64,000 nucleotides of DNA from Maritimibacter sp. DP1N21-5 (GTDB lineage Bacteria > Pseudomonadota > Alphaproteobacteria > Rhodobacterales > Rhodobacteraceae), in contig NZ_JAHUZF010000003.1 in NCBI RefSeq assembly GCF_019218295.1, positions 248,001 through 312,000 on the forward strand, given 5' to 3'. Shown here piece after piece: positions 1 through 64,000 of this stretch. A model generated the notes under the pieces. The model saw nothing but the letters and a program-made list of their open reading frames with translations, was not told the origin of the DNA and did not search any database. The translations under genes were made by a program, and so were the position numbers. Numbering within the stretch: the stretch's first letter is position 1; each line of letters begins with the position of its first letter.

Positions 1-1
1 T

Positions 2-442
2 GCCATCGGGGGGCCGCTGGTGGTCTTCGGGACCGTGCAACTCGTCGGCTGGACGCTGCGCCTGCGGTCTGACACGCGGACACGGGACGAAACGATCATT
101 GGTGCCGTGGCGGGGTTCATCGGGGGCATGTCCGGGATCTGGGGGCCGCCCACCGTTCTTTACCTGACCGCCATCGACGCGCCCAAGGCCGAGGCGATGC
201 GCGTGCAGGGGGTGATTTATGGTCTGGGCGCGGTCGTGCTCTTGCTGGCGCATCTGCGCTCGGGCGTGCTGAACGCGGAGACCTTGCCGTTGTCACTGGC
301 TGCGGTCGTGCCGGCGCTGGTCGGGATGGGGCTTGGTTATCTGGTGCATGACCGGATGCCACAGGCGACCTTCCGTCGTGCGATGCTCTTCGTCCTTGTG
401 ATCGCGGGGCTGAACCTGATCCGGCGGGGGCTGATCGCCTGA
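2..442 (+). CDS. TSUP (TauE/SafE) family permease, 5' end missing
   Basis: The last 146 residues of a membrane protein; the frame is open to the window edge, so the start lies upstream. It is very hydrophobic, with about four membrane segments. A glycine-rich stretch (GFIGGMSGIWGPPTV) resembles the second repeat of TauE/SafE (TSUP, formerly DUF81) permeases. These are inner-membrane carriers for sulfite, sulfonates or other small anions, but the substrate cannot be read from this fragment. A GTG codon at 20 could be mistaken for a start, but the same frame continues upstream of it in permease-like sequence. The next gene is convergent and begins its stop codon 4 bases downstream. Confidence 0.8.
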   Translation, partial: AIGGPLVVFGTVQLVGWTLRLRSDTRTRDETIIGAVAGFIGGMSGIWGPPTVLYLTAIDAPKAEAMRVQGVIYGLGAVVLLLAHLRSGVLNAETLPLSLAAVVPALVGMGLGYLVHDRMPQATFRRAMLFVLVIAGLNLIRRGLIA

Positions 443-445
443 GCC

Positions 446-982
446 TCACATCATGAGCGAGGGACCCCGGCAGAGCGCGGGCGAGACGAGTGTGTCGTCC
501 GGCGGCACCACGACGAAGGTCTTTCGGAGGACCTCGACCCCGTCGAGTTCGACGGCGAAGGACCATTCGCCCAGCACCACCTCGTAGGGATCGTCGAAGG
601 TGAAGAGCGAGATCGAGGCGGAGAAATCGTTCACGATACTGTCGTAGCGTTCTTCAGTGGCGCCGGTGGGACCCATCGGCGGGTGCGAAGTCACGACGTC
701 CACCACGCGCTCTCCCTGACCGGGTTCGAGCATGAATCGGATGCCGAAGCTGATGTCCAGGGTGCCGGGCACGATATTGCCGAAGAAATCCGGATGCACC
801 TCGCCCTCGATCAATTCGATGAAGCCGCGTTCAGTGCCGGGGGCCTCGCGCTGTCCTGAACTTTCGCGCGGGCAGAAGATACCGAAATCCTCGAGGATCA
901 TGGGCGAAGTGACGTGATCGGCGGCCAATACCGGCGCGGGAGCAAGCACGAGAGACAGGGCGAGAGCGCGAATGGGAAACAT
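446..982 (-). CDS. Secreted DUF3859-like protein
   Basis: A 178-residue protein starting at MFPIRALA. A classical signal peptide runs over about residues 1-20, with predicted cleavage after VLA before ADHVTS. The mature part has the repetitive beta-type pattern of DUF3859 proteins known from Rhodobacterales and contains two cysteines, one in GIFCPRE and one near the C-terminus. A longer frame upstream of this ATG is open, but it would bury the signal peptide, so the shorter start is chosen. Likely periplasmic; function unknown. It lies downstream of pckA on the same strand, separated by a strong hairpin, so it is probably transcribed separately. Confidence 0.65.
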   Translation of the reverse strand: MFPIRALALSLVLAPAPVLAADHVTSPMILEDFGIFCPRESSGQREAPGTERGFIELIEGEVHPDFFGNIVPGTLDISFGIRFMLEPGQGERVVDVVTSHPPMGPTGATEERYDSIVNDFSASISLFTFDDPYEVVLGEWSFAVELDGVEVLRKTFVVVPPDDTLVSPALCRGPSLMM

Positions 983-1047
983 GAAACGGCCTTCCGGGTT
1001 GGACCGACCTTCGACATTCGCCGCCCCCCTGTCACCCCCCAAATGCG

Positions 1048-1074
1048 AACGCCCCGCCGGATGGGCGGGGCGTT
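1048..1074 (-). terminator. Hairpin terminator after pckA
   Basis: Perfect 11-bp stem (AACGCCCCGCC, 1048-1058, pairing with 1064-1074) around a 5-base loop. It lies 22 bases beyond the pckA stop in the direction of transcription. The minus strand then reads CGCATTT, a weak T tract. Reads as an intrinsic terminator separating pckA from the DUF3859 gene. Confidence 0.75.
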
Positions 1075-1096
1075 GCGGTCACCTTGCGGTGAAGTC

Positions 1097-2695
1097 CTAG
1101 CCGATGGCGGCGGCGCGCACGTCGTCGTCGATATAGGCTTCGTATTTCTCGAAGTTCTTCGCGAACATCTGCACGAGCTTCTCGGCCTGCGCGTCATAGG
1201 CCGATTTGTCGTCCCAGGTCCGGCGCGGGTCGAGCAGCACCTCGGCGACGCCGTCCACCTGCACCGGAACCTCGAAGCCGAAGTTCGCGTCCTTGCGGAA
1301 TTCCACGTCGGACAGCGAGCCGTCGAGGGCGGCCGCGAGGAGCGCGCGGGTCGCCTTGATCGGCATCCGCGAGCCGGTGCCGTAGGCGCCGCCGGTCCAG
1401 CCGGTGTTCACAAGCCAGCAGGTCGCGCCATGCTTGGCGATCTTGCCTTGCAGGAGCTTGCCGTATTCTTCGGGCCGACGCGGCATGAAGGGCGCGCCGA
1501 AGCAGGTCGAGAAAGTCGGGATCGGTTCGGTCACGCCGACTTCGGTGCCCGGGGTTTTCGATGTGAAGCCCGAGAGGAAATGATACATCGCCTGCGCCGG
1601 GGTCAGCCGCGCGATGGGCGGCAGCACGCCATAGGCATCGCAGGTCAGCATGATGATGTTCTTGGGATGACCGCCAAGCGAGGTCGCCGACGCGTTGGAG
1701 ATATAGTCCAGCGGATAGGCACAGCGCATGTTGTCGGTGATCGAGTTGTCTTCGAAGTCCAGTTCCTTGGTGTCTTCGTCATAGACCATGTTCTCGATCA
1801 CGGTGCCGAACATCGAGCAGGTGTTGTAGATCTCGGGCTCGGCTTCGGCCGAGAGGTTGATCGTTTTCGCGTAGCAGCCGCCTTCGAAGTTGAAGGTGCC
1901 GCGGTCCGACCAGCCGTGTTCGTCGTCACCGATGAGCACGCGGGTGGGATCGGCCGAGAGCGTCGTCTTGCCGGTGCCGGAGAGGCCGAAGAAGATCGCG
2001 GTGTCGACCGGGTTGCCCGGAGCGTGGTTGGCCGAGCAATGCATCGGCATGATGCCACGCTCGGGCAGGATGTAGTTGAGAAGCGTGAAAACCGACTTCT
2101 TGTTCTCGCCCGCGTATTCGGTACCGCCGATGAGGATGATCTTCTTCTCGAAGTTGAGCGCGATCACGGTTTCCGACCGGCAGCCATGCTTCGCGGCATC
2201 GGCTTTAAACGACGGGCAGTTGATGATGGTGAACTCAGGCACGAAGTCATCCAGCTCCGACCGCTCGGGGCGGCGCAACATGTGACGGATGAAGAGATTA
2301 TGCCAGGCCAGTTCGGTCACGAGGCGCACGTCGAGACGGTTGGCCGGATCGGCCCCGCCGAAGAGGTCCTGCACGAAATAGTCACGGCCCTTCATGTGCT
2401 CGATCATGTCGGCATAGAGCAGGTCGAACTTCGCCGGATCCATCGGCGGGTTGTTTTCCCACCAGATCGAATCCTTCACGTTCTCGGTTTCGACGACGAA
2501 TTTGTCCTTGGGCGACCGTCCGGTATGTTTGCCGGTCGAGACGAGCATCGTGCCGCCTTTGCCAAGATGACCTTCACCACGCTTCAGGGATTCTTCGATC
2601 AGCGCCGGTTCGATCAGGTTGTAATAGACGTTGCCAAGTCCCGCGATGCCTTGCTCTTCCAAACGGTAAGAAGGGTTCACCCGTCCAATGGTCAT
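1097..2695 (-). CDS. pckA: Phosphoenolpyruvate carboxykinase (ATP)
   Basis: Full-length 532-residue ATP-dependent PEP carboxykinase, converting oxaloacetate + ATP to PEP + CO2 + ADP, the entry step of gluconeogenesis. Family hallmarks are present: TGRSPKDKF near residue 58, the P-loop GLSGTGKTT at 237-245, and the metal-binding LIGDDEHGW at 254-262. An AGGAG sits just upstream of the ATG. It is transcribed away from chvI, with about 390 bases between them. Close linkage of pckA to chvI-chvG is known in rhizobia and Agrobacterium, where ChvGI influences central carbon metabolism, so coordinated control is plausible but not shown here. Confidence 0.97.
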
Positions 2696-3087
2696 CGGTT
2701 TGCTCCTCGCGCCGGTCAGGCCGGCCAGATGTTTCCAAAGAGACGCCCCGTTTCGTGGCCATGGTCCAGGTGGGCCAGAGAAACGCCGGGACTCGCCCTT
2801 GCCCGCAACAGGCAGAACGTGGCCCCGTATTACATGTCGTTTTTGTGACTGAACAGGGCGCTTTGAAACGTTAGCGATACCATTTACCCTGTTTGCGCAA
2901 CCAAGTGTCGCCCCCGGCCCGAGGCCCCTCCGGGGCTGCCAAAATCAGGCCAATATTAACAAGTAGTGGTGCCCAATGGACTCACTGACTGTGCCGATTC
3001 GCAGTTGCTTATTGATTCCGGAATGGAAACGGGATTCTATGAACGCAAAAAATTGGCACAAAACGAGCAGCATAAGGATCCCTCTAT
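2696..3087. other. Divergent intergenic region pckA / chvI
   Basis: About 390 bases without a convincing gene. It holds the promoters of the divergent pckA and chvI genes and is visibly more AT-rich towards chvI (about 2945-3085) than its surroundings. A TTGCGCAA palindrome lies near 2892-2899. I could not assign -35/-10 boxes with confidence. Open frames crossing it on the minus strand have no recognisable protein content. Confidence 0.6.
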
Positions 3088-3789
3088 ATGTCGAGGATTG
3101 CATTGGTTGACGACGACAGGAACATCCTGACGTCGGTTTCGATGACTCTGGAGGCCGAGGGCTTCGAGGTCGAAACCTACAACGACGGCCAACAGGCATT
3201 GGACGCCTTCAACAAGAAGCTCCCCGATATGGCCGTCTTCGACATCAAGATGCCCCGCATGGACGGCATGGACCTGCTTCAGCGGGTGCGCCAGAAAACC
3301 AACATGCCGGTGATCTTCCTCACCTCCAAGGACGACGAGATCGACGAGGTTCTGGGCCTGCGCATGGGCGCTGACGACTATGTGAAGAAACCGTTTTCCC
3401 AGCGTCTTCTGGTCGAACGCATCCGGGCGCTCCTGCGCCGTCAGGAAGCGATCGAAGGCGTGGTCATGCCGGACACCGAGGAAAACAAGGTCATGCAGCG
3501 CGGCCAGCTGACCATGGATCCGCTGCGTCACGCGGTGACCTGGAAAGGGCGCGACGTGTCGCTCACCGTGACCGAGTTCCTGCTCTTGCAGGCGCTCGCG
3601 CAGCGGCCCGGCTTCGTGAAATCCCGGGATCAGCTCATGGACGTGGCCTATGACGATCAGGTCTATGTGGACGACCGTACCATCGACAGCCACATCAAGC
3701 GGCTGCGGAAAAAGATGCGGACGGTGGACGACGAATTCTCGGCGATTGAGACGCTTTACGGCATCGGTTACCGTTACAACGAAGAATAA
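3088..3789 (+). CDS. chvI: DNA-binding response regulator ChvI
   Basis: A 233-residue OmpR-type response regulator. The N-terminal receiver domain has the acidic pocket (DDD at 8-10), the phosphoacceptor Asp52 (VFDIKMP) and the conserved KKPF lysine near residue 105. A winged-helix effector domain fills about residues 130-233 and ends in the typical YGIGYRY. AAGGA lies upstream of the ATG. It is followed after 30 bases by its kinase chvG. In alphaproteobacteria ChvGI (also ExoS/ChvI, BatRS) responds to acid or envelope stress. High confidence from sequence and the gene order chvI-chvG-hprK. Confidence 0.95.
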
Positions 3790-3819
3790 GTTCGCGGCAC
3801 GAGAGCAGGAGTAACCTTG

Positions 3820-5565
3820 GTGCGCGATACGCAAGCGAGCCATGACGGCGCCGATGTGGTGCTGGGCGAGGATTGGGTCGACCCCCAGTCCAACGCCGAC
3901 AGCGCTCTGCTGGACCGACGGTCGCGACGCAAGATCTCCATCAACCGCTCGCCGCTCGCCCGCAAGATCATCACCTTCAATCTCTTGGGTCTCGTCGTCC
4001 TCGTGGCTGGCGTGCTGTACCTCAACCCGGTGCGCGACAGCCTCGTCGCCCAGCGGGAGCGCGCCATGGTGGCCACGGCCGAACTGGTCGCCGAGGTGTT
4101 CGAAGTGCACCAGACCCTGTCCGCAACTCCGGCGGGCACGCCAGGCGACGGCGACACGGACACCCCTGCGCCGGCCGTTGGACTGACGCCGGAACTGGTG
4201 CGCGTGATCCTGTCGGAAACCGGAATCCGGGACGGCGGCGAAATCACGGTCTTCGACGGGGCGGGCAATGTGCTGGCCACAAACGAGGGCATGGAACGCG
4301 CGCAACCCGAGGTGCTCGGGCTGAAGGGGGACGAACGCTCGACCATCATCACCGACTTCCTGTCCAATATCTGGGAAGCGGTCGCGGGGCTTATCGCAGC
4401 GCGCACCAACGACGCGCCGATCCCGGTCGACAATGTGGCTCTGGCGACCGAGCTTTTGCCGGACGTCTACGAAGGCAATACCCGCATCATGGGAGGCCAG
4501 GACGCAACGGGAGCCACGCGGTTCACGGTGGTAACGCCGATCACCATCGCGGGAGAGGTGCAGGGGGCGGTCGCCCTCACCTCGGTCGGGGGCGAACTTG
4601 ACGCGCTGGTCCGGGCAGAGCGCGAACAGGTGCTCCAGATGTTCGTGATCGCCATCCTCGTGTCCATTGGCCTGTCGCTGGTGCTCGCCTCGACCATCGC
4701 GAACCCGCTCGCCGATCTGGCCGCCGCCGCCGAAATCGGACGCGACCGCAACAATGGTCAGGTGAACGCGGGCCGGGTGCGTATTCCCGACCTGTCGGGC
4801 CGGCCCGACGAAATCGGACGTCTGTCCAAGGCCCTGCGCGGCATGGTCGCGGCGCTTTATGACCGTATCGACGCGAACGAACAATTCGCCGCCGACGTGG
4901 CGCATGAGATCAAGAACCCGCTCGCCTCGCTGCGGTCCGCGGTGGGCACGCTGCGTGTGGCCAAGAAGGAAGAACAACGCGACCGACTGCTCGACGTCAT
5001 CGACCATGACGTGCGGCGTCTGGATCGGCTGGTAAGCGACATCTCCAATGCCTCGCGCCTCGACAGCGAGCTGGTGAAGGAAGAGGAGGAGAGCTTCGAT
5101 CTTCTCAAGATGATCCGCAACCTGACCGAGTACCTGGGCGGCGAAGCCCAGTCCAAGGGCGTGGACTTCATCTCCGATCTGCCCGCCGATCCGATCGTCA
5201 TTTCGGGGCTCGAGGCGCGGCTTGCGCAGGTCTTCGTCAACCTGATTACCAATGCGCTGTCCTTCTGCGAAGAGGGCGACGCGATCCGCGTCTGGGCGCG
5301 GCATCGTGACAATCGCGTGCTCGTGGTCGTGGAAGACACCGGCCCCGGCATTCCCGAAGAGGCGCTGACCAAGATCTTCAACCGCTTCTATTCCGAACGG
5401 CCCGAAGGCCAGTTCGGCAACAACTCGGGCCTCGGGCTCGCGATCTCCAAGCAGATCGTCGAGGCCCATGGCGGCGTGATCTGGGCCGAGAACATCCGCC
5501 CCACCGACGCCGACATCACGTCGGAACCGCTGGGCGCGCGCTTCGTCGTGGGTCTTCCGACCTGA
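3820..5565 (+). CDS. chvG: Sensor histidine kinase ChvG
   Basis: A 581-residue membrane kinase partner of ChvI. From the GTG start it has a cytoplasmic N-terminus, TM1 at about 50-68, a periplasmic sensor domain of about 200 residues, TM2 at about 271-292, a HAMP linker, a HisKA domain with His362 (VAHEIKNPLAS), and a HATPase domain with N, G1 (EDTGPGIPEE) and G2 (NNSGLGLAIS) boxes. CAGGAG is spaced 8 bases from GTG 3820; a TTG at 3817 is a less likely alternative. Its TGA overlaps the ATG of hprK as TGATG, so the two genes are translationally coupled. Confidence 0.95.
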   Translation: MRDTQASHDGADVVLGEDWVDPQSNADSALLDRRSRRKISINRSPLARKIITFNLLGLVVLVAGVLYLNPVRDSLVAQRERAMVATAELVAEVFEVHQTLSATPAGTPGDGDTDTPAPAVGLTPELVRVILSETGIRDGGEITVFDGAGNVLATNEGMERAQPEVLGLKGDERSTIITDFLSNIWEAVAGLIAARTNDAPIPVDNVALATELLPDVYEGNTRIMGGQDATGATRFTVVTPITIAGEVQGAVALTSVGGELDALVRAEREQVLQMFVIAILVSIGLSLVLASTIANPLADLAAAAEIGRDRNNGQVNAGRVRIPDLSGRPDEIGRLSKALRGMVAALYDRIDANEQFAADVAHEIKNPLASLRSAVGTLRVAKKEEQRDRLLDVIDHDVRRLDRLVSDISNASRLDSELVKEEEESFDLLKMIRNLTEYLGGEAQSKGVDFISDLPADPIVISGLEARLAQVFVNLITNALSFCEEGDAIRVWARHRDNRVLVVVEDTGPGIPEEALTKIFNRFYSERPEGQFGNNSGLGLAISKQIVEAHGGVIWAENIRPTDADITSEPLGARFVVGLPT

Positions 5566-5999
5566 TGGACATCCCCAAGGGGGCAGGATTCCTGCACGCG
5601 TCCTCGGTCGCGGTGGAGGGACGTGGCCTGCTGATCCGGGGTGGCTCGGGAACCGGGAAATCGAGCCTCGCGCTCGACCTTGTCACGCGCGGCGCACAGC
5701 TGATTTCGGATGACATCACGCGGATCGACCCCGGACCCGATGGTTGGCCGATCCTTACGGGCACCGGCCGAATGGAAGGCGTGATCGAAGCGCGGGGTGT
5801 CGGGCTCCTGCGCGTTCCACATGCGAACCGGGCCCCTCTGGCGCTCGTCATCGAGATGGACGTTCCGGAAACCGACCGTCTGCCCCCTGAACGGTCCGCC
5901 GAGGTCGCCGGCTGCCAGGTGCCCTGCCTCCATCGGGTTGACAATGCGTCCTTCCCCGCCGCCATCTGGGCGCTCATGACCGGAGGGCGGGCGAGATGA
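5565..5999 (+). CDS. hprK: HPr kinase/phosphorylase, short form
   Basis: A 144-residue protein made only of the catalytic half of HprK. It has the P-loop GGSGTGKS at 26-33, an acidic ISDD motif and the MEGVIEARG signature related to the HprK capping motif. The N-terminal domain of Firmicutes HprK is absent, as is usual in alphaproteobacteria. It should phosphorylate the regulatory serine of HPr, encoded four genes downstream (Ser in GDSIMG), and reverse the reaction. Coupled on both sides: TGATG with chvG and ATGA with rapZ. This ties the two-component system to the PTS relay at the level of translation. Confidence 0.93.
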
Positions 6000-6904
6000 A
6001 CGACAACGACTACAGCCCGCCACGCGTGGTGCTGGTCACCGGGCCGTCCGGCGCAGGGCGTTCCACGGCGATCCGGGCGCTCGAGGACGTGGGCTTCGAG
6101 GTCATCGACAACCTGCCCCTGTCCTTCATCCCGCGCCTTCTGGCCAGCCCGCATGACCACCCCATCGCCCTGGGCATCGACGTGCGCAACAGGGAGTTTT
6201 CGACGGCGGCGGTGCTCGACCTGATCGAAGGGGTCGAGCAGGAGCCGAACGGGCGGGCCGAGGTGCTCTACCTCGATTGCCGGCCCGAGGTCCTTGCACA
6301 GAGATTCTCGGAAACCCGCCGTCGCCATCCGCTTTCCCCCGACGAAACCCCCGCCGCCGGCATCGCGCGCGAGATCGATCTGCTCGAGCCCATCAAGCTG
6401 CGGGCGGATGCACTGATCGACACTTCTGAAATGACGCCGCACGACCTGAAGTCCGAGGTCCAACGCCAATTCTCGACCAACGACGCGGATCTGTCGCTGT
6501 CGATCCAGAGTTTTTCCTACAAGCGTGGCCTTCCGCGCGGGCTCGACCTCGTGTTCGACGTGCGTTTCCTGCGCAATCCCCATTGGGATGCGGCGCTGCG
6601 CCCTTTGACCGGGCTCGACCCGGCGGTTCAGGCTTTTGTCGTCGAAGATCCCCGGTTTGCGCCGTTCTTCGACAAGGTCAGCGATCTTGTCACTTTTCTC
6701 CTGCCGGCCTATGCCGCCGAGGGGAAATCGCATCTGGCCATCGGATTCGGCTGCACCGGGGGGCGTCACCGTTCGGTTACCCTTGCGGAAACTATGGCCA
6801 AGGCCCTTGCAGACAAGGGGGGGCAAGTGTCAATTAGGCATCGGGAGCTTGAACGTCATGGGGACGATCGCCGGAATGGCGCACGTACGGGCAGTGGCGC
6901 ATAG
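5996..6904 (+). CDS. rapZ: RapZ family nucleotide-binding protein (RNase adapter)
   Basis: A 302-residue RapZ/YvcJ protein. It has an N-terminal P-loop (GPSGAGRS around 16-23), the VIDNLP motif at about 36-41 and the C-terminal signature [10 protein letters not shown]. In E. coli RapZ directs RNase E to the sRNA GlmZ; the role in alphaproteobacteria is not established, and GlmZ itself is not known outside enterics. The P-loop has Arg where the classical Walker A has Lys. The ATG overlaps the hprK stop as ATGA. The last 20 or so residues are charged and low in complexity. Confidence 0.93.
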
Positions 6905-6934
6905 AGCAGGGACCAAAGGTCGAGGTTTGAGCGC

Positions 6935-7327
6935 GTGATCGGTATCGTGATCGTGGCGCATGGCGGACTTGCCAGCGAATATCTTTCTGCCGTCGAGCAC
7001 GTCGTCGGCAAGATGGAGGGAGTCCGCGCGATCCGTATCGCAGCAGATTGTGACAGGACCATAAAGAAAGACGAAATCATGGCTGCCGCTGACGCCGTCG
7101 ACTCGGGCGACGGCGTGATCGTCGTGGTGGACATGTTCGGCGGTTCGCCTTCGAACCTGTCCTTGCCGGCCTGCACCGGCCAGAACCGCAAGATCCTTTA
7201 CGGCGCAAACCTGCCGATGCTTGTCAAGCTGGCCAAATCCCGGCATGGGACCGTGGAAGAAGCGACCCGCGCGGCACTTGCGGCGGGTCGCAAATACATC
7301 GACGCCATCGACGGCGCCACATCCTAG
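6935..7327 (+). CDS. PTS mannose-type EIIA domain protein
   Basis: A 130-residue single-domain EIIA of the mannose family, starting at GTG (MIGIVIVAHGG). The phosphorylatable histidine is His9 in VAHGGLA, and the DMFGGSPSN motif follows near residue 68. No EIIB, EIIC or EIID gene is nearby, so the protein is most likely regulatory: it receives phosphate from HPr and reports carbon or energy state, as proposed for the incomplete PTS of alphaproteobacteria. HPr begins 13 bases downstream. Often called PtsM or ManX-like in related genomes. Confidence 0.93.
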   Translation: MIGIVIVAHGGLASEYLSAVEHVVGKMEGVRAIRIAADCDRTIKKDEIMAAADAVDSGDGVIVVVDMFGGSPSNLSLPACTGQNRKILYGANLPMLVKLAKSRHGTVEEATRAALAAGRKYIDAIDGATS

Positions 7328-7340
7328 GAGACCGTCGGAG

Positions 7341-7619
7341 ATGACCACCTCGCTTGCTCGCAAGATGAAAATCGTGAACGAAAAGGGCCTTCATGCACGG
7401 GCCAGCGCGAAATTCGTCGAAGTGGTAGAGAACCACAATGCCCGCGCCCGCGTATCCAAGGATGGGATGGAGGCGGAAGGCGACTCGATCATGGGACTTC
7501 TCATGCTGGCGGCGAGCCGGGGCAGCGAGATCGAGGTCGAAACCTCCGGACCCGACGCCGAGGCACTCATCGCCGCGCTGGATGCGCTGGTGGCTGACAA
7601 GTTTGGCGAAGGCATGTAG
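7341..7619 (+). CDS. ptsH: HPr phosphocarrier protein
   Basis: A 92-residue HPr. The EI-phosphorylated histidine lies in EKGLHARAS, and the regulatory serine phosphorylated by HprK lies in EGDSIMGLL. A longer frame begins at 7221 inside the EIIA gene; the ATG at 7341 after GTCGGAG is chosen because it matches the usual HPr length. As the last PTS gene in the block it is the expected partner of HprK and EIIA upstream. EI is not in the window. Confidence 0.95.
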   Translation: MTTSLARKMKIVNEKGLHARASAKFVEVVENHNARARVSKDGMEAEGDSIMGLLMLAASRGSEIEVETSGPDAEALIAALDALVADKFGEGM

Positions 7620-7736
7620 AACAGAGTGCCACGAGAGTCGGAACAGCAGGGGGCACCCCTTTTGGAACAATCGGTCAAGAACATCGCACCCGGCGCTGCC
7701 TCGCGCAGGACGCAGCGTGCGCGTGGGACAAAGGCC

Positions 7737-8600
7737 ATGACCGACGTCTCGCATAGCCCGGAACGGCCTGCCGCGAACCACACCTATTCCAAGCGTGATC
7801 TGACCTATGCCAACACCTTCGACAACAAGGTGCAGGAGCATCTGATCCGCTTCATGGAGATGCTGACCGGCAAGTTGAAGATCTTCCAGATGATCCGCCG
7901 GTTTGAACGGCTCGGCGCGCCCACCGGCATCGACTTCTGGTCAGGCGCGCTCAAGGCGATGCGGATCGACATCCTGACGCCCGAGGAGCAATTCGCCAAC
8001 ATCCCCAAGACCGGGCCCGTCGTCGTGGTCGCGAACCACACCCATGGGCTGGTCGATGGCATGATCATGGCCGAGCTCATAGCTCGGGTGCGGCCCGATT
8101 TCCAGATCCTGACCCGTTCGGTCCTGACCGGGCTGGACGAGGTGGCGAGCTCCTTCCTGATCCCGGTGCCCTTCCCGCATGACCCGGAAGCCCAGGAAAA
8201 AGGTGTGGAAATGCGCAAGCAGGCGATGGAGCGGCTGAAGTCCGGCGGCGTGATCGCCGTCTTCCCCTCGGGCGTGGTCGCGGCGTCGGAAACCTGGTTC
8301 GGCAAACCGGTCGAAAAAGAGTGGAACCTGTTCACCGCCCAGCTCATCCGCCGGTCCGGAGCCGAGGTCGTGCCGATCCACTTCCACGGCCACAACACCC
8401 GCGCCTACAACATCGCGAACAAGGTCTCGGCCACCCTGCGGCAGGGGCTCCTGATCCACGAGATCGTCCGGGCCTGCAACATGCCGCACAGCCCGACCAT
8501 CGGTGCGCCCTTGAGCGACGAGCAGAAAGAACGGCTGACGTCCGATCCGCGCGGGTTCATCGCCTGGCTCAGGGAGCATACCCTGTCCCTGTCGCACTGA
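7737..8600 (+). CDS. Lysophospholipid acyltransferase family protein (PlsC-like)
   Basis: A 287-residue acyltransferase of the PlsC/LPLAT fold. The catalytic block reads NHTHGLVDG (about residues 98-106), the HX5D spacing of a subfamily with NHPxGxxDG rather than the classical HX4D. A second block, FPSGVVAASE, corresponds to the FPEGTRS substrate-binding motif. No clear membrane anchor is seen. It probably transfers an acyl group to a lysophospholipid or another lipid acceptor; the exact substrate is unknown. The frame can be extended to 7626, but that extension is not conserved in character and has no good RBS. Convergent with the next gene, 13 bases apart. Confidence 0.8.
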   Translation: MTDVSHSPERPAANHTYSKRDLTYANTFDNKVQEHLIRFMEMLTGKLKIFQMIRRFERLGAPTGIDFWSGALKAMRIDILTPEEQFANIPKTGPVVVVANHTHGLVDGMIMAELIARVRPDFQILTRSVLTGLDEVASSFLIPVPFPHDPEAQEKGVEMRKQAMERLKSGGVIAVFPSGVVAASETWFGKPVEKEWNLFTAQLIRRSGAEVVPIHFHGHNTRAYNIANKVSATLRQGLLIHEIVRACNMPHSPTIGAPLSDEQKERLTSDPRGFIAWLREHTLSLSH

Positions 8601-8613
8601 GGTTCCTGACGGA

Positions 8614-9489
8614 TCAGCGGGTCGGCACCGGCGTGTCGCCGCGGTAGTCGTAAAACCCCCGCCCGGTCTTGCGCCCGAGCCAGCCGGCCTCCACGTATTT
8701 CGTCAGCAGAGGGCAGGGCCGATACTTGGTGTCGGCCAACCCGTCGTGCAGCACGTTCATGATCGCGAGACAGGTGTCGAGCCCGATGAAATCGGCGAGC
8801 TCCAGCGGCCCCATCGGGTGGTTCGCGCCCAGCTTCATGGACTCGTCGATGGATTTCACGGAACCCACGCCCTCATAGAGGGTATAGACCGCCTCGTTGA
8901 TCATCGGCATGAGGATGCGGTTCACGATGAAGGCCGGGAAGTCCTCGGCACTGGCCGCGGTCTTGCCGATGTTTTCCACGACCTTGAGGCAGGCTTCGAA
9001 GGTGGACTGATCGGTGGCAATGCCCCGGATCAACTCGACGAGCTGCATCACGGGCACCGGGTTCATGAAGTGGAAGCCCATGAACTTCTCGGGCCGGTCC
9101 GTGCGCGAGGCGAGCCTCGTGATCGAGATCGAAGAGGTGTTCGAGGTCAGGATCGTCTCGGGTTTGAGATGCGGGATGAGATCCTCGAAGATGGCCTGCT
9201 TCACGGTCTCGCGCTCCGTGGCCGCTTCGATGATGAGGTCGCTCGGTCCAAGATCGGTGAGCTTGAGCGTCGTCGTGATGCGGCCCATGGCGGCGGCCTT
9301 CTCGCCTGCCGTAATCTTTTCACGCGCCACCTGGCGTTCGAGGTTCTTGTCGATAAGGGCGATCGCAGCGGTCAGCGCGTCCTGGTTCACGTCGGTGAGC
9401 TGCACCTGATAGCCGGCCAGCGCCAGCACATGCGCGATGCCATTGCCCATCTGGCCCGCGCCCACGACGCCCACTGTCTCGATTGCCAT
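8614..9489 (-). CDS. 3-hydroxybutyryl-CoA dehydrogenase
   Basis: A 291-residue 3-hydroxyacyl-CoA dehydrogenase. The NAD-binding Rossmann motif GAGQMGNGIA is at about 10-19, and the catalytic histidine region HFMNPVPVM and the C-terminal helical domain (NHPMGPLELADFIGLD) are present. It interconverts (S)-3-hydroxybutyryl-CoA and acetoacetyl-CoA, for fatty acid, butyrate or aromatic degradation. It is a stand-alone enzyme (Hbd/PaaH type), not fused to a hydratase as in FadB. It feeds the same pool as PhbA/PhbB further downstream and the ETF genes nearby. Confidence 0.93.
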   Translation of the reverse strand: MAIETVGVVGAGQMGNGIAHVLALAGYQVQLTDVNQDALTAAIALIDKNLERQVAREKITAGEKAAAMGRITTTLKLTDLGPSDLIIEAATERETVKQAIFEDLIPHLKPETILTSNTSSISITRLASRTDRPEKFMGFHFMNPVPVMQLVELIRGIATDQSTFEACLKVVENIGKTAASAEDFPAFIVNRILMPMINEAVYTLYEGVGSVKSIDESMKLGANHPMGPLELADFIGLDTCLAIMNVLHDGLADTKYRPCPLLTKYVEAGWLGRKTGRGFYDYRGDTPVPTR

Positions 9490-9672
9490 ATGTCACCTCT
9501 TTTCCGTCCCGGCGACAATAGGCCCCGGCATCGTGCCGCCGCAAGGGGCGAAGCCATTAACCAGATATGCAGAAGTCAGTCCCGTAACCGGCGTGACCGG
9601 GGGCGCGATTAGGGATTTCGAAAGCCTTTGCGCGCAGGTTCGATACCGGGTGAAAGTAATGGAGTGGGTGGA

Positions 9673-10500
9673 ATGACCTATGATAACCTCGGTGTCACTG
9701 CCGTTGACTATATGCCATGCCGTTATGGCAAATCGAAACTGCTGTTCCGCGGGCCGAAACGCAAGCTGGAGCCGCCCTATGTGGCGGTGCTGGGCGGCAC
9801 GGAAACCTACGGCAAATTCGTCGAACTGCCCTATCCCGAATTGACCGAGGGCGTGCTGGACATGCCGGTGGTGAATCTTGGCTGCATCAATGCGGGGATC
9901 GACGTTTTTACGAACGACCGGACCGTGATCGACATCTGTTCCAAGGCGGACGCGACGGTGATCCAGCTTACCGGGGCCCAGAACATGTCGAACCGGTTCT
10001 ACGCGGTGCACCCGCGGCGCAACGACCGGTTTCTCAGGGCCTCGAACCTTCTCAAGACGATCTACCGGGACGTGGACTTCACCGAGTTCCACTTCACACG
10101 GCACCTGCTCAGCACCCTGCGCACCGCCTCGGCGGACAAGTTTGCCATGGTCGAGCAGGAGCTGAAGGAAGCCTGGGTCGCGCGGATGAAGACGCTCATC
10201 GCGCGGATCGACAGCCGGGTGGTGCTTCTTTGGCTCGCCGGACACAGTCCCGACCTTCCGGTTACGGACACGGCCCATGGCGCCGATCCGCTTTTCGTCG
10301 ACCGCGACATGATCGACGCGATAAGACCCTATGTCGAAGACGTGGTCGAGGTCGTCGTCACGGCGGAACAGATCGCCGATGGGTTCGCAGGACTTGCCTT
10401 CGGCGAATTCGAAGAGGCGGCGGCGCGTGGCATGTTGGGGACCGTCGCCCATGCCAGGGCGGCCTCGGCGCTCAACGTCTCGCTCCGTCGTATCCTTTAG
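9673..10500 (+). CDS. DUF6473 family protein
   Basis: A 275-residue soluble protein of unknown function. It begins [13 protein letters not shown]; this ATG is preceded by GGAGTGGGTGGA, and an upstream in-frame start at 9628 adds 15 unconvincing residues. It resembles proteins annotated DUF6473 in Rhodobacterales. The pattern [22 protein letters not shown] and LWLAGHSPD suggests an alpha/beta fold with a possible SGNH-hydrolase or sulfotransferase-like arrangement, but I cannot identify catalytic residues. It stands alone, opposite hbd and convergent with etfA, and ends at a strong bidirectional terminator. Confidence 0.7.
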
Positions 10501-10523
10501 GCGCGGACCCGCGCGCAAACGAA

Positions 10524-10547
10524 AAGGCCCGCCTGTTGGCGGGCCTT
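10524..10547. terminator. Bidirectional terminator between DUF6473 gene and etfA
   Basis: Perfect 10-bp stem AAGGCCCGCC / GGCGGGCCTT (10524-10533 with 10538-10547) with a TGTT loop, flanked by AAAA on one side and TTCTG on the other. It lies between convergent genes and can serve both strands; the minus-strand T tract (from GAAAA) is the better one. Confidence 0.85.
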
Positions 10548-10570
10548 CTGCATTGCCGGTCGCGCGTGCT

Positions 10571-11497
10571 TCAGAGCTTCTCGATGAGCTCCGGCACGAC
10601 GGTGAAGAGATCGCCCACGAGGCCGTAGTCTGCGACCTGGAAGATCGGGGCCTCTTCGTCCTTGTTGATCGCGACGATGATCTTGGAGTCCTTCATGCCC
10701 GCGAGGTGCTGGATCGCGCCCGAGATGCCGACGGCGACATATAGATCGGGGGCGACGACCTTGCCGGTCTGGCCGACCTGCCAGTCGTTGGGCGCAAAGC
10801 CCGAGTCGACCGCCGCGCGGCTCGCGCCCACGGCGGCGCCAAGTTTGTCCGCGAGCTTCTCGATCAGCGCGAAGTCCTCTTCGGACCCGACGCCACGGCC
10901 ACCCGACACGACGATGCCTGCCGAGGTCAGCTCCGGACGGTCGCTTTCGGCCACCTTGTCCTCGACCCAGGACGACAGGCCGGAGGCCGCCGGTGCGTCG
11001 ATGGTTTCGACCGAGGCGGATCCGCCGTCACCTGCCGCGTCGAAGGTCGAGGTGCGGAAGGTGATAACCTTTTTCTCATCTTTCGACTTTACCGTCTGGA
11101 TGGCGTTCCCGGCATAGACCGGACGCTCGAATGTATCGGCATCCACGACAGCGGAGGCATCGGAAATCACCATCACATCCAGCAGGGCTGCGACACGCGG
11201 GAAGATGTTCTTGGCATCCGTCGTGGCCGGCGCGACGATGTGGGAATAATCGCTAGCCAGCGACACGATCAGGTCTGCGGTGGCTTCCGCCAGCCGGTGA
11301 CCGAGACTGTCGCCCTCGGCCACGAGGACCTTGGCCACGCCGTCGATCTTGGCAGCGGCTTCACCGGCTTGAGCGGCGGACGATCCGGCGCAGAGCACGG
11401 TCACGTCGCCCAATGCCTTGGCGGCGGTGACGGCCTTCGCGGTCGCATCGACCGACAGTTCGCCATTGTTGACTTCACCGAGGAGAAGAACAGCCAT
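10571..11497 (-). CDS. etfA: Electron transfer flavoprotein alpha subunit
   Basis: A 308-residue ETF alpha subunit, which carries the FAD and passes electrons from acyl-CoA and other dehydrogenases to ETF-quinone oxidoreductase. The C-terminal FAD-binding signature ([11 protein letters not shown], then [19 protein letters not shown]) is intact. The ATG overlaps the etfB stop as TGATG, so the subunits are made in step. Its redox partner ETF-QO is encoded at about 29-30.6 kb in this window. Confidence 0.97.
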
Positions 11498-12255
11498 CAG
11501 ATAGCCCCCGCTTCTTTGAGTTTCGACACAAGCTCGTCGACGCTTTCAACCTTGATGCCCGCGGACCGGGTCGGCGGCTCGGAGGTCTTGACGATTTCCA
11601 GACGGGGCGACACGTCGACGCCGTAGTCGGCGGCGGTCTTTTCATCCAGCGGCTTCTTCTTGGCCTTCATGATATTGGGCAAGCTCGCATAGCGCGGCTC
11701 GTTCAGGCGCAGGTCGGCGGTCACGATGCAGGGCAGCTTGACCTCGATGGTCTGAAGCCCGCCATCGACTTCGCGGGTCACTTTCGCGCTGTCGCCGTCA
11801 ATCTCCAGCTCCGAGGCAAAGGTCGCCTGACCCCAGCCGAGCAGCGCGGACAGCATCTGGCCGGTCGCGTTCATGTCGTTGTCGATCGCCTGTTTGCCCG
11901 CGATGACGAGCTTGGGCTGTTCCTCATCGACCACGGCCTTGAGGATCTTGGCCACCGCCAGCGGCTCGATGTCCTGGTGCACGTCGTCCGCAGCCACCAC
12001 GAGGATCGCGCGGTCGGCCCCCATGGCCAGCGCCGTGCGCAGGGTTTCCTGCGCCTGCTTGACGCCAATGGACACGACCACGACCTCCTCGGCCTTGCCC
12101 GCTTCCTTCAGCCGGATCGCCTCTTCCACCGCGATCTCGTCGAAGGGGTTCATCGACATCTTGACGTTAGCGAGATCGACCCCGGAGCCATCGGATTTAA
12201 CCTTGGCCTTCACGTTGTAGTCGATCACGCGCTTCACAGGCACGAGCACCTTCAT
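11497..12255 (-). CDS. etfB: Electron transfer flavoprotein beta subunit
   Basis: A 252-residue ETF beta subunit ([14 protein letters not shown] start), with the AMP-binding region ([20 protein letters not shown]) and the recognition-loop segment [20 protein letters not shown] through which ETF docks with its dehydrogenases. First gene of the etfBA operon. Upstream lies a 258-base AT-richer region that contains a conspicuous inverted repeat. Confidence 0.97.
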
Positions 12256-12395
12256 GAGCGGTTTCTCCCTATTTGGCCCCTTGGCAATCGCTCGGGGCGT
12301 TCAAGTCTGGTGCATGGTGTAGCGGGTCGTCGTCCCGTTTCACAATGCCAAAGCGACATAAATTGACCTGACGACGCCGCGTTTCGCCAAGTTAA

Positions 12396-12425
12396 TGTAT
12401 ACGTAAAATACAATATACGTATGCA
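12396..12425. promoter_or_regulatory. Inverted repeat, candidate operator between etfBA and the GyrI-like gene
   Basis: Arms TGTATACGTA (12396-12405) and TACGTATGCA (12416-12425) are reverse complements at 9 of 10 positions, separated by 10 AT-rich bases. The arm centres are 20 bp apart, two helical turns, as expected for a dimeric regulator. It lies about 140 bp upstream of etfB and about 90 bp upstream of the GyrI-like gene, so it could govern either. The binding protein is unknown. Confidence 0.5.
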
Positions 12426-12513
12426 AAACTTCTGTTAGCGTCTGACAGTCTGCAACCTGACCTGACGTGAGAAGTTATCTAGGCTGGGACAGGAGAATCA
12501 CGGAGGAAAGGAT

Positions 12514-12984
12514 ATGACTGACCTGCCGGACCCGGACATCGTCGACGCCGCGCCGCGGCTGCTCGTCGGTGTGGTCGATGATTACACGCTCGATCGCCGT
12601 GGCGAGATCCCGAATTTGTATCATCGGTTCTTCGATATCGCGGAGAAATTCGATGCCGTGACCGACCATGTCCTCTATGGTGTGTCGATGAACGCGCAGC
12701 CGGACGGGAGCTTTCGCTACGGCGTCGGCTGGGAGGTGGCGCGCGAAATCGACCTGCCCGAGGGGGCCAGTTTCATGTCTTTGGTCGGTGGCACCTACGC
12801 GGTCTTCACGCTCCACATCGCGCCTGTCGACCTCCCCAGTCACTTCGATGCGATCTTTGCGCGCTGGCTTCCGGAGGCGCATGTGGCCCAACGCGAAGGC
12901 GCGGTCTTCGAGCGATACCTGAGCGAGCCGGACGCGCAGACCGGGACGATGACCGTAGAAATCTGGGTGCCGGTCGCCGACTGA
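12514..12984 (+). CDS. GyrI-like / AraC effector-binding domain protein
   Basis: A 156-residue stand-alone effector-binding domain of the GyrI/Rob-C type, recognised from its overall pattern (LYGVSMN..GSFRYGVGWEV, GTYAVFTLHIA, FERYLSE, TVEIWVPV). These domains bind small hydrophobic molecules or, as in GyrI/SbmC, proteins; there is no DNA-binding domain here. GGAGGAAAGG precedes the ATG. It is divergent from etfBA, with a strong inverted repeat between them. It ends 3 bases before the smpB stop codon on the opposite strand. Confidence 0.75.
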   Translation: MTDLPDPDIVDAAPRLLVGVVDDYTLDRRGEIPNLYHRFFDIAEKFDAVTDHVLYGVSMNAQPDGSFRYGVGWEVAREIDLPEGASFMSLVGGTYAVFTLHIAPVDLPSHFDAIFARWLPEAHVAQREGAVFERYLSEPDAQTGTMTVEIWVPVAD

Positions 12985-12987
12985 CAG

Positions 12988-13464
12988 TTATCCGCCCTGC
13001 TTCAGAAGCCGCTGTTTCTGGCGGTTCCAGTCGGATTTCGCCTCGTCCGCGCGCTTGTCGTGCAGCTTCTTGCCCTTGGCGATGCCGATTTTGATCTTCG
13101 CAATGCCCTTGTGGTTGAAGTAAAGCACCAGCGGCACGAGCGTCATGCCCTCGCGCTGGGTCGCTTTCCACATGCGGGCAAGCTCCTTGCGGCTGGCGAG
13201 CAGCTTGCGGCGACGACGTTCCTCATGCCCCCACGTCTTGGCCTGTTCGTAGGGCGCAATATGGGCGTTCACGAGCCAAAGTTCGCCGTTCTCCACCGCG
13301 GCATAGCTTTCGGCGATATGGGTGCCGCCGATCCGCATGGATTTCACCTCGGACCCCATGAGCACGATGCCGCATTCGAGGTCATCATCGATAGCGTAAT
13401 CATACCGGGCCCGCCGGTTCTCGGCGATTACCTTGTAGTTCTTGTCGTCGTCTTTTTTGGCCAT
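12988..13464 (-). CDS. smpB: SsrA-binding protein SmpB
   Basis: A 158-residue SmpB, the tmRNA partner needed for trans-translation rescue of stalled ribosomes. Conserved features: [11 protein letters not shown] near the N-terminus, [53 protein letters not shown] and a basic C-terminal tail ([16 protein letters not shown]) that enters the mRNA channel. tmRNA itself was not found in the window. It follows dapA on the same strand, a frequent neighbourhood in Rhodobacterales. Confidence 0.96.
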
Positions 13465-13499
13465 GGTCCCCCCATATAGGCGGCCAGAGCGGGTTGGGG

Positions 13500-13518
13500 A
13501 AGGGGCGGGACGCCCCTT
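13500..13518 (-). terminator. Hairpin between dapA and smpB
   Basis: An 8-bp stem AAGGGGCG / CGCCCCTT with a GGA loop, 7 bases beyond the dapA stop. No T tract follows on the minus strand, so it may attenuate or stabilise the dapA transcript rather than fully terminate it before smpB. Confidence 0.45.
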
Positions 13519-13524
13519 GACGCG

Positions 13525-14397
13525 TCAGTTCAGGAGCCCGGCGTGGCGCATGGCGGAATCCATCGCGGCCTTGGTGTCGTCTGCGAGCGGCATGAGCGGC
13601 AAGCGCACGTCCTCGGCGATCAGGCCGAGCTTCGACATGCCGTATTTCGCGCCCGACACACCCGGTTCCATGAACACGGCGCGGTGGAGCGGCATCAGCT
13701 TGTCCTGAACTTCAAGTGCGGTCGCGTAATCCCCGGCGAGGCAAAGCTCCTGTACCTGGGCGCAGAGCTTGGGCGCGATGTTGGCGGTGACCGAGATACA
13801 GCCCACGCCGCCCATTGCGTTGAAGCCATGCGCGGTGGCGTCCTCACCCGAGAGCTGGACGAAATCGATGCCGCAGAGGTCGCGTTGCCAGGCCACGCGG
13901 GCCAGGTCGCCGGTCGCGTCCTTCACGCCGATAATCATTTCGTGCTTGGCAAGCTCGCCCATGGTGGCTGGCGCCATGTCGATCGCGGAGCGGCCGGGGA
14001 TGTTGTAGATGATGATCGGCAGGCCGACGTCGGCCACGGCGAGGAAATGCGCCAGAAGCCCGCGCTGCGTCGGCTTGTTGTAGTAGGGCGTGACGACGAG
14101 GGCGGCATCTGCGCCGACCTCCTTCGCGTGTTTCACATGATGAAGCGCCTCGACCGTGTTGTTCGATCCGGCGCCGGCAATGATCTGCAACCGACCGGCG
14201 GCATGGTTCACGACCGTTTCCACGACCAGTTCATGCTCTTCATGGAGCAGCGTCGGGCTTTCGCCCGTGGTCCCGACCGGGACGAGCCCGTGCGAGCCCT
14301 GATCGACATGCCAGTCGACGAGACGTTTGAGCGCATCGGTATCCACCGTGCCGTCCTTGAACGGCGTGACAAGGGCCGGGTAGGATCCTTTGAACAT
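13525..14397 (-). CDS. dapA: 4-hydroxy-tetrahydrodipicolinate synthase
   Basis: A 290-residue DapA of lysine/diaminopimelate synthesis, condensing pyruvate with aspartate semialdehyde. The Schiff-base lysine is Lys159 (VKDATGD), the catalytic tyrosine Tyr131 (YNIPGR) and the GTTGE motif Thr43-Thr44. Length and spacing match E. coli DapA. A DapB homologue occurs at about 40.3-41.1 kb, not adjacent and with an altered active site. Confidence 0.96.
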
Positions 14398-14537
14398 GAC
14401 ACGCTCCTTTTATGTTGATGGCCGATCATGGCCTTGGGCAGACTCGCCCGGTAAAACGCGGCGGAAACTAGCCGCGATGCGGGGAAATGCCAAGAATGTG
14501 TGTTGAGGACATTGCACGGCGCGCTAGAGGTATCGCC

Positions 14538-16499
14538 ATGACGACATTTGCCGCACGACAAATCCGCCTGATCCTTCTGTGTTTTCTGACCCTTGGCGGT
14601 CCCGCTCTTGCGCAGGACGACGCGGGTGTGGAGGCGCTGAAACGGGCGGTCGCTCTTGAAGCCGAAGGAAAATGGGACGAGGCGCGAGAGGCTGCGGGCG
14701 CGCCCGGCACCGTGGCGCGCGATATCATCGAGTGGCAGCGGCTGCGCGCAGGCAACGGGACCTTCGCCCAGACGGTGGATTTCCTCGAACGGCGCGGCGA
14801 CTGGCCGGGGCTCGACCTGCTTCGGTCGCGGTCGGAGAAGAACATCCCCGCCGACGCGATCCGGGGCGACGTGCTGCGTTTCTTCGCCGAGGTGAAGCCC
14901 GAGACCGGAACCGGGTCTTTGCGGTACGCGCGGGCGCTTTGGGAAACCGGTCAGGAAGAGGCCGCGATGGCCGAGGCGAAACGGGCCTGGACGACCTTGT
15001 CGCTGAGTGCCGCCGAGGAAAACCAGTTCATGCACGACTGGCCCAAGACGCTTGGCAAGCTCCACTGGGAGCGTATGGACATGCTCCTGTGGCGCGGCCT
15101 GTCTGCGCAGGCGGAACGGCATATGGCGCGGGTCGACACCGAGCATCAGATCCTCGCCCGGGCCCGGATCGGGCTGCGCGAATCGCGGCCGGGCGTCGAC
15201 AAGATGATCGAAGCGGTGCCTGCGGCGCTGTCCGGCGATCCGGGGCTGGCCTTTGAAAGATTCCTGTGGCGCGCGAACAAGGGCCGGTCGGAAGACGCCG
15301 TGGCGCTTCTGATGGAGCGGACCGCGTCGGAGACGAACCTCGGACGCCCCGACGAATGGGGCCGCTGGCGGCGCAACTATGCGCGGGCTGCGATGCGGGC
15401 GGGCGATTACCAGCTTGCCTATGACCTTGCCGCCAATCACCACATCGCCGAGGGCTGGAACCGCGAAGACTGCGAATGGCTCGCGGGCTATATTGCGCTC
15501 CGCTTCCTCGACCAGCCCGAGAAGGCACTGGAGCATTTCCGCGCCTTCCGCGCCACCGTGGATACGCCGATCAGCCAGTCGCGGGCTGGCTATTTCGAGG
15601 GCAGGGCGCTCGAGGCACTGGGACGCGAGGACGAGGCACAAGAGGCCTATGCCTTCGGCGGCGGGCATCAGACGGCGTTCTACGGGCTTTTGTCGGCGGA
15701 AAAGGCCGGGATGCCGCTCGATCCGGCGCTGGCCGGGACCGAGGATTTCTCGGGGTTCGAAGAGGCCGCGTTCTGGGACCTGCCCATCATGGAGGCCGCG
15801 CGGCTGGCCCATGCGGTGGGCGATACCTATCTGGCCGAGCGCTTCGTCATCCACTTGTCCGAACGGCTCGACCGGCACGAAACCGGGCAACTCGCGGCCT
15901 GGGCCGAAAGCGTCGGGGGCCATTACCTCGCGCTCAAGATCGCGAAATACAACGCGGGCTTCGGCAAGGTGCTGGAGGCCGCCTATTTCCCGGTGCCCGA
16001 CATTGGCACCGGCAACCCGAAGGTGCCGCGAGCGCTCGAACTGTCCATCGCGCGGCGGGAGAGCGAGTTCAACCACGTGGTCAAGTCACCCGCCGGGGCG
16101 CTTGGCCTCATGCAGCTCATGCCGGGGACGGCCAAGGACATGGCGGCGCGGGTCGGCATCGCCTATGAGCCCGGCAAGCTCACCACGGATCCCGGCTACA
16201 ACACGCGGCTGGGGTCGGAATACCTCGCCCATCTGATGGAGCGCTACGGCAACAACCCGGTCCTGATCGCGGTCGGCTACAACGCAGGGCCGGGTCGGGC
16301 CAATTCCTGGAGCGAGGCGAACGGTGATCCGCGCGATCCGGCGGTGGACATGGTCGACTGGATCGAGATGATCCCCTTCGAGGAAACCCAGACCTACGTC
16401 ATGCGGGTGACCGAAAGCCTGCCCATCTACGAGGCGCGGCTCACCGGCAAGGTGCCCGAAGGGCCTCTCGAATTCACGGACCTGTTGAAACGGAAGTGA
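14538..16499 (+). CDS. Soluble lytic murein transglycosylase
   Basis: A 653-residue Slt70-type enzyme that cleaves the MurNAc-GlcNAc bond of peptidoglycan with 1,6-anhydro ring formation. A signal peptide occupies about residues 1-25 (ends GPALA). A long alpha-helical superhelix domain follows, then a C-terminal SLT domain with catalytic Glu508 (ARRESEF), GALGLMQLMPGTA and the substrate-site GYNAGPGRA. The ATG at 14538 is preferred to one 51 bases earlier because it opens directly into the signal peptide. The 3' end overlaps the convergent DMT permease by 26 bases. Confidence 0.93.
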   Translation: MTTFAARQIRLILLCFLTLGGPALAQDDAGVEALKRAVALEAEGKWDEAREAAGAPGTVARDIIEWQRLRAGNGTFAQTVDFLERRGDWPGLDLLRSRSEKNIPADAIRGDVLRFFAEVKPETGTGSLRYARALWETGQEEAAMAEAKRAWTTLSLSAAEENQFMHDWPKTLGKLHWERMDMLLWRGLSAQAERHMARVDTEHQILARARIGLRESRPGVDKMIEAVPAALSGDPGLAFERFLWRANKGRSEDAVALLMERTASETNLGRPDEWGRWRRNYARAAMRAGDYQLAYDLAANHHIAEGWNREDCEWLAGYIALRFLDQPEKALEHFRAFRATVDTPISQSRAGYFEGRALEALGREDEAQEAYAFGGGHQTAFYGLLSAEKAGMPLDPALAGTEDFSGFEEAAFWDLPIMEAARLAHAVGDTYLAERFVIHLSERLDRHETGQLAAWAESVGGHYLALKIAKYNAGFGKVLEAAYFPVPDIGTGNPKVPRALELSIARRESEFNHVVKSPAGALGLMQLMPGTAKDMAARVGIAYEPGKLTTDPGYNTRLGSEYLAHLMERYGNNPVLIAVGYNAGPGRANSWSEANGDPRDPAVDMVDWIEMIPFEETQTYVMRVTESLPIYEARLTGKVPEGPLEFTDLLKRK

Positions 16500-17370
16500 C
16501 GCGCTTGCCCTTCTGGCGTTCGCGCCAGGCTGTGAAGACGCCCGCACCGACGACGATGGCGGCACCAAGCGCCACGTGTAGCTCGATCGTCTCGCCGAAG
16601 AAGGCGACCGCGAGGATCGACACGAAGACGAGCTGGAAATAGGCGAATGGCTGCACCGCGCTTGCCTCGGCCACTTCGTAGCATCGGATGAGGAGGTAAT
16701 GCCCCAGCGCCCCCGTGATGCAGAGCGCCCCCATCCAGATCCAGTCGCCGGGCGCCATGGGCTCCCAGTAGAAAACACCGCCAAGCGTCGCGACGACGAC
16801 ACCCGCGATGCCGGTCCAGAAGAACGAGGTCGCCGAACTGTCGACCCGACCGACATAACGTGTGGCGAGCCCGTAGACCGCGAAGAGAAGCGCAGCCGCC
16901 AGCGCGATGAGCGCGTTTGGCGAGAAGACCGCGAAACCCGGTTGCAGGATCACGAGGATACCCACGAAGCCTGCGAAAATCGCCGCCCAGCGGCGGGGAC
17001 CGACCTTTTCCCCGAGGACTGGACCGGACAGCGCGGCGATCATCAGTGGGTAGGAGGCGAAAAGCGCGTGGGTCGCGATGAGGCCGAGCTTCACGAAGGC
17101 ATAGATCGTGACCCAGATTTCCACGACCAGAAGCACGCCTCGGGCGATCTGGAGCCAAGGCAGGCTGGTCGCTGCGGCAGGACGGATGCCACCCGCGCTG
17201 CGCGAGGCGATGATCGCGACGAAGCCCGCGAAGAACCAGTAGCGGATCATCACGATCAGCAGCACATTGTATTTATCGGCAAGGAGCCGCGACACGCCGT
17301 CCTGCGCGGCAAAGACGAAGACAGCGGCGAGCATCAGCAGGATGCCGGTTCGGTTGTTCTGGGTCTTCAT
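16474..17370 (-). CDS. DMT superfamily (EamA) transporter
   Basis: A 298-residue permease with ten predicted membrane helices and two EamA repeats. It is probably a small-metabolite exporter; the substrate is unknown. The start is set at the ATG overlapping the mnmD stop (ATGA at 17367-17370); an upstream ATG at 17382 would overlap more. Translational coupling to mnmD suggests an operon, although no functional link is evident. Its tail overlaps the end of the lytic transglycosylase gene on the other strand. Confidence 0.85.
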   Translation of the reverse strand: MKTQNNRTGILLMLAAVFVFAAQDGVSRLLADKYNVLLIVMIRYWFFAGFVAIIASRSAGGIRPAAATSLPWLQIARGVLLVVEIWVTIYAFVKLGLIATHALFASYPLMIAALSGPVLGEKVGPRRWAAIFAGFVGILVILQPGFAVFSPNALIALAAALLFAVYGLATRYVGRVDSSATSFFWTGIAGVVVATLGGVFYWEPMAPGDWIWMGALCITGALGHYLLIRCYEVAEASAVQPFAYFQLVFVSILAVAFFGETIELHVALGAAIVVGAGVFTAWRERQKGKRVTSVSTGP

Positions 17371-18035
17371 GCGCCCATCCACGCGATGGTCATGTGGCGT
17401 TTGCCCGCAAAGCCCGGGCGGCGTTCGACGGTGAAGCCCGCCTCGGCGAGACCGCGTCGCACGAAACCTGCGGCGGTATAGGTCGCAGCCGTGCCCTGCG
17501 AGGTCGTATGGCGGGCGACCTCGGCCATGAGGTCGGGTGACCAGAGTTCCGGGTTCTTTGCGGGCGAGAAACCGTCAAGGAACCATGCATCGGCCTGATC
17601 TTCCCACGCCGGCAAGAGGTCCCGGGCATCGCCGATCTTCACCTCGACCGCGAGGGGGCCGAGGGTGAAGAGGCGCGCGCCTTTATCCCACGCGCCAACA
17701 AACGGGTCCGCGATGGCGCGCGCTTCGGGGAAATTTGCCAGCGCGCGGGCAATTTCGGCGGCGGACATGGGAAAGGCCTCGAACGATGTGAAACGGATCG
17801 GGCCGTGACCCTCGGCCGCAAGGGCGAGGGCCAGCATGTTGAGCCCCGTGCCGAAGCCAAGCTCGGCCACGTGGAAGCCGGGGCGCAGACGTGCGGGCAG
17901 GTCGTTTCCCGCCAGAAACACGTGGCGCGTCTCCTCCAGCCCGCCGTTCAGGCTGAAATAGGGATCGTCGAAGCGCGTCGAGACCGGGATCACGCCGTCG
18001 CGCCAATCGAGCATCGCTGTCTGGTCGTCGTGCAT
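17367..18035 (-). CDS. mnmD: tRNA 5-methylaminomethyl-2-thiouridine methyltransferase MnmD
   Basis: A 222-residue SAM-dependent methyltransferase equivalent to the N-terminal half (MnmC1) of E. coli MnmC. It converts nm5s2U to mnm5s2U at the wobble position of tRNAs. It has the SAM motif AELGFGTGLN and the family signature DGFSPAKNPELW. The start MHDDQTAMLDWRDG is chosen by homology; 18 further residues upstream are open. The oxidase half is encoded separately and divergently at 18089, so the E. coli-style fusion is split here. Confidence 0.88.
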   Translation of the reverse strand: MHDDQTAMLDWRDGVIPVSTRFDDPYFSLNGGLEETRHVFLAGNDLPARLRPGFHVAELGFGTGLNMLALALAAEGHGPIRFTSFEAFPMSAAEIARALANFPEARAIADPFVGAWDKGARLFTLGPLAVEVKIGDARDLLPAWEDQADAWFLDGFSPAKNPELWSPDLMAEVARHTTSQGTAATYTAAGFVRRGLAEAGFTVERRPGFAGKRHMTIAWMGA

Positions 18036-18088
18036 CGGCTCCCCTAGAACGGTCAGGACAGGCATGACGGAGGGCTCGAGCCTTGGCA

Positions 18089-19114
18089 ATGGCGGATGTC
18101 ACGGTTTTGGGAGCGGGGGCTTTCGGGCTGTCCTGCGCCTATGCCTGTGCCCGGCGCGGGGCGCGGGTGCAGGTCATCGACCCCAGGGGACCGGGGGGCG
18201 GCGCATCTGGCGGGGTCGTCGGGGCGCTGGCGCCCCATGTGCCGGAGAACTGGAACCCGAAGAAGGCCTTTCAGTTCGACGCGCTGGACCGGGCCGAAGC
18301 CTTCTGGTCCGAGGTCGAGGACACTGGTGGCGTATCGGCCGGATATGCGCGCACCGGACGGCTTCAACCCATCGCGGACGCGCGGGCGCTGGATCTGGCA
18401 CGGGCGCGGGGTGAGACCGCAAAGACGCTGTGGCAGGGGCTCTATGCCTGGGAGGTCGTCGAGAAGGGCGACTGGGGACCGCAGTCCGCGACGGGGTTCT
18501 TGATCCATGACACGCTGACCGCACGCATGTCGCCTCACCGGGCCTGCGCGGCGCTCGCGGCAGCGGTGCAGGCGTTGGGCGGCGAGGTCTCTAACGGAGG
18601 TGAACTGGAGGGCGCGGTGATCCACGCGACGGGCGCGGCGGGGCTCGTCGAGCTGAGCGCCGCGTTTGGTCGAGAGGTCGGCACGGCGGTCAAGGGTCAG
18701 GCAGCTGTGCTCGATTTCGATGCGCGTGCACTGCCGCAGATCTTTGCGGAGACGGTGCATGTCATCCCCCACGCGGATGGGACCGTCGCCATCGGCTCGA
18801 CCAGCGAGCGGGACTTCGACGACCCGACGGCGACGGATGGACAATTGGACGACGTCATCGCGCGCGCCCGGGCGGCGGTGCCTGCACTGGCCGAGGCGCG
18901 GGTGCTGGCGCGCTGGGCCGGACTTCGCCCGAGGGCCAGGACCCGGTCGCCGATGCTCGGGCCCTGGCCGGGGCGGAGCGGACATTTCGTGGCGAACGGC
19001 GGCTTCAAGATCGGGTTCGGGATCGCGCCGAAGGTGGGCGACGTGCTGGCCGCTCTGGTGCTGGAGGGCATCGATCTCGTGCCGGCGGGGTTCCGGGTCG
19101 AAGACAACCTCTGA
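18089..19114 (+). CDS. FAD-dependent oxidoreductase, MnmC2-like
   Basis: A 341-residue DAO-family flavoprotein. It has the FAD-binding GAGAFGLSCAYACARRG motif at the N-terminus, GGGASGGVVGALAPH, and the C-terminal ATP/FAD motif GGFKIGFGIAPK. It resembles the C-terminal oxidase domain of MnmC, which removes the carboxymethyl group from cmnm5s2U in tRNA. The divergent neighbour mnmD, 53 bases away, supports this. A different D-amino-acid or glycine oxidase role cannot be excluded from sequence alone. The ATG at 18089 is preferred to TTG at 18083. Confidence 0.75.
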   Translation: MADVTVLGAGAFGLSCAYACARRGARVQVIDPRGPGGGASGGVVGALAPHVPENWNPKKAFQFDALDRAEAFWSEVEDTGGVSAGYARTGRLQPIADARALDLARARGETAKTLWQGLYAWEVVEKGDWGPQSATGFLIHDTLTARMSPHRACAALAAAVQALGGEVSNGGELEGAVIHATGAAGLVELSAAFGREVGTAVKGQAAVLDFDARALPQIFAETVHVIPHADGTVAIGSTSERDFDDPTATDGQLDDVIARARAAVPALAEARVLARWAGLRPRARTRSPMLGPWPGRSGHFVANGGFKIGFGIAPKVGDVLAALVLEGIDLVPAGFRVEDNL

Positions 19115-19142
19115 TCCTGGGTAGCCTGCCGCCGCTCGAGGA

Positions 19143-19174
19143 TTCCGGGATTCTGGAATTCCGGAATCCCGGAA
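19143..19174. repeat. 32-bp near-perfect palindrome
   Basis: A palindrome centred between 19158 and 19159 with 15 of 16 base pairs matching (only the 19154/19163 pair mismatches). It is built from alternating GATTC/GGAAT blocks; the arms are TTCCGGGATTC and GAATCCCGGAA around GGAATTCC. It lies between convergent genes (mnmC2-like and tag) and could terminate both. A related palindrome of the same GATTC/GGAATC vocabulary occurs at 47479-47514, suggesting a dispersed repeat family rather than a one-off terminator. Confidence 0.75.
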
Positions 19175-19237
19175 GGGATAACCCTTGGGAAAGTTTCGCT
19201 AAACTCTGAACGACAGGTTGACGCGCGGCCAGTGGTG

Positions 19238-19798
19238 CTAGGCGTCAACCCGTCTCGCGGGGCAGCCGACGATATGGTCGTTGACCAATCCGCAGGCCTG
19301 CATCCAGGCATAGACGATGGTCGGCCCGCAAAAACGGAACCCTGCCTTCTTCAGGTCCTTGGACATCTGCGTGGACAGGGGTGTCGCCGCCGGGATCTCG
19401 GCGAGCGAGGCGAAGTCGTTCACCAAGGGCGCACCGCCGACGTAGGCCCACATCTGTTGTGAAAAACCTTTGGCCCCGCCCATGTCGAGGTAGGCCTGTG
19501 CGTTGCCGATGGTCGCCTCGATCTTGCCCCGGTGGCGGATGATGCCCTCGTCGGCAAGCAATCGGCGCACGTCGTCTTCACCCCAGGTCGCGATGACCTC
19601 GGGATCGAACCCTTCGAAAGCGGCGCGGAAATTGTCGCGCTTGCGAAGGATGGTGATCCAGCTGAGCCCCGCCTGAAACCCGTCGAGTATCAGTTTTTCC
19701 CACAGGGCGCGGCCGTCATGTTCCGGAACGCCCCATTCCCGGTCGTGGTAGTCCACGTAGAGCGGGTCGTCCCCGCACCAGCCGCATCTGTCGCCCAT
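19238..19798 (-). CDS. tag: DNA-3-methyladenine glycosylase I
   Basis: A 186-residue Tag enzyme that excises 3-methyladenine from alkylated DNA. The zinc ligands of the family are present: Cys near the N-terminus (MGDRCGWCG), His in YHDREWG, and the C-terminal His and Cys in NDHIVGCP. The base-recognition region DGFQAGLSWITILRKR is intact. The start MGDRCGWCG aligns with other Tag proteins; 11 extra residues are open upstream (to 19831). Convergent with the oxidoreductase gene across the palindrome. Confidence 0.94.
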   Translation of the reverse strand: MGDRCGWCGDDPLYVDYHDREWGVPEHDGRALWEKLILDGFQAGLSWITILRKRDNFRAAFEGFDPEVIATWGEDDVRRLLADEGIIRHRGKIEATIGNAQAYLDMGGAKGFSQQMWAYVGGAPLVNDFASLAEIPAATPLSTQMSKDLKKAGFRFCGPTIVYAWMQACGLVNDHIVGCPARRVDA

Positions 19799-19911
19799 CG
19801 TTCCCGGTCCTTCGTCAGTGTTTCCGGACAATTCACCAATAATCCGGAATTTTACAGCTTCTTAGCAGCTTTGACGCAATCATGTCGCGACGTTCGCAAG
19901 ATGAGGCAGCC

Positions 19912-20790
19912 ATGGCGAATCCGCAGATCCTCGACCCTGTCGACCCCGATGTCGAACTGTCCTCGCCCCTGACCATGGCGATCGCCCGACGGGATCAGGA
20001 CACGATGTCGATGGTGCGCCGCGCGGTGGAGCGGCGACAGGTTCTGCTGGCGTTCCAGCCGATCATGCAAAGCCGGCAGCCGGACCGGGTGGCGTTTCAT
20101 GAAGGACTGATCCGCGTCACCGATCACACCGGCCGGATCATTCCTGCCCGCGACTTCATCGACGTGGTGGAGCGGGAAGAACTTGGCCGGGTTCTCGACA
20201 CGCTGGCACTCGACCTCGGGCTGCAAGCGTTGGCCGAAGAACCGTCGCTGCGCCTGTCGATCAACCTGTCGGCGCGCTCGATCGGCTACCCCCGGTGGAA
20301 GGCGACGCTCGTCCACTGGCTCGACCGCGACCCCACGCTGGGCGAGAGGCTGATCCTCGAAATCACAGAACGCACCGCCATCGTCCTGCCGGAACTGGTG
20401 CAGCATTTCATGGGCGAGATGCAGGGCCACGGCATCTCCTTCGCGCTCGACGATTTCGGCGCGGGCTACACGGCCTTTCGCTACCTCAAGGATTTCTACT
20501 TCGACATCCTCAAGATCGACGGCGCCTTCACGAAGGACATCGCCAACAACCCGGACAATCAGGTGATCTGTCAGGCGATGCTGTCCCTCGCGCAGCATTT
20601 CGACATGCTCACCGTGGCCGAGAACGTGGAAACCCGCGACGACGCGCTGTTTCTCGCGCAAGCGGGGTGCGACTTTCTCCAGGGCTTCTTCTTCGGGATG
20701 CCCACGGTCAATCCCGCATGGCGACGCGCGACACGGGCCCGGCCCGACCAGGCGGCGGGCGGGGGCCCGAATACCCGCCTGCGCGCATAG
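19912..20790 (+). CDS. EAL-domain c-di-GMP phosphodiesterase
   Basis: A 292-residue single EAL domain with no GGDEF, PAS or membrane segment. The signature reads EGL (64-66) rather than EAL, but the metal- and substrate-binding residues are retained: Glu64, Asn118 (NLSARS), Glu150/153 (LEITE), Asp180-181 (DDFGAGY), Lys201 (KIDG), Glu237 (AENVE) and Gln257 (LQG). Hydrolysis of c-di-GMP is therefore likely. An alternative ATG at 19882 lacks an RBS; the chosen start has GAGG 5 bases upstream. Flagellar genes 17 kb away and the envelope-linked genes here are possible targets of its signalling. Confidence 0.88.
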   Translation: MANPQILDPVDPDVELSSPLTMAIARRDQDTMSMVRRAVERRQVLLAFQPIMQSRQPDRVAFHEGLIRVTDHTGRIIPARDFIDVVEREELGRVLDTLALDLGLQALAEEPSLRLSINLSARSIGYPRWKATLVHWLDRDPTLGERLILEITERTAIVLPELVQHFMGEMQGHGISFALDDFGAGYTAFRYLKDFYFDILKIDGAFTKDIANNPDNQVICQAMLSLAQHFDMLTVAENVETRDDALFLAQAGCDFLQGFFFGMPTVNPAWRRATRARPDQAAGGGPNTRLRA

Positions 20791-20936
20791 GTCGCTTGAT
20801 TCGTTCTGCGATGCGGCATAGTCCTTTTGGCCAATGGATGCGCGGAGGAGAATCGTGCGAGGCGCATGATGCATCCAATTGACCAAGGTGACTTGCGGCC
20901 ATTCGCCTGCGTCACGCAACGAGGAGAGGACATCTC

Positions 20937-22112
20937 ATGACGAACGTCGTTATCGCCTCTGCCGCCCGCACCCCGGTCGGCAGCTTCAACGGTTCCTTCG
21001 CGAACACCCCCGCCCATGACCTTGGCGCCACCGTGCTGGAAGCGCTGGTCGAACGGGCCGGTATAGACAAGGCGGATGTGGACGAGACGATCCTGGGTCA
21101 GGTCCTTACGGGCGGTCAGGGTCAGAACCCGGCGCGTCAGGCGCATATCAACGCGGGTCTCCCCAAGGAAAGCGCCGCCTGGAGCATCAACCAGGTCTGT
21201 GGTTCGGGCCTGCGTGCCGTGGCGCTGGCTGCCCAGCACATTCAACTGGGCGATGCCGGCATCGTCGCGGCGGGCGGTCAGGAAAACATGTCTCTTTCGC
21301 CCCATGTCGCGCACCTGCGCGCGGGTCACAAGATGGGTGACATGAAGTTCATCGACTCGATGATCAAGGATGGACTCTGGGATGCCTTCAACGGCTACCA
21401 CATGGGCCAGACCGCGGAAAACGTCGCCGAACAGTGGCAGATCACCCGCGACATGCAGGACGAATTCGCCGTCGCCTCGCAGAACAAGGCGGAAGCTGCG
21501 CAAAAGGCCGGCAAGTTCGCCGACGAGATCGTGCCTTTCACCGTGAAGACCCGCAAAGGCGACATCGTGGTCGATGCCGACGAATACATTCGCCACGGCG
21601 CCACCATGGACGCGATGCAGAAGCTGCGCCCGGCCTTCACCAAGGACGGGTCGGTGACCGCCGCCAACGCTTCGGGTATCAATGACGGCGCAGCGGGCGC
21701 GCTGCTCATGTCGGCGGACGAGGCCGAAAAGCGTGGCATCCAGCCGCTGGCGCGGATCGCCTCCTATGCGACGGCCGGTCTCGACCCGTCGATCATGGGC
21801 GTCGGACCCATCTTCGCGTCGCGCAAGGCGCTGGAGAAAGCTGGCTGGAAAGCCTCGGACCTCGACCTCGTGGAAGCGAACGAGGCCTTCGCGGCGCAGG
21901 CCTGTGCCGTGAACAAGGACATGGACTGGGATCCGGCCATCGTGAACGTGAACGGCGGCGCCATCGCCATCGGTCACCCGATCGGTGCCTCCGGGGCCCG
22001 CATCCTCAACACGTTGCTCTTCGAGATGCAGCGTCGCGGGGCGAAGAAGGGTCTCGCGACCCTCTGCATCGGTGGCGGCATGGGCGTGGCCATGTGCCTC
22101 GAACGTCCCTAA
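20937..22112 (+). CDS. phbA: Acetyl-CoA acetyltransferase (beta-ketothiolase)
   Basis: A 391-residue biosynthetic thiolase condensing two acetyl-CoA into acetoacetyl-CoA. The acyl-accepting cysteine is in [11 protein letters not shown], with the [11 protein letters not shown] histidine motif and the C-terminal cysteine in [20 protein letters not shown] precedes the ATG. First gene of the phbAB pair for polyhydroxybutyrate; a hairpin terminator lies in the gap before phbB, which may lower phbB expression. Confidence 0.96.
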
Positions 22113-22126
22113 GCGGCGGACACGGG

Positions 22127-22150
22127 AAAGGGCGCTTCGGCGCCCTTTTT
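22127..22150 (+). terminator. Hairpin terminator after phbA
   Basis: A 9-bp stem AAAGGGCGC / GCGCCCTTT with a TTCG tetraloop and a run of five T. A canonical intrinsic terminator, placed between phbA and phbB; some read-through or a separate phbB promoter (about 100 bases remain) is implied. Confidence 0.85.
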
Positions 22151-22247
22151 CATGCTGTGGGCGTATAATAGTCGCGCAATAATGTTGCGCTGACCGCGCG
22201 CTCAGGATAACAGAGTTACCGGACATAAACGAATGGGAGGACGCACC

Positions 22248-22970
22248 ATGGCACGAGTGGCACTGGTGACAGGCGGATCACGCGGCATCGGCGAAGCGAT
22301 TTCGAAGGCGCTGAAGGCCGAGGGCTACGAAGTGGCGGCGACCTACGCCGGCAACGACGAAGCGGCAGCGAAATTCACCGAAGAAACCGGCATCAAGACC
22401 TACAAATGGAATGTGGCCGACTACGACGCGTCGAAGGCCGGCATCGAAAAGGTCGAGGCCGACCTTGGCCCGATCGACGTGGTGGTGGCGAACGCCGGGA
22501 TCACCCGCGACGCGCCCTTTCACAAGATGACGCCGGAACAGTGGCACCAGGTGATTGACACGAACCTGACCGGTGTCTTCAACACCGTGCACCCGGTCTG
22601 GCCGGGCATGCGGGAACGCAAGTTCGGCCGCATCATCGTCATCTCGTCGATCAACGGCCAGAAGGGCCAGTTCGGTCAGGTGAACTATGCAGCGACCAAG
22701 GCCGGTGATCTTGGCATCATCAAGTCGCTCGCGCAGGAAGGCGCGCGGGCCGGTATCACCGCCAATGCGATCTGCCCCGGCTACATCGCGACCGAAATGG
22801 TCATGGCCGTGCCGGAGAAGGTCCGCGAAAGCATCATCGGCGGCATCCCCGCCGGGCGTCTGGGTGAACCGGAAGAGATCGCGCGTTGCGTGGTCTTCCT
22901 TGCCGGCGATGACGCGGGTTTCATCAACGGGTCCACGATCACGGCGAACGGCGCGCAGCATCTGGTCTGA
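22248..22970 (+). CDS. phbB: Acetoacetyl-CoA reductase
   Basis: A 240-residue short-chain dehydrogenase making (R)-3-hydroxybutyryl-CoA for polyhydroxybutyrate synthesis with NADPH. TGGSRGIGEAI is the cofactor motif, NAG follows (VVANAGITRD), and the catalytic Ser-Tyr-Lys set is SSINGQ / YAATKAG. GGGAGG is spaced 7 bases from the ATG, supporting this start over one at 22233. The PHB synthase (phaC) is not in the window. Confidence 0.96.
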   Translation: MARVALVTGGSRGIGEAISKALKAEGYEVAATYAGNDEAAAKFTEETGIKTYKWNVADYDASKAGIEKVEADLGPIDVVVANAGITRDAPFHKMTPEQWHQVIDTNLTGVFNTVHPVWPGMRERKFGRIIVISSINGQKGQFGQVNYAATKAGDLGIIKSLAQEGARAGITANAICPGYIATEMVMAVPEKVRESIIGGIPAGRLGEPEEIARCVVFLAGDDAGFINGSTITANGAQHLV

Positions 22971-22993
22971 CGCGCCCTCTCTGGGAGGAGAGG

Positions 22994-23020
22994 AAACCGG
23001 CCTTTCGGGGCCGGTTTTTT
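22994..23020 (+). terminator. Hairpin terminator after phbB
   Basis: Stem AAACCGGCC / GGCCGGTTT (9 bp) with a TTTCGG loop and six consecutive T. A strong intrinsic terminator closing the phb block, just before the permease start at 23038. Confidence 0.9.
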
Positions 23021-23037
23021 CATGTCATGTGAGCCGA

Positions 23038-23910
23038 ATGACCATGCGCGCGACACTTATCGGTTTCACCGCCGTCCTGCTCTGGGCGCTCCTCGCGTTG
23101 TTCACCGTTGGCACGGCCCCGGTGCCCCCGCTGCAACTCAACGCGATCTGTTTCGCCATCGGGGGCGCGATCGGGGTGGTCTGGGTCAGCGCGACCGGGG
23201 GATGGCGCCGCCTCGCCGGGGTGTCGGTCTGGGTCTATCTCTTTGGCACAGCGGGGCTCTTCGGCTACCATTTCTTCTACTTCTCGGCGCTGCGGAACGC
23301 CCCCGCGGCCGAGGCCGGGTTGATCGCCTATCTCTGGCCGCTCCTCATCGTGCTCTTCTCGGGGCTTCTGCCGGGCGAACGGCTGCGTATGGGTCACGTC
23401 CTGGGCGCGCTCGTCAGCTTTGCCGGTGCGGCCCTGTTGATGGTGCGAGGGGAACTCGGGTTTTCGGTGCAATACGCAGCCGGCTACGGGTTCGCGGCGC
23501 TCTGCGCTTTGACCTGGTCGAGCTACTCGGTCCTGTCGCGCAGGCTGGGGGCGGTGCCGACCGACGTGGTCGCGATCTATTGCATCGCGACTACGGTCCT
23601 GTCGGCGCTTGCGCATCTGGCGGTCGAGGAAACGATCTGGCCGGGATCGCCGCTGGGCTGGGCGTCGGTGATCGGCCTCGGGCTCGGTCCGGTCGGGCTT
23701 GCCTTCTACACGTGGGATGTGGGTGTGAAGCGCGGCAATATTCAGCTTCTGGGCACGGCGAGCTATGCGGCGCCGCTCTTGTCCACGCTTGTACTGATCC
23801 TGGCCGGGGTGGCCCGGCCAAGTTCGGTGCTCATTCTCGCGGCCATGCTCATCGCCGCTGGCGCCGGTATCGCGGCGCTCGCGGGACGGAAGGCTGACGA
23901 TGTCGGGTAA
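23038..23910 (+). CDS. DMT family exporter, YddG-like
   Basis: A 290-residue ten-helix DMT permease. The start ATLIGFTAVLLWALLA and the block FYTWDVGVKRGNIQLLGTAS resemble the aromatic amino acid/paraquat exporter YddG of enterics, as does YLWPLLIVLFSGLL. Export of amino acids is the best guess. A second in-frame ATG lies two codons in (23044). The frame is open far upstream into phbB, but that is a high-GC artefact. It follows the phbB terminator directly, so its promoter must overlap that region or it depends on read-through. Confidence 0.78.
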   Translation: MTMRATLIGFTAVLLWALLALFTVGTAPVPPLQLNAICFAIGGAIGVVWVSATGGWRRLAGVSVWVYLFGTAGLFGYHFFYFSALRNAPAAEAGLIAYLWPLLIVLFSGLLPGERLRMGHVLGALVSFAGAALLMVRGELGFSVQYAAGYGFAALCALTWSSYSVLSRRLGAVPTDVVAIYCIATTVLSALAHLAVEETIWPGSPLGWASVIGLGLGPVGLAFYTWDVGVKRGNIQLLGTASYAAPLLSTLVLILAGVARPSSVLILAAMLIAAGAGIAALAGRKADDVG

Positions 23911-23917
23911 AGGGTAA

Positions 23918-24085
23918 TCAGGTCATGGCAAGTCGCTCGATCTCATCCTTGAGACGAAGCTTCTTTTTCTTCATGGCCTTGATTTCGGTGTCCGGAACAC
24001 TCGGGCTGCGCTGGGCTGCTTCGACCTGATCCGAAAGGGCTGCGTGTTTACGACGGAGTTCCTGCAGGCGGGAGCTCAAGTCCAT
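23918..24085 (-). CDS. YdcH / DUF465 family small protein
   Basis: A 55-residue, highly charged, helical protein (MDLSSRLQELRRKHAAL, then MKKKKLRLKDEIERLAM), typical of DUF465/YdcH small coiled-coil proteins found across alphaproteobacteria. The start is set at MDLSS after a GGAGG-like stretch; the open frame extends to 24157 without family similarity. Function unknown; such proteins are abundant and often stress-linked. Confidence 0.85.
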   Translation of the reverse strand: MDLSSRLQELRRKHAALSDQVEAAQRSPSVPDTEIKAMKKKKLRLKDEIERLAMT

Positions 24086-24259
24086 GACGTCCTCCTTGTC
24101 TGAAATCGCCCGATGATTGCAGCATGAAATTCGAGTCGTGTCACGGAATCGTTGCAATGTTCTGGGTGCGTGGCAAACAAATGCCTAAGATTCCCGTGCT
24201 GCCGCGCAGCAATATTTCAACGTCGTTGCCGGAACGCGATCCGACCCGGCGATGCGGGT

Positions 24260-25027
24260 TCACCAGAGCGGCAGATGGGCTCCGCCTCGCAGGATCGCGG
24301 AAACCTCGCGCCGGTAGCTTTCTACATCGCCCACATGTTCTGCGCCGTCATGCAGGATCAGGGGCGCGGCGAGCCGGAAGGCCCCGCGACCGCCCTTGCG
24401 CGCGGTGACCAGAACCAGAACGGCGGCCCGTCCTTCCCGGGGCAACAAAGGCTTCACGAGGATCGACCCCAGACGGTCGTCCATCGCGCCGAGTACTTCC
24501 GGCAGGCGTTCGGCCTTCTGGATGATCGTCAGATAGCCGCGCGGCTTGAGGCGCTTCGTCGCGACATCGACCCAGGTGGACAGGGGCGTATCCTCGAAGA
24601 GGGCGGCGTCCCGGCCCGGATCGTCCGAGCGCGTCGACCGGTCGCGCAGGTGGTAGGGAGGGTTCATGATGACATGGTCGAAACTGTCGACCTTCACCTC
24701 GGGCGGCAGATTCGCGAGATCGGCTTCGACGACGTCCATTTCGATGTTGTTGTCGAATGCGTTGATGCGTGCCAGATCGGCATAGTCCGCCTGTCTTTCG
24801 ATACCGACGAGGCGCAGCCCCTTGACGCGGGTGGCCAGGCAGAGCGCCGCCGCCCCTGCTCCGCAACCCAGGTCGAGCACGCTTTCCCCCGCATGCGCCG
24901 CCACCGAGGCGGCGAGGAACACCGGGTCAACCCCTGCACGATAACCGTCGCGCGGCTGTTTCAGCTTCAATTGTCCGCCGAGGAACTTGTCCTCCGTCAC
25001 CACGCTGCGGGCGAATCCCATGCTCAT
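24260..25027 (-). CDS. tRNA1(Val) adenine-N6 methyltransferase-like protein (TrmN6 type)
   Basis: A 255-residue Rossmann methyltransferase of the YfiC/TrmN6 group. The SAM motif is VLDLGCGAGAAAL, and the N6-adenine catalytic motif NPPY is in VIMNPPYHLRD. The N-terminal LKQPRDGYRAGVDPVFLAA is typical of this group. E. coli TrmN6 methylates A37 of tRNA-Val; related enzymes can act on other RNAs, so the substrate is inferred. ATGA overlap with the upstream DUF2007 gene. An alternative ATG exists two codons in. Confidence 0.85.
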   Translation of the reverse strand: MSMGFARSVVTEDKFLGGQLKLKQPRDGYRAGVDPVFLAASVAAHAGESVLDLGCGAGAAALCLATRVKGLRLVGIERQADYADLARINAFDNNIEMDVVEADLANLPPEVKVDSFDHVIMNPPYHLRDRSTRSDDPGRDAALFEDTPLSTWVDVATKRLKPRGYLTIIQKAERLPEVLGAMDDRLGSILVKPLLPREGRAAVLVLVTARKGGRGAFRLAAPLILHDGAEHVGDVESYRREVSAILRGGAHLPLW

Positions 25028-25242
25028 GTCTCCTCGACGTCGATCCCGTTGTCGCGCAGGATTCGTAGGGCCCGCGCGTGATCATCGGAAGCCACCATAA
25101 GACGACGTGGTAAAATTCCTATTGACCCTTCCAGCGTGCTCATGTGGACGTCCATCGGAAACACGGATATACCTTCGCCCGCCAGCATGGCGCTGGCAAA
25201 GGCGATCACGGTCGGGTCATTGGTGCGTAGAAGCTCTTTCAT
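25024..25242 (-). CDS. DUF2007 domain protein (putative signal-transducing protein)
   Basis: A 72-residue protein (MKELLRTNDPTVIAFASAML) of the DUF2007 family, small alpha/beta folds of the PII-like/ferredoxin type with unproven roles. Its stop overlaps the start of the TrmN6-like gene (ATGA), so the pair is co-translated; this gene order is common in related bacteria. It is divergent from the polyprenyl synthase gene. Confidence 0.85.
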   Translation of the reverse strand: MKELLRTNDPTVIAFASAMLAGEGISVFPMDVHMSTLEGSIGILPRRLMVASDDHARALRILRDNGIDVEET

Positions 25243-25317
25243 ACTGAGGGTTTAAAGCGTATCCCCGCCGTGTGTCGAGACAGACGGAATTTGACCGCTG
25301 GCGGGGCGGACGGGATC

Positions 25318-26319
25318 ATGAACATGCTGGACCAAAAAGCGCACAAGCCGCACGAACGGCTCGCCGCGCATCTGCGCGACGATCTGAACGCAGTGGATGC
25401 CATGATTCGGACCCGCATGGCCTCGGCACATGCGCCGAGAATTCCCGAAGTGACGGCGCATCTCGTCGAAGCGGGCGGCAAGCGGCTGCGCCCCATGCTC
25501 ACGCTCGCGGCGGCGCGGATGTGCGGCTACGAGGGCGACAAGCACGTCATCCTCGCCACGGCGATCGAGTTCATCCACACCGCGACGCTCCTTCACGACG
25601 ACGTGGTGGACGAAAGTGCTCAGCGGCGCGGGAGACCCACCGCGAACCTCTTGTGGGACAACAAGTCGAGCGTGCTGGTCGGCGATTATCTACTGGCCCG
25701 GGCGTTCCAGCTCATGACCGACACCGAGAGCCTGCGCATCCTCGCGGTGCTGTCCAATGCCTCGGCCACGATCACCGAGGGCGAGGTGCTGCAACTGACT
25801 GCGGCGCAGGACATCGGGACGACGGAAGAGATCTATTTCAAGGTCGTGCGTGGCAAGACTGCGGCGCTCTTTTCGGCGGCGACCGAAGCGGCGGGGATCC
25901 TCGCCGGGGTGTCAGAGGAACAGGTCGAGGCGCTCTATGACTATGGCGATGCTCTGGGTATCGCGTTCCAGGTGGTCGACGACCTTCTCGATTTCTGGGG
26001 CGGCGAGGCGACCGGCAAGAACGTGGGCGATGACTTCCGCGACCGGAAGATGACGCTCCCGATCATCAAGGCGATTGCGGCCGCCGATGCGGAGGAACGC
26101 GCCTTCTGGAAGCGGACGATGGAAAAGGCCGATCAGCGCGACGGCGACCTCGAGCGGGCGCTCGAGATCATGGACCGTCACGGGGCGCTCGAAGAGACCC
26201 GGCAGGCGGCGCTGGGCTGGGCTGACAAGGCGAAGGCCGCGCTCACATCGCTTCCCGAAGACCCGATCCGCGACATGTTGCACGACATTGCGGACTACGT
26301 GGTCGAGCGGATCAGCTGA
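25318..26319 (+). CDS. ispB: Polyprenyl (octa/decaprenyl) diphosphate synthase
   Basis: A 333-residue trans-prenyltransferase making the long side chain of ubiquinone. The first aspartate-rich motif DDVVD is in LLHDDVVDES, the second DDLLD in VVDDLLDFWGG, with GGKRLRP near residue 60. In this lineage the product is probably decaprenyl (Q10), but chain length cannot be read reliably. A 5' extension to 25270 is open but lacks an RBS. The stop overlaps the convergent ispE stop by 8 bases. It sits with ispE in an isoprenoid pair. Confidence 0.92.
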   Translation: MNMLDQKAHKPHERLAAHLRDDLNAVDAMIRTRMASAHAPRIPEVTAHLVEAGGKRLRPMLTLAAARMCGYEGDKHVILATAIEFIHTATLLHDDVVDESAQRRGRPTANLLWDNKSSVLVGDYLLARAFQLMTDTESLRILAVLSNASATITEGEVLQLTAAQDIGTTEEIYFKVVRGKTAALFSAATEAAGILAGVSEEQVEALYDYGDALGIAFQVVDDLLDFWGGEATGKNVGDDFRDRKMTLPIIKAIAAADAEERAFWKRTMEKADQRDGDLERALEIMDRHGALEETRQAALGWADKAKAALTSLPEDPIRDMLHDIADYVVERIS

Positions 26320-27139
26320 ACGTCGCGGGCGTGACCCACCACTCAGGTTGAGCTTGGGCGAGCGTCGCGGCGGCGGCGTCTGCGGCTTCGCGCGTGTCAA
26401 AGAGCGCGAAACAGGTGGCACCTGAGCCCGACATACGGGCCAGCCGGGCACCGGGAAGTGCGGCCAGGGATGCAATCACATCGGCGATGATCGGCGCTGC
26501 GGCGATGGCGGGGGCTTCCAGATCGTTCCGCTGCGACGCGACCCAGTCGATGAGGATCCGCGTGCCCTGCCATTTCGGGAGCTTGAGGGCCATCGGTGGG
26601 TTTTCCTTTGCGGTCAATGCCTTGAAAACGGCGGGCGTGGGCACTTCGACACGGGGGTTCGCCAAGACCGCGAAGAGCGGCGGCAGGTTCGGCACCGGTT
26701 CGACCACCTCGCCGATGCCTTGCATCCGGCTGGCACGCCGCATCAGGCAGACCCGCACATCCGCACCCAGTTCCACGGAGCCCTCGGGCAAACGGGTCTG
26801 TCCAGTGAGGTCGGACATCGCGAGAAGCGTCGCCGCCGCGTCGGACGAGCCGCCGCCAATCCCTGCCGCGGCGGGGAGATACTTGGAGAGCGTGATCGCA
26901 ACGGGCCGGTCGAAGAGCGCGGCCGCCCGCCAGACGAGATTGCTTTGGTCCGTGGGTACGCCCGAAGCCATCGGCCCGGTCACGTCGAGGCGCATCTCCT
27001 CGGTCTCCATCACCGAGACGCGGTCGCCCACATCGGCAAAGACGACAAGGCTGTCGAGCAGATGATAGCCATCCTTGCGCTGCCCGGTGACGTGCAGCGT
27101 GAGGTTCACCTTGGCGGGGGCGAAAACCTTAGTTAGCAG
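26312..27139 (-). CDS. ispE: 4-diphosphocytidyl-2-C-methyl-D-erythritol kinase, apparent CTG start
   Basis: A 275-residue GHMP kinase of the MEP isoprenoid pathway. The GHMP glycine-rich motif LPAAAGIGGGSSDAA and the catalytic Asp region ELGADVRVCL are present. The N-terminal catalytic lysine motif FAPAKVNLTL is encoded only if translation begins upstream of GTG 27109. The frame contains no ATG, GTG or TTG between that GTG and the next stop; the best candidate is CTG at 27137-27139, with GGGAG 7 bases before it. That start lies inside the last codons of the TPR gene, giving an 11-base overlap. A start at GTG 27109 would delete the lysine motif. Confidence 0.82.
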   Translation of the reverse strand: MLTKVFAPAKVNLTLHVTGQRKDGYHLLDSLVVFADVGDRVSVMETEEMRLDVTGPMASGVPTDQSNLVWRAAALFDRPVAITLSKYLPAAAGIGGGSSDAAATLLAMSDLTGQTRLPEGSVELGADVRVCLMRRASRMQGIGEVVEPVPNLPPLFAVLANPRVEVPTPAVFKALTAKENPPMALKLPKWQGTRILIDWVASQRNDLEAPAIAAAPIIADVIASLAALPGARLARMSGSGATCFALFDTREAADAAAATLAQAQPEWWVTPATFS

Positions 27140-28874
27140 CGGCGCGCTCCCGCGTCAGAAGAGGTTCGGCGCCCTCTTCTTCGAGCACCGTGTCGAGACC
27201 CACTTCAAGCTTGCGGCGGATCCGGTCGGGCTTCACCTCGTCCAGATCGCTGTCTTCGGTGACGAAGCTCAGGGCACGGTGCCACTGGAACTCGGCCTCG
27301 CGCACCCGGCCCACGGCCCAATAAACATCGCCCAGGTGGTCGTTCACCACCGGGTCGACCGGCATGAGGGCGACGGCTTTTTCCATCTCGACCACGGCTT
27401 CGTCATAGCGCCCGAGGCGGTAGTAGACCCAGCCGAGGCTGTCGACGATATAGCCTTCGTTCGGACGCGCTTCGACCGCATCGCGGATCATGTCGAGCGC
27501 CTCGTCGAGGTTCTCGCCTTTTTCGACGTAGGAATAGCCGAGGTAATTGAGCACGGAGGGTTGCCCGGGCTGCAGCTCGAGCGCCTTGCGGAAATCGGCC
27601 TCGGCCTCGGTCCAGAGGTCCTGACGTTCCTGCACGATGCCGCGTGCGAAGTAGACCGCCCATTGCGCGGGGTGATCTTCGGTATAGAGCGCGATGGCGT
27701 CGTCGTATGCGGCTTGCGAGGCTGCCCAGTCTTCTTCGTAGCGATAGGCGTCGCCCAGCGCGACATGGATCGTGGACAGCTCCGGGAAACGGTCGGCCAC
27801 CTGCGAGAGCGCCGCGATGGCTTCTTCGGGCTGCTCCATGCGCCTGAGCGCGTTCGCCTTGCCCATCATGGCCTGCGGCCAGGCCCGGCTGTCGTCGGCG
27901 ATCTGGTCATAGGTCTCCACGGCGAGCGCGTTGTTTCCCATGTTTTCAAAGACCGCAGCGGTCAACAGGGTCGCGCCCACGTTGTCGGGGTTCAGATGCT
28001 CCGACAGGCGCGCGTAGATGAGGACGAGGCTGGGCGAGGCTTCGTTGGCGAGCGCTTCGCCCACGTTGTAGAAGAGCGCCGACAATCCGTCCTTGGGGGA
28101 CCGGATCGCGTCGAAATCAATCGGCTTGCCGGCATCGAGCTCGGCCCGCAGCGTCATGATTTCCTCATCCCCGGTTTCGGGAAGCTGTTCGTCGATCAGC
28201 GCAACGGCTTCCTGATTGCGTTCGAGCTGGCTCAGGATTTGCGCATAGGCGATGACGCCCGCACGGTTCAGGGTCACCGGCACGGTTTCGCCAGAGAGGA
28301 TCTCGGCCGCTCCCTCGTAGTCCCCGACGAAGGCGAGCGCCTGCGCCTTCTGGAAGGCCGAGACCTGCGCGGCCACCTCGTCCTGCGCGAGATCGTCAAA
28401 GATCGCGAGCGCATCCGACATCTTGCCTTCGCCGATTGCGGCCCAGGCGCGGATCAAGGGGTCCATGAGTCCGCCGACGCTGAAATCGCCCGACAGGATG
28501 CGGTCGACACCGGCCCAGTCTTCGCTGCCCATGGCATCGCCGAGGAGCACGAGCTGGCCGAGTTCGTTGGACGGGGAAAGCTCCGTCAGACGCCGCGCGA
28601 CGGGCACGGCCATGTCGATCTGTCCCAGCCCGATGTGGGCGACGAGCAGCCCTTCCATGATCCCGGCATTGTCGGGCCGGTCGGCCAGCGCGCGGGTGCC
28701 GTATTCCACCAGCGCCTTGAAGTCGGCATTGGCGTCGGCCGACCGTGCGGCAAGGTAGGAGCCGGTGAAGCCGTCCATGTCCTGTGCGCTCGCGGGCAGG
28801 GTCGTGGTGGCGAGTAGCGCGGCGAGCAGGGCCGAGCAGCCGGCAGCGCGAATGAAGCGGAAGGATGTGGGCAA
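27129..28874 (-). CDS. Secreted tetratricopeptide repeat protein
   Basis: A 581-residue protein with a signal peptide (residues 1 to about 31, ending PASAQ) and about ten TPR units; the clearest is ALELQPGQPSVLNYLGYSYVEKGENLDEAL near the C-terminus. Such proteins scaffold envelope complexes. The start is TTG at 28874 with AGGAGAGG 5 bases upstream; an upstream frame to 28967 would bury the signal peptide. Its end overlaps the apparent start of ispE, so the two are co-transcribed and probably coupled. Conserved in Rhodobacterales without a defined function. Confidence 0.82.
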   Translation of the reverse strand: MPTSFRFIRAAGCSALLAALLATTTLPASAQDMDGFTGSYLAARSADANADFKALVEYGTRALADRPDNAGIMEGLLVAHIGLGQIDMAVPVARRLTELSPSNELGQLVLLGDAMGSEDWAGVDRILSGDFSVGGLMDPLIRAWAAIGEGKMSDALAIFDDLAQDEVAAQVSAFQKAQALAFVGDYEGAAEILSGETVPVTLNRAGVIAYAQILSQLERNQEAVALIDEQLPETGDEEIMTLRAELDAGKPIDFDAIRSPKDGLSALFYNVGEALANEASPSLVLIYARLSEHLNPDNVGATLLTAAVFENMGNNALAVETYDQIADDSRAWPQAMMGKANALRRMEQPEEAIAALSQVADRFPELSTIHVALGDAYRYEEDWAASQAAYDDAIALYTEDHPAQWAVYFARGIVQERQDLWTEAEADFRKALELQPGQPSVLNYLGYSYVEKGENLDEALDMIRDAVEARPNEGYIVDSLGWVYYRLGRYDEAVVEMEKAVALMPVDPVVNDHLGDVYWAVGRVREAEFQWHRALSFVTEDSDLDEVKPDRIRRKLEVGLDTVLEEEGAEPLLTRERAAAN

Positions 28875-28982
28875 AGCGACCTCTCCTGATCGTGGTTGTC
28901 CGACCGTAACGCCGGGGCAGGGGGGGTTCAATGGAAGGGGCCGCACTATGGCGGCCCCGTCGGTCACTTTTGCATGTGTGAG

Positions 28983-30632
28983 TCACATGTTGGGATAGTT
29001 CGGCCCGTCGCCGCCCTGAGGCACCGTCCAGTTGATGTTCTGGCTCGGGTCCTTGATGTCGCAGGTCTTGCAGTGGACGCAGTTCTGGAAGTTGATCTGG
29101 AATTTCGGGCCGTTGTCGCCCTCGACCACCTCATAAACCGCAGCCGGGCAATAGCGCTGCGCGGGCTCGGCGTATTTGGGCAGGTTCACCTCGATCGGGA
29201 TCGACGGGTCCTTGAGCTTCAGGTGGCAGGGCTGGCTTTCCTCGTGGTTCGTGTTCGAGAAGGACACGTTGGTCAACCGGTCGAAGGACAGCACGCCATC
29301 GGGCTTCGGATAGTCGATTTCCTTGTAGTTCTTGGCCAGACCCGTCGCCTCGGCATCGGTCTTGCCGTGGCTGATCGTGCCGAAGAGCGAGAAGCCGAAG
29401 AGCGACTGCCACCACATGTCGAAACCGCCCAGCCCGAGCGAGGCCATCAGGCCGCGCTTCGCCCAGAGGGGCTTCACGTTACGCACGGGCTTGAGGTCCT
29501 TGGCGATCTCGCCGGTGCGGATCTCGGTCTCGTAAGCATCGAGCGTGTCGCCTTCGCGGCCCGCCTTGATCGCGTCGAAGGCGGCTTCGGCGGCGGAGAT
29601 GCCCGACAGCATGGCGTTATGGTTGCCCTTGATCCGGGGCACGTTCACAAGGCCGATGGAGCAGCCCAGAAGCGCGCCGCCGGGGAAGACCGCCTTCGGC
29701 ATCGACTGATAGCCGCCCTCGGTGATCGCGCGGGCACCATAGGCCACACGCTTGCCGCCCTTCAGAAGCTCGGCCACCACCGGATGGTGCTTGAACTGCT
29801 GGAACTCCATGTAGGGATAGACGTAGGGGTTCGCGTAGTTGAGGTGGACGACGAAGCCCACGACGACCTGGTTGTTCTCCATGTGGTAGATGAAGCTGCC
29901 GCCGCCCGCGTTCTTGCCCAGCGGCCAGCCCATCGTGTGGGTCACGGTGCCCTCGCGATGCTTCTCCGGGTCGATGTCCCAGATTTCCTTCATGCCGATG
30001 CCGAACTTCTGAACGTCACGGCCCTTGGACAGTTCGTATTTCGCGATCAGCTCTTTCGCGAGCGAGCCGCGCACGCCTTCCCCGATGAAGACGTATTTGC
30101 CCAGAAGCTCCATGCCGGGCTCATAGCCGTCGCCGGGCGTGCCGTCGGGGTTCAGGCCGAACTCGCCGGCCACGACGCCCTTGACCTCGCCATTGTCGCC
30201 ATAGACCAGCTTCGAGGCCGCCATGCCGGGATAGACCTCGACCCCCAGCGCCTCGGCCTGCTCGGCCATCCAGCGGGTCACGTTGCCCATCGACACGATG
30301 TAATTGCCGTGGTTCGACATGAGCTTGGGCATCGGCCAGTTCGGAACGCGGATCTTGCCCGCCGGGCCGAGGAGGTAGAAGTTGTCCTTCTTGACCTCGT
30401 TGGTGATCGGCGCACCCATGCTGCGCCAGTCGGGCAGGAGCTTGTCGAGCCCCACGGGATCGAGCACGGCACCCGACAGGATATGCGCGCCGACTTCGGA
30501 CCCCTTCTCGAGGACAACGACCATCAGCTCGGGATCCAGTTGTTTGAGACGGATCGCCGCCGAAAGACCGGCGGGGCCTGCCCCCACGATCACAACATCG
30601 ACTTCCATGGACTCGCGTTCAACTTCAGCCAT
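28983..30632 (-). CDS. Electron transfer flavoprotein-ubiquinone oxidoreductase
   Basis: A 549-residue membrane-associated FAD/4Fe-4S protein that passes electrons from ETF (etfBA, at about 11 kb) to ubiquinone. The FAD motif VDVVIVGAGPAGLSAAIRL is at about 10-28. The C-terminal ferredoxin-like cluster has C in RYCPAAVYE and C-x2-C-x2-C in NCVHCKTCDIKDP, the standard four ligands. The ubiquinone-binding and membrane-surface segments (GGKRVAYGARAITEGGYQS, PGGALLGCSIG) are intact. It is a single gene, divergent from greA with a 256-base gap. Confidence 0.97.
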   Translation of the reverse strand: MAEVERESMEVDVVIVGAGPAGLSAAIRLKQLDPELMVVVLEKGSEVGAHILSGAVLDPVGLDKLLPDWRSMGAPITNEVKKDNFYLLGPAGKIRVPNWPMPKLMSNHGNYIVSMGNVTRWMAEQAEALGVEVYPGMAASKLVYGDNGEVKGVVAGEFGLNPDGTPGDGYEPGMELLGKYVFIGEGVRGSLAKELIAKYELSKGRDVQKFGIGMKEIWDIDPEKHREGTVTHTMGWPLGKNAGGGSFIYHMENNQVVVGFVVHLNYANPYVYPYMEFQQFKHHPVVAELLKGGKRVAYGARAITEGGYQSMPKAVFPGGALLGCSIGLVNVPRIKGNHNAMLSGISAAEAAFDAIKAGREGDTLDAYETEIRTGEIAKDLKPVRNVKPLWAKRGLMASLGLGGFDMWWQSLFGFSLFGTISHGKTDAEATGLAKNYKEIDYPKPDGVLSFDRLTNVSFSNTNHEESQPCHLKLKDPSIPIEVNLPKYAEPAQRYCPAAVYEVVEGDNGPKFQINFQNCVHCKTCDIKDPSQNINWTVPQGGDGPNYPNM

Positions 30633-30888
30633 ATCCGGCTCCCCAGACGAAATTTTGTTTCGCCTTGCCTACAGGGAGGTCAGGTGAGGGTCAATTGCGC
30701 CGCAACGTTATGTGAAGGCTGCGGCACAGGGCCAAGACCGTCATTGCGACGAGAAATATCTTCATTGCAATGTGCTTGATCTTGCTTTCTCTTTGGCCGG
30801 ACGATAGCGCAGCGCAACGCCGCTCCCCCGTGTCCTGCCCGTCCGTTTGGGTGACAACGGGGCACTCAGACGGAAAACTGTAAGGCCA

Positions 30889-31359
30889 ATGGAAAAGATT
30901 CTACTGACCCGCGCGGGCTATACCGCGCTGAACGATGAACTGAAGACCCTGAAGTCGGTGGAGCGCCCCGCCGTCATCGCCGCGATCGCCGAGGCGCGCG
31001 AACATGGCGACCTGTCGGAGAACGCGGAATACCATGCCGCCCGGGAAAAACAGAGCTTCATCGAGGGCCGGGTGAAGGAACTCGAAGGCATCATCGGGCT
31101 GGCCGAAGTGGTCGATGCCGCCAAACTCTCCGGTTCGGTCAAGTTCGGCGCGACCGTGCGGTTGGTCGATGAGGACACCGACGAGGAAAAGACCTACCAG
31201 ATCGTGGGCGAGCCCGAGGCAGACCTCGAGAAGGGCAAGCTCAACATCAAGTCGCCGCTCGCGCGGGCGTTGATCGGCAAGGACGAAGGCGACAGCGTGG
31301 AAGTGCGCACGCCAGGTGGCGAAAAAAGCTACGAAATCCTCGGGATCGACTATATCTGA
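30889..31359 (+). CDS. greA: Transcription elongation factor GreA
   Basis: A 156-residue GreA. The N-terminal coiled coil carries the acidic tip [15 protein letters not shown] that enters the RNA polymerase secondary channel and stimulates cleavage of backtracked RNA. The C-terminal FKBP-like domain ends YEILGIDYI. The start [11 protein letters not shown] follows TAAGG; the frame extends to 30847 without family similarity. The following gene starts 50 bases downstream. Confidence 0.96.
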
Positions 31360-31409
31360 TACCGGGGGTGTTTGACCCGTGACTCGTGCGCGGACACGCT
31401 GAGGACGCG

Positions 31410-32429
31410 ATGGCAGACGGAAAAGTTTCGGAACAGATCGAAATGGGCGTTCTGACCCGCAACGCCGTGGCGCGGCGCGGATGGACCCCGGGCGCACTGA
31501 TCGCGCTTGGCCTGTCGGCCCTGTGGATCGTGGGCTGCGGTGTATTCTTTTTGGTGGCGGACAACGGCCTGTCGGGGGCCTCGGCGTCAAACATGCTCGT
31601 CACGCTCCTCGCGGTCTTCCTCCCGGTGGCGATCATCTGGCTGGCGGCGACGGCGGCAAGTTCGGCACAGTCGATGCGCGAAGAGACCGTGCGCCTTCAG
31701 GCCACCATCGACGCGATGCGACAGAGTTACCTGACGCAATCGCAGGTCCAACCCGACCGCGCGCCCGAAGTCGAGGCCAAGCTGCGTGAGCTTGAGGAGG
31801 CGCAGCGTCAGACCGAACAGGCCATGGCGACCTTCACGACCACGCGGACCCTGCCACGCGCCGAGCCGCTCCCCGAACCGAAGCCGCGCCTGCCGCAGGG
31901 GCCGTTCGAGGCGCAGGCGGCGCTCGCCTTCGATCCGCAGCCGGTCGATACAGCGCCACCCTTGTCGCTCGATGACTTCATCCGGGCGCTCCATTTCCCC
32001 GAGAACGCCGAGGACGAGGCGGGCTTCGCCGCCCTGCGCCGGGCGCTGAAGGACCGAAAGACCGCCCGCCTCGTGCAGGCCTCGCAAGACGTGCTGACGC
32101 TTCTGGCGCAGGACGGGATCTATATGGACGACCTGCGCCCGGATCGCGCGCGGCCCGAAATCTGGCGGCGCTTCGCCGCCGGTGCGCGCGGGCGCGAGGT
32201 GGCTGCGCTGGGCGGGATCCGCGACCGGTCGTCACTGGCGCTCACGGCCGGGCGGATGAAAGCCGACCCGATCTTTCGCGACGCAGCCCACCATTTCTTG
32301 CGCCGATTCGACGAGATCTTCTCGGACTTCGCGGACAGCGCGAGCGACGAGGACATTGCGCGCATGGGCGACACGCGAACGGCCAGGGCCTTCATGCTGC
32401 TGGGCCGGGTTACCGGCACCTTCAACTAG
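31410..32429 (+). CDS. Conserved membrane protein of unknown function
   Basis: A 339-residue protein with two adjacent membrane helices (about 30-50 and 58-80), then a coiled-coil/charged stretch (EAKLRELEEAQRQTEQAM), a proline-rich linker (about 145-180) and a C-terminal helical domain (SLDDFIRALHFPENAEDEAG to the end). The organisation of TM hairpin, coiled coil, linker and globular domain is seen in envelope or division accessory proteins, but I do not recognise a family. GAGGA lies 5 bases before the ATG. Downstream of greA on the same strand and possibly co-transcribed. Confidence 0.7.
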   Translation: MADGKVSEQIEMGVLTRNAVARRGWTPGALIALGLSALWIVGCGVFFLVADNGLSGASASNMLVTLLAVFLPVAIIWLAATAASSAQSMREETVRLQATIDAMRQSYLTQSQVQPDRAPEVEAKLRELEEAQRQTEQAMATFTTTRTLPRAEPLPEPKPRLPQGPFEAQAALAFDPQPVDTAPPLSLDDFIRALHFPENAEDEAGFAALRRALKDRKTARLVQASQDVLTLLAQDGIYMDDLRPDRARPEIWRRFAAGARGREVAALGGIRDRSSLALTAGRMKADPIFRDAAHHFLRRFDEIFSDFADSASDEDIARMGDTRTARAFMLLGRVTGTFN

Positions 32430-32432
32430 GCG

Positions 32433-33833
32433 TCAGGCCCCGGGCGGGCCGACGGTGTCCTGATCGCCGGCCAGCGGGATGGGCACGGACCCGCAGATAT
32501 CGCGCAGCGCACTGCGCAATCCTTCCTCCAGAGTCGGGTGATAATAGGGCATCGCCAGGATCTCGGTCGCGGTCATCTTGCCCTGCACGGCCCAGGCCAG
32601 CATGTGCCCCAGGTGATCGGCACCGGGGCAACACAGATCGGCCCCGATCAAGCGCCCGTCGGGCGCGGCGGCATAGAGACGGACGATCCCTTCGTTGACC
32701 CCGTCCACCCGCGCGCGGCCCTGATTGCCGTAATCGGACGTGCCGGTCACCGCCCCGTCATCCGGCGACGCCCCGATGGAGACGAAGGGCGGGTCGGTGA
32801 AGATGATCGAGAACGGGGTCTTGCGGTCAGAGCGTATGAGGGCCGGGTAGGCCACCGCGTTACGCCCCGCGATCGAGCCTTCATCCGAGGCTTCGTGAAG
32901 CACAGGGCGATCCGCGTTCACGTCCCCCGCGATGAAGATGGGGGCGTCGCCACACTGCATCGTATCGGGATCGACCTTGGGCAATCCGTGGTCGTCGAGA
33001 TGAAGGCCGGTCGCCTCCAGCCCGAGACCCTCTAGCGCAGGCGGGCGGCCGGTGGCGACCAGAACCTTGTCGAACTGCGCTTCCCCGTCGTCCCAGCGGA
33101 TGGTGACCCCGCCCTCCGTCGCCTCGGGTTCGGGCTTGGTCCCCATATGCAGGTGAAGGTCGCGCTCGAGCACGGCCTTCAGCGCCGCTTCGGTCCGGTC
33201 GCAGCGCGCGCCGGCAAGCGTTTCCCCCATGTCGAATACGCTGACCCGAACACCCAACCGCGCCATTGCCTGCGCAAGTTCCAGCCCGACGACCCCGGCG
33301 CCGATGACCGCGAGCGACTGGGGCAGGTCGGGAAGATCGAAGATCGCCTCGTTGGTGAGCAGCGCGTCCCCGAGATCGCGGTAAGGCGGGGGAACCATCG
33401 GCGTGGCGCCGGTTGCGATGATGATCGCCTTGGCCTCGACCTCCCGGCCGTCGTCGAGGGCGAGCGTCGTGGGGCCCGTGAACCGGGCGCGGGCCTGGAC
33501 CATCGTGCCTTCGGGCAACTTGGCGAAGCCGTCGCGCACGCCGCCCGCGAAACGGTCGCGCAGGGCCCGCACGCGTTTCATGACCGCGACGCCATCCACC
33601 GTGACCTCGCCGGTCGCGATCCCGAAGTCCTCGCCCCGCCGGGCCTCATGCGCTGCCCGGGCCGAGGCGATCAGAACCTTGGACGGCATGCAGCCCACCG
33701 TGGCGCAGGTGGTGCCGTTGAAATGAGGGTCGATCAGAAGCGTGGTCGCGCCGTGCTTGCGGGCGTTCCGCTCGGCTGCGATCCCGGCGGTGCCCGCGCC
33801 GATCACGGCAACGTCACAGGTTAGGTCGGCCAT
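32433..33833 (-). CDS. Dihydrolipoyl dehydrogenase-like flavoprotein
   Basis: A 466-residue class I pyridine nucleotide-disulfide oxidoreductase. It has the N-terminal FAD motif GAGTAGIAAE, the redox-active disulfide GTTCATVGCMPSK (C-x4-C), the NAD-binding GAGVVGLELA motif and the C-terminal His-Glu pair in HPTLEE. It is not next to 2-oxo acid dehydrogenase genes, so it may not be the LPD of those complexes; dihydrolipoyl dehydrogenase, mercuric-reductase-like or transhydrogenase-like activity cannot be told apart here. The start MADLTCDVAVIG is chosen over an upstream extension to 33881. Confidence 0.85.
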   Translation of the reverse strand: MADLTCDVAVIGAGTAGIAAERNARKHGATTLLIDPHFNGTTCATVGCMPSKVLIASARAAHEARRGEDFGIATGEVTVDGVAVMKRVRALRDRFAGGVRDGFAKLPEGTMVQARARFTGPTTLALDDGREVEAKAIIIATGATPMVPPPYRDLGDALLTNEAIFDLPDLPQSLAVIGAGVVGLELAQAMARLGVRVSVFDMGETLAGARCDRTEAALKAVLERDLHLHMGTKPEPEATEGGVTIRWDDGEAQFDKVLVATGRPPALEGLGLEATGLHLDDHGLPKVDPDTMQCGDAPIFIAGDVNADRPVLHEASDEGSIAGRNAVAYPALIRSDRKTPFSIIFTDPPFVSIGASPDDGAVTGTSDYGNQGRARVDGVNEGIVRLYAAAPDGRLIGADLCCPGADHLGHMLAWAVQGKMTATEILAMPYYHPTLEEGLRSALRDICGSVPIPLAGDQDTVGPPGA

Positions 33834-33905
33834 GACTTCCTTTCCCCCGCGGCTCGCGGGCGTCGTTCCTGACGACACCAAACGGAGGGCGGGGTCAGGA
33901 AGTTC

Positions 33906-35102
<1,197 letters not shown>

Positions 35103-35155
35103 TGTCCAAGCTCCAGTGGGATGAGGGGCTATATAGGGAAACCCTAGCACAAATC

Positions 35156-35186
35156 AAAAGAAAACGCCCCGGTGCGGACCGGGGCG
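35156..35186 (-). terminator. Intrinsic terminator after the IalB-family gene
   Basis: Perfect 9-bp stem CGCCCCGGT / ACCGGGGCG (35165-35173 with 35178-35186) with a GCGG loop. On the minus strand it is followed by TTTTCTTTT, a typical T tract. It closes the IalB transcript before rlmN, whose own promoter must lie in or beyond this short gap. Confidence 0.9.
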
Positions 35187-35208
35187 CGGTAACAAATGAG
35201 GGGTCGGT

Positions 35209-35733
35209 TTACTGGCAGCGCGCGCCAGCGTCGTCCACGGCGGCAGTGAAGCCCATGAGGCTGAAGGTGTCCTCGGTCCGCGTGCCGCGGCTCGAGTTGC
35301 CGACAAGCACCGCATTCGCGCCGTTCTTCAGCGCCGCCACGATCTTGGCATCCTCTTCCGGGCCGCCGGACCAGGCCCATTCCCCGTCGGTGAAGAGGTT
35401 GAACGTGCTGTCGCCCACGGTCAGCGTGACGGTCGACCCGCCCGCAAAGGGGTAGCCCCCCGTGAAGCTCACGACGCCCTTCGCGTCCGCGCGGTAGCTG
35501 ACGAAGAGCAGGATGTCGCCCCGGTTCACGGCGACCGAGCGGCCGTCTTTCGTGTTGACCGTCTGTTTCGGCTTGGAAACGCTCCAGCATTCCTGCGGGT
35601 CGCCTTCGACGAAGACGCTCCAATCGGTGTTCGCCGCGACGCGGTTCGTGCTTTCCTGAGCCCAAGCTGCTCCGACGCCGACGCCCATGGCGACCGCCGC
35701 GAAGCACAGACCCTGTGCGATGCGTGATGTCAT
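35209..35733 (-). CDS. Invasion-associated locus B (IalB) family protein
   Basis: A 174-residue secreted protein. The signal peptide covers about residues 1-25 (MGVGVGAAWAQ region). The mature part has the IalB pattern: W-SVF, the first of two cysteines in ECWSVSKPK, LLFVSYRA, and a C-terminal MGFTAAVDDAGARC that pairs the second cysteine. IalB was named in Bartonella, but the family is widespread in non-pathogenic alphaproteobacteria with unknown function. The ATG at 35733 is about 10 bases after GGAGG; a GTG three codons earlier is too close to that site. Confidence 0.85.
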   Translation of the reverse strand: MTSRIAQGLCFAAVAMGVGVGAAWAQESTNRVAANTDWSVFVEGDPQECWSVSKPKQTVNTKDGRSVAVNRGDILLFVSYRADAKGVVSFTGGYPFAGGSTVTLTVGDSTFNLFTDGEWAWSGGPEEDAKIVAALKNGANAVLVGNSSRGTRTEDTFSLMGFTAAVDDAGARCQ

Positions 35734-35948
35734 GTCTAACACAGCCTCCAGACTGCTACTGCCTCTTGGCCCACCTTGGGTGCCATTCTACCATCTGCGT
35801 GGTCTTTCATGGCTCGGCGGCCCGTTCAACTCATGGGCGGGATTGTAACGTGTTTTCGCCGGATTTTGAAAGCCCCGTCGGCGGAAAATCGCACGAATAC
35901 GGGGGATTGGGCGACCGGCGAAGGTTTGCGCAGCCGGGGATCCGGAGA

Positions 35949-36827
35949 CTATCCACTCACAAACTCGGATTTGGCGTAGCCCTGAATATAGAGGAGCGCC
36001 GTCAGGTCACCGTGATTCACTCGGATGTCGCATTGCGCCGCGACGGCGGGTTTGGCGTGGAGCGCCACCCCGGCGCCCGCAAGCCCGAGCATGCCAAGGT
36101 CGTTGGCCCCGTCGCCCACTGCCATGACGTCTTCATGCCCGAGGCCCAGCCGCGCGCTGATCTCTTCCAGCGCCGCCACCTTGGCCGCGCGCCCGAGGAT
36201 CGGTTCGGCAACCGTGCCGGCGAGCTTGCCGTCGACGATGTCGAGTGTGTTCGCGCGGTGTTCGTCAAACCCCAGATGCGCGGCGACCTTGTGGGTAAAG
36301 GAGGTGAACCCGCCAGAGACGAGCGCCGCATGGCCGCCGTTCGCCCGCATGGTCGCGACCAGGTCACGGCCGCCGGGCATGAAGGTGATGCGCGTCGCGA
36401 GCACGTGGTCGATCACCTCGGCCGGGAGATCCTTCAACAGTCCGACCCGCTCGCGAAGCGCGGCCTCGAAGTCGAGCTCGCCGTTCATGGCGCGGGCCGT
36501 GATATCGACGACATGGGTCCCGACGCCGGCTTCGGCGGCCAGTTCGTCGATGCACTCCTGCTGGATCATGGTGCTGTCCATGTCGGCAAGCAGCATGCGC
36601 TTCTTCCGGTTCCGCGTGGGCAGGACGACGAGGTCCAGTCCGAGAGACTGAAGGTCCTCCCAGACCGACCATCGGGTGTCGGGCATCGCTGGCATGTCGA
36701 ATTCAGCCGCGTCGCCCGGCGCGAGCCAACGAAGGCCATTGCCTCCCCAGGCATTGCGCAGGGATTCGGCCGTCGTCGCGTCGATCGCGTTCGTGCCGGG
36801 TTTGCCGATCAGAATGGTCGTGAACAT
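35949..36827 (-). CDS. serB: Phosphoserine phosphatase
   Basis: A 292-residue HAD-type SerB performing the last step of serine synthesis. The nucleophile motif is ADMDSTMI (DxDxT). The substrate-cap region ELDFEAALRERVGLLK, the GGF motif in ALVSGGFTSF and the Mg2+ motif VGDGANDLGML are all present. The N-terminal 80 residues correspond to the regulatory region of longer SerB proteins. GGAG lies 8 bases upstream of the ATG, supporting this start over a much longer open frame. Confidence 0.96.
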   Translation of the reverse strand: MFTTILIGKPGTNAIDATTAESLRNAWGGNGLRWLAPGDAAEFDMPAMPDTRWSVWEDLQSLGLDLVVLPTRNRKKRMLLADMDSTMIQQECIDELAAEAGVGTHVVDITARAMNGELDFEAALRERVGLLKDLPAEVIDHVLATRITFMPGGRDLVATMRANGGHAALVSGGFTSFTHKVAAHLGFDEHRANTLDIVDGKLAGTVAEPILGRAAKVAALEEISARLGLGHEDVMAVGDGANDLGMLGLAGAGVALHAKPAVAAQCDIRVNHGDLTALLYIQGYAKSEFVSG

Positions 36828-36912
36828 CGCGGTCTCCTTCCTCGGGACCGTTACCCGCTGCCTTGACCGAGTTCCAGCCGGTTGTTGCCCGGTTCTGAGC
36901 GTTGGCCGTGTG

Positions 36913-37593
36913 TCATCCCTGCGGCGCCCGAAGCGCATCGACGTCGGTCGCGGCGATTTCGTCTCCCGACGCGAGGATCAGGATGGTCTGTCCGCCTTCG
37001 ACCTTGGCTTCCACCACCTCCGAATAGACGGCCATCTGCGCTTCCGTCATCAGCCCGTCCACGTTGTAGCTTTGAAGGTGGAAGGAATAGTCCCCCTCCG
37101 GCATCAAGGTTCCCGTGGGGCCGAGCCCGGCCCATTGGGTGCTTTCTTCGGCGACCGAGACCTCGAACCAGTCGACCTGTTGCCCCGCGGCGTCCCGCAC
37201 GACGACGAAGGCGCTCGTCGCCCCGGACGCGGGTGCCAGGGCGAGGTCGACGGGTGCCAGCTGGAAATACGCCGACGTGGTCGCGCGCGCTTCCATGCCG
37301 ACCCATCCGACGAGGTCGGACATCGAGAGCACGCCCAGCTGTGCCTGCACCTCCTTCAGAAGGTCGTTTGTGCGCACCTGTTGCTCGACCCCGGAGAAGG
37401 TGGCCAGCTGCACCGCGTAATCGGAGCTTTCGATCGGATTGAGCGGATCCTGATTTTCCATCTGCACGGTCAGCATCTTCAGAAACGTCTCGAAGTCCGA
37501 CGAGATCATCGTGCCCTGTCCGGTCGCCGAACCGGCGGTGCCCGATGACGCGCCATAGGTCGTGTTGGTGTAGGTCGTGGAGGTCACATCCAT
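36913..37593 (-). CDS. flgD: Flagellar hook capping protein FlgD
   Basis: A 226-residue FlgD, the scaffold at the tip of the growing flagellar hook. The N-terminal signature FLKMLTVQMENQDPLNP is diagnostic; the C-terminal part is the Tudor/FnIII-like pair. GAGGAG lies 4 bases before the ATG at 37593; a longer frame upstream overlaps fliK and is rejected. It sits 10 bases after the fliK stop, so the two form an operon. Confidence 0.93.
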   Translation of the reverse strand: MDVTSTTYTNTTYGASSGTAGSATGQGTMISSDFETFLKMLTVQMENQDPLNPIESSDYAVQLATFSGVEQQVRTNDLLKEVQAQLGVLSMSDLVGWVGMEARATTSAYFQLAPVDLALAPASGATSAFVVVRDAAGQQVDWFEVSVAEESTQWAGLGPTGTLMPEGDYSFHLQSYNVDGLMTEAQMAVYSEVVEAKVEGGQTILILASGDEIAATDVDALRAPQG

Positions 37594-37603
37594 GTCGTTC
37601 TCC

Positions 37604-39088
37604 TCATAGTCGCAGGTCCAGCGCGCCGGTGGACCGGGGCAAGCCAACTGGGCGCGCGGCGTCCGGGATATCGTTCGTCGGGGCAGGTTCGTTCTTCTTC
37701 CACGGCTCTCCCGAGCCACTCGATTCCTGGCCCGACCGGGGCGCGCCCTCGCCGAAGCTGAAGTTCAGGGACTGGTAGCCAAGGCCCCGCAACTCCTGTT
37801 CCAGGAGACCGATGTTGCGCCGGACGAGGTCGAGCGTTTCCGGCCGTTCGGTCGTGAGGGTCACGGTCATCGCCGCCCCGTCGGACGAAAAGGCGAGGCT
37901 CAGCCTGCCAAGCTCTGCCGGACGGAGCGACACCTCGAGACTGCCTTCCGTTCCTCCCTTCACGACCTCGGCAAGCTGCTCCGTTATCTGCCGTGCAACC
38001 TGCATGGTAGGGGTAGAAGTGGGGTCGAACGTCATCGCCCCCGTGCGTTCCGCGCGCGCGGCAACTCCCGACATGGCGCCTTCGGCGGCCTTTGTTCCCA
38101 GCTCGAAGTTCATTTCCCCGGCTGTGTCTTGGCCAGTTTGAACGGGCACACCATCGAGAGCTGATTGCAGGAGAGAAGGCGAGGTCGTTTCGGAGGCCTG
38201 GGGCTGAGCGTCCGAGCCAAGGTTCATCTGCGTGAGTCGCGGGTTCAGGGCTTCGGTATCGACATGATTTTTTTGCGATGCGCCCGGGCTTTGGTCTTCT
38301 GGAAGTTCTTCAATGGGTGGGCGCGGTGCCAGCGCCGGAGCTTGCTCCGGCATCGAAGGCCTGTCTGGTTTCATGTCCGTCAGAGGCGGGACTTCGGACG
38401 TAGGTTTCGGCGCCGGACGCTGGGTCGCGGAGGAGGGCGCGCGGTTCGGTGGGGATGTGGGCACCAGGGCCGCACGGGGCGGGCCGGGAAGTATTGGCAG
38501 TGTCTCCCCTGCGCCGCGCCCAATCGGAGCGAGGACGCCATCTGTCCCGGCTTCGACGTCGTGTACCGACGACACCAAGCCTCCCTCGGGCCGCGGTCCA
38601 TTCCGGGATCCTTTTTCAACCGGAGCGTCGTCGGCCGCTTGTGGCCCGGACCCTGCTGGCGCGACGACCACCGGAGGCGGCAGGGGGGAGTCATCCGTCG
38701 GACCCACACCCTGCAAGAGCGTGTCGCGCCCCGCAACCACAGCGGCTTCCACGGCGTCGCCCGCGGGCATCTCTGATATCTGCCGGACATCCGGCAAGGA
38801 AACCGCAATCAGCGGAGCCGGGGCTTCAGCGACAAGGCCTGCGACTTCCGAGGGGACAGGACCGGCTTGGTCATCCGGCTCTCCGTTCTGCCCGTCCCCG
38901 GGCACGCAGGCCTTCGACCCGGCCTTATCCGGCCCGATGTCCTGCGTCCCGTCCCCAGTCGAAGGCTTCGCCTTCGTCTCGTCGAAGGCCGCTTCGAAGC
39001 CACGGTTGGCGTTGGCATGTCTGATTGGATTCACCGGTCCCCCCAAAGGCGCGGGTGGCGGGGCGACAATTGCAATAGGCAGGTCCAT
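37604..39088 (-). CDS. fliK: Flagellar hook-length control protein FliK
   Basis: A 494-residue FliK that measures hook length and switches export specificity. Residues 1 to about 380 are low-complexity, proline-rich and poorly conserved, as expected for the ruler. The C-terminal Flg_hook domain is recognisable (LRPAELGRLSLAFSSD, then LEQELRGLGYQSLNFSF). It is transcribed away from a flgJ-like gene at 39202 with a 113-base gap between them. The rest of the flagellar regulon is outside the window. Confidence 0.9.
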   Translation of the reverse strand: MDLPIAIVAPPPAPLGGPVNPIRHANANRGFEAAFDETKAKPSTGDGTQDIGPDKAGSKACVPGDGQNGEPDDQAGPVPSEVAGLVAEAPAPLIAVSLPDVRQISEMPAGDAVEAAVVAGRDTLLQGVGPTDDSPLPPPVVVAPAGSGPQAADDAPVEKGSRNGPRPEGGLVSSVHDVEAGTDGVLAPIGRGAGETLPILPGPPRAALVPTSPPNRAPSSATQRPAPKPTSEVPPLTDMKPDRPSMPEQAPALAPRPPIEELPEDQSPGASQKNHVDTEALNPRLTQMNLGSDAQPQASETTSPSLLQSALDGVPVQTGQDTAGEMNFELGTKAAEGAMSGVAARAERTGAMTFDPTSTPTMQVARQITEQLAEVVKGGTEGSLEVSLRPAELGRLSLAFSSDGAAMTVTLTTERPETLDLVRRNIGLLEQELRGLGYQSLNFSFGEGAPRSGQESSGSGEPWKKNEPAPTNDIPDAARPVGLPRSTGALDLRL

Positions 39089-39138
39089 TCATGCTCCGGT
39101 TTTCTGACGCCGCTTGCCGTCATGTAACCTGCGATCCC

Positions 39139-39153
39139 TTACCGATTCTTTAC
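39139..39153. promoter_or_regulatory. Degenerate CtrA-type direct repeat between fliK and flgJ-like gene
   Basis: Two TTAC half-sites at 39139-39142 and 39150-39153 separated by exactly seven bases, the spacing of CtrA boxes (TTAA-N7-TTAA). Each half differs from consensus at one position. CtrA controls flagellar genes in many Rhodobacterales, so a weak CtrA site here is plausible but unproven. Confidence 0.3.
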
Positions 39154-39201
39154 CACTGGCAGGTCAGGATCGCGGAAATTCGCGCAATTCGAAGGACCGC
39201 C

Positions 39202-39507
39202 ATGCAGATATCCGCCCCGACGCTTCCCATTGAACCCTCGTTGCGGACGGTAGACCAATCGGCCGTTGCGACCGATGATAGGCTTCGTGCCGTTGCGAAG
39301 GACCTGGAGGCGACATTCCTGGCCGAGATGCTGAAGTCGGCAGGTCTCGGAGGATTGCCCGAGACCTTTGGCGGTGGCGCGGGCGAGGAACAGTTCGCGT
39401 CCTTCCTGCGGGCCGAACAGGCACGAATGATGGTCGACGCGGGCGGGATCGGTCTGTCGGAGATGCTGTTCGATGCCTTGAAGGAGCGCGCCGATGGGAT
39501 TCTTTGA
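39202..39507 (+). CDS. Rod-binding protein, FlgJ N-terminal domain / CheL type
   Basis: A 101-residue single-domain protein of the FlgJ N-terminal (rod-binding) family, called CheL in some alphaproteobacteria. Diagnostic stretch: DLEATFLAEMLKSAG, followed by FLRAEQARMMVDAGGIGLSEMLF. The muramidase domain of gamma-proteobacterial FlgJ is missing, which is normal here. It probably caps rod assembly in the periplasm. It overlaps the next gene by 14 bases. Confidence 0.9.
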   Translation: MQISAPTLPIEPSLRTVDQSAVATDDRLRAVAKDLEATFLAEMLKSAGLGGLPETFGGGAGEEQFASFLRAEQARMMVDAGGIGLSEMLFDALKERADGIL

Positions 39508-39847
39508 CGGCAAGAACACGGCGCAGGCGTTTTCCCGGTTTCTCGACTATGAAAAGGCTCTCATCCTGCGGGGGGACATTGCGGCGGTGCACAGGATGGC
39601 CGTCGAAAAGGAACGATTCCTGAAGAAACTCGCGCGCCCCCGGTTTCAGCGCCACAACCTCGCCGATCTGAAACGTAGGGCCGAACGCAACAGCGATCTG
39701 CTGCTGGCTTCGGCGCGCGGGTTCAAGGCGGTGCAAGACCAGCTCGCACAGGTGACGACTGCGCCCCCGGACCTTCGGACCTATGGACGCGATGGTCAGT
39801 CGAGCGCCCTAGGAAAACCGGACCCGGGCTTCAACAAGCGCGCCTGA
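39494..39847 (+). CDS. FlgN-like flagellar protein
   Basis: A 117-residue helical protein beginning 14 bases before the end of the FlgJ-like gene. The alpha-helical, charged pattern (FLDYEKALILRGDIAAVHRM, then KRRAERNSDLLLASARGFKAV) and its position resemble FlgN-type export chaperones for hook-associated proteins. Similarity is to the overall pattern rather than to fixed residues, so the function is inferred from context. Confidence 0.6.
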   Translation: MGFFDGKNTAQAFSRFLDYEKALILRGDIAAVHRMAVEKERFLKKLARPRFQRHNLADLKRRAERNSDLLLASARGFKAVQDQLAQVTTAPPDLRTYGRDGQSSALGKPDPGFNKRA

Positions 39848-40100
39848 GGAAGGCGACGCGCGATCAAGGACAGCGGACCGGAAGCAGCCGCGATTTCGCC
39901 TAAAATCCGACATAATCGCCGCGAATACGTTCACCGTTCTTTTAGCACTCCCGTCGCAGGTTGACCCTGCATCCTGAGGGGGTGGCGCGGGCCAGGAAGT
40001 CAACGGCGCGCAGAGGTCAGAACGACTCTGGAACCCGCCCCGCGCGGGCGGACCTCTCACTGGCGCGAAAGATGCGCCGACTGACTAAAGGAACCAACGA

Positions 40101-40208
40101 ATGGCCACCTTCCATGCGCCACCGTGGTGGGCTTCGCCACCACCCTTTTTCACCTTCTTGATGATGATGGGCGCGTTTCCCTGCGCGCTCATCCCACCGC
40201 ACCTCTGA
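40101..40208 (+). CDS. Possible small hydrophobic protein (35 aa)
   Basis: ATG to TGA with AAGGA 8 bases upstream. The product is aromatic and proline-rich (MATFHAPPWWASPPPFF, then FLMMMGAFPCALIPPHL), which could insert as a single membrane helix. It overlaps a hairpin-plus-T-tract at 40124-40150, which argues that the DNA may act as a terminator instead. Nothing recognised; listed as a candidate only. Confidence 0.25.
   Translation: MATFHAPPWWASPPPFFTFLMMMGAFPCALIPPHL
40124..40150 (+). terminator. Possible terminator downstream of the FlgJ/FlgN-like genes
   Basis: Stem GTGGTGG / CCACCAC (7 bp) with a GCTTCG loop, then CC and five T. It lies about 280 bases after the FlgN-like gene. It fits an intrinsic terminator on the plus strand, in conflict with the small ORF that covers it. 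Confidence 0.5.
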
Positions 40209-40312
40209 TTTCACCCGTCGACCGGTCTAGCGGTCGCTCGGTTAAGGTGCGGTTTACGGTCGGTCAGGAGGCACCGGTTTCCAGGCAAATGGTTAACGTC
40301 TGCCCCCAGAGC

Positions 40313-41080
40313 TCACAGCAGCCGGTCTAGACCGCGCGTGAGCCCCTGCATCTCCATCACCCGACGCGCCGCCAGAAGCGTGCCCGGCACGAGGATGTCG
40401 GCGGAATGCGTGTCCGCGTCATGGGTGATCGTCAGCCGGGAATTTCCGTTCGCGAAGGTGCTGGTGACGGTGGCGGAGTAACTCGGCATCCGGAGCGAAT
40501 GCACCTGAACCCCGTTGATCGTGCCGCCCCGCAGACCCGGCTCGCCATTGACCGTCGCCGGGTCGACCTCGTATCGCGGCTGTTTCACTGCTCCCATGCG
40601 CTCGGCCAGTTCCCGGGCCGTGCCGGTCGGCGCGTCGGTCTTTTTCGGGCGCGAGTAGTCGATGATCTCGAACCAGTCGAGGTAGTCCGCCGCCATGATG
40701 GAGAACCGGGTCATGAGCGCGGCGGTCAGGGCGAAGTTGCCGCTCGCCACGACGCCGACCCCTGCGTCTTTCGACGCCGCTTCGATCCGGGCAAAGTCTT
40801 CGGCGGTCAGGCCGGAAGTTCCGATGACCACCCGCCGCCCCGCTCCGAGGCTCGCAAGCGTATGGTGCAGCACGGCGTCTCGCGCGGTGTAGTCGATGAG
40901 CACGTCCCAATCGACCGTGAGCGCCTCTTCGATGGTCCCGAAGCAGGGAGCGCCCAAGACCTCGGTTCCGGCGCGCGACCGGGACAGGCCCGCGACCAGT
41001 TCCATGTCCTCCGCCGCTTCGACCGCGCGTGCAATCTCGCCCCCGGTCCAACCGGTGATCCCGCCGACGCATACTCTCAT
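40313..41080 (-). CDS. Dihydrodipicolinate reductase homologue (DapB-like), catalytic His not conserved
   Basis: A 255-residue protein with the DapB fold: Rossmann GITGWTGGEIARA at the N-terminus, VVIGTSGLTAED, ASGNFALTAALM and the DAPTGTA motif. At the active site E. coli DapB has EAHHRHK before DAPSGTA, with catalytic His and Lys; here the segment is DYSRPKKTDAP (residues 141-151), so both histidines are replaced (Ser, Arg) while a lysine is retained. It may be a DapB that works differently, a paralogue with another substrate, or the only reductase in this genome. It is not linked to dapA (about 26 kb away). The start is set at MRVCVGGITG. Confidence 0.82.
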   Translation of the reverse strand: MRVCVGGITGWTGGEIARAVEAAEDMELVAGLSRSRAGTEVLGAPCFGTIEEALTVDWDVLIDYTARDAVLHHTLASLGAGRRVVIGTSGLTAEDFARIEAASKDAGVGVVASGNFALTAALMTRFSIMAADYLDWFEIIDYSRPKKTDAPTGTARELAERMGAVKQPRYEVDPATVNGEPGLRGGTINGVQVHSLRMPSYSATVTSTFANGNSRLTITHDADTHSADILVPGTLLAARRVMEMQGLTRGLDRLL

Positions 41081-41192
41081 GACTGCCTCCTTCGTTGCGG
41101 CGATCCTGCGGAAAACCCTCCCCCTCCACAAGCCGGGGCTTCACAGGGGGTCCATCGCGCGCCACTCTGACCCGAAAGGATGGAGCCCTCTC

Positions 41193-41651
41193 ATGCGTCA
41201 CGCTCTTGCTTTCGTTTCCTATCTCGCCGCCGCGCCCCTCTCCGCAGAGGACGCGCGCAGTGCCGCCGAGGCCTATGCCGGCCTGCCCGTCGTGCAACGC
41301 CAGATCGACGACATGTTCGCCCCCGCCATGGTCGCGCAATTCTTCCGTGCCGGCGTTCCGGCCGATGTCGAGATTTCCCCTGACAAGATGGCCCGCATCG
41401 GCGCGATCCTGTCGGTGGCAATGATGGAGAAGAAGCCGGAGGTCATGGAGGTCATGGTCACCCAGATGTCCGCGCTCTTCACAGTGGAGGAGATCGAGGC
41501 GCTCACCGAATTCTACCAGTCGGACGCGGGGGCCTCGGCCATGTCGAAGATGCAGCCCTATATGCAGGGCGTGATGGGTGCCATGGCGCAGGTGATGGTG
41601 CCGGTGCAACAGGCGGTCCTGCCCGACATCGTCAGGATCCTCGAGGAATGA
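41193..41651 (+). CDS. Secreted DUF2059 protein
   Basis: A 152-residue exported protein. The signal peptide is residues 1 to about 18 (AAAPLSAED). The remainder is a helical DUF2059 domain (FTVEEIEALTEFYQSDAGASAM near residue 100). The family is widespread and of unknown function, found in the periplasm or envelope. An ATG at 41193 after AAAGGATGGAG opens straight into the signal peptide; the frame is open for 300 bases further upstream but without protein-like content. Its last 20 bases overlap the convergent methyltransferase gene. Confidence 0.85.
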   Translation: MRHALAFVSYLAAAPLSAEDARSAAEAYAGLPVVQRQIDDMFAPAMVAQFFRAGVPADVEISPDKMARIGAILSVAMMEKKPEVMEVMVTQMSALFTVEEIEALTEFYQSDAGASAMSKMQPYMQGVMGAMAQVMVPVQQAVLPDIVRILEE

Positions 41652-42753
41652 CCGCCTGATAGAGCTTCACCTTGATGCCGCCATTGTCGATGACCGGCCC
41701 CGAGGACAGGTCGAGCCCCGTGACATGCGCAAGATTCGGGTCGGAGGTGACCAGCCCCACGCGCCAGCCGGGGAAGCGTTCGGTCATGATCTTGCCGAAA
41801 CTGCCGTAGAGCGCATAGAGCGGCCCCTTTCCACTCTTCTCGGCGCCGATCCGTTCGCCATAGGGCGGGTTCAAGATGACGAGGCCGGGCGGCGTCGGTG
41901 GCGGTTCGAGCGCGGCGAGCGGCTGGCAGGTGAAGTGACACAGGCCGTCGACCCCGGCGGACTCGGCGTTGCGAAGCGCTCCGTCCACCGCGCCCCTGTC
42001 GCGGTCCGAGCCGTAGAAAACCGCGGCGACTCCCGGAGCCGATCCGTCACGTCGCAGCGAGGCAAAGGCGTCCGGGTCGAAACTCGTCAGATGCTCGAAG
42101 GCAAAGTCGCGGTCCCGACCGGGTTGAAGGTCCGATGCCCATTCCGCGGCTTCCAGAAGAAAGGTGCCCGACCCGCACATCGGATCCACCACGGCTTCTC
42201 CCGGTTGGTAGTCGCAGGCCCGAAGCAGAAGGGCCGCAAGCGTTTCCCGGATCGGAGCCTTTCCGGTATGCCGCTTGTGGCCGCGCTTGTGCAGGCTCTC
42301 GCCCGAGCTGTCGATGCTGATCGTGACGAGGTCGCGGTCGATCCGCGCCATGATCCGCACCGGGGCTTCGGCTTCGATAGGGGCCCCGCGTTCTTCGCGG
42401 ATCGCGCGTTCGATCCGTTCGGCCGCCGCGCCCGCGTGATAGATCTTGGACTTCTTGTTGGTCGTCACATCGACGCGCACGGGGATATGCGGCTGCAGCA
42501 CGGACCAATCGAACCCGCGTGCCCGTTTGTCGAGCTGGGCGAGGTGGAAGGCGGGAAAACTCCCCAGCCGAACAAGGACCCGTGTCGCGCCCCGCAATTC
42601 GAGGTTGGCACGCCAGACCTCGGACCAGCCGCCCCGGAGCGTGACGCCACCGGCCTCCGGCTTGCCTCGCGTGAAGCCAAGCGCCCGGCATTCGGCAGCG
42701 AGCTGGGGTTCCAGCCCGGGCGGGCATACGGCAAAGATGTCAAGTTCCTGCAT
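41632..42753 (-). CDS. THUMP-domain class I RNA methyltransferase (RlmL/RlmKL-N type)
   Basis: A 373-residue protein with an N-terminal ferredoxin-like/THUMP RNA-binding region (about 1-160) and a C-terminal Rossmann methyltransferase. It has the SAM-site block VVDPMCGSGTFLLEAA and the N2-guanine motif NPPYGERIG. This is the architecture of RlmL, which makes m2G2445 in 23S rRNA, and of related tRNA enzymes (Trm14, TrmN). The RlmK half found fused in E. coli is absent. Single gene, with a repeat element just beyond its 5' end. Confidence 0.87.
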   Translation of the reverse strand: MQELDIFAVCPPGLEPQLAAECRALGFTRGKPEAGGVTLRGGWSEVWRANLELRGATRVLVRLGSFPAFHLAQLDKRARGFDWSVLQPHIPVRVDVTTNKKSKIYHAGAAAERIERAIREERGAPIEAEAPVRIMARIDRDLVTISIDSSGESLHKRGHKRHTGKAPIRETLAALLLRACDYQPGEAVVDPMCGSGTFLLEAAEWASDLQPGRDRDFAFEHLTSFDPDAFASLRRDGSAPGVAAVFYGSDRDRGAVDGALRNAESAGVDGLCHFTCQPLAALEPPPTPPGLVILNPPYGERIGAEKSGKGPLYALYGSFGKIMTERFPGWRVGLVTSDPNLAHVTGLDLSSGPVIDNGGIKVKLYQAVIPRGS

Positions 42754-43081
42754 CCCCGTGGTCTATCGCCTTCGTCTGCCTTGGGGAAGGGCGCGCGAGA
42801 TAGGTGCCCCTTGCGCCCCGCTTCCCATGCTCCTTCACTGCTTCATAAATACCTCACGGGGGTCCGGGGGTGTGAAACCCCCGGCCCGCGCTCTCCGCGA
42901 GAGCCCCGGATGGCCTGTCTCACGAACGGTCCCAACCCGGAAGGGTCGCCCCGCCTTGTCCATAAGCGGCAACGCGCTGACGCTTGCGTGATCGGTGCGC
43001 GCGCCCCCGTGCAAAGTCGCCTCCCTTTGGTTACGCTCGACCCCGAGGCAGAAACACAAGAACACCAACCAAGGGACAGTC
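42754..43081. other. Intergenic region upstream of the GH25 gene
   Basis: About 330 bases between divergent genes. It holds a repeat-plus-hairpin element (42833-42884) and the upstream region of the GH25 lipoprotein gene. A frame open on the plus strand from 42995 leads into that gene but begins in sequence without a signal peptide, so it is not used. No other gene recognised. Confidence 0.6.
42833..42884 (+). repeat. Dispersed repeat with hairpin, copy 1
   Basis: A 20-base conserved head (CTTCACTGCTTC then AAATAC) followed by a G-rich stretch and a perfect hairpin CCGGGGGT / ACCCCCGG (42864-42871 with 42877-42884, loop GTGAA). The head matches copy 2 at 47228 at 18 of 20 positions and lies on the same strand. 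Elements of this pattern are common between genes in Rhodobacterales. Confidence 0.75.
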
Positions 43082-43930
43082 ATGTTCGCAACTCCCGCGA
43101 TGGCCAAAGGGCGGTCAACGCTCGTCATCCTCCTACTTCTTACAGCATTGGTGCTGACCGCCTGTGGCAAGAGCCCACAACGCGGCCGGCTCGAATCTCC
43201 ACGTGAATTGCTCGCCGAGAATTACCCGGCGCGCGGTATCCCCTCGCGCTTTGGCGACACCGATCCGCATGAGTGGGAGGGCATCATGCCCAACCGCTAT
43301 GCCGTCCATGGCATCGACGCGGCGCGCTATCAGGGCGAGATCGACTTCTTCTCCGCCAAGAACGCGGGCATCAGCTTTGCCTGGCTCAAGGCGACCGAGG
43401 GGGGCGACCACCTCGATCCGGGTTACGCGCTCAATGCACCGCGCGCACGCGCCGCCGGGGTGCCGGTCGGGGCCTATCACTTCTATTATTTCTGCCGCAC
43501 GCCCGAAGAACAGGCGCGCTGGTTCATCGCCAATGTCCCGCGCCAGCCGGGCGATCTTCCTCCGGTGCTCGACATGGAGTGGAACCACCAGTCGCGCAAT
43601 TGCCGCATCTTCCCGGAACCGGCCGAGATCCACGAGATCATTCGCCGCTATTCCCGGGTTATCCAGGCACATTACGGCACGCCCCCCGTAGTCTATGTGA
43701 CGCCGGACTTCTACGAAGACAACGCGCTGGGCACGCTGGGTGGGGTCGAGTTCTGGCTGCGTTCGGTCGCGGCGCATCCCTCGGAACGCTATCCCGGCGA
43801 ACGCTGGAGCTTCTGGCAGTATTCCGGCACCGGTGTCGCACCTGGGATCAAAGGCAACGTGGACCTGAACGCCTTTGCGGGCGATACCTCCTCCTGGGCC
43901 GGATGGCTCGCCGCGCGGGTTCAGCGTTAG
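43082..43930 (+). CDS. GH25 lysozyme-type lipoprotein
   Basis: A 282-residue glycoside hydrolase family 25 (Chalaropsis-type) muramidase. A lipoprotein signal precedes the lipobox LTAC (Cys28), so it is predicted to be tethered to a membrane. Catalytic-site blocks are visible: HGIDAARYQGEIDF with Asp, AWLKATEGGDH, the DxE motif VLDMEWNHQ, and FWQYSGTGVAPGIKGNVDLN. It would cleave peptidoglycan between MurNAc and GlcNAc. It is convergent with the following operon, 2 bases apart. Confidence 0.9.
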   Translation: MFATPAMAKGRSTLVILLLLTALVLTACGKSPQRGRLESPRELLAENYPARGIPSRFGDTDPHEWEGIMPNRYAVHGIDAARYQGEIDFFSAKNAGISFAWLKATEGGDHLDPGYALNAPRARAAGVPVGAYHFYYFCRTPEEQARWFIANVPRQPGDLPPVLDMEWNHQSRNCRIFPEPAEIHEIIRRYSRVIQAHYGTPPVVYVTPDFYEDNALGTLGGVEFWLRSVAAHPSERYPGERWSFWQYSGTGVAPGIKGNVDLNAFAGDTSSWAGWLAARVQR

Positions 43931-43932
43931 CG

Positions 43933-44235
43933 TCAGCGCGGGCGCATCGCCTGCGGCAAGGGAAGGCATCCCGGCAACCCCGCAGGCAGCACGATCAAGG
44001 CCCCGGCCCGGTAGAGCGGGCCGGTCGGCCCCGGCGGATCGGAGCGCAGGCTCACGCTCAGCGGCGACCGGTCCACCACCGCCACGCCGTCGGGCAGTTC
44101 CGCCAGAAAGCCCTGTCCGGGAAAGAGCACCACATGGGCCGGGGCGGCGTCCGACACAAGCCCCACCACCACCAGCACCAGGACCCAGCCGGCGACCATC
44201 GCCACCAGCCCAAGCGCAATCCGCCTAATAGTCAT
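43933..44235 (-). CDS. Small membrane protein of the oxidase operon
   Basis: A 100-residue protein with one N-terminal membrane helix (MTIRRIALGLVAMVAGWVL) and an exported tail of about 75 residues (FPGQGFLAELPDGVAVVDRS, then LYRAGALIVLPAG) with no recognised domain. It overlaps the preceding gene by 11 bases and is the last of four coupled genes running from 47150 down to 43933. Alternative starts exist a few codons upstream. Function unknown. Confidence 0.6.
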   Translation of the reverse strand: MTIRRIALGLVAMVAGWVLVLVVVGLVSDAAPAHVVLFPGQGFLAELPDGVAVVDRSPLSVSLRSDPPGPTGPLYRAGALIVLPAGLPGCLPLPQAMRPR

Positions 44236-45265
44236 GGACATGCTCGAGCACGAGCCCCCGCGCCGACAGGCCACGCAGCGTTGACGCAAGATCGGCCACC
44301 TTGACGAGGATCAGGTGCCGATAATCGCCATAGCCCTGCCGCGCAAAGCTGAAGAGCGCCCCTGCCACTTCCGGCTCGGGCGAAATCGCGGTCAGGAGGA
44401 TGTCGTCATTGCCCGCGATCTCCAAAAACTCCGCACCCTGCGTGGCCATCCGGTCGATCATCCCGGTCAGCACCCGGTAGCGCGGCGTCTCGATCACCGG
44501 TCCTTCGGGCAGGGTGCCTACCTCCCTCGCGCCCTCGGGCAGGGGAAAGGCACCTGTCACGACCATGCGCAGGGTCAGCGCATCGTTGCCTGTCGCCGCC
44601 ACCGCCGCCGCGATGGCCGCGGCGTAAGCGGCCTTGGCCCGGTTCTCGACGCCCAATGCAAAGCGTCGTTCCCGGTCGCGAAAGACACCCGTCGATGCCG
44701 CTGCCAGTTCCGCCTGTGCGCCGTCGAAATCCCACAGATACCACGGGGTCTGCTGCAGGAACCGCGCATAGTCCGCCGCCTGCCGCGCCGACAGTTCATC
44801 GAGTGGCGCGCGCTCCCGCCCCCCGATCCAGGTCGCGATGCGCCCCAGCGTTTCTTCGTAAACAGCCTTGAGCAGAAGCTCCGCCGTGAAGCTGACCCCG
44901 ATCACATAGACAAGCTGTTTCGTCGACCCATCGACGCCGCCCAAGGCGCCCGACGCCTTGGTCAGGGCGCAGAGCGACGACCAGTAACCGCCGATGGCAC
45001 GCAGATAACCGAAGTCGTGCGGGTCGCCGTCCGCGATCACCCGGCCGTAGTCGTCGTAGGCATGGACGATATGCCATTCGGGATAGGTCATGAGCGTGCG
45101 CGCCTCTGCCCGCCGCTGTCCCTCGGGCAGAAGGGGCACATAGGACTGCGCTTCCACTGGCGCGGTGCAGGAGAGCTCGTTGCGCGCGACGGGCAGCATC
45201 AGCACGACGACGATCAGCACGATCGCCAGACCCGCTCTGAGGCCCCAGCGCAGAAGCCGCCTCAT
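44225..45265 (-). CDS. Membrane-anchored protein of unknown function
   Basis: A 346-residue protein with an N-terminal membrane anchor (RAGLAIVLIVVVLMLPVA) and a large helical domain outside the cytoplasmic membrane. Recurrent, possibly conserved stretches are LMTYPEWHIVHAYDDY, DPHDFGYLRAIGGYW and FLQQTPWYLWDF. I do not recognise a named family. Its ATG overlaps the preceding gene's stop (ATGA), and it overlaps the small membrane gene that follows, so it is made together with the FAD oxidase. Confidence 0.65.
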   Translation of the reverse strand: MRRLLRWGLRAGLAIVLIVVVLMLPVARNELSCTAPVEAQSYVPLLPEGQRRAEARTLMTYPEWHIVHAYDDYGRVIADGDPHDFGYLRAIGGYWSSLCALTKASGALGGVDGSTKQLVYVIGVSFTAELLLKAVYEETLGRIATWIGGRERAPLDELSARQAADYARFLQQTPWYLWDFDGAQAELAAASTGVFRDRERRFALGVENRAKAAYAAAIAAAVAATGNDALTLRMVVTGAFPLPEGAREVGTLPEGPVIETPRYRVLTGMIDRMATQGAEFLEIAGNDDILLTAISPEPEVAGALFSFARQGYGDYRHLILVKVADLASTLRGLSARGLVLEHVHDY

Positions 45266-45669
45266 CGTCCACCCGTCTCTGTGACCCCGGCCCAGAGTGC
45301 GAAACCACCGAGCGCCAGATGCGGCAGGTTCGCAAAGAGCCGGGGCAGGGACCAGTCCATGCCGAGGCTTTCGTTGGTGAAGATCCCCATGTCGAGATAT
45401 CCCCAACCGGTGAAGAACCCGAAGACCCCGTCGCCCAGATAGGCCGCCCCGAAAAGAATGAGGAACGTTTGTGCCGCCCGGTGGCTCATGAACCCCGCGA
45501 TCAGCGCCCAAAGCGCCGAGGCGACGTGGAGCGCGTCGTCATAGAGGTCGAGCGCGAAGATCCCGAAGGCGAGTCCCTCGTCGTCGGTCAGACCGGGGAT
45601 GTAGTTCACCGACGCCGCGAGCATGAGCGCGACGAAATAGCCGAAACAGATGTAGCGAAGCCGTGTCAT
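45262..45669 (-). CDS. Four-helix membrane protein (DUF4383-like)
   Basis: A 135-residue integral membrane protein with about four helices (YFVALMLAASVNYIPG; ASALWALIAGFMSH; FLILFGAAYLGDGVFGFFTG; LFANLPHLALGGFALWAG). The pattern recalls DUF4383/DoxX-like small membrane proteins, but this is a weak match. Its start overlaps the FAD oxidase stop (ATGA) and its stop overlaps the next gene's start, making it the second of four coupled genes. It might be an electron or quinone partner or a simple anchor; the sequence does not decide. Confidence 0.6.
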   Translation of the reverse strand: MTRLRYICFGYFVALMLAASVNYIPGLTDDEGLAFGIFALDLYDDALHVASALWALIAGFMSHRAAQTFLILFGAAYLGDGVFGFFTGWGYLDMGIFTNESLGMDWSLPRLFANLPHLALGGFALWAGVTETGGR

Positions 45670-47150
45670 AGCGTCCTGAAGTAACGGTCCCAGAAAAGGT
45701 TGCGCAAGGTCAGCCCCGGATCGAGCGCCCGTTTCGCCGCGGCAAAGTCGGGGGCCGCCGGATAGGCCGCGACAAGCTGATCCTGCGTCGGATGCGGGCG
45801 ATAAGGCAGGTAATAGGTGCCACCGATGGCGATGACCGCCTCCACCAGTTCCCGCGTCATCCGCGCCATGTCGGCCTCGCCCCGTTCGGTCATCTCCTGC
45901 GAGAAGGACATCACGGCGGCGATGCGCGGCACCGGCGCATAGGTGAGCACGGACTCCGCGTCGGTGGCGACATAGCGTAGCGTCACGTTGAGGAACTCCT
46001 GGTAGGAAGCCGGAATGATCGCACGGCAGGCGGCAAGGAAGTCGCCGAAGCGATCGAAGCCCACGAAATACTCATGCAGGATATCGACCCGGCTCGGGTT
46101 GCGATCGTCGAGCGTCACCACCGGCTCGTTGATGAGCGAATTGCGTGTGACCGGCCCGCTCGCGACCATCGGCCCCAGCGTCGTCTCCTGCCACCACCGG
46201 AGCCGCTTCATCTGCTCGTTGCCCAGCTGCCAGCGATAGATCCGGCTCGCGGCGTGACTGACCCAGCCCGAGCCCGTGGCCTCGGGCAGATCCGCCTGAT
46301 CGGCGCTCTCGCGATAGGTGATGAGGAGCGCGTCCTCGAAAAACGCCGCACGCTCCACGTTGAGCCGCCCGTAGGCCATGGTCACATTCGGATCGTCGAG
46401 CGCCTTCTGGAGCGCAGGCGCGTATTCCTCGGCGGGCAACCGGTCGAAACTCGGCACGAGCCGCGTGTTCGGCGCGGCCTCGACCTCCATGTCCACGATC
46501 GCCCCGATCAGCCCGTAGCCCCCCATCGCCAGCCCGAAGAGCTCCGGGTTCTCCTGCCGCGAGGCCGTGACAAGCTCCCCGTCGGGCAAGACCATCCGTA
46601 GGCTGATGACCGTCGATCCCATCGGCCCGAAGGGCACGGGCCATCCGTGGGCGTTGACGGAATAGGTCGCGGCCACCCCGAAATCGTTGTTCGACTGCAT
46701 GACCTTGGGCGACAGGCCTACTGGATCAAGCGCGGCGATCACTTCGGACCAGCGCGCGCCAGCGTGGCAGAGATATCTCCCGGTCTCGCTGTCGACCTCC
46801 ACGAAGCCGTTGTCGAAGGTCACGGCATGGCCCCGCGCAGGGATCGCCTGACCACCCATCGAATGCCGCGCAGCCCCGATGTTGAAGGGCCGCCCGCTTT
46901 CCTGCGCCTCGCGCAGTTCCGCACGGATGGCAGAGACCAGCGCCTCGCCGGGACCATCGCGCAGGACGACATGTTTCGCGACAGGGGTCGCCGACAAGGT
47001 GGAGGCATCGTTCAGGACCGTGTCGCCTGCCGCCGGCTCGATCAGGGCCACACCGTCGAAGACCGGCAGCTTCGCCCCCGTCAGCCAGGCCGCGCCATAT
47101 CCCAAGGCCGCTCCCGTGCCCAACAACAGCGCCCGCCGCGTGATTGCCAT
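45666..47150 (-). CDS. Tat-exported FAD-dependent sugar/aldonolactone-type oxidase
   Basis: A 494-residue VAO-type flavoprotein. It starts with a twin-arginine signal (MAITRRALLLGTGAALG), so it is predicted to be exported folded. The FAD-binding domain carries GAARHSMGGQAI with His96 in the position that covalently binds FAD in alditol and aldonolactone oxidases. The C-terminus (DPGLTLRNLFWDRYF) resembles that of the D-arabinono-lactone/gulonolactone oxidase group. GGAGG is spaced 7 bases from ATG 47150, fixing this start over ATG 47156. First of four coupled genes; substrate and electron acceptor are unknown. Confidence 0.82.
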   Translation of the reverse strand: MAITRRALLLGTGAALGYGAAWLTGAKLPVFDGVALIEPAAGDTVLNDASTLSATPVAKHVVLRDGPGEALVSAIRAELREAQESGRPFNIGAARHSMGGQAIPARGHAVTFDNGFVEVDSETGRYLCHAGARWSEVIAALDPVGLSPKVMQSNNDFGVAATYSVNAHGWPVPFGPMGSTVISLRMVLPDGELVTASRQENPELFGLAMGGYGLIGAIVDMEVEAAPNTRLVPSFDRLPAEEYAPALQKALDDPNVTMAYGRLNVERAAFFEDALLITYRESADQADLPEATGSGWVSHAASRIYRWQLGNEQMKRLRWWQETTLGPMVASGPVTRNSLINEPVVTLDDRNPSRVDILHEYFVGFDRFGDFLAACRAIIPASYQEFLNVTLRYVATDAESVLTYAPVPRIAAVMSFSQEMTERGEADMARMTRELVEAVIAIGGTYYLPYRPHPTQDQLVAAYPAAPDFAAAKRALDPGLTLRNLFWDRYFRTL

Positions 47151-47227
47151 GCCCATCCCTCCGTTTTCCGCACCCTATCAGGCGCAACGGAAAACACCCG
47201 CAAAAACAGACGCGATTCCAGCGCCTT

Positions 47228-47287
47228 CTTCACTGCTTCTCAAATACTTCGGTGAGGGGTTTGGGGAGAGGCAGAGCCTCTCCCCAA
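47228..47287 (+). repeat. Dispersed repeat with hairpin, copy 2
   Basis: The head CTTCACTGCTTCTCAAATAC (47228-47247) matches copy 1 at 18 of 20 positions. It is followed by a perfect 12-bp stem TTGGGGAGAGGC / GCCTCTCCCCAA (47261-47272 with 47276-47287) and an AGA loop. Same strand as copy 1; together they bracket the GH25 gene and the four-gene oxidase operon. Confidence 0.75.
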
Positions 47288-47478
47288 GTCGGTCGGATGC
47301 CGCGCAAGCGGCATTCGAAGCCTCGTCGGCGCGCCCGCTTTCGCTCCGAGGCAGGCACTCGGCGGCAGTTCTGGCCGGTCCGTTCGCCACTCGTCGGGCG
47401 AAGGTCGTCTAACAATCTTAACCTTTGCGAAAGGCCTCAGAATGGCAAGCGATTGAAAACGCTCACGCTCCAAGGATT

Positions 47479-47514
47479 CCACGATTCTAGGATTCCGGAA
47501 TCCTAGAATCGTGG
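47479..47514. repeat. 36-bp perfect palindrome
   Basis: An 18-base arm (CCACGATTCTAGGATTCC, 47479-47496) followed immediately by its exact reverse complement (47497-47514), with no loop. It shares the GATTC/GGAATC composition of the palindrome at 19143-19174. It sits 66 bases beyond the homospermidine synthase stop and could form a cruciform or act as a terminator; the T tract is absent. Confidence 0.85.
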
Positions 47515-47580
47515 TCGGCCCAAGGCCTCGGCATCCCCATGGCCCAGCGGCCTGAAGGTCATCCCGCTGCCTGACCCGCC

Positions 47581-48999
47581 TCAGCTCGCCAGCACGTTCC
47601 GGAACAGCCAGGGATCGCTCTCGTCGATGTCTTCCTCGAACTGCGTCCAGCGGTTCGCGAGCGGTGTCCAGTCGGTGTAATGCGCCTCGACCGGGCCGAG
47701 ATAGGGACGTTGCACCTCGAGGCAGCGCACATGGTCCATCTCGTCGGTTTCGACGATCCCCGCTTCGGGGTTCTCGAGCGCCCAGACCATCCCCGCGAGC
47801 ACCGCCGAGGACACCTGAAGCCCCGTCGCATTTTGGAAGGGTGCCAGCTCCCGTGCCTCTTCGATGCTCAGACGCGAGCCATACCAGAGCGCGTTCTTCT
47901 CGTGCCCGTAGAGCAGCACGCCCAGCTCGTCCCTGCCGCCGATGATCTCGTTCTCGTCGAGGATGTGGTGCTTGGTCTGGGTCACGCCGGAGCCGAAACA
48001 CTCTTCCAAGGACAGCACCGCGTCGTCCGAGGGGCGATAGGCATAGTGGCAGGTCGGGCGATACGCCGGCGCATCAGGCGCCCCCACGGTGTAGTAATCC
48101 GAGATCGAGATCGCCTCGTTGTGCGTCACCAGAAACCCGTATTGCGGACCGGGCGTCGGGCACCAGGTATGCACCCGCGTGATCGCGCCGGGCCGCTCGA
48201 ACCAGATCCCCGCCTGGCACCCCGTGTCATAGCTGTGCGCCGTTTCCGGCAGCCACGTCTCATGCGTGCCCCAGCCCAGTTCCGCGGGCTGGAACCCCTC
48301 CGAGATAAAGCCCTCGACCGACCATGTGTTCACGAAGGTGCCCAAGGGCTTGGGCTGCGAGGACTTCTGCGTGTCGCGCTCCGCGATATGCACGCCCTTG
48401 ACGCCCAGTGACTGCATGAGCCGCGCCCAGTCTTCGCGGCTCGTCGGCATCGGGTCCGATCGCCCGGTGTCGGACACCAGGGTCATCAGCGCCTCTTTCA
48501 CGAACCACGACACCATGCCGGGGTTGGCCCCGCAGCAGCTCACCGCCGTCGGACCGCCGGGATTGCGGGCCTTTTCGTCGCGCACGGTCTGGCGCAGGGC
48601 ATAGTTCGTCCGGTCCGCGTTGTCGGGCGTGTCGAAATAGAACCCCTCCCAAGGCTCGACCACGGTGTCGATGTAGAGCACGCCCAGCTCACGGCAGAGC
48701 TTCATGATGTCGAGCGACGACGTGTCGACCGACAGGTTCACGCAGAACCCTTTCCCGTCGGGAAACAGGCCTGACAGAAGCGCGCGATAGTTCTCCCGCG
48801 TTACCTTTTCCTCGACGTGGCGGATGCCGCGCTGGGTCAAAAACGTATGTGCGTCATGGGACGGTTCGATCACCACGAACTGCTTGGCGTCATAGTCGAA
48901 ATGGCGTTCGATCAGGGGCAGCGTCCCGCGCCCGATGGAGCCGAAACCGATCATCACGATGGGGCCGTCGATATGGCCGTAGTTCGGATAATTCGTCAT
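47581..48999 (-). CDS. hss: Homospermidine synthase
   Basis: A 472-residue bacterial homospermidine synthase, making sym-homospermidine from two putrescines (or putrescine plus spermidine) with NAD. The N-terminal NAD motif is MIGFGSIGRGTLPL, followed by VVIEPSHDAHTF and the conserved CVNLSVDTSSLDIM, VVEPWEGFYFD and SCCGANPGMVSWF. The family is typical of alphaproteobacteria, where homospermidine is a major polyamine. It appears monocistronic, flanked by the palindrome-rich gap and the opg operon. Confidence 0.95.
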   Translation of the reverse strand: MTNYPNYGHIDGPIVMIGFGSIGRGTLPLIERHFDYDAKQFVVIEPSHDAHTFLTQRGIRHVEEKVTRENYRALLSGLFPDGKGFCVNLSVDTSSLDIMKLCRELGVLYIDTVVEPWEGFYFDTPDNADRTNYALRQTVRDEKARNPGGPTAVSCCGANPGMVSWFVKEALMTLVSDTGRSDPMPTSREDWARLMQSLGVKGVHIAERDTQKSSQPKPLGTFVNTWSVEGFISEGFQPAELGWGTHETWLPETAHSYDTGCQAGIWFERPGAITRVHTWCPTPGPQYGFLVTHNEAISISDYYTVGAPDAPAYRPTCHYAYRPSDDAVLSLEECFGSGVTQTKHHILDENEIIGGRDELGVLLYGHEKNALWYGSRLSIEEARELAPFQNATGLQVSSAVLAGMVWALENPEAGIVETDEMDHVRCLEVQRPYLGPVEAHYTDWTPLANRWTQFEEDIDESDPWLFRNVLAS

Positions 49000-49072
49000 G
49001 GGGCCTCCTTTGCGATCCGCGCCTCTGGGGCGGGGGGTAGCATGGGCCCGCGCGGGTTGCGAGTCTCGGGGA

Positions 49073-50272
49073 CTACTCCGCAGGTAGCGGACGCGGTCCC
49101 TTGGCGACGAGGCTCCGCGCCTCCGGCTGGCCGATCCGGCGTTTCCAGTCGCCTAGCCAGGCGATGGCGATCAGCGCGAGGATGCCCGCCGGGATGTAGA
49201 GCCAGGGCACCAGCGGCTGGTCGGGATAGGCTTGCAGCAGCACCTGCCCGGCGAGCGACAGAAGCGCCCCGGCCGAGAAGATCAAGAGCCCCTGCCGCCC
49301 CATCACCCGCAGCGGCTCGGCCGCCCAATGGGCGCAGGCGTGGCGCACCAGCGGAAGGGATGCCACCACATAGGCGAGCGCCAGCGCATGGGTCATCCGC
49401 AGGACCGGCAGGAAGGTCTTGTCATGGCTCGTGACGTGGAAGGGGAACCCGATGTCGCGCAGGTCCGCCATCCGCGCGTTCATGAACGGCCCAAGCCCGG
49501 GCACATAGCGCCAGGCCAGCACGAAGACGAGCCATCCCGCCGCGATCCAGAACAGCGCCCGCGACTTCGGCACGAAGCTGTCGCCCCGCCGGGCGGCCAT
49601 GCCCGACAGGAGCCCGACGACGAAGATGAACTGCCAGGCGAAAGGATTGAAGAACCAGCCGCCGGGGTTTGGGTAGGCCGGGAAATTGAGCCGGAACAGG
49701 CCGGTGACGAACCAGAACGCGAGCGAGACCGCGAAGGTCTGCCACGGCCAGCGCCGCCCCGCCACGATGACCAGCGGCGCCGCCAGAAGCAGCGCGGAAT
49801 AAGCCGGAAGGATGTTCACATAGCCGATCTGGTGGCCCAGCGTCACGATCCCGATCAGTGCGTCGTCGGTGTTGATGAAGACCTGCCGCAGGTTGTTCTT
49901 CATCAGAAGCGACGGCTCGGAGAAGATCTTGGCCCCGATCGCAAAGATCGCGATGCCCGCGATGGTCAGGAAGATATGCGACAGATACAGAACCCAGGCG
50001 CGTTTCCACACCGGCGCGATCCCCTGCCAGAGGCTGGTGATCCCATCGGTCAGCCGCCCGGAATAGGCGATCCCCGCCGCGATCCCCGACATGATGAAAA
50101 AGCTCTCCGCCGCGTCCGAGAAGCCCCAGTTGCGGATCGTGAGCCAGCTTTCATAGGGGTTGCCCGGCACATGGTCGATGAAGATCATGGCGAGCAGGAG
50201 CCCGCGAAAGGCGTCGATCCGCGGATCGCGGGCGCGTTTCGTGTCGATCGTCGGTGTCTCAGGCCGGGACAT
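49073..50272 (-). CDS. opgC: Osmoregulated periplasmic glucan succinyltransferase OpgC
   Basis: A 399-residue membrane protein with about ten helices and an N-terminal PRIDAFRGLLLAMIFIDHVPGNPYE block typical of acyltransferase-3/OpgC proteins. It adds succinyl groups to periplasmic glucans, giving them negative charge. Its start lies 14 bases inside the end of opgH, so it is the last gene of opgGIHC, the order described for Rhodobacter sphaeroides. Confidence 0.9.
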   Translation of the reverse strand: MSRPETPTIDTKRARDPRIDAFRGLLLAMIFIDHVPGNPYESWLTIRNWGFSDAAESFFIMSGIAAGIAYSGRLTDGITSLWQGIAPVWKRAWVLYLSHIFLTIAGIAIFAIGAKIFSEPSLLMKNNLRQVFINTDDALIGIVTLGHQIGYVNILPAYSALLLAAPLVIVAGRRWPWQTFAVSLAFWFVTGLFRLNFPAYPNPGGWFFNPFAWQFIFVVGLLSGMAARRGDSFVPKSRALFWIAAGWLVFVLAWRYVPGLGPFMNARMADLRDIGFPFHVTSHDKTFLPVLRMTHALALAYVVASLPLVRHACAHWAAEPLRVMGRQGLLIFSAGALLSLAGQVLLQAYPDQPLVPWLYIPAGILALIAIAWLGDWKRRIGQPEARSLVAKGPRPLPAE

Positions 50273-52049
50273 GATGGCCCTCCGTCAGCCCCGGTTCGGT
50301 GCGCGGCGAGATGGCGCGCGACCAGCGGGCGTGAATGCTGCGATAACGCGCGATCACATCGGGCACCTCGGCTTCTTCCGGCACGGCGAAAAGCTTGCCG
50401 CGTGCGGGTTGCGACGACCAGGAAATCAGGATCGGCGCCGCCATCATGGGCAGGGTCACGGGCAGGAGCCAGGGCATCAGTCCCGGAGAAAGCTGTGCCG
50501 TGACCAGAAGCGCCGTCAGTCCGAGGAGCGCGATCCATCCGGACGCGCGCGCCGCCTGACCGAGGGTCAGCGCCCCTTCGCCCCGGGCGTGGGCCGGCCA
50601 GCCGCCATCCTGTCCCGTCGCCACCTGAATGACCGCCCGGGTCTGAAAGGCGAGCATGACCGGCGCGAGGAACGAGCTAAGCAGGATGTCCGTCACGACG
50701 GAGACAGCCGAGCGACCGGCGCCGCCAAAGCTGCGGCTGCGCCCGCTCAGGCTCGAGGTGATCCAGATGGCCACCTTCGGCATGATCAGCATCCCGATGA
50801 TCCCGAGCGCCAGCGCCGTGATCTCGCGCGAGCGGTCGGAGGGGAAAACCGGGAAAAGCTGGTATGGGTCGGGGAAATAATCGGGCTCCGGCGCGAAAGC
50901 GGTGCCCGCGATGGTGGTGACGAGGAAGGCGGCCCATAGCACCGAGACGACATAGGCGAAGATGCCCTGAACGAACACATATCGGCTCCACCCGGCAAGC
51001 CCCGGCGCCATGAGCAGCCGGATGTGCTGGAGGTTGCCCTGGCACCAGCGCCGGTCGCGCTTGGCATAGGCGAGCACGTTCTCGGGCCCTTCTTCGAAGC
51101 TCCCCTCGATCCCGCTGTCGGCCACCACGCGCCAGCCACCGCGCGCCAGAAGTGCGGCCTCGACATAGTCGTGCGACAGGATATGTCCGCCGAATGGGGG
51201 CCGTCCGGACAGTTCCGGCAACCCGCAGGACTGGGCGAATGCCGTAACCCGGATGATCGCGTTGTGGCCCCAGTAGGGCCCCGTCGCCCCCTGCATCCGC
51301 TCGAGCCCCCGGGTGAAGACCGGGCCGTGGAAGGCGCTCGCGAATTGCATGGCCCGGCCAAACAGGCTCCCGGCCCCGACGATGCGCGGCAGGGTCTGCA
51401 AGAGCCCGAGCTTCGGATCAGCCTCCATCCGCGCGACCATCTGGCCCAGTGCAGACCCCGACATGAGACTGTCGGCATCGAGCGTCACGGCGTAGACATA
51501 GGCCCCGCCCGATCGCCGGATGAAGTCCTCGACGTTGCCCGCCTTGCGCCCCCGGTTGTCGGTGCGGTTGCGGTAGAAGATGCGCCCGGCGCCCTGCGTT
51601 TCCGCGATGAGCATCCGGAAGGCGGCCTGTTCAGCGGCCTGTCCGGCCTCGGACCGCGTGTCCGACAGGATCACGATGTCCATGTCGAGCGCCTCGGAGC
51701 GGATGCTCGCATCCATTGCGGCAATGCGCGCGAAGGTTGCCACCGGGTCTTCGTTGCAGATCGGCACGAGCACCACCGTCGCGCCATAGTCGCGCGGCAT
51801 TGGCAGGACCGCGCGCCGCCCGCGCGGCCAGAGGCCGGTCAGCGCCAGTACCGCCCCCCAGGCAAGCCATCCGGTGGTGACGAGGATCAACCCCACCCGC
51901 ATCGCATCCCAGATCTGCCAGCCGTCCTGTTGGCCGGCATCCGCGACCATGACCGCCGCGCCGATGGCGGCGAAGGCCGTGAAGGCCAGAGCCACGGCGC
52001 GAACCCGGACCGTGCGTCGATCCGGGGGAAGGTGCGTTCGGGTTGTCAC
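50259..52049 (-). CDS. opgH: Periplasmic glucan glucosyltransferase OpgH
   Basis: A 596-residue inner-membrane GT2 family enzyme that polymerises the beta-glucan backbone from UDP-glucose. An N-terminal helix pair precedes the catalytic domain (VVLVPICNEDP, then the metal-binding DADS at 191-194 and the RRWCQGNLQH acceptor motif), followed by several C-terminal helices. It starts at GTG with GAGG overlapping the opgI stop. The reading frame is identical to that of opgI, and a single TGA separates them; the N-terminal portion of longer OpgH proteins corresponds to opgI. Confidence 0.93.
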   Translation of the reverse strand: MTTRTHLPPDRRTVRVRAVALAFTAFAAIGAAVMVADAGQQDGWQIWDAMRVGLILVTTGWLAWGAVLALTGLWPRGRRAVLPMPRDYGATVVLVPICNEDPVATFARIAAMDASIRSEALDMDIVILSDTRSEAGQAAEQAAFRMLIAETQGAGRIFYRNRTDNRGRKAGNVEDFIRRSGGAYVYAVTLDADSLMSGSALGQMVARMEADPKLGLLQTLPRIVGAGSLFGRAMQFASAFHGPVFTRGLERMQGATGPYWGHNAIIRVTAFAQSCGLPELSGRPPFGGHILSHDYVEAALLARGGWRVVADSGIEGSFEEGPENVLAYAKRDRRWCQGNLQHIRLLMAPGLAGWSRYVFVQGIFAYVVSVLWAAFLVTTIAGTAFAPEPDYFPDPYQLFPVFPSDRSREITALALGIIGMLIMPKVAIWITSSLSGRSRSFGGAGRSAVSVVTDILLSSFLAPVMLAFQTRAVIQVATGQDGGWPAHARGEGALTLGQAARASGWIALLGLTALLVTAQLSPGLMPWLLPVTLPMMAAPILISWSSQPARGKLFAVPEEAEVPDVIARYRSIHARWSRAISPRTEPGLTEGHHVPA

Positions 52050-52061
52050 GGTAAAGCGGCC

Positions 52062-52235
52062 TCAGGTGCGCTGTCGGGGCAGAAGCACCCGCAGGAGCGT
52101 CGCAATGTCGAAGCGCACGCCGGTGGTTTCGAGCACCTGACGCGGCATGTCGATCGGCGCCTCGGGCGGGGCCCAGCGCGCGGGGTCGTCGGACAACGCC
52201 AAGGGCGACGTATCGAATTTCGTCATGTCGTTCAT
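52062..52235 (-). CDS. opgI: OpgI-like small protein upstream of opgH
   Basis: A 57-residue ORF (MNDMTKFDTSPLALSDDPAR) containing APPEAPIDMPRQVLE, which resembles the N-terminal region of full-length OpgH/MdoH proteins. Its ATG overlaps the opgG stop as ATGA. It is in the same frame as opgH, from which it is separated by one TGA and 12 bases. The R. sphaeroides operon is known as opgGIHC, with opgI in this place, so it is probably a genuine small gene rather than a recent mutation. The gene symbol rests on position and on recollection of that operon. Confidence 0.7.
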   Translation of the reverse strand: MNDMTKFDTSPLALSDDPARWAPPEAPIDMPRQVLETTGVRFDIATLLRVLLPRQRT

Positions 52236-53890
52236 TCGCTCACCCATTGGTAAAGCCACGTTTCACTAAGAGACCGCCCATAACCGGACAGCGCCGCCTG
52301 AAGTTCCATCGACCCCTGCGCGCCCGGCACGGCCTCGATCACCAGACGCCACAGGTCGGTGCCCGAGACCGGCGACAGGATCGCCTGCGTGAGTTCACCC
52401 CGAAGCACGGTCACTTTCGGCTCAATGTCCGCATCGGAGGGAAGTTCCCCGAGCGTGCCACCTTTGAAGTCGATCACGAATTTGATCGCGTCCGAGGCGT
52501 CTTCGACCCCGGCAACGCCGCCTTTTCCGACACGGGTGCGCAGGATTTGGGCACGTTCGCCATTGCGATCGCCCTCAGGCGCGAGGCCCCAGTGCAGCCG
52601 ATAGGAAAACTCCAAGGCATCGCCCGCACGCGCCTGATTGCCGGGCACCCAATAGGCCACGATATTGTCGTTGCCTTCGAGGTCCGAGGGAATTTCGAGC
52701 AGCCGCACCGACCCTGCGCCCCAGTCGCCAAGCGGTTCGACGATCAGCGACGGACGGCGTTCGTAATGGGCCTGCGCGTCAAGGAACTGGTCGAAGTCAC
52801 GCTCGCGCTGCACGAGACCGAAAGATAGCGGGTCCTGCGCCGAGAGGTAGGAATTGCCAAGCCGCGACGGGTTCACCAGCGGCCGCACATAGGTTTCGCC
52901 GCCGCGTGTGTTCAGGATCAGGTGATCGCTGTCATGCACCGCAGGTCGGAAGTCCTGGAACGCGCCGGGATCGGCCCCACCGAAAAGGAACATCGACGTC
53001 AAGGGCGCCACGCCAAGCTGCTGCACGTCGCGGCGCATGAAGAGGCGCGCGGTCACATCGACCTTGGTCGTCTCGCCGGGGCGCAGCACGAAGCGATAGG
53101 CGCCGGTCACGCTTTCGGACCGCAGCGCGGCATAGAGCGTCACGGTCTCTGCACCGGGGGTGGGTTTCTCGATCCAGAACTCGGTGAAGCGCGGAAACTC
53201 CTCGCCGTCCGACATGCCGGTATTGACTGCGAGCCCCCGTGCCGACAACCCGTAGAGCGTGTCGCGCCCGAGCACCCGGAAATAGCTCGCCCCAAGGAAG
53301 GCGGCCAACTCGTCGAAGTGGTCGGCGCGGTTGATCGGCGTCATCAGCCGGAACCCGGCAACCCCGGCCATCTCGAAGTTCTCGGGCACCGTAGCCTTCA
53401 CGTCGGAATAGTCGAAGTCCGCAGTCGAGAAGGGCATCGGCACCGCTTCGCCGTTCTCGATCAGGTAAAGGTGCACCGGCTCGTTGAAGAGCCAGCCCAG
53501 ATGGAAGGCATTGAGGTGGAAAGGCGCGTTTTCGTCATCGGACCAGCGGTTGCGGGCGCGGTTGAAGCGGACGCGCTGGTAGTCGTCGTAGTCGAGCTCG
53601 GTCAGGAACCCGTCGATCTGCTCGCGCGGCTCCGGATTGCCCGAGGCGGCGGTGGCCATGCGCTCGGTCAGCCAGTCGAAGGAAAAGGGCGTCGTGGGGG
53701 CGCTGACTTCGGTTTCGGGCGCGGCGGTCACGGCCACGTCCTCGGTGGTCGCACTGGCATCTTGGGCCCAGGCGCGCTCCGCCCAGCCAAGCGGAAGCGC
53801 CGCGGCAGAGGTCATCAGGCCGGTCAGCACCTCGCGGCGGGTGGTGCGTCTTTGAATACCGCGAATCGGCTTGGCCAAATGAAACTCCAC
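52232..53890 (-). CDS. opgG: Periplasmic glucan biosynthesis protein OpgG
   Basis: A 552-residue periplasmic protein required for glucan backbone branching or processing. The N-terminus has a twin-arginine-like TTRREVLTGLMTSAA signal. The body carries the OpgG/D pattern: FHLGWLFNEPVHLYLIENG, RLMTPINRADHFDELAAFLGASYFRVLG and the C-terminal immunoglobulin-like region with YWVPGNQARAGDALEFSYRLHWG. First gene of opgGIHC; about 190 bases separate it from the LuxR-type gene upstream on the same strand. Confidence 0.92.
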   Translation of the reverse strand: MEFHLAKPIRGIQRRTTRREVLTGLMTSAAALPLGWAERAWAQDASATTEDVAVTAAPETEVSAPTTPFSFDWLTERMATAASGNPEPREQIDGFLTELDYDDYQRVRFNRARNRWSDDENAPFHLNAFHLGWLFNEPVHLYLIENGEAVPMPFSTADFDYSDVKATVPENFEMAGVAGFRLMTPINRADHFDELAAFLGASYFRVLGRDTLYGLSARGLAVNTGMSDGEEFPRFTEFWIEKPTPGAETVTLYAALRSESVTGAYRFVLRPGETTKVDVTARLFMRRDVQQLGVAPLTSMFLFGGADPGAFQDFRPAVHDSDHLILNTRGGETYVRPLVNPSRLGNSYLSAQDPLSFGLVQRERDFDQFLDAQAHYERRPSLIVEPLGDWGAGSVRLLEIPSDLEGNDNIVAYWVPGNQARAGDALEFSYRLHWGLAPEGDRNGERAQILRTRVGKGGVAGVEDASDAIKFVIDFKGGTLGELPSDADIEPKVTVLRGELTQAILSPVSGTDLWRLVIEAVPGAQGSMELQAALSGYGRSLSETWLYQWVSE

Positions 53891-54081
53891 AACTTGCTGG
53901 TTTAGCGTAAGAAATTCTTATGCCGCAGTGCGGAAATCAAGATGGGATTATTGGCCGTGGCGCTGCTTTGCCGAGGAAACGGTCGCGCATAGGCGACCTT
54001 TTGCCGCAAAATATGGCAACTGCAGATCATCAGCGATTTTGCCCTGCGCCTGTTGCATGACAGCCTTGCAATCGGCGCGGA

Positions 54082-54690
54082 TCAGCGCGCGACGATCCGC
54101 TCGGGCGGGACCCCTGACATCGCTTGCAGGAGCGCGTTGGTGTTGGTCACGGCGAATTTCTTCTGAAGCTTTGCGCGGTGCACCTCGACCGTGCGCGGGC
54201 TGATCTCGAGCTCCCGCGCGATTTCCTTCGAGGTCATACCCTCGGCCAGAAGGTTCACCACTTCGCGTTCGCGCGGGGTGAGCGGCTGATAGGGGCGATG
54301 GCCCGACAGGTCGGCGAAACTCCAGACCGCACGGCCCAGGGGATCGTTCTCGGGGGTGAGCGAATGGCCCCGCGTGCGGCACCAGAAGAGTGTGCCGTCC
54401 TTGCGCATCATCACCCGCTCGTCCCAGTAGGTGTTCGTCGCCCGAAGATCCTCGACCCCACGGTCGCGGATCTTCACGAACTCGTCCTTGGATGGATAGA
54501 GCACCTCGAAAAGCGCGTCGGTCAACTCCCCCGGCGCATAGCCGAACATCCGCTCGAATTCCGGGTTGCAGCCACGGATGACCCGCGCCTCCGTGATCAC
54601 CAGACCGACCGGGGAAAACTCATAGGCGAGGGCGGCGAAGTCCTTCGCCGCATAGGCCGCGTCTATACGTATTTTCCCCAACTTGTTCAT
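54082..54690 (-). CDS. LuxR-family regulator with PAS domain
   Basis: A 202-residue one-component regulator. An N-terminal PAS domain (about 20-130; GCNPEFERMFGYAPGELTD) is joined to a C-terminal LuxR/FixJ helix-turn-helix (about 137-195; LTPREREVVNLLAEGMTSKEIA). No receiver domain is present, so the PAS domain probably senses a small molecule or redox state directly. Divergent from the Liv-type transporter, with 91 bases between starts, making it the obvious candidate regulator of that operon. Confidence 0.85.
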   Translation of the reverse strand: MNKLGKIRIDAAYAAKDFAALAYEFSPVGLVITEARVIRGCNPEFERMFGYAPGELTDALFEVLYPSKDEFVKIRDRGVEDLRATNTYWDERVMMRKDGTLFWCRTRGHSLTPENDPLGRAVWSFADLSGHRPYQPLTPREREVVNLLAEGMTSKEIARELEISPRTVEVHRAKLQKKFAVTNTNALLQAMSGVPPERIVAR

Positions 54691-54781
54691 TTCCTTCGGT
54701 TTGGCGAGCCTTGGCGCACAGTACATCACGCCCGTGCCGGGTCAATCTGCGCGGGTGGACGGATGCCTTAGGGAGGATAAC

Positions 54782-55984
54782 ATGAAACTCATGAAACGCG
54801 CGCTCGCCGCGCTGACGGTCGCTGCCGGTCTCGCCGCGCCTGCGCTCGCGCAGGATGGTGAACCGATCAAGATCGCGCTCATTCACGGCATGTCGGGGAG
54901 CCCCCTCGAAGCCTTTTCCAAGCAGACCCACACCGGGTTCGAGATGGGTCTGGAATACGCCACCGACGGGACCATGGCCGTGAACGGCCGACCGATCGAA
55001 ATCATCTACAAGGATACCCAGTTCAAGCCCGACGTGGCGCGCGCGGTGCTGGCCGAAGCCTATGCCGACGACGACGTCCTGCTCGCAGTAGGCGCCACTT
55101 CGTCGGGCGTGACCACCGGGATGCTGCCGATCGCAGAGGAATATGAGAAGATCCTGCTCGTCGAGCCCGCCGTGGCCGACAGCCTGACCGGGCCGGAATC
55201 GAACCGCTACGTCTTCAAGACCTCGCGCAACTCCTCGATGGACATGCAGGCGCAGGCCCTTGCGCTCAAGCCCGATGAAAACCTCTTCGTGGCCACGCTG
55301 GCCGAGGACTACGCTTTTGGCCGTGACGGGATCGCGGCGTTCAAATCGGCGCTCGAAGGCACCGGCGCGACGGTCGTGACCGAGGAATACGTGGCGCAGG
55401 GCACCGCTGACTACACCGCCGTGGGCGAACGGCTGTTCAACGCGCTCAAGGACAAGGAAGGCCGCAAAGTCATCCTGATCTATGTTGCAGGCTCCGGCGA
55501 CGCGCCCGGCAAGCTGCAGGCGATGGACCCCTCCCGCTTCGGGATCGAACTGTCCTTCGGTGGCAACATCCTTCCGGCCATGGTGGGCTACAAAGCCTAT
55601 CCCGGCATGGAAGGCGCAGTCTACTACTACTACGAAGGCTTCGACAACCCGATCAACGACTGGCTCGTGGAAGAGCACATGTCGCGCTTCGACGGCCCGC
55701 CGGACTTCTTCACGGCAGGCGGCATGGCGGCGGCGCTCGCGGTCGTGAAGGCGCTGGAAACCTCGCCCTCGCTCGAGACCGAGGATCTCATCGCCACCAT
55801 GGAAGGCATGTCCTGGGATACGCCGAAGGGTGAAATGACCTTCCGTCCCGAAGATCACCAGGCGCTGCAATCCATGCTGCACTTCAAGATCAAGGTCGAT
55901 GACGCCGTCGAGTGGGCGATCCCCGAGAAAGTCGAGATCATCACCCCCGACATGATGAACATTCCGATCGGCCGCGAAAACTGA
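54782..55984 (+). CDS. ABC transporter substrate-binding protein (Liv/amide type)
   Basis: A 400-residue periplasmic binding protein of the Peripla_BP_6 (leucine/amide) fold with a signal peptide (about residues 1-24, ends ALAQ). Features: IKIALIHGMSGSPLEAF, VGATSSGVTTGMLPIAEE, ETEDLIATMEGMSWDTPKGEM. AGGGAGGATAAC precedes the ATG. First gene of an operon with two ATPases and two permeases. Related systems import branched amino acids, urea or aromatic compounds; ligand residues cannot be assigned from sequence. Confidence 0.9.
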   Translation: MKLMKRALAALTVAAGLAAPALAQDGEPIKIALIHGMSGSPLEAFSKQTHTGFEMGLEYATDGTMAVNGRPIEIIYKDTQFKPDVARAVLAEAYADDDVLLAVGATSSGVTTGMLPIAEEYEKILLVEPAVADSLTGPESNRYVFKTSRNSSMDMQAQALALKPDENLFVATLAEDYAFGRDGIAAFKSALEGTGATVVTEEYVAQGTADYTAVGERLFNALKDKEGRKVILIYVAGSGDAPGKLQAMDPSRFGIELSFGGNILPAMVGYKAYPGMEGAVYYYYEGFDNPINDWLVEEHMSRFDGPPDFFTAGGMAAALAVVKALETSPSLETEDLIATMEGMSWDTPKGEMTFRPEDHQALQSMLHFKIKVDDAVEWAIPEKVEIITPDMMNIPIGREN

Positions 55985-56051
55985 TCGGAACCGGGCCTCG
56001 GGCGGTGGCCATCCTGCCGCCCGAGGTTGCCCAAGAAGGCGACGATATCCC

Positions 56052-56816
56052 ATGCAGACCCCATCCCTTTCCACCTGGAACCTCACGATCCGGTTCGGTG
56101 GCCATACCGCCGTGAACGCTGTCTCCTGCGACTTCCGGCCCGGTGAACTGACCGTCATCGTGGGCCCCAACGGCGCCGGCAAGACGACCTACTTCAACAT
56201 GATCTCCGGGCAGCTGGCTCCCTCGGCGGGTCAGGTCCTCAAGGGCGGCGAAGACATCACGCGGCTGTCGCCTTCGGCCCGCGCGAAGAAGGGTGTCGGA
56301 CGGGCGTTCCAACTGACCAACCTTTTCCCGCGCCTCTCGGTGATCGAGAACATCCGCCTTGCCGTTCAGGCGCAGTCAGGCGACGGGCGGCGGTTTTTCC
56401 AGCGGGTCGAAAGCCTGTCGTCGCTCACCGACAAGGCCCAGCATTACCTGCGCGCCACGAACCTCGAACCCAAGGCCGAGATGATGGCCGCGCTCCTGCC
56501 TCACGGCGATCAGCGCAAGCTCGAGGTGGCGCTTCTCATGGCGATGGAGCCTGACATCTACATGTTCGACGAACCCACGGCGGGGATGAGCCTCGATCAT
56601 GCGCCGGACGTGCTGAACCTCATCGCCGAAATCAAGAAAGACACCACCAAGACCGTCCTTCTGGTCGAGCACAAGATGGACGTCGTGCGCCGTCTGGCCG
56701 ACCGGATCATCGTGCTGCACAACGGCGAGCTTATCGCCGACGGCGACCCCGGCGAGGTCATGTCGAGCCAGATCGTCAAGGATGTTTACCTTGGGAACGC
56801 GGGGGAACTGGCATGA
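56052..56816 (+). CDS. Branched-chain-type ABC transporter ATPase (LivG-like)
   Basis: A 254-residue ATPase. Walker A is GPNGAGKTT, the signature is LLPHGDQRKLEVA (LivG-type variant of LSGGQ), and Walker B is YMFDEPTAGMSLDHAP. The residue pattern after Walker B is that of LivG rather than LivF. Its stop overlaps the start of the next ATPase as ATGA. It powers uptake by the permeases encoded downstream. Confidence 0.93.
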   Translation: MQTPSLSTWNLTIRFGGHTAVNAVSCDFRPGELTVIVGPNGAGKTTYFNMISGQLAPSAGQVLKGGEDITRLSPSARAKKGVGRAFQLTNLFPRLSVIENIRLAVQAQSGDGRRFFQRVESLSSLTDKAQHYLRATNLEPKAEMMAALLPHGDQRKLEVALLMAMEPDIYMFDEPTAGMSLDHAPDVLNLIAEIKKDTTKTVLLVEHKMDVVRRLADRIIVLHNGELIADGDPGEVMSSQIVKDVYLGNAGELA

Positions 56817-57526
56817 ACCTTCTGTCCGTCCAGAACATCGACGTCTCCATCGGCCAGTATTCGGTGCTCCACGGCGTCACCTTCGACGTGCCCGAGGGCG
56901 GCGTCTTCGTCCTTCTCGGCCGCAACGGGGCCGGCAAGACCACCACCCTGCGGTCGATCATGGGGCTCTGGAAGCCTCAGTCCGGCCGCGTGATGTTCCG
57001 GGGCGAAGATATCGCCGGGCTTCACGCGAGCGACATCGCGAAGAAGGGCATCGCCTTCGTGCCGGAAAACATGGGCATCTTCGGCGGGCTGACCGTGGCC
57101 GAGAACATGGTGCTGGCCACAGCCAAGGGCAAATTCGACCAGACCCGGCTCAAGCGGATCTACACGCTTTTCCCGGCGCTCGAGCAATTCTGGGACAAGC
57201 AGGCTTGGAGCCTCTCGGGCGGGCAGAAACAGATGCTCGCTGTCGCCCGCGCCATCATCGAGCCGCGCGACCTGATCCTCATCGACGAGCCGACCAAGGG
57301 CCTCGCGCCCTCGATCATCGCGGCGATGGGCGAGGCGTTCCGGGAAATCTCGGCCCAGACGACGATCCTTCTCGTGGAACAGAATTTCGCCTTCGCCAAG
57401 TCGCTTGGACGCGACATGGCGGTGATCGAGGACGGCAAGGTCGTCCACAGTGGCACCATGGCCGACTTCGTCGCGGATCAGGTACTTCAGGACCGGCTTC
57501 TGAGCCTGTCGGCGGAGGGGGCGTGA
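56813..57526 (+). CDS. Branched-chain-type ABC transporter ATPase (LivF-like)
   Basis: A 237-residue ATPase of the LivF type: Walker A GRNGAGKTT, signature WSLSGGQKQMLAVARA, Walker B DLILIDEPTKGLAPS. Its TGA is shared with the ATG of a 20-codon ORF (TGATG), which itself ends at the livH start. It pairs with the LivG-like subunit to form the ATPase heterodimer. Confidence 0.93.
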   Translation: MNLLSVQNIDVSIGQYSVLHGVTFDVPEGGVFVLLGRNGAGKTTTLRSIMGLWKPQSGRVMFRGEDIAGLHASDIAKKGIAFVPENMGIFGGLTVAENMVLATAKGKFDQTRLKRIYTLFPALEQFWDKQAWSLSGGQKQMLAVARAIIEPRDLILIDEPTKGLAPSIIAAMGEAFREISAQTTILLVEQNFAFAKSLGRDMAVIEDGKVVHSGTMADFVADQVLQDRLLSLSAEGA

Positions 57527-57588
57527 TGACCATGCAGCACGTCGCACCGACGGATCAGACCTTAATTTCCAACGGGGAGGCCGCCTGA
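57526..57588 (+). CDS. Possible 20-residue coupling ORF between the LivF and LivH genes
   Basis: ATG ACC ATG CAG through to TGA encodes MTMQHVAPTDQTLISNGEAA. It begins in TGATG with the LivF-like gene and ends in TGATG with the LivH-like gene, filling the gap exactly. The GGGGAGG that serves the permease gene lies inside it. It may exist only to couple translation of the transporter subunits, or it may be chance; no homologue is recognised. Confidence 0.3.
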   Translation: MTMQHVAPTDQTLISNGEAA

Positions 57589-58568
57589 TGGGCAAACTCG
57601 ACCGCTTCGGGGGCGTGTTCCTGCTCCCCCTCGTCATCGCCGCGCTTGCCTTCGTGCTGATCGGCGCGCCCTCGTCCTGGCTCACGCTGACCATTGCGGG
57701 TCTGTCGATGGGGATGATGATCTTCCTCATGGCCTCGGGCCTGTCGCTGGTCTTCGGCCTGATGGACGTGCTCAATTTCGGCCATTCCGCCTTTGTGAGC
57801 TTCGGAGCCTTCATCGCGGCCTCGGTGCTGGCTTATTTCGGGGGCTGGCTCACCTCGGACAGCATCGCGCTCAACATCCTCGCCTTTACGCTGGCGCTCG
57901 CCGCCGCGATCACCTTCGGGGCGCTTGCCGGCTGGTTCTTCGAGCGCGTGATCGTCAAGCCGGTCTACAAGGACCACCTGCGCCAGATCCTTATCACCAT
58001 GGGGGCGCTCATCGTGGCCGAGCAACTGATCCTCGCCACCTGGGGCGGATCGCCGATCAACGTGCCGCGTCCGCATTTCCTCGAAGGCACGATGATCATC
58101 GGACAGTCCTCGCTCGAGATCTATCGCCTGTTCGCTTTCCTGCTCGGCGCGGTGGTCTATGCCGCGCTTTTCTTCCTGCTCAATCGCACGCGCATGGGGC
58201 TTCTGATCCGGGCGGGCGTGGAGAACCGGGAAATGGTCGAGGCGCTGGGGTTTCGCATCGACCGGATCTTCATCGTCGTCTTCATGCTGGGCTCGGCGCT
58301 CGCTGCCTTGGGCGGTGCGATGTGGGCCGGATACGAGACGATCATCACCCCCGCGCTCGGCGCGCAGATGATGGTCATCGTCTTCATCGTCGTGATCATC
58401 GGCGGGCTTGGGTCAATCCAAGGCACGCTACTGGGGGCGATCATCGTGGCGCTCATGCAGAACTACGTGGGCTTCCTCGCGCCGAAACTGGCGCTGGCCT
58501 CCAACATGCTCCTGATGATGGCCATCCTGCTCTGGCGGCCCTCCGGCCTCGCGCCGGCCGTGAAGTGA
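57588..58568 (+). CDS. ABC transporter permease (LivH-like)
   Basis: A 326-residue permease with about eight to nine helices. GLMDVLNFGHSAFVSFGAF is the conserved stretch after the first helices, and NRTRMGLLIRAGVENREMVEALGF carries the EAA-like ATPase contact. GGGGAGG is spaced 8 bases from the ATG. Followed after 9 bases by the LivM-like gene. Confidence 0.92.
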   Translation: MGKLDRFGGVFLLPLVIAALAFVLIGAPSSWLTLTIAGLSMGMMIFLMASGLSLVFGLMDVLNFGHSAFVSFGAFIAASVLAYFGGWLTSDSIALNILAFTLALAAAITFGALAGWFFERVIVKPVYKDHLRQILITMGALIVAEQLILATWGGSPINVPRPHFLEGTMIIGQSSLEIYRLFAFLLGAVVYAALFFLLNRTRMGLLIRAGVENREMVEALGFRIDRIFIVVFMLGSALAALGGAMWAGYETIITPALGAQMMVIVFIVVIIGGLGSIQGTLLGAIIVALMQNYVGFLAPKLALASNMLLMMAILLWRPSGLAPAVK

Positions 58569-58577
58569 GGTGACACC

Positions 58578-59633
58578 ATGAACCGCAAGACCATCGTCAA
58601 GCTCATCGCGCTCACCATCTGGGGCCTGCTTCTCTTCGCGCCCTTCCTGTTCCAGGACGTGCGCCAGATCGAGGTCGCCGCGCGCATCTGCGTCTTCATC
58701 GTGCTGGTCGCCTCCTACGACCTGCTCATCGGCTACACCGGCATCGTCAGCTTTGCCCATGTCATGTTCTTCGGCTTCGGTGCCTATGGTGTCGCCATCG
58801 CCATGAAGGAACTTGGCGCGGGCTGGGGGCCCTGGGTGCTTGGGCTCGGGGCGGGGGTGCTCGTCGCCGCCGTGATCGCGGTCCTGATCGGGCTCCTGTC
58901 GCTTCGTGTGAAGGCCATCTTCTTCGCCATGATCACGCTCGCCGCCGCTTCGGTCGCGCTGGTGCTGGCGAGCCAGTTGTCGGGCTTCACCGGGGGCGAG
59001 GACGGGATGACCTACTCCGTGCAGTCCGTGTTCAAGCCTGCGACCAAGATCCTCTCCGACGCCGACGGCAAGGTGATGCAAATCGCGGGCGTGCGCATGA
59101 ACGGCAAGCTCCTGCTCTATTATTTCGTTTTCGCGATCTCGGCGGGTCTCTTCTGGGCCATGCTGCGCATCGTGGGCTCGCCACTCGGGACGGTCCTGAA
59201 AGCCATCCGTGAAAACGAGGCGCGGGCGGAGGGCATCGGTTACCGGGTCGTCGCATACCGCACCTCGGTGTTTCTCATCACCGCCGTGACCGCCGCCATC
59301 GCGGGCGGGGTCTACGCCACCTGGCTCAAGTATACCGGGCCGGAAACCACGCTCTCCTTCGCGATAATGATCGACATTCTCCTGATGGTCGTGATCGGCG
59401 GCATGGGCACCATGTGGGGCGCGGTGATCGGGGCGACGTTGATGGTCATGGCGCAATACTACCTGCGCGACCTGATGGAGGTGGCTTCGGGCGCGACGGC
59501 GAACCTGCCGCTCCTGCCCGAGCTTCTGAGCCCCGACCGCTGGCTTCTCTGGCTGGGCCTCGCCTTTATCCTGCTCGTTTATTTCTTCCCGGCCGGCATC
59601 GCGGGCACGATCATCGAAGGGCGCCGCAAATGA
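58578..59633 (+). CDS. ABC transporter permease (LivM-like)
   Basis: A 351-residue permease of the LivM type with about ten helices. GYTGIVSFAHVMFFGFGAYG and VLKAIRENEARAEGIGY (EAA-like loop) are visible. The longer N-terminus and a soluble insert (QSVFKPATKILSDADGKVM) are typical of LivM. Its TGA overlaps the ATG of the hydrolase gene as ATGA. Confidence 0.92.
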   Translation: MNRKTIVKLIALTIWGLLLFAPFLFQDVRQIEVAARICVFIVLVASYDLLIGYTGIVSFAHVMFFGFGAYGVAIAMKELGAGWGPWVLGLGAGVLVAAVIAVLIGLLSLRVKAIFFAMITLAAASVALVLASQLSGFTGGEDGMTYSVQSVFKPATKILSDADGKVMQIAGVRMNGKLLLYYFVFAISAGLFWAMLRIVGSPLGTVLKAIRENEARAEGIGYRVVAYRTSVFLITAVTAAIAGGVYATWLKYTGPETTLSFAIMIDILLMVVIGGMGTMWGAVIGATLMVMAQYYLRDLMEVASGATANLPLLPELLSPDRWLLWLGLAFILLVYFFPAGIAGTIIEGRRK

Positions 59634-60475
59634 GCCGTTCGCGTTTTCTGCCGCTGCTCGGCCACGAACTTCACGTCACCGAATGGGGCGACCCGGGCGC
59701 GCCGCCGGTCATCTGCTGGCACGGGCTCGCCCGGACCGGGCGGGACTTCGACGAGCTTGCCGCGCGGTTGGCCGACACCCATTTCGTCCTTTGCCCCGAC
59801 ACGATCGGGCGGGGGATGTCGTCGTGGTCGGAGGCGCCGGAAGACGACTACCGCCTGCCGCATTACGCCGACATCGCCCGCGCCATGATGGACCTCTACG
59901 GGATGCGCCAGGTGCGCTGGATCGGAACCTCCATGGGCGGTCAGATCGGTATGACCGTGGCGAGCCAGACGCCGGACCGGATCGCGTCGCTGGTCATCAA
60001 CGACATCGGCCCGGAGGTCCCGACGCCTGCGATGGACCGGATCGTCACCTATTCCTCCGAGCTTCCGACCTTCGACACCGTGAATGAGGCAGAACGCTGG
60101 CTGCGCGAGGTCTATGTGCCCTTCGGTCCTGCGGACGACTCCTTCTGGTCGCGCATGGCGGAAACGAGCGTGCGCCGCCGCGACGACGGAAAGCTCACCA
60201 TCCACTACGACCCGCGCCTCATCGCGGTGCTCGAATCGAATCGCGGCATGATGGACCTGTGGCCAGCCTGGGAGGAGATCACGGCCCCGACGCTGGTCAT
60301 CCGGGGTGCCGACAGCGATCTTCTGACCGAGGGGATCGCCGCGCGCATGTCCGCAACCGGACCCGCGCCGCGCGTCCTCGTGATGGAGGGCTACGGTCAT
60401 GCGCCGAACCTGTCGACCGGGGCGGACTGGGATGGTCTGGCGCCGGTTCTTCGTGACTACGGCTTTCTGACCTGA
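59630..60475 (+). CDS. Alpha/beta hydrolase
   Basis: A 281-residue alpha/beta hydrolase. The oxyanion-hole region is CWHGLARTGRD, the nucleophile elbow GTSMGGQIG (Ser), the acidic residue probably in IRGADSDLL, and the catalytic His in EGYGHAP. It is translationally coupled to the last transporter gene by ATGA, so it probably acts on the imported compound or a derivative (ester, lactone or amide). The exact reaction is unknown. The frame is open back to 59414 inside the permease gene, but the coupled ATG is preferred. Confidence 0.85.
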   Translation: MSRSRFLPLLGHELHVTEWGDPGAPPVICWHGLARTGRDFDELAARLADTHFVLCPDTIGRGMSSWSEAPEDDYRLPHYADIARAMMDLYGMRQVRWIGTSMGGQIGMTVASQTPDRIASLVINDIGPEVPTPAMDRIVTYSSELPTFDTVNEAERWLREVYVPFGPADDSFWSRMAETSVRRRDDGKLTIHYDPRLIAVLESNRGMMDLWPAWEEITAPTLVIRGADSDLLTEGIAARMSATGPAPRVLVMEGYGHAPNLSTGADWDGLAPVLRDYGFLT

Positions 60476-60537
60476 CGTCACGGAAGCGATACATTCCTTT
60501 GCCATAAAGCGCCAAAACGACTTTGGCAGGTTCGATT

Positions 60538-61716
60538 ATGACAATTCTCCCCCCGCTGCGCCTGGCCGGTGCGACGGCCCTGGTGGGCGGCGAACTGACA
60601 CGACGCCCCCTCGCACTCGCCGGGGGAAGGATGGCGGCCGACATCGACGGTCTGCCCGAAGTCGATCTGACCGGGTTCATGATTCTGCCGGGCATCGTCG
60701 ACATTCATTCCACCTCGCTGCCCCGGCACCTTTGCCCGCGCCCCGGCGCCCGTTTGCCGCTCGACCTCGCTCTCTCTGCGATGGACGCCGAAGCGGTCGC
60801 GCATGGCGTGACGACCCAGTGGATCGCACAGGGTTGGAGCTGGGCCGGCGGGCGGCTGGGTCCGGATCAGGCCGAGGCGATGGCCGATGCCCTCGAGCGC
60901 TACGACGGGCGGGCCAACCTGCGCCTTCAGATCCTTGCCGAGACCCATCTGGCGGACTGCCGCGAACGGCTCCTTCGTCTCATCGAAGGGCACGGCGTGG
61001 ACAGCGTGATCTTCGCCAACGCACTCCCCGATGCCATCGTCGCCGCGGCTCGCGCTTCCCACAAGCTCACCGCCTGGGCCGAGGCCGAGGACATCGCCAT
61101 CGAGGACTACATCGAGCGGCTCCGTGCCGCCAAGGACCGCGAGGCCGAGGTGCCCCGCCGTCTGCTCGCCCTCGCCAAGGCCTTCGACAAGCTGGGCGTG
61201 ACCTATGGCAGCTATGACGACGCCGACGGGGAGACCCGCGAACAGTTCCGCATGATGGGGGCGCGGCTCGCGCTTTGTCCGGTGCGCGCGGGGGCGGCGC
61301 GGGTGGCGCGGGCGAACGGCGATCCCATCGTGCTCGACGCCTCCGAACTCACGCGCGGCGGCATCCGGCCCGGTGCGGTTTCGGCGCAGGCGCTTCTGTC
61401 CAAGGGGCTCTGCGATGCACTTGCCTCCCGCGACCACCCCGCGAGCCTTGCCGCCGCGGCCTTCGCTCTGATCGACAGCGGCCAGCGCAGTCTTTCGGAC
61501 GCCTGGGCGATGATCTCCGACACCCCGGCGCGGATCATGGGCGTCTTTGACCGAGGCGACCTGAGCCATGGCCAACGTGCTGATCTGGTGGTGATCGACC
61601 CCGTAACCCGCCGGATCGAGGCGACGCTCGTCGCGGGGCGCATCGCGCATCTCACGGGGGGCGCGGCGCTCCGGTTCCTGGACGCGGCTCCCCGGTTCGC
61701 CCTCGCCGCCGAGTAG
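60538..61716 (+). CDS. PhnM-like amidohydrolase with degenerate metal-binding motifs
   Basis: A 392-residue protein of the PhnM family (ribose methylphosphonate triphosphate diphosphatase in C-P lyase pathways). Overall similarity is clear: GFMILPGIVDIHSTSLPRHLCPRPG, VAHGVTT, ARIMGVFDRGDLSHGQRADLVV. However, the metal ligands recalled from E. coli PhnM are changed: HTDNL is HSTSL (57-61), the MDH segment is FANALPD (159-165), SHDDA is SYDDA and the SSD segment is ASRDHPAS. Catalysis as a diphosphatase is doubtful. It starts 62 bases after the hydrolase gene. Confidence 0.75.
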   Translation: MTILPPLRLAGATALVGGELTRRPLALAGGRMAADIDGLPEVDLTGFMILPGIVDIHSTSLPRHLCPRPGARLPLDLALSAMDAEAVAHGVTTQWIAQGWSWAGGRLGPDQAEAMADALERYDGRANLRLQILAETHLADCRERLLRLIEGHGVDSVIFANALPDAIVAAARASHKLTAWAEAEDIAIEDYIERLRAAKDREAEVPRRLLALAKAFDKLGVTYGSYDDADGETREQFRMMGARLALCPVRAGAARVARANGDPIVLDASELTRGGIRPGAVSAQALLSKGLCDALASRDHPASLAAAAFALIDSGQRSLSDAWAMISDTPARIMGVFDRGDLSHGQRADLVVIDPVTRRIEATLVAGRIAHLTGGAALRFLDAAPRFALAAE

Positions 61717-61764
61717 GTGGCGACACTCTTGCCTCTTCGGCCAGAGACATGCGAGCCTTCGCAC

Positions 61765-62385
61765 ATGGACGTGATCACAGAGGATCAGCTTGCCGACCTC
61801 GTCCGCCGCGCGGCGCGGGGGCGGGCGCGGTACCTCGTCGCCATCGCCGGGGCGCCGGGGTCCGGGAAATCGACGCTGGCAGAACGACTGGCTCAAGGCA
61901 CGCCGAGGGCGCAGGCGATCCCGATGGACGGGTTCCACCACGACAACGACTGGCTCAACGCCCGTAACCTCTATCCACGCAAGGGCGCGCCGGAGACCTT
62001 TGACGCCGAGACTTTCGTCGGTTTCGTCCATCGCCTCGCCCATGGCGAGGTGACCCATTTCCCGACCTTTGACCGGGCCGCCGATGCCACCTTGCCCACA
62101 GGCGGTACGCTGGCACCCGATACGCATGTTTACCTGATCGAAGGGAACTACCTGCTGCTCGACGAAGCGCCATGGTCAGACTGTCATCCCCTGTTCGATC
62201 TGGCCGTGGTGCTCGACGTGCCTGAAGACGAGCTCGAGCGCCGGCTCGTCGCGCGCTGGCGGGCGCATGGTCACGCCGAGGAGGACGCGGTCCATCGGGC
62301 CCATGCCAACGATCTGCCCAATGGGCGGATCGTGCGGGAGCGGTCGATCCGGGCGGCCTTTCGCTTGTCTCAAATCGTCACGTAG
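61765..62385 (+). CDS. Nucleoside/nucleotide kinase family protein (uridine kinase-like)
   Basis: A 206-residue P-loop kinase. The Walker A GAPGSGKST (29-37), DGFHHDND and VYLIEGNYLLLDE match the uridine kinase/FrcK-like family often annotated in this group. The substrate may be a sugar, nucleoside or phosphonate-linked metabolite. It lies 48 bases after the PhnM-like gene, so both may belong to one pathway. Its last 16 bases overlap the convergent putR-like gene. Confidence 0.78.
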   Translation: MDVITEDQLADLVRRAARGRARYLVAIAGAPGSGKSTLAERLAQGTPRAQAIPMDGFHHDNDWLNARNLYPRKGAPETFDAETFVGFVHRLAHGEVTHFPTFDRAADATLPTGGTLAPDTHVYLIEGNYLLLDEAPWSDCHPLFDLAVVLDVPEDELERRLVARWRAHGHAEEDAVHRAHANDLPNGRIVRERSIRAAFRLSQIVT

Positions 62386-62831
62386 CTCTGCTCCACCACC
62401 GCTTCCATCGCGATATAGGTCGAGGACGAGGACACATGCGGCAGCGATGAAATCTCTTCGCCCAGCACTCGGCGATAATCCGCAATGTCACGGGACCGGA
62501 CCTTGAGCAGATAGTCGAAGCCGCCCGCGATCATGTAACATTCCTCGATCTCGGGCACCCGGCGCACCGCTTCGTTGAACTCGGTCAGTGCCTTCTGGCG
62601 GGTGTCCAGAAGCCGTACTTCGACATAGGCGACATGGGGCAGGCCGAGTTTCTCGGGGTCCAGAATGGCGCGGTATCCGACGATCACGCCGCGCTCCTCC
62701 AAGGCCTTCACCCGCGCGGCGACCGGGGTCTTGGACAGGCCCACGCGTCGCGCCAGATCCACGATGGACAGCCGGGCATTCTCCGTCAGGGCCGACAGGA
62801 TTTTCCTGTCGATGGCGTCGAGGTCGTCCAT
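62370..62831 (-). CDS. putR: Lrp/AsnC-family regulator, probable proline-utilisation regulator
   Basis: A 153-residue Lrp-type regulator: N-terminal winged helix (DLARRVGLSKTPVAARVKALEERGVI) and C-terminal RAM ligand-binding domain (YMIAGGFDYLLKVRSRDIADYR). Divergent from putA with 111 bases between starts, the arrangement of PutR, which activates putA in response to proline in alphaproteobacteria. The name rests on position; the ligand is inferred. Confidence 0.88.
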   Translation of the reverse strand: MDDLDAIDRKILSALTENARLSIVDLARRVGLSKTPVAARVKALEERGVIVGYRAILDPEKLGLPHVAYVEVRLLDTRQKALTEFNEAVRRVPEIEECYMIAGGFDYLLKVRSRDIADYRRVLGEEISSLPHVSSSSTYIAMEAVVEQSYVTI

Positions 62832-62942
62832 TTCGTCTATTCCTTCGCAGAAGTTCGGGTGAAAAGACTATACCTTGGTCGATTATGGTCCGAAAGCCTC
62901 TCCCGAATTTGGTAGCGTTCCGCAACATCACCGGAGAATTCG

Positions 62943-64000
62943 ATGCGCGACATGACCCAGACCTTCCCCGCCGAAAAGTTTCGTGACGAAGCCGAGCTTG
63001 TCGCGGCCCTGTTGGCCGAGGCGAATTTGTCCTCCGACACCCGCAAGGCCATGTCGCAGGACGCAGCGGCGCTTGTGCGGCGGATCCGGTCGTCGGCCCG
63101 GCCTGGGCTCATGGAGCAGTTCCTGTCGGAATACGGTCTCTCGACGGACGAAGGAGTGGCGCTCATGTGCCTCGCGGAGGCTCTTCTCAGGGTGCCCGAT
63201 GCCGAGACGATCGACGAACTCATCGAGGACAAGATCGCGCCCTCGGACTGGGGCAAGCACATCGGTCACGCGTCGTCTCCGCTGGTCAATGCCTCGACCT
63301 GGGCGCTGATGCTGACCGGGCGGGTGCTCGACGAAGGCCAGAGCGGCGTCGCGGGGACGCTGCGCGGGTTGGTCCGGCGGCTGGGCGAGCCGGTCATTCG
63401 GGTCGCGGTCGGACAGGCGATGCGCGAGATGGGGCGGCAGTTCGTGCTGGGCGAGACGATCAGGGGCGCTTTGGACCGGGCCGAGAAGCGCGAGGCGCAG
63501 GGGTTTACTTATTCCTACGACATGCTGGGCGAAGCCGCGATGACCTACGGCGACGCGGCGCGCTATGAAGCGGCCTATGCCAAGGCGATCGAGGCCATCG
63601 GGGCAAGGGCCACGAAGGGAAGTGTCGCGGCCAATCCGGGTATTTCGGTCAAACTCTCGGCGCTGCATCCGCGCTACGAAGTGGCGCAGGAGGCGCGCGT
63701 GATGGCCGAGCTCGTTCCGGTGCTCGCCCGATTGGCGCGGCAGGCGGCGGGAGTCAACATCGGCCTCAACATAGATGCCGAGGAACAGGACCGGCTGACC
63801 TTGTCGCTCAAGGTGATCGAAGCGGTGCTCGAAGATCAGACGCTCGCCGGCTGGGACGGGTTCGGCGTGGTGGTGCAGGCCTATGGCAAGCGGTCAGGGG
63901 CGGTGATCGACTGGCTTCACGCGACCGCCGAGCGGCTCGACCGGCGCTTCATGGTCCGGCTCGTCAAGGGCGCCTATTGGGACACGGAAATGAAGCGCGC
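62943..64000 (+). CDS. putA: Bifunctional proline dehydrogenase / P5C dehydrogenase PutA, 3' end missing
   Basis: The first 352 codons of PutA; the gene runs off the window. Visible: an N-terminal helical region (KFRDEAELVAALLAEANL), the PutA dimer/arm segment with GWGKHIGHAS-like spacing (SDWGKHIGHASSPLVN), and the start of the proline dehydrogenase barrel with NPGISVKLSALHPRYE, NIGLNIDAEEQDRL and the FAD/proline site RFMVRLVKGAYWDTE. The aldehyde dehydrogenase half is not seen. ATG 62943 is preferred to ATG 62952. Confidence 0.95.
   Translation, partial: MRDMTQTFPAEKFRDEAELVAALLAEANLSSDTRKAMSQDAAALVRRIRSSARPGLMEQFLSEYGLSTDEGVALMCLAEALLRVPDAETIDELIEDKIAPSDWGKHIGHASSPLVNASTWALMLTGRVLDEGQSGVAGTLRGLVRRLGEPVIRVAVGQAMREMGRQFVLGETIRGALDRAEKREAQGFTYSYDMLGEAAMTYGDAARYEAAYAKAIEAIGARATKGSVAANPGISVKLSALHPRYEVAQEARVMAELVPVLARLARQAAGVNIGLNIDAEEQDRLTLSLKVIEAVLEDQTLAGWDGFGVVVQAYGKRSGAVIDWLHATAERLDRRFMVRLVKGAYWDTEMKR

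Follow-up and report, generated by a model that had tools for sequence, protein, structure and literature searches.

A conserved four-gene cassette for a probable membrane-linked flavoenzyme unit in Maritimibacter sp. DP1N21-5 and its relatives

The analysed stretch of the Maritimibacter sp. DP1N21-5 genome (64,000 nucleotides, referred to here as the window) carries a cassette of four overlapping minus-strand genes, in the order enzyme, 135-residue protein, 346-residue protein and 100-residue protein (Table 1). The first-pass annotation read them as a periplasmic oxidase complex that hands electrons to a membrane partner. Do the four genes function together, and does the enzyme give its electrons to oxygen or to the membrane? 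No description of the cassette was found in the open-licence literature.

Table 1. Genes of the cassette, with positions in the window.
Gene product	Position	Strand	Features
Enzyme, 496 aa	45666..47156	-	Tat-type RR, N-terminal helix, FAD_binding_4 (residues 76-198), RHSMGG, candidate flavin-linking His98, Gln154
135-aa protein	45262..45669	-	Predicted four-helix membrane protein, DUF4383-like
346-aa protein	44225..45265	-	Predicted N-terminal membrane helix, helical region, C-terminal alpha/beta domain
100-aa protein	43933..44235	-	One predicted membrane helix and a small domain; conserved Trp17, Gly78, Cys90

Gene linkage and co-occurrence

All four reading frames and the junctions first described (ATGA, ATGA and 11 nt) were present on the minus strand. 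The enzyme frame stood as annotated, with its start moved: the ATG at 47150 that had been taken as the start is the second, and the first lies at 47156. Across 73 genome-contig loci, the enzyme/135-residue junction had an offset of -4 in 65 of 72, the 135/346-residue junction an offset of -4 in 52 of 72 and -1 in 13 more, and the 346/100-residue junction an offset of -11 in 57 of 67 and -17 in 8 more. Because the same offsets recur across the 73 loci, the overlaps exceed chance. No promoter-like site was found, terminator-like sites numbered 4 versus 2.1 (sd 1.5) expected, and an Rfam search gave no match.

Co-occurrence in other genomes had been named beforehand as one result on which the proposal should stand or fall, and it proved strong. 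All four genes were found in 66 of the 73 loci retrieved with the 346-residue protein. Among 295 genomes of the family, the first three genes occurred together in 29, the 346-residue gene only in 4, the enzyme gene only in 3 and the 135-residue gene only in none (presence limits of E 1e-5, 1e-60 and 1e-10). The three enzymes without partners comprise two full-length matches (G161 and G243) and one that misses the last 74 model positions (G053). Solo copies of the 346-residue protein exist in some genomes, and in one locus (L131) this gene is truncated while the enzyme and 135-residue genes are intact. The association survives a changed gene order in two distant families, f171 and f174, where the enzyme gene is convergent beside the 135- and 346-residue genes in all eight enzyme-holding loci (L126-L129, L131, L145-L147); enzyme identity was 28-30% overall in the five that were aligned. 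From this consistent co-retention, the genes very probably function as one unit.

The hosts are scattered and mostly marine bacteria. In Ruegeria pomeroyi DSS-3 the four genes bear the locus tags SPO_RS20280, SPO_RS20285, SPO_RS20290 and SPO_RS22675. In Ruegeria and Tritonibacter, a plasmid search found the cassette on plasmid records, and it is absent from the only other Maritimibacter genome among the 295. Thirteen of the 73 loci lie at one common chromosomal site, which suggests partly vertical inheritance. Recurrent neighbouring reading frames, inspected for clues to the substrate and taken to be xthA, thioredoxin and LON-domain genes, mark a shared chromosomal site and not a pathway.

It had also been claimed that no gene for the substrate is nearby. 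This holds in the window; among the relatives, an alpha/beta hydrolase gene recurs in the retrieved stretch of 20 of 73 and lies directly upstream in 11. The Ruegeria 'Esterase-lipase' SPOA0087a, named in an excerpt of PMC4334477, could not be linked to the cassette, as the hydrolase search gave no match in L102.

Alignments chosen for diversity (from 60 preselected sequences and the window's own) comprised 57 (A1), 44 (A2), 37 (A3) and 30 (A4) sequences. Sequences with internal stops were dropped (the L080 enzyme, the L088 135-residue protein, and the L013 and L041 346-residue proteins), as were L029, where no start codon preceded the match, and one 346-residue-family sequence of 418 residues.

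Enzyme class and the oxygen gatekeeper

The enzyme matched FAD_binding_4 (PF01565) at 57.5 bits against a cut-off of 26.4, which places it among the VAO/PCMH flavoproteins. Its predicted structure model gave 313 Foldseek matches at E <= 0.001, and the 50 listed matches were DprE1 and L-galactono-1,4-lactone dehydrogenase (GalDH). Enzyme sequences could be aligned from 69 of the 73 loci (all except L029, L074, L080 and L088). Of the twin-arginine signal and RHSMGG flavin motif proposed at first, RHS recurs in all 69 enzymes and RR in 68, the exception being L052, which its contig end truncates. The N-terminal helix spans residues 7-26 in the model. Whether it anchors the enzyme is uncertain, because the f171 enzymes carry no twin arginine and the window enzyme, its signal region included, has no segment with mean hydropathy above 1.4 in a 19-residue scan.

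The top Foldseek matches were to DprE1 (E 2.7e-23, TM 0.70/0.81), but identity was 15-18% among the matches listed, and the NCBIfam DprE1 model (NF053785) scored 45.2 against a cut-off of 500 bits. The likeness to GalDH lies in the FAD domain (profile positions 73-245, E 4e-21) and in the model, which resembles 8qmy (TM 0.69/0.72). Unlike GalDH, GULO and ALO, the enzyme has a putative Tat-type signal and dedicated membrane partners. It had no match to PF04030 (ALO) at E <= 0.1, one distant relative scoring 19.8 versus 23.1. Since the aldonolactone models missed their cut-offs (TIGR01678, 40.5 versus 396.8; TIGR01676, 33.4 versus 458.25), a lactone-pathway reading was rejected. Arg394 is invariant and a possible counterpart of Arg388 in the catalytic aldonolactone pair Arg388-Lys456; the sequence of this region is YLPYR, replaced by FLPYQ in distant relatives. 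No Lys matching the catalytic Lys456 could be assigned from the sequence alignment.

Two aligned positions bear on flavin attachment and oxygen use. The GalDH residue aligned with His98 is Leu56, which GULO and ALO replace by His according to an excerpt of PMC11099136. A His at this attachment position, as expected for histidyl-linked FAD, was found in all 69 enzymes, and the FAD is probably held covalently by this candidate residue. Gln154 aligns to Ala113 of GalDH and is Gln in 69 of 69 enzymes, and also in relatives at 28% identity. In GalDH, Ala113 blocks oxygen and the A113G change yields an oxidase, and in aldonolactone enzymes the linking His accompanies an oxidase-type Gly (excerpts of PMC11099136). 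Gly or Pro occupies the gatekeeper in many VAO-family oxidases, as described in part of PMC5082570; Gln154 is neither, and the Gly/Pro pattern is typical of many oxygen-using members and no strict rule. The enzyme thus pairs His with Gln, whereas the excerpted comparison gives Leu with Ala for the GalDH type and His with Gly for the GULO/ALO type. Seven other FAD_binding_4 proteins of the same genome served as a control, of which one (L005, n = 1) could be aligned at the gatekeeper column and has Pro. We take the L005 protein to be DprE1-like by its motif. An invariant Gln at the gatekeeper, neither Gly nor Pro, makes a dehydrogenase likelier than an oxidase, and the earlier label 'oxidase' is probably the wrong word.

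The membrane partners

Four helices had been assigned to the 135-residue protein. Family-averaged hydropathy agreed, with four peaks at approximately residues 8-24, 46-62, 70-86 and 111-127, but when only the window's own protein was scanned under a tighter threshold (19 residues, mean > 1.4), just two segments were returned. Asp41, Asp44, Asp45, His48, Asp80, Asp93 and His117 are invariant in 71 of 71 relatives. The first-pass statement that the two middle proteins match no family applies to the 346-residue protein and needs amending for this one, which matched the middle of the DUF4383 profile (PF14325) at 25.2 bits, below the gathering cut-off of 27. All 37 aligned family members matched DUF4383 at E <= 0.01, the strongest at 6.4e-10. 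Annotation differs between the Ruegeria orthologues: DUF4383 in Ruegeria pomeroyi, hypothetical in Ruegeria sp. TM1040. Profile searches of PDB sequences with the 135- and 346-residue families gave nothing below E 0.3, and no redox cofactor motif was identified in any membrane partner.

Neither the 346- nor the 100-residue protein had a significant match in Pfam, NCBIfam or PHROGs; Pfam gave nothing for three distant relatives of the former and one of the latter. Foldseek returned 159 PDB matches to the 346-residue model, none at E <= 0.001. Cys33 and Cys99 of this protein are conserved without exception in 69 close relatives, and it carries two motifs, TYPEW (residues 60-64) and a C-terminal EHxxDY (341-346). 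Of 88 full-length homologues, 83 have the enzyme and 135-residue genes nearby, and among these [TS][YF]PEW occurs in 83/83 and EHxxDY in 81/83. Neither motif is present in the solo full-length homologues (4/4), a set that represents about three lineages only and in which L130 retains the EH of EHxxDY. The 88-homologue table omits proteins below 250 residues (L041, L095, L098, L107, L108, L109, L131 and L132), and the solo count excludes L074, at a contig edge. The search patterns included MTYPEWHI, which is the only one present in 41 of the 73 named loci, so YPEW is partly selected in those 41. In two sets of pattern-free loci, YPEW occurred in 14/14 and 18/18 and EHxxDY in 14/14 and 16/18, the set of 18 excluding L013 (149 residues with an internal stop). 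The YPEW and EHxxDY motifs track the presence of the enzyme.

Proposed electron route, alternative readings and meaning

These results give good support to a membrane-linked flavoenzyme unit. Our preferred reading, to which we give a probability of about 0.4, is that the cassette is a membrane-linked periplasmic flavodehydrogenase unit that passes electrons to the membrane. The enzyme would fold with FAD and then be exported by the Tat route, and its N-terminal helix may remain as an anchor. Gln154 would probably shield the flavin from oxygen and leave the electrons for a protein partner, the likeliest being the four-helix DUF4383-like protein. Transfer to a membrane partner fits both the Gln gatekeeper and the invariant His and Asp residues of this protein, of which His48, His117, Asp45, Asp80 and Asp93 are predicted to lie nearer the periplasm, where they might bind quinone, haem or a metal; the protein could then relay electrons to the quinone pool. 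Through YPEW and EHxxDY, the anchored 346-residue protein may dock the enzyme or help to shut its active site. The 100-residue protein would be an accessory subunit, and the anchored alpha/beta hydrolase of some species may free the substrate. Several observations count against this reading: no redox cofactor motif was recognised in the membrane partners, three genomes carry the enzyme alone, the 346-residue gene occurs solo or, in L131, truncated, and the linking His of aldonolactone enzymes goes with Gly instead of Gln. In related enzymes, the reduced flavin of DprE1 can deliver electrons to menaquinone or oxygen (excerpt of PMC11841060), and cytochrome c is suggested as the GalDH acceptor (excerpt of PMC11099136). 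We propose only tentatively a new entry to the respiratory chain, in which a covalent-flavin periplasmic dehydrogenase gated by the two 346-residue motifs feeds a DUF4383-type protein.

Rather unlikely is a true periplasmic oxidase that reduces oxygen to hydrogen peroxide, with the membrane proteins acting only as an anchor or substrate supply. The VAO-type fold, the aligned linking His, oxidase-associated in the excerpted account of aldonolactone enzymes, and the three genomes that retain the enzyme alone point that way; the invariant Gln154 speaks against it, standing where many superfamily oxidases, in the part of the literature cited above, have Gly or Pro. We consider somewhat less probable again a DprE1-like oxidase of envelope lipid or glycan, in which the anchored proteins would offer the enzyme a lipid or sugar carrier bound to the membrane during envelope remodelling. 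DprE1 heads the matches to the predicted model, the partners are membrane proteins and an anchored hydrolase recurs, but the DprE1 family score is far below its cut-off, the catalytic Lys has no assignable equivalent, and the annotation of the Ruegeria records shows no DprE2-like reductase next to the cassette.

That the genes are linked merely as a horizontally moved set, with no physical complex, is very improbable. The patchy distribution (29/295 genomes), the plasmid locations and the absence from the congeneric genome would agree with such a set; against it stand the persistence of linkage in the distant families despite altered gene order, the coupling of the 346-residue motifs to the enzyme, and the apparently partly vertical inheritance at the common chromosomal site.

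If the flavodehydrogenase reading is true, three role-less families (the DUF4383-like, 346-residue and 100-residue proteins) would gain a role, the first for DUF4383, and the 346-residue protein would be a new type of anchored partner. The pairing of a candidate flavin-linking His with a gatekeeper Gln would put to the test current views of what separates oxidases from dehydrogenases among flavoenzymes. The cassette occurs in the model organism Ruegeria pomeroyi DSS-3, where deletion and testing are feasible, and it would provide an additional periplasmic electron donor in Rhodobacteraceae and their relatives.

The four-gene cassette and its conservation

An overlapping four-gene operon had been proposed in the first-pass annotation, and its reading frames and junctions were confirmed in the window. 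The first product, a 496-aa enzyme, has RR close to its N terminus, a helix at residues 7-26 in the predicted model, and a FAD_binding_4 domain (57.5 bits against a Pfam cut-off of 26.4). It is followed by proteins of 135, 346 and 100 aa. The 135-aa protein gave four hydropathy peaks when averaged over the family, and only two segments of the window protein alone passed a stricter single-sequence scan. That the middle proteins match no family held for the 346-aa protein, which, like the 100-aa protein, had no match in Pfam or NCBIfam, and probably not for the 135-aa protein, a sub-threshold match to DUF4383. Neither flanking gene (saccharopine-dehydrogenase-like or GH25 lysozyme) hints at the substrate of the enzyme.

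Features of the window and of other fetched loci
Feature	Coordinates	Strand or position	Remarks
Cassette, four genes	window 47156-43933	minus	overlaps ATGA, ATGA, 11 nt
Saccharopine-dehydrogenase-like gene	window 47581-48999	upstream of cassette	
GH25 lysozyme gene	window 42995-43930	opposite strand to cassette, past operon end	
AAATAC, then 12-bp perfect stem	window 47242-47290	upstream of operon	possibly a terminator or intergenic repeat
Like arrangement, 8-bp stem	window 42847		
OpgC-domain and family 2 glycosyltransferase genes, overlapping	window 49073-52049		perhaps an osmoregulated periplasmic glucan operon
Truncated 346-aa gene (163-aa ORF)	L131:7180-7671		family f171
Solo 346-aa relative	L144:8956-10017		plasmid
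IS1182-family transposase gene between the two halves of the 346-aa gene	L107:3804-5228		genome G184
Integrase and AlpA-type regulator	L102:1-8000	6-8 kb from cassette	Ruegeria pomeroyi megaplasmid
FAD_binding_4 protein	L005, C6:425871-426236		window's own genome

Scanning genome contigs with the 346-aa protein yielded 73 loci, mostly from Rhodobacteraceae and relatives and from many genera, as judged from record titles. All four genes were found in 66 of the 73, upholding the expected co-occurrence beside the oxidase, and the first three in six more, two of which (L095, L098) end inside the third gene; in the remaining locus, L074, the contig edge falls immediately ahead of the third gene. 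Junction offsets were recurrent: -4 between the enzyme and 135-aa genes (65/72), -4 between the 135-aa and 346-aa genes (52/72) and -11 between the 346-aa and 100-aa genes (57/67). Over 64 sequence sets, including the window's, pairwise distances correlated at 0.80 for the enzyme and 135-aa protein, 0.58 for the enzyme and 346-aa protein and 0.39 to 0.58 for the other pairs, at least partly because of shared ancestry. The cassette is very probably real, conserved and functionally linked. The flavoenzyme itself is a member of a known superfamily; no description of its partners or of the gene arrangement was found in the open-licence papers searched.

Searches of 295 family genomes gave 33 matches with the 346-aa protein (E ≤ 1e-5), 32 with the enzyme profile (E ≤ 1e-60) and 29 with the 135-aa profile (E ≤ 1e-10). 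At these limits all three genes were present in 29 genomes and none in 259, including G229, the only further member of the window's genus that was sampled. The 346-aa gene occurred alone in four genomes, as fragments in G021 and G153 and as a divergent full-length copy in G147 and G292. The enzyme occurred alone in three, full length in G161 and G243 and without the last 74 model positions in G053. Wider samples gave 4/385 genomes at class level (two in the window's family), 15/299 at phylum level (four in the family), and 1/78 in another class, a fragment in a genome already in the phylum sample.

Distant relatives and the 346-aa protein

The enzyme-partner link survives REARRANGEMENT. Two other alphaproteobacterial families, f171 (L126, L127, L131) and f174 (L128, L129, L145-L147), have the enzyme on the opposite strand, converging on the 135-aa and 346-aa genes, in 8/8 enzyme-holding loci, with enzyme identities of 28-30% (five aligned). 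A 100-aa relative was weakly matched in L126 (E 1e-4) and L127 (4e-5). The intermediate loci L124 and L125 (enzyme identity 51 and 48%) retain the operon order. Distant enzymes keep RHSMG and MQ, distant 135-aa proteins keep Asp45, His48, Asp80, Asp93 and His117, and distant 346-aa proteins keep PEW, with the exception of L130, a solo copy. Since the 346-aa gene of L131 is truncated beside a standing enzyme and 135-aa gene, the third protein may be dispensable in that genome.

Motifs were tabulated in 88 homologues of the 346-aa protein (length ≥ 250 aa), 83 of which have the enzyme and 135-aa genes within the fetched stretch. [TS][YF]PEW was present in all 83 and EHxxDY in 81, the other two reading EHVHDF and EQVHDY. 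Neither gene is in view for the other five homologues: L074 kept both motifs, and L104, L105, L130 and L144 had neither as defined, L130 still reading EHVYADD. YPEW was partly selected in the pattern-found loci because MTYPEWHI was one search pattern for the 73 loci (present in 58, the sole pattern in 41). Loci found without patterns show this contrast too. A first set found by similarity or profile (L102, L103, L106, L124-L129, L145-L147, L149, L150) gave YPEW and EHxxDY in 14/14 each; a second (L010-L028, broken L013 left out, the L012 enzyme on a different contig) gave 18/18 and 16/18, and some of its loci may duplicate species among the named ones. With the solo copies drawn from roughly three lineages, this contrast, though consistent, is small.

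Cys33 and Cys99 were found in 69/69 close relatives, were both kept in f171, L124, L104, L105 and L106, and were both missing in L128-L130; this joint presence and absence is compatible with a periplasmic disulfide. The predicted model of the 346-aa protein is confident (pLDDT 92.6, pTM 0.89). It starts with one long helix (2-32); residues 56-225 are helical as well, and residues 231-346 form an alpha/beta domain. Foldseek returned no PDB match at E ≤ 0.001.

Two family genomes (L104, L105) hold a lone full-length relative with both cysteines and without YPEW or EHxxDY; a nearby ORF presumably resembles ImuB. The solo relative in L144, from an environmental Legionella adelaidensis strain, is about 24% identical to the 346-aa protein, with no enzyme or 135-aa match within the fetched stretch. 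In L107 an IS1182-family transposase gene (422.7 bits against 270, NCBIfam) splits the 346-aa gene into two halves, adjoined by the enzyme, 135-aa and 100-aa genes.

Genomic location and neighbours

Thirteen of the 73 loci share one site between two recurrent flanking ORFs, which we take to resemble xthA and a thioredoxin-like gene, with a presumed LON-like ORF nearby in G021. Fragments persist in G021 next to these thioredoxin-like and LON-like ORFs; together with the shared flanks, they suggest that the site is an old one on the chromosome and that losses have occurred there. The window's surroundings are unlike this site, and the cassette is on megaplasmids in Ruegeria pomeroyi DSS-3 and Ruegeria sp. 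TM1040. The integrase and AlpA-type regulator near the R. pomeroyi cassette suggest past mobility.

An alpha/beta hydrolase with a hydrophobic N-terminal stretch lay within the fetched stretch in at least 20 of the 73 loci, a lower bound as stretches were of unequal length. It was on the enzyme's strand in 18 of these, its match ended within 50 nt of the enzyme start in 11 loci, and in each of the three f171 loci it stood next to the 135-aa gene. The L126 copy is Pfam Abhydrolase_1; three copies matched various alpha/beta hydrolase families, all far under cut-offs. No hydrolase of this type adjoins the window cassette, and the relatives found in the window's genome are all weaker (33% identity for the best).

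The enzyme and a possible electron route

The enzyme model (pLDDT 88.7) resembles DprE1 in predicted fold (Foldseek E 2.7e-23, TM 0.70/0.81) and matches L-galactono-1,4-lactone dehydrogenase (GalDH) at TM 0.69/0.72. Among seven other FAD_binding_4 proteins of the same genome, only L005, presumably DprE1-like by its look, aligned at the oxygen-gatekeeper column, that of Gln154; it has Pro there and no His at the column of His98.

Enzyme residues 78-235 align with GalDH (HMMER), which has Leu56 and Ala113 where the window enzyme has His98, the candidate flavin-linking residue, and Gln154. The alignment has a one-residue gap between the two columns and is ungapped from Gln154 as far as the AHG motif, and 8qnc (A113G variant) places its Gly in the Gln154 column. 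Excerpts of one study state that Ala113 contacts the N5-C4a locus of the flavin and keeps oxygen out, that two enzymes became 70- and 300-fold more reactive with oxygen through A113G, and that GULO and ALO pair a covalent His with Gly (PMC11099136); an excerpt of another places Gly or Pro at this position in many VAO-family oxidases (PMC5082570, citing Leferink et al. 2009). The first-pass label of FAD oxidase stands for the FAD_binding_4 flavoenzyme and is doubtful for the oxidase, the column holding Gln rather than Gly or Pro in 69/69 relatives, also at 28% identity. By this sequence argument the enzyme would more probably be a dehydrogenase than an oxidase.

Asp41, Asp44, Asp45, His48, Asp80, Asp93 and His117 of the 135-aa protein were invariant (71/71). 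Its charges suggest that the N terminus is inside; if so, helices 2 to 4 would carry these residues at their periplasmic ends or close by. The 135-aa protein could be the electron partner of the enzyme, and might bind quinone, haem or a metal. The best reading of the cassette, with a probability of roughly 0.4, is a periplasmic flavodehydrogenase that would hand electrons to the membrane.
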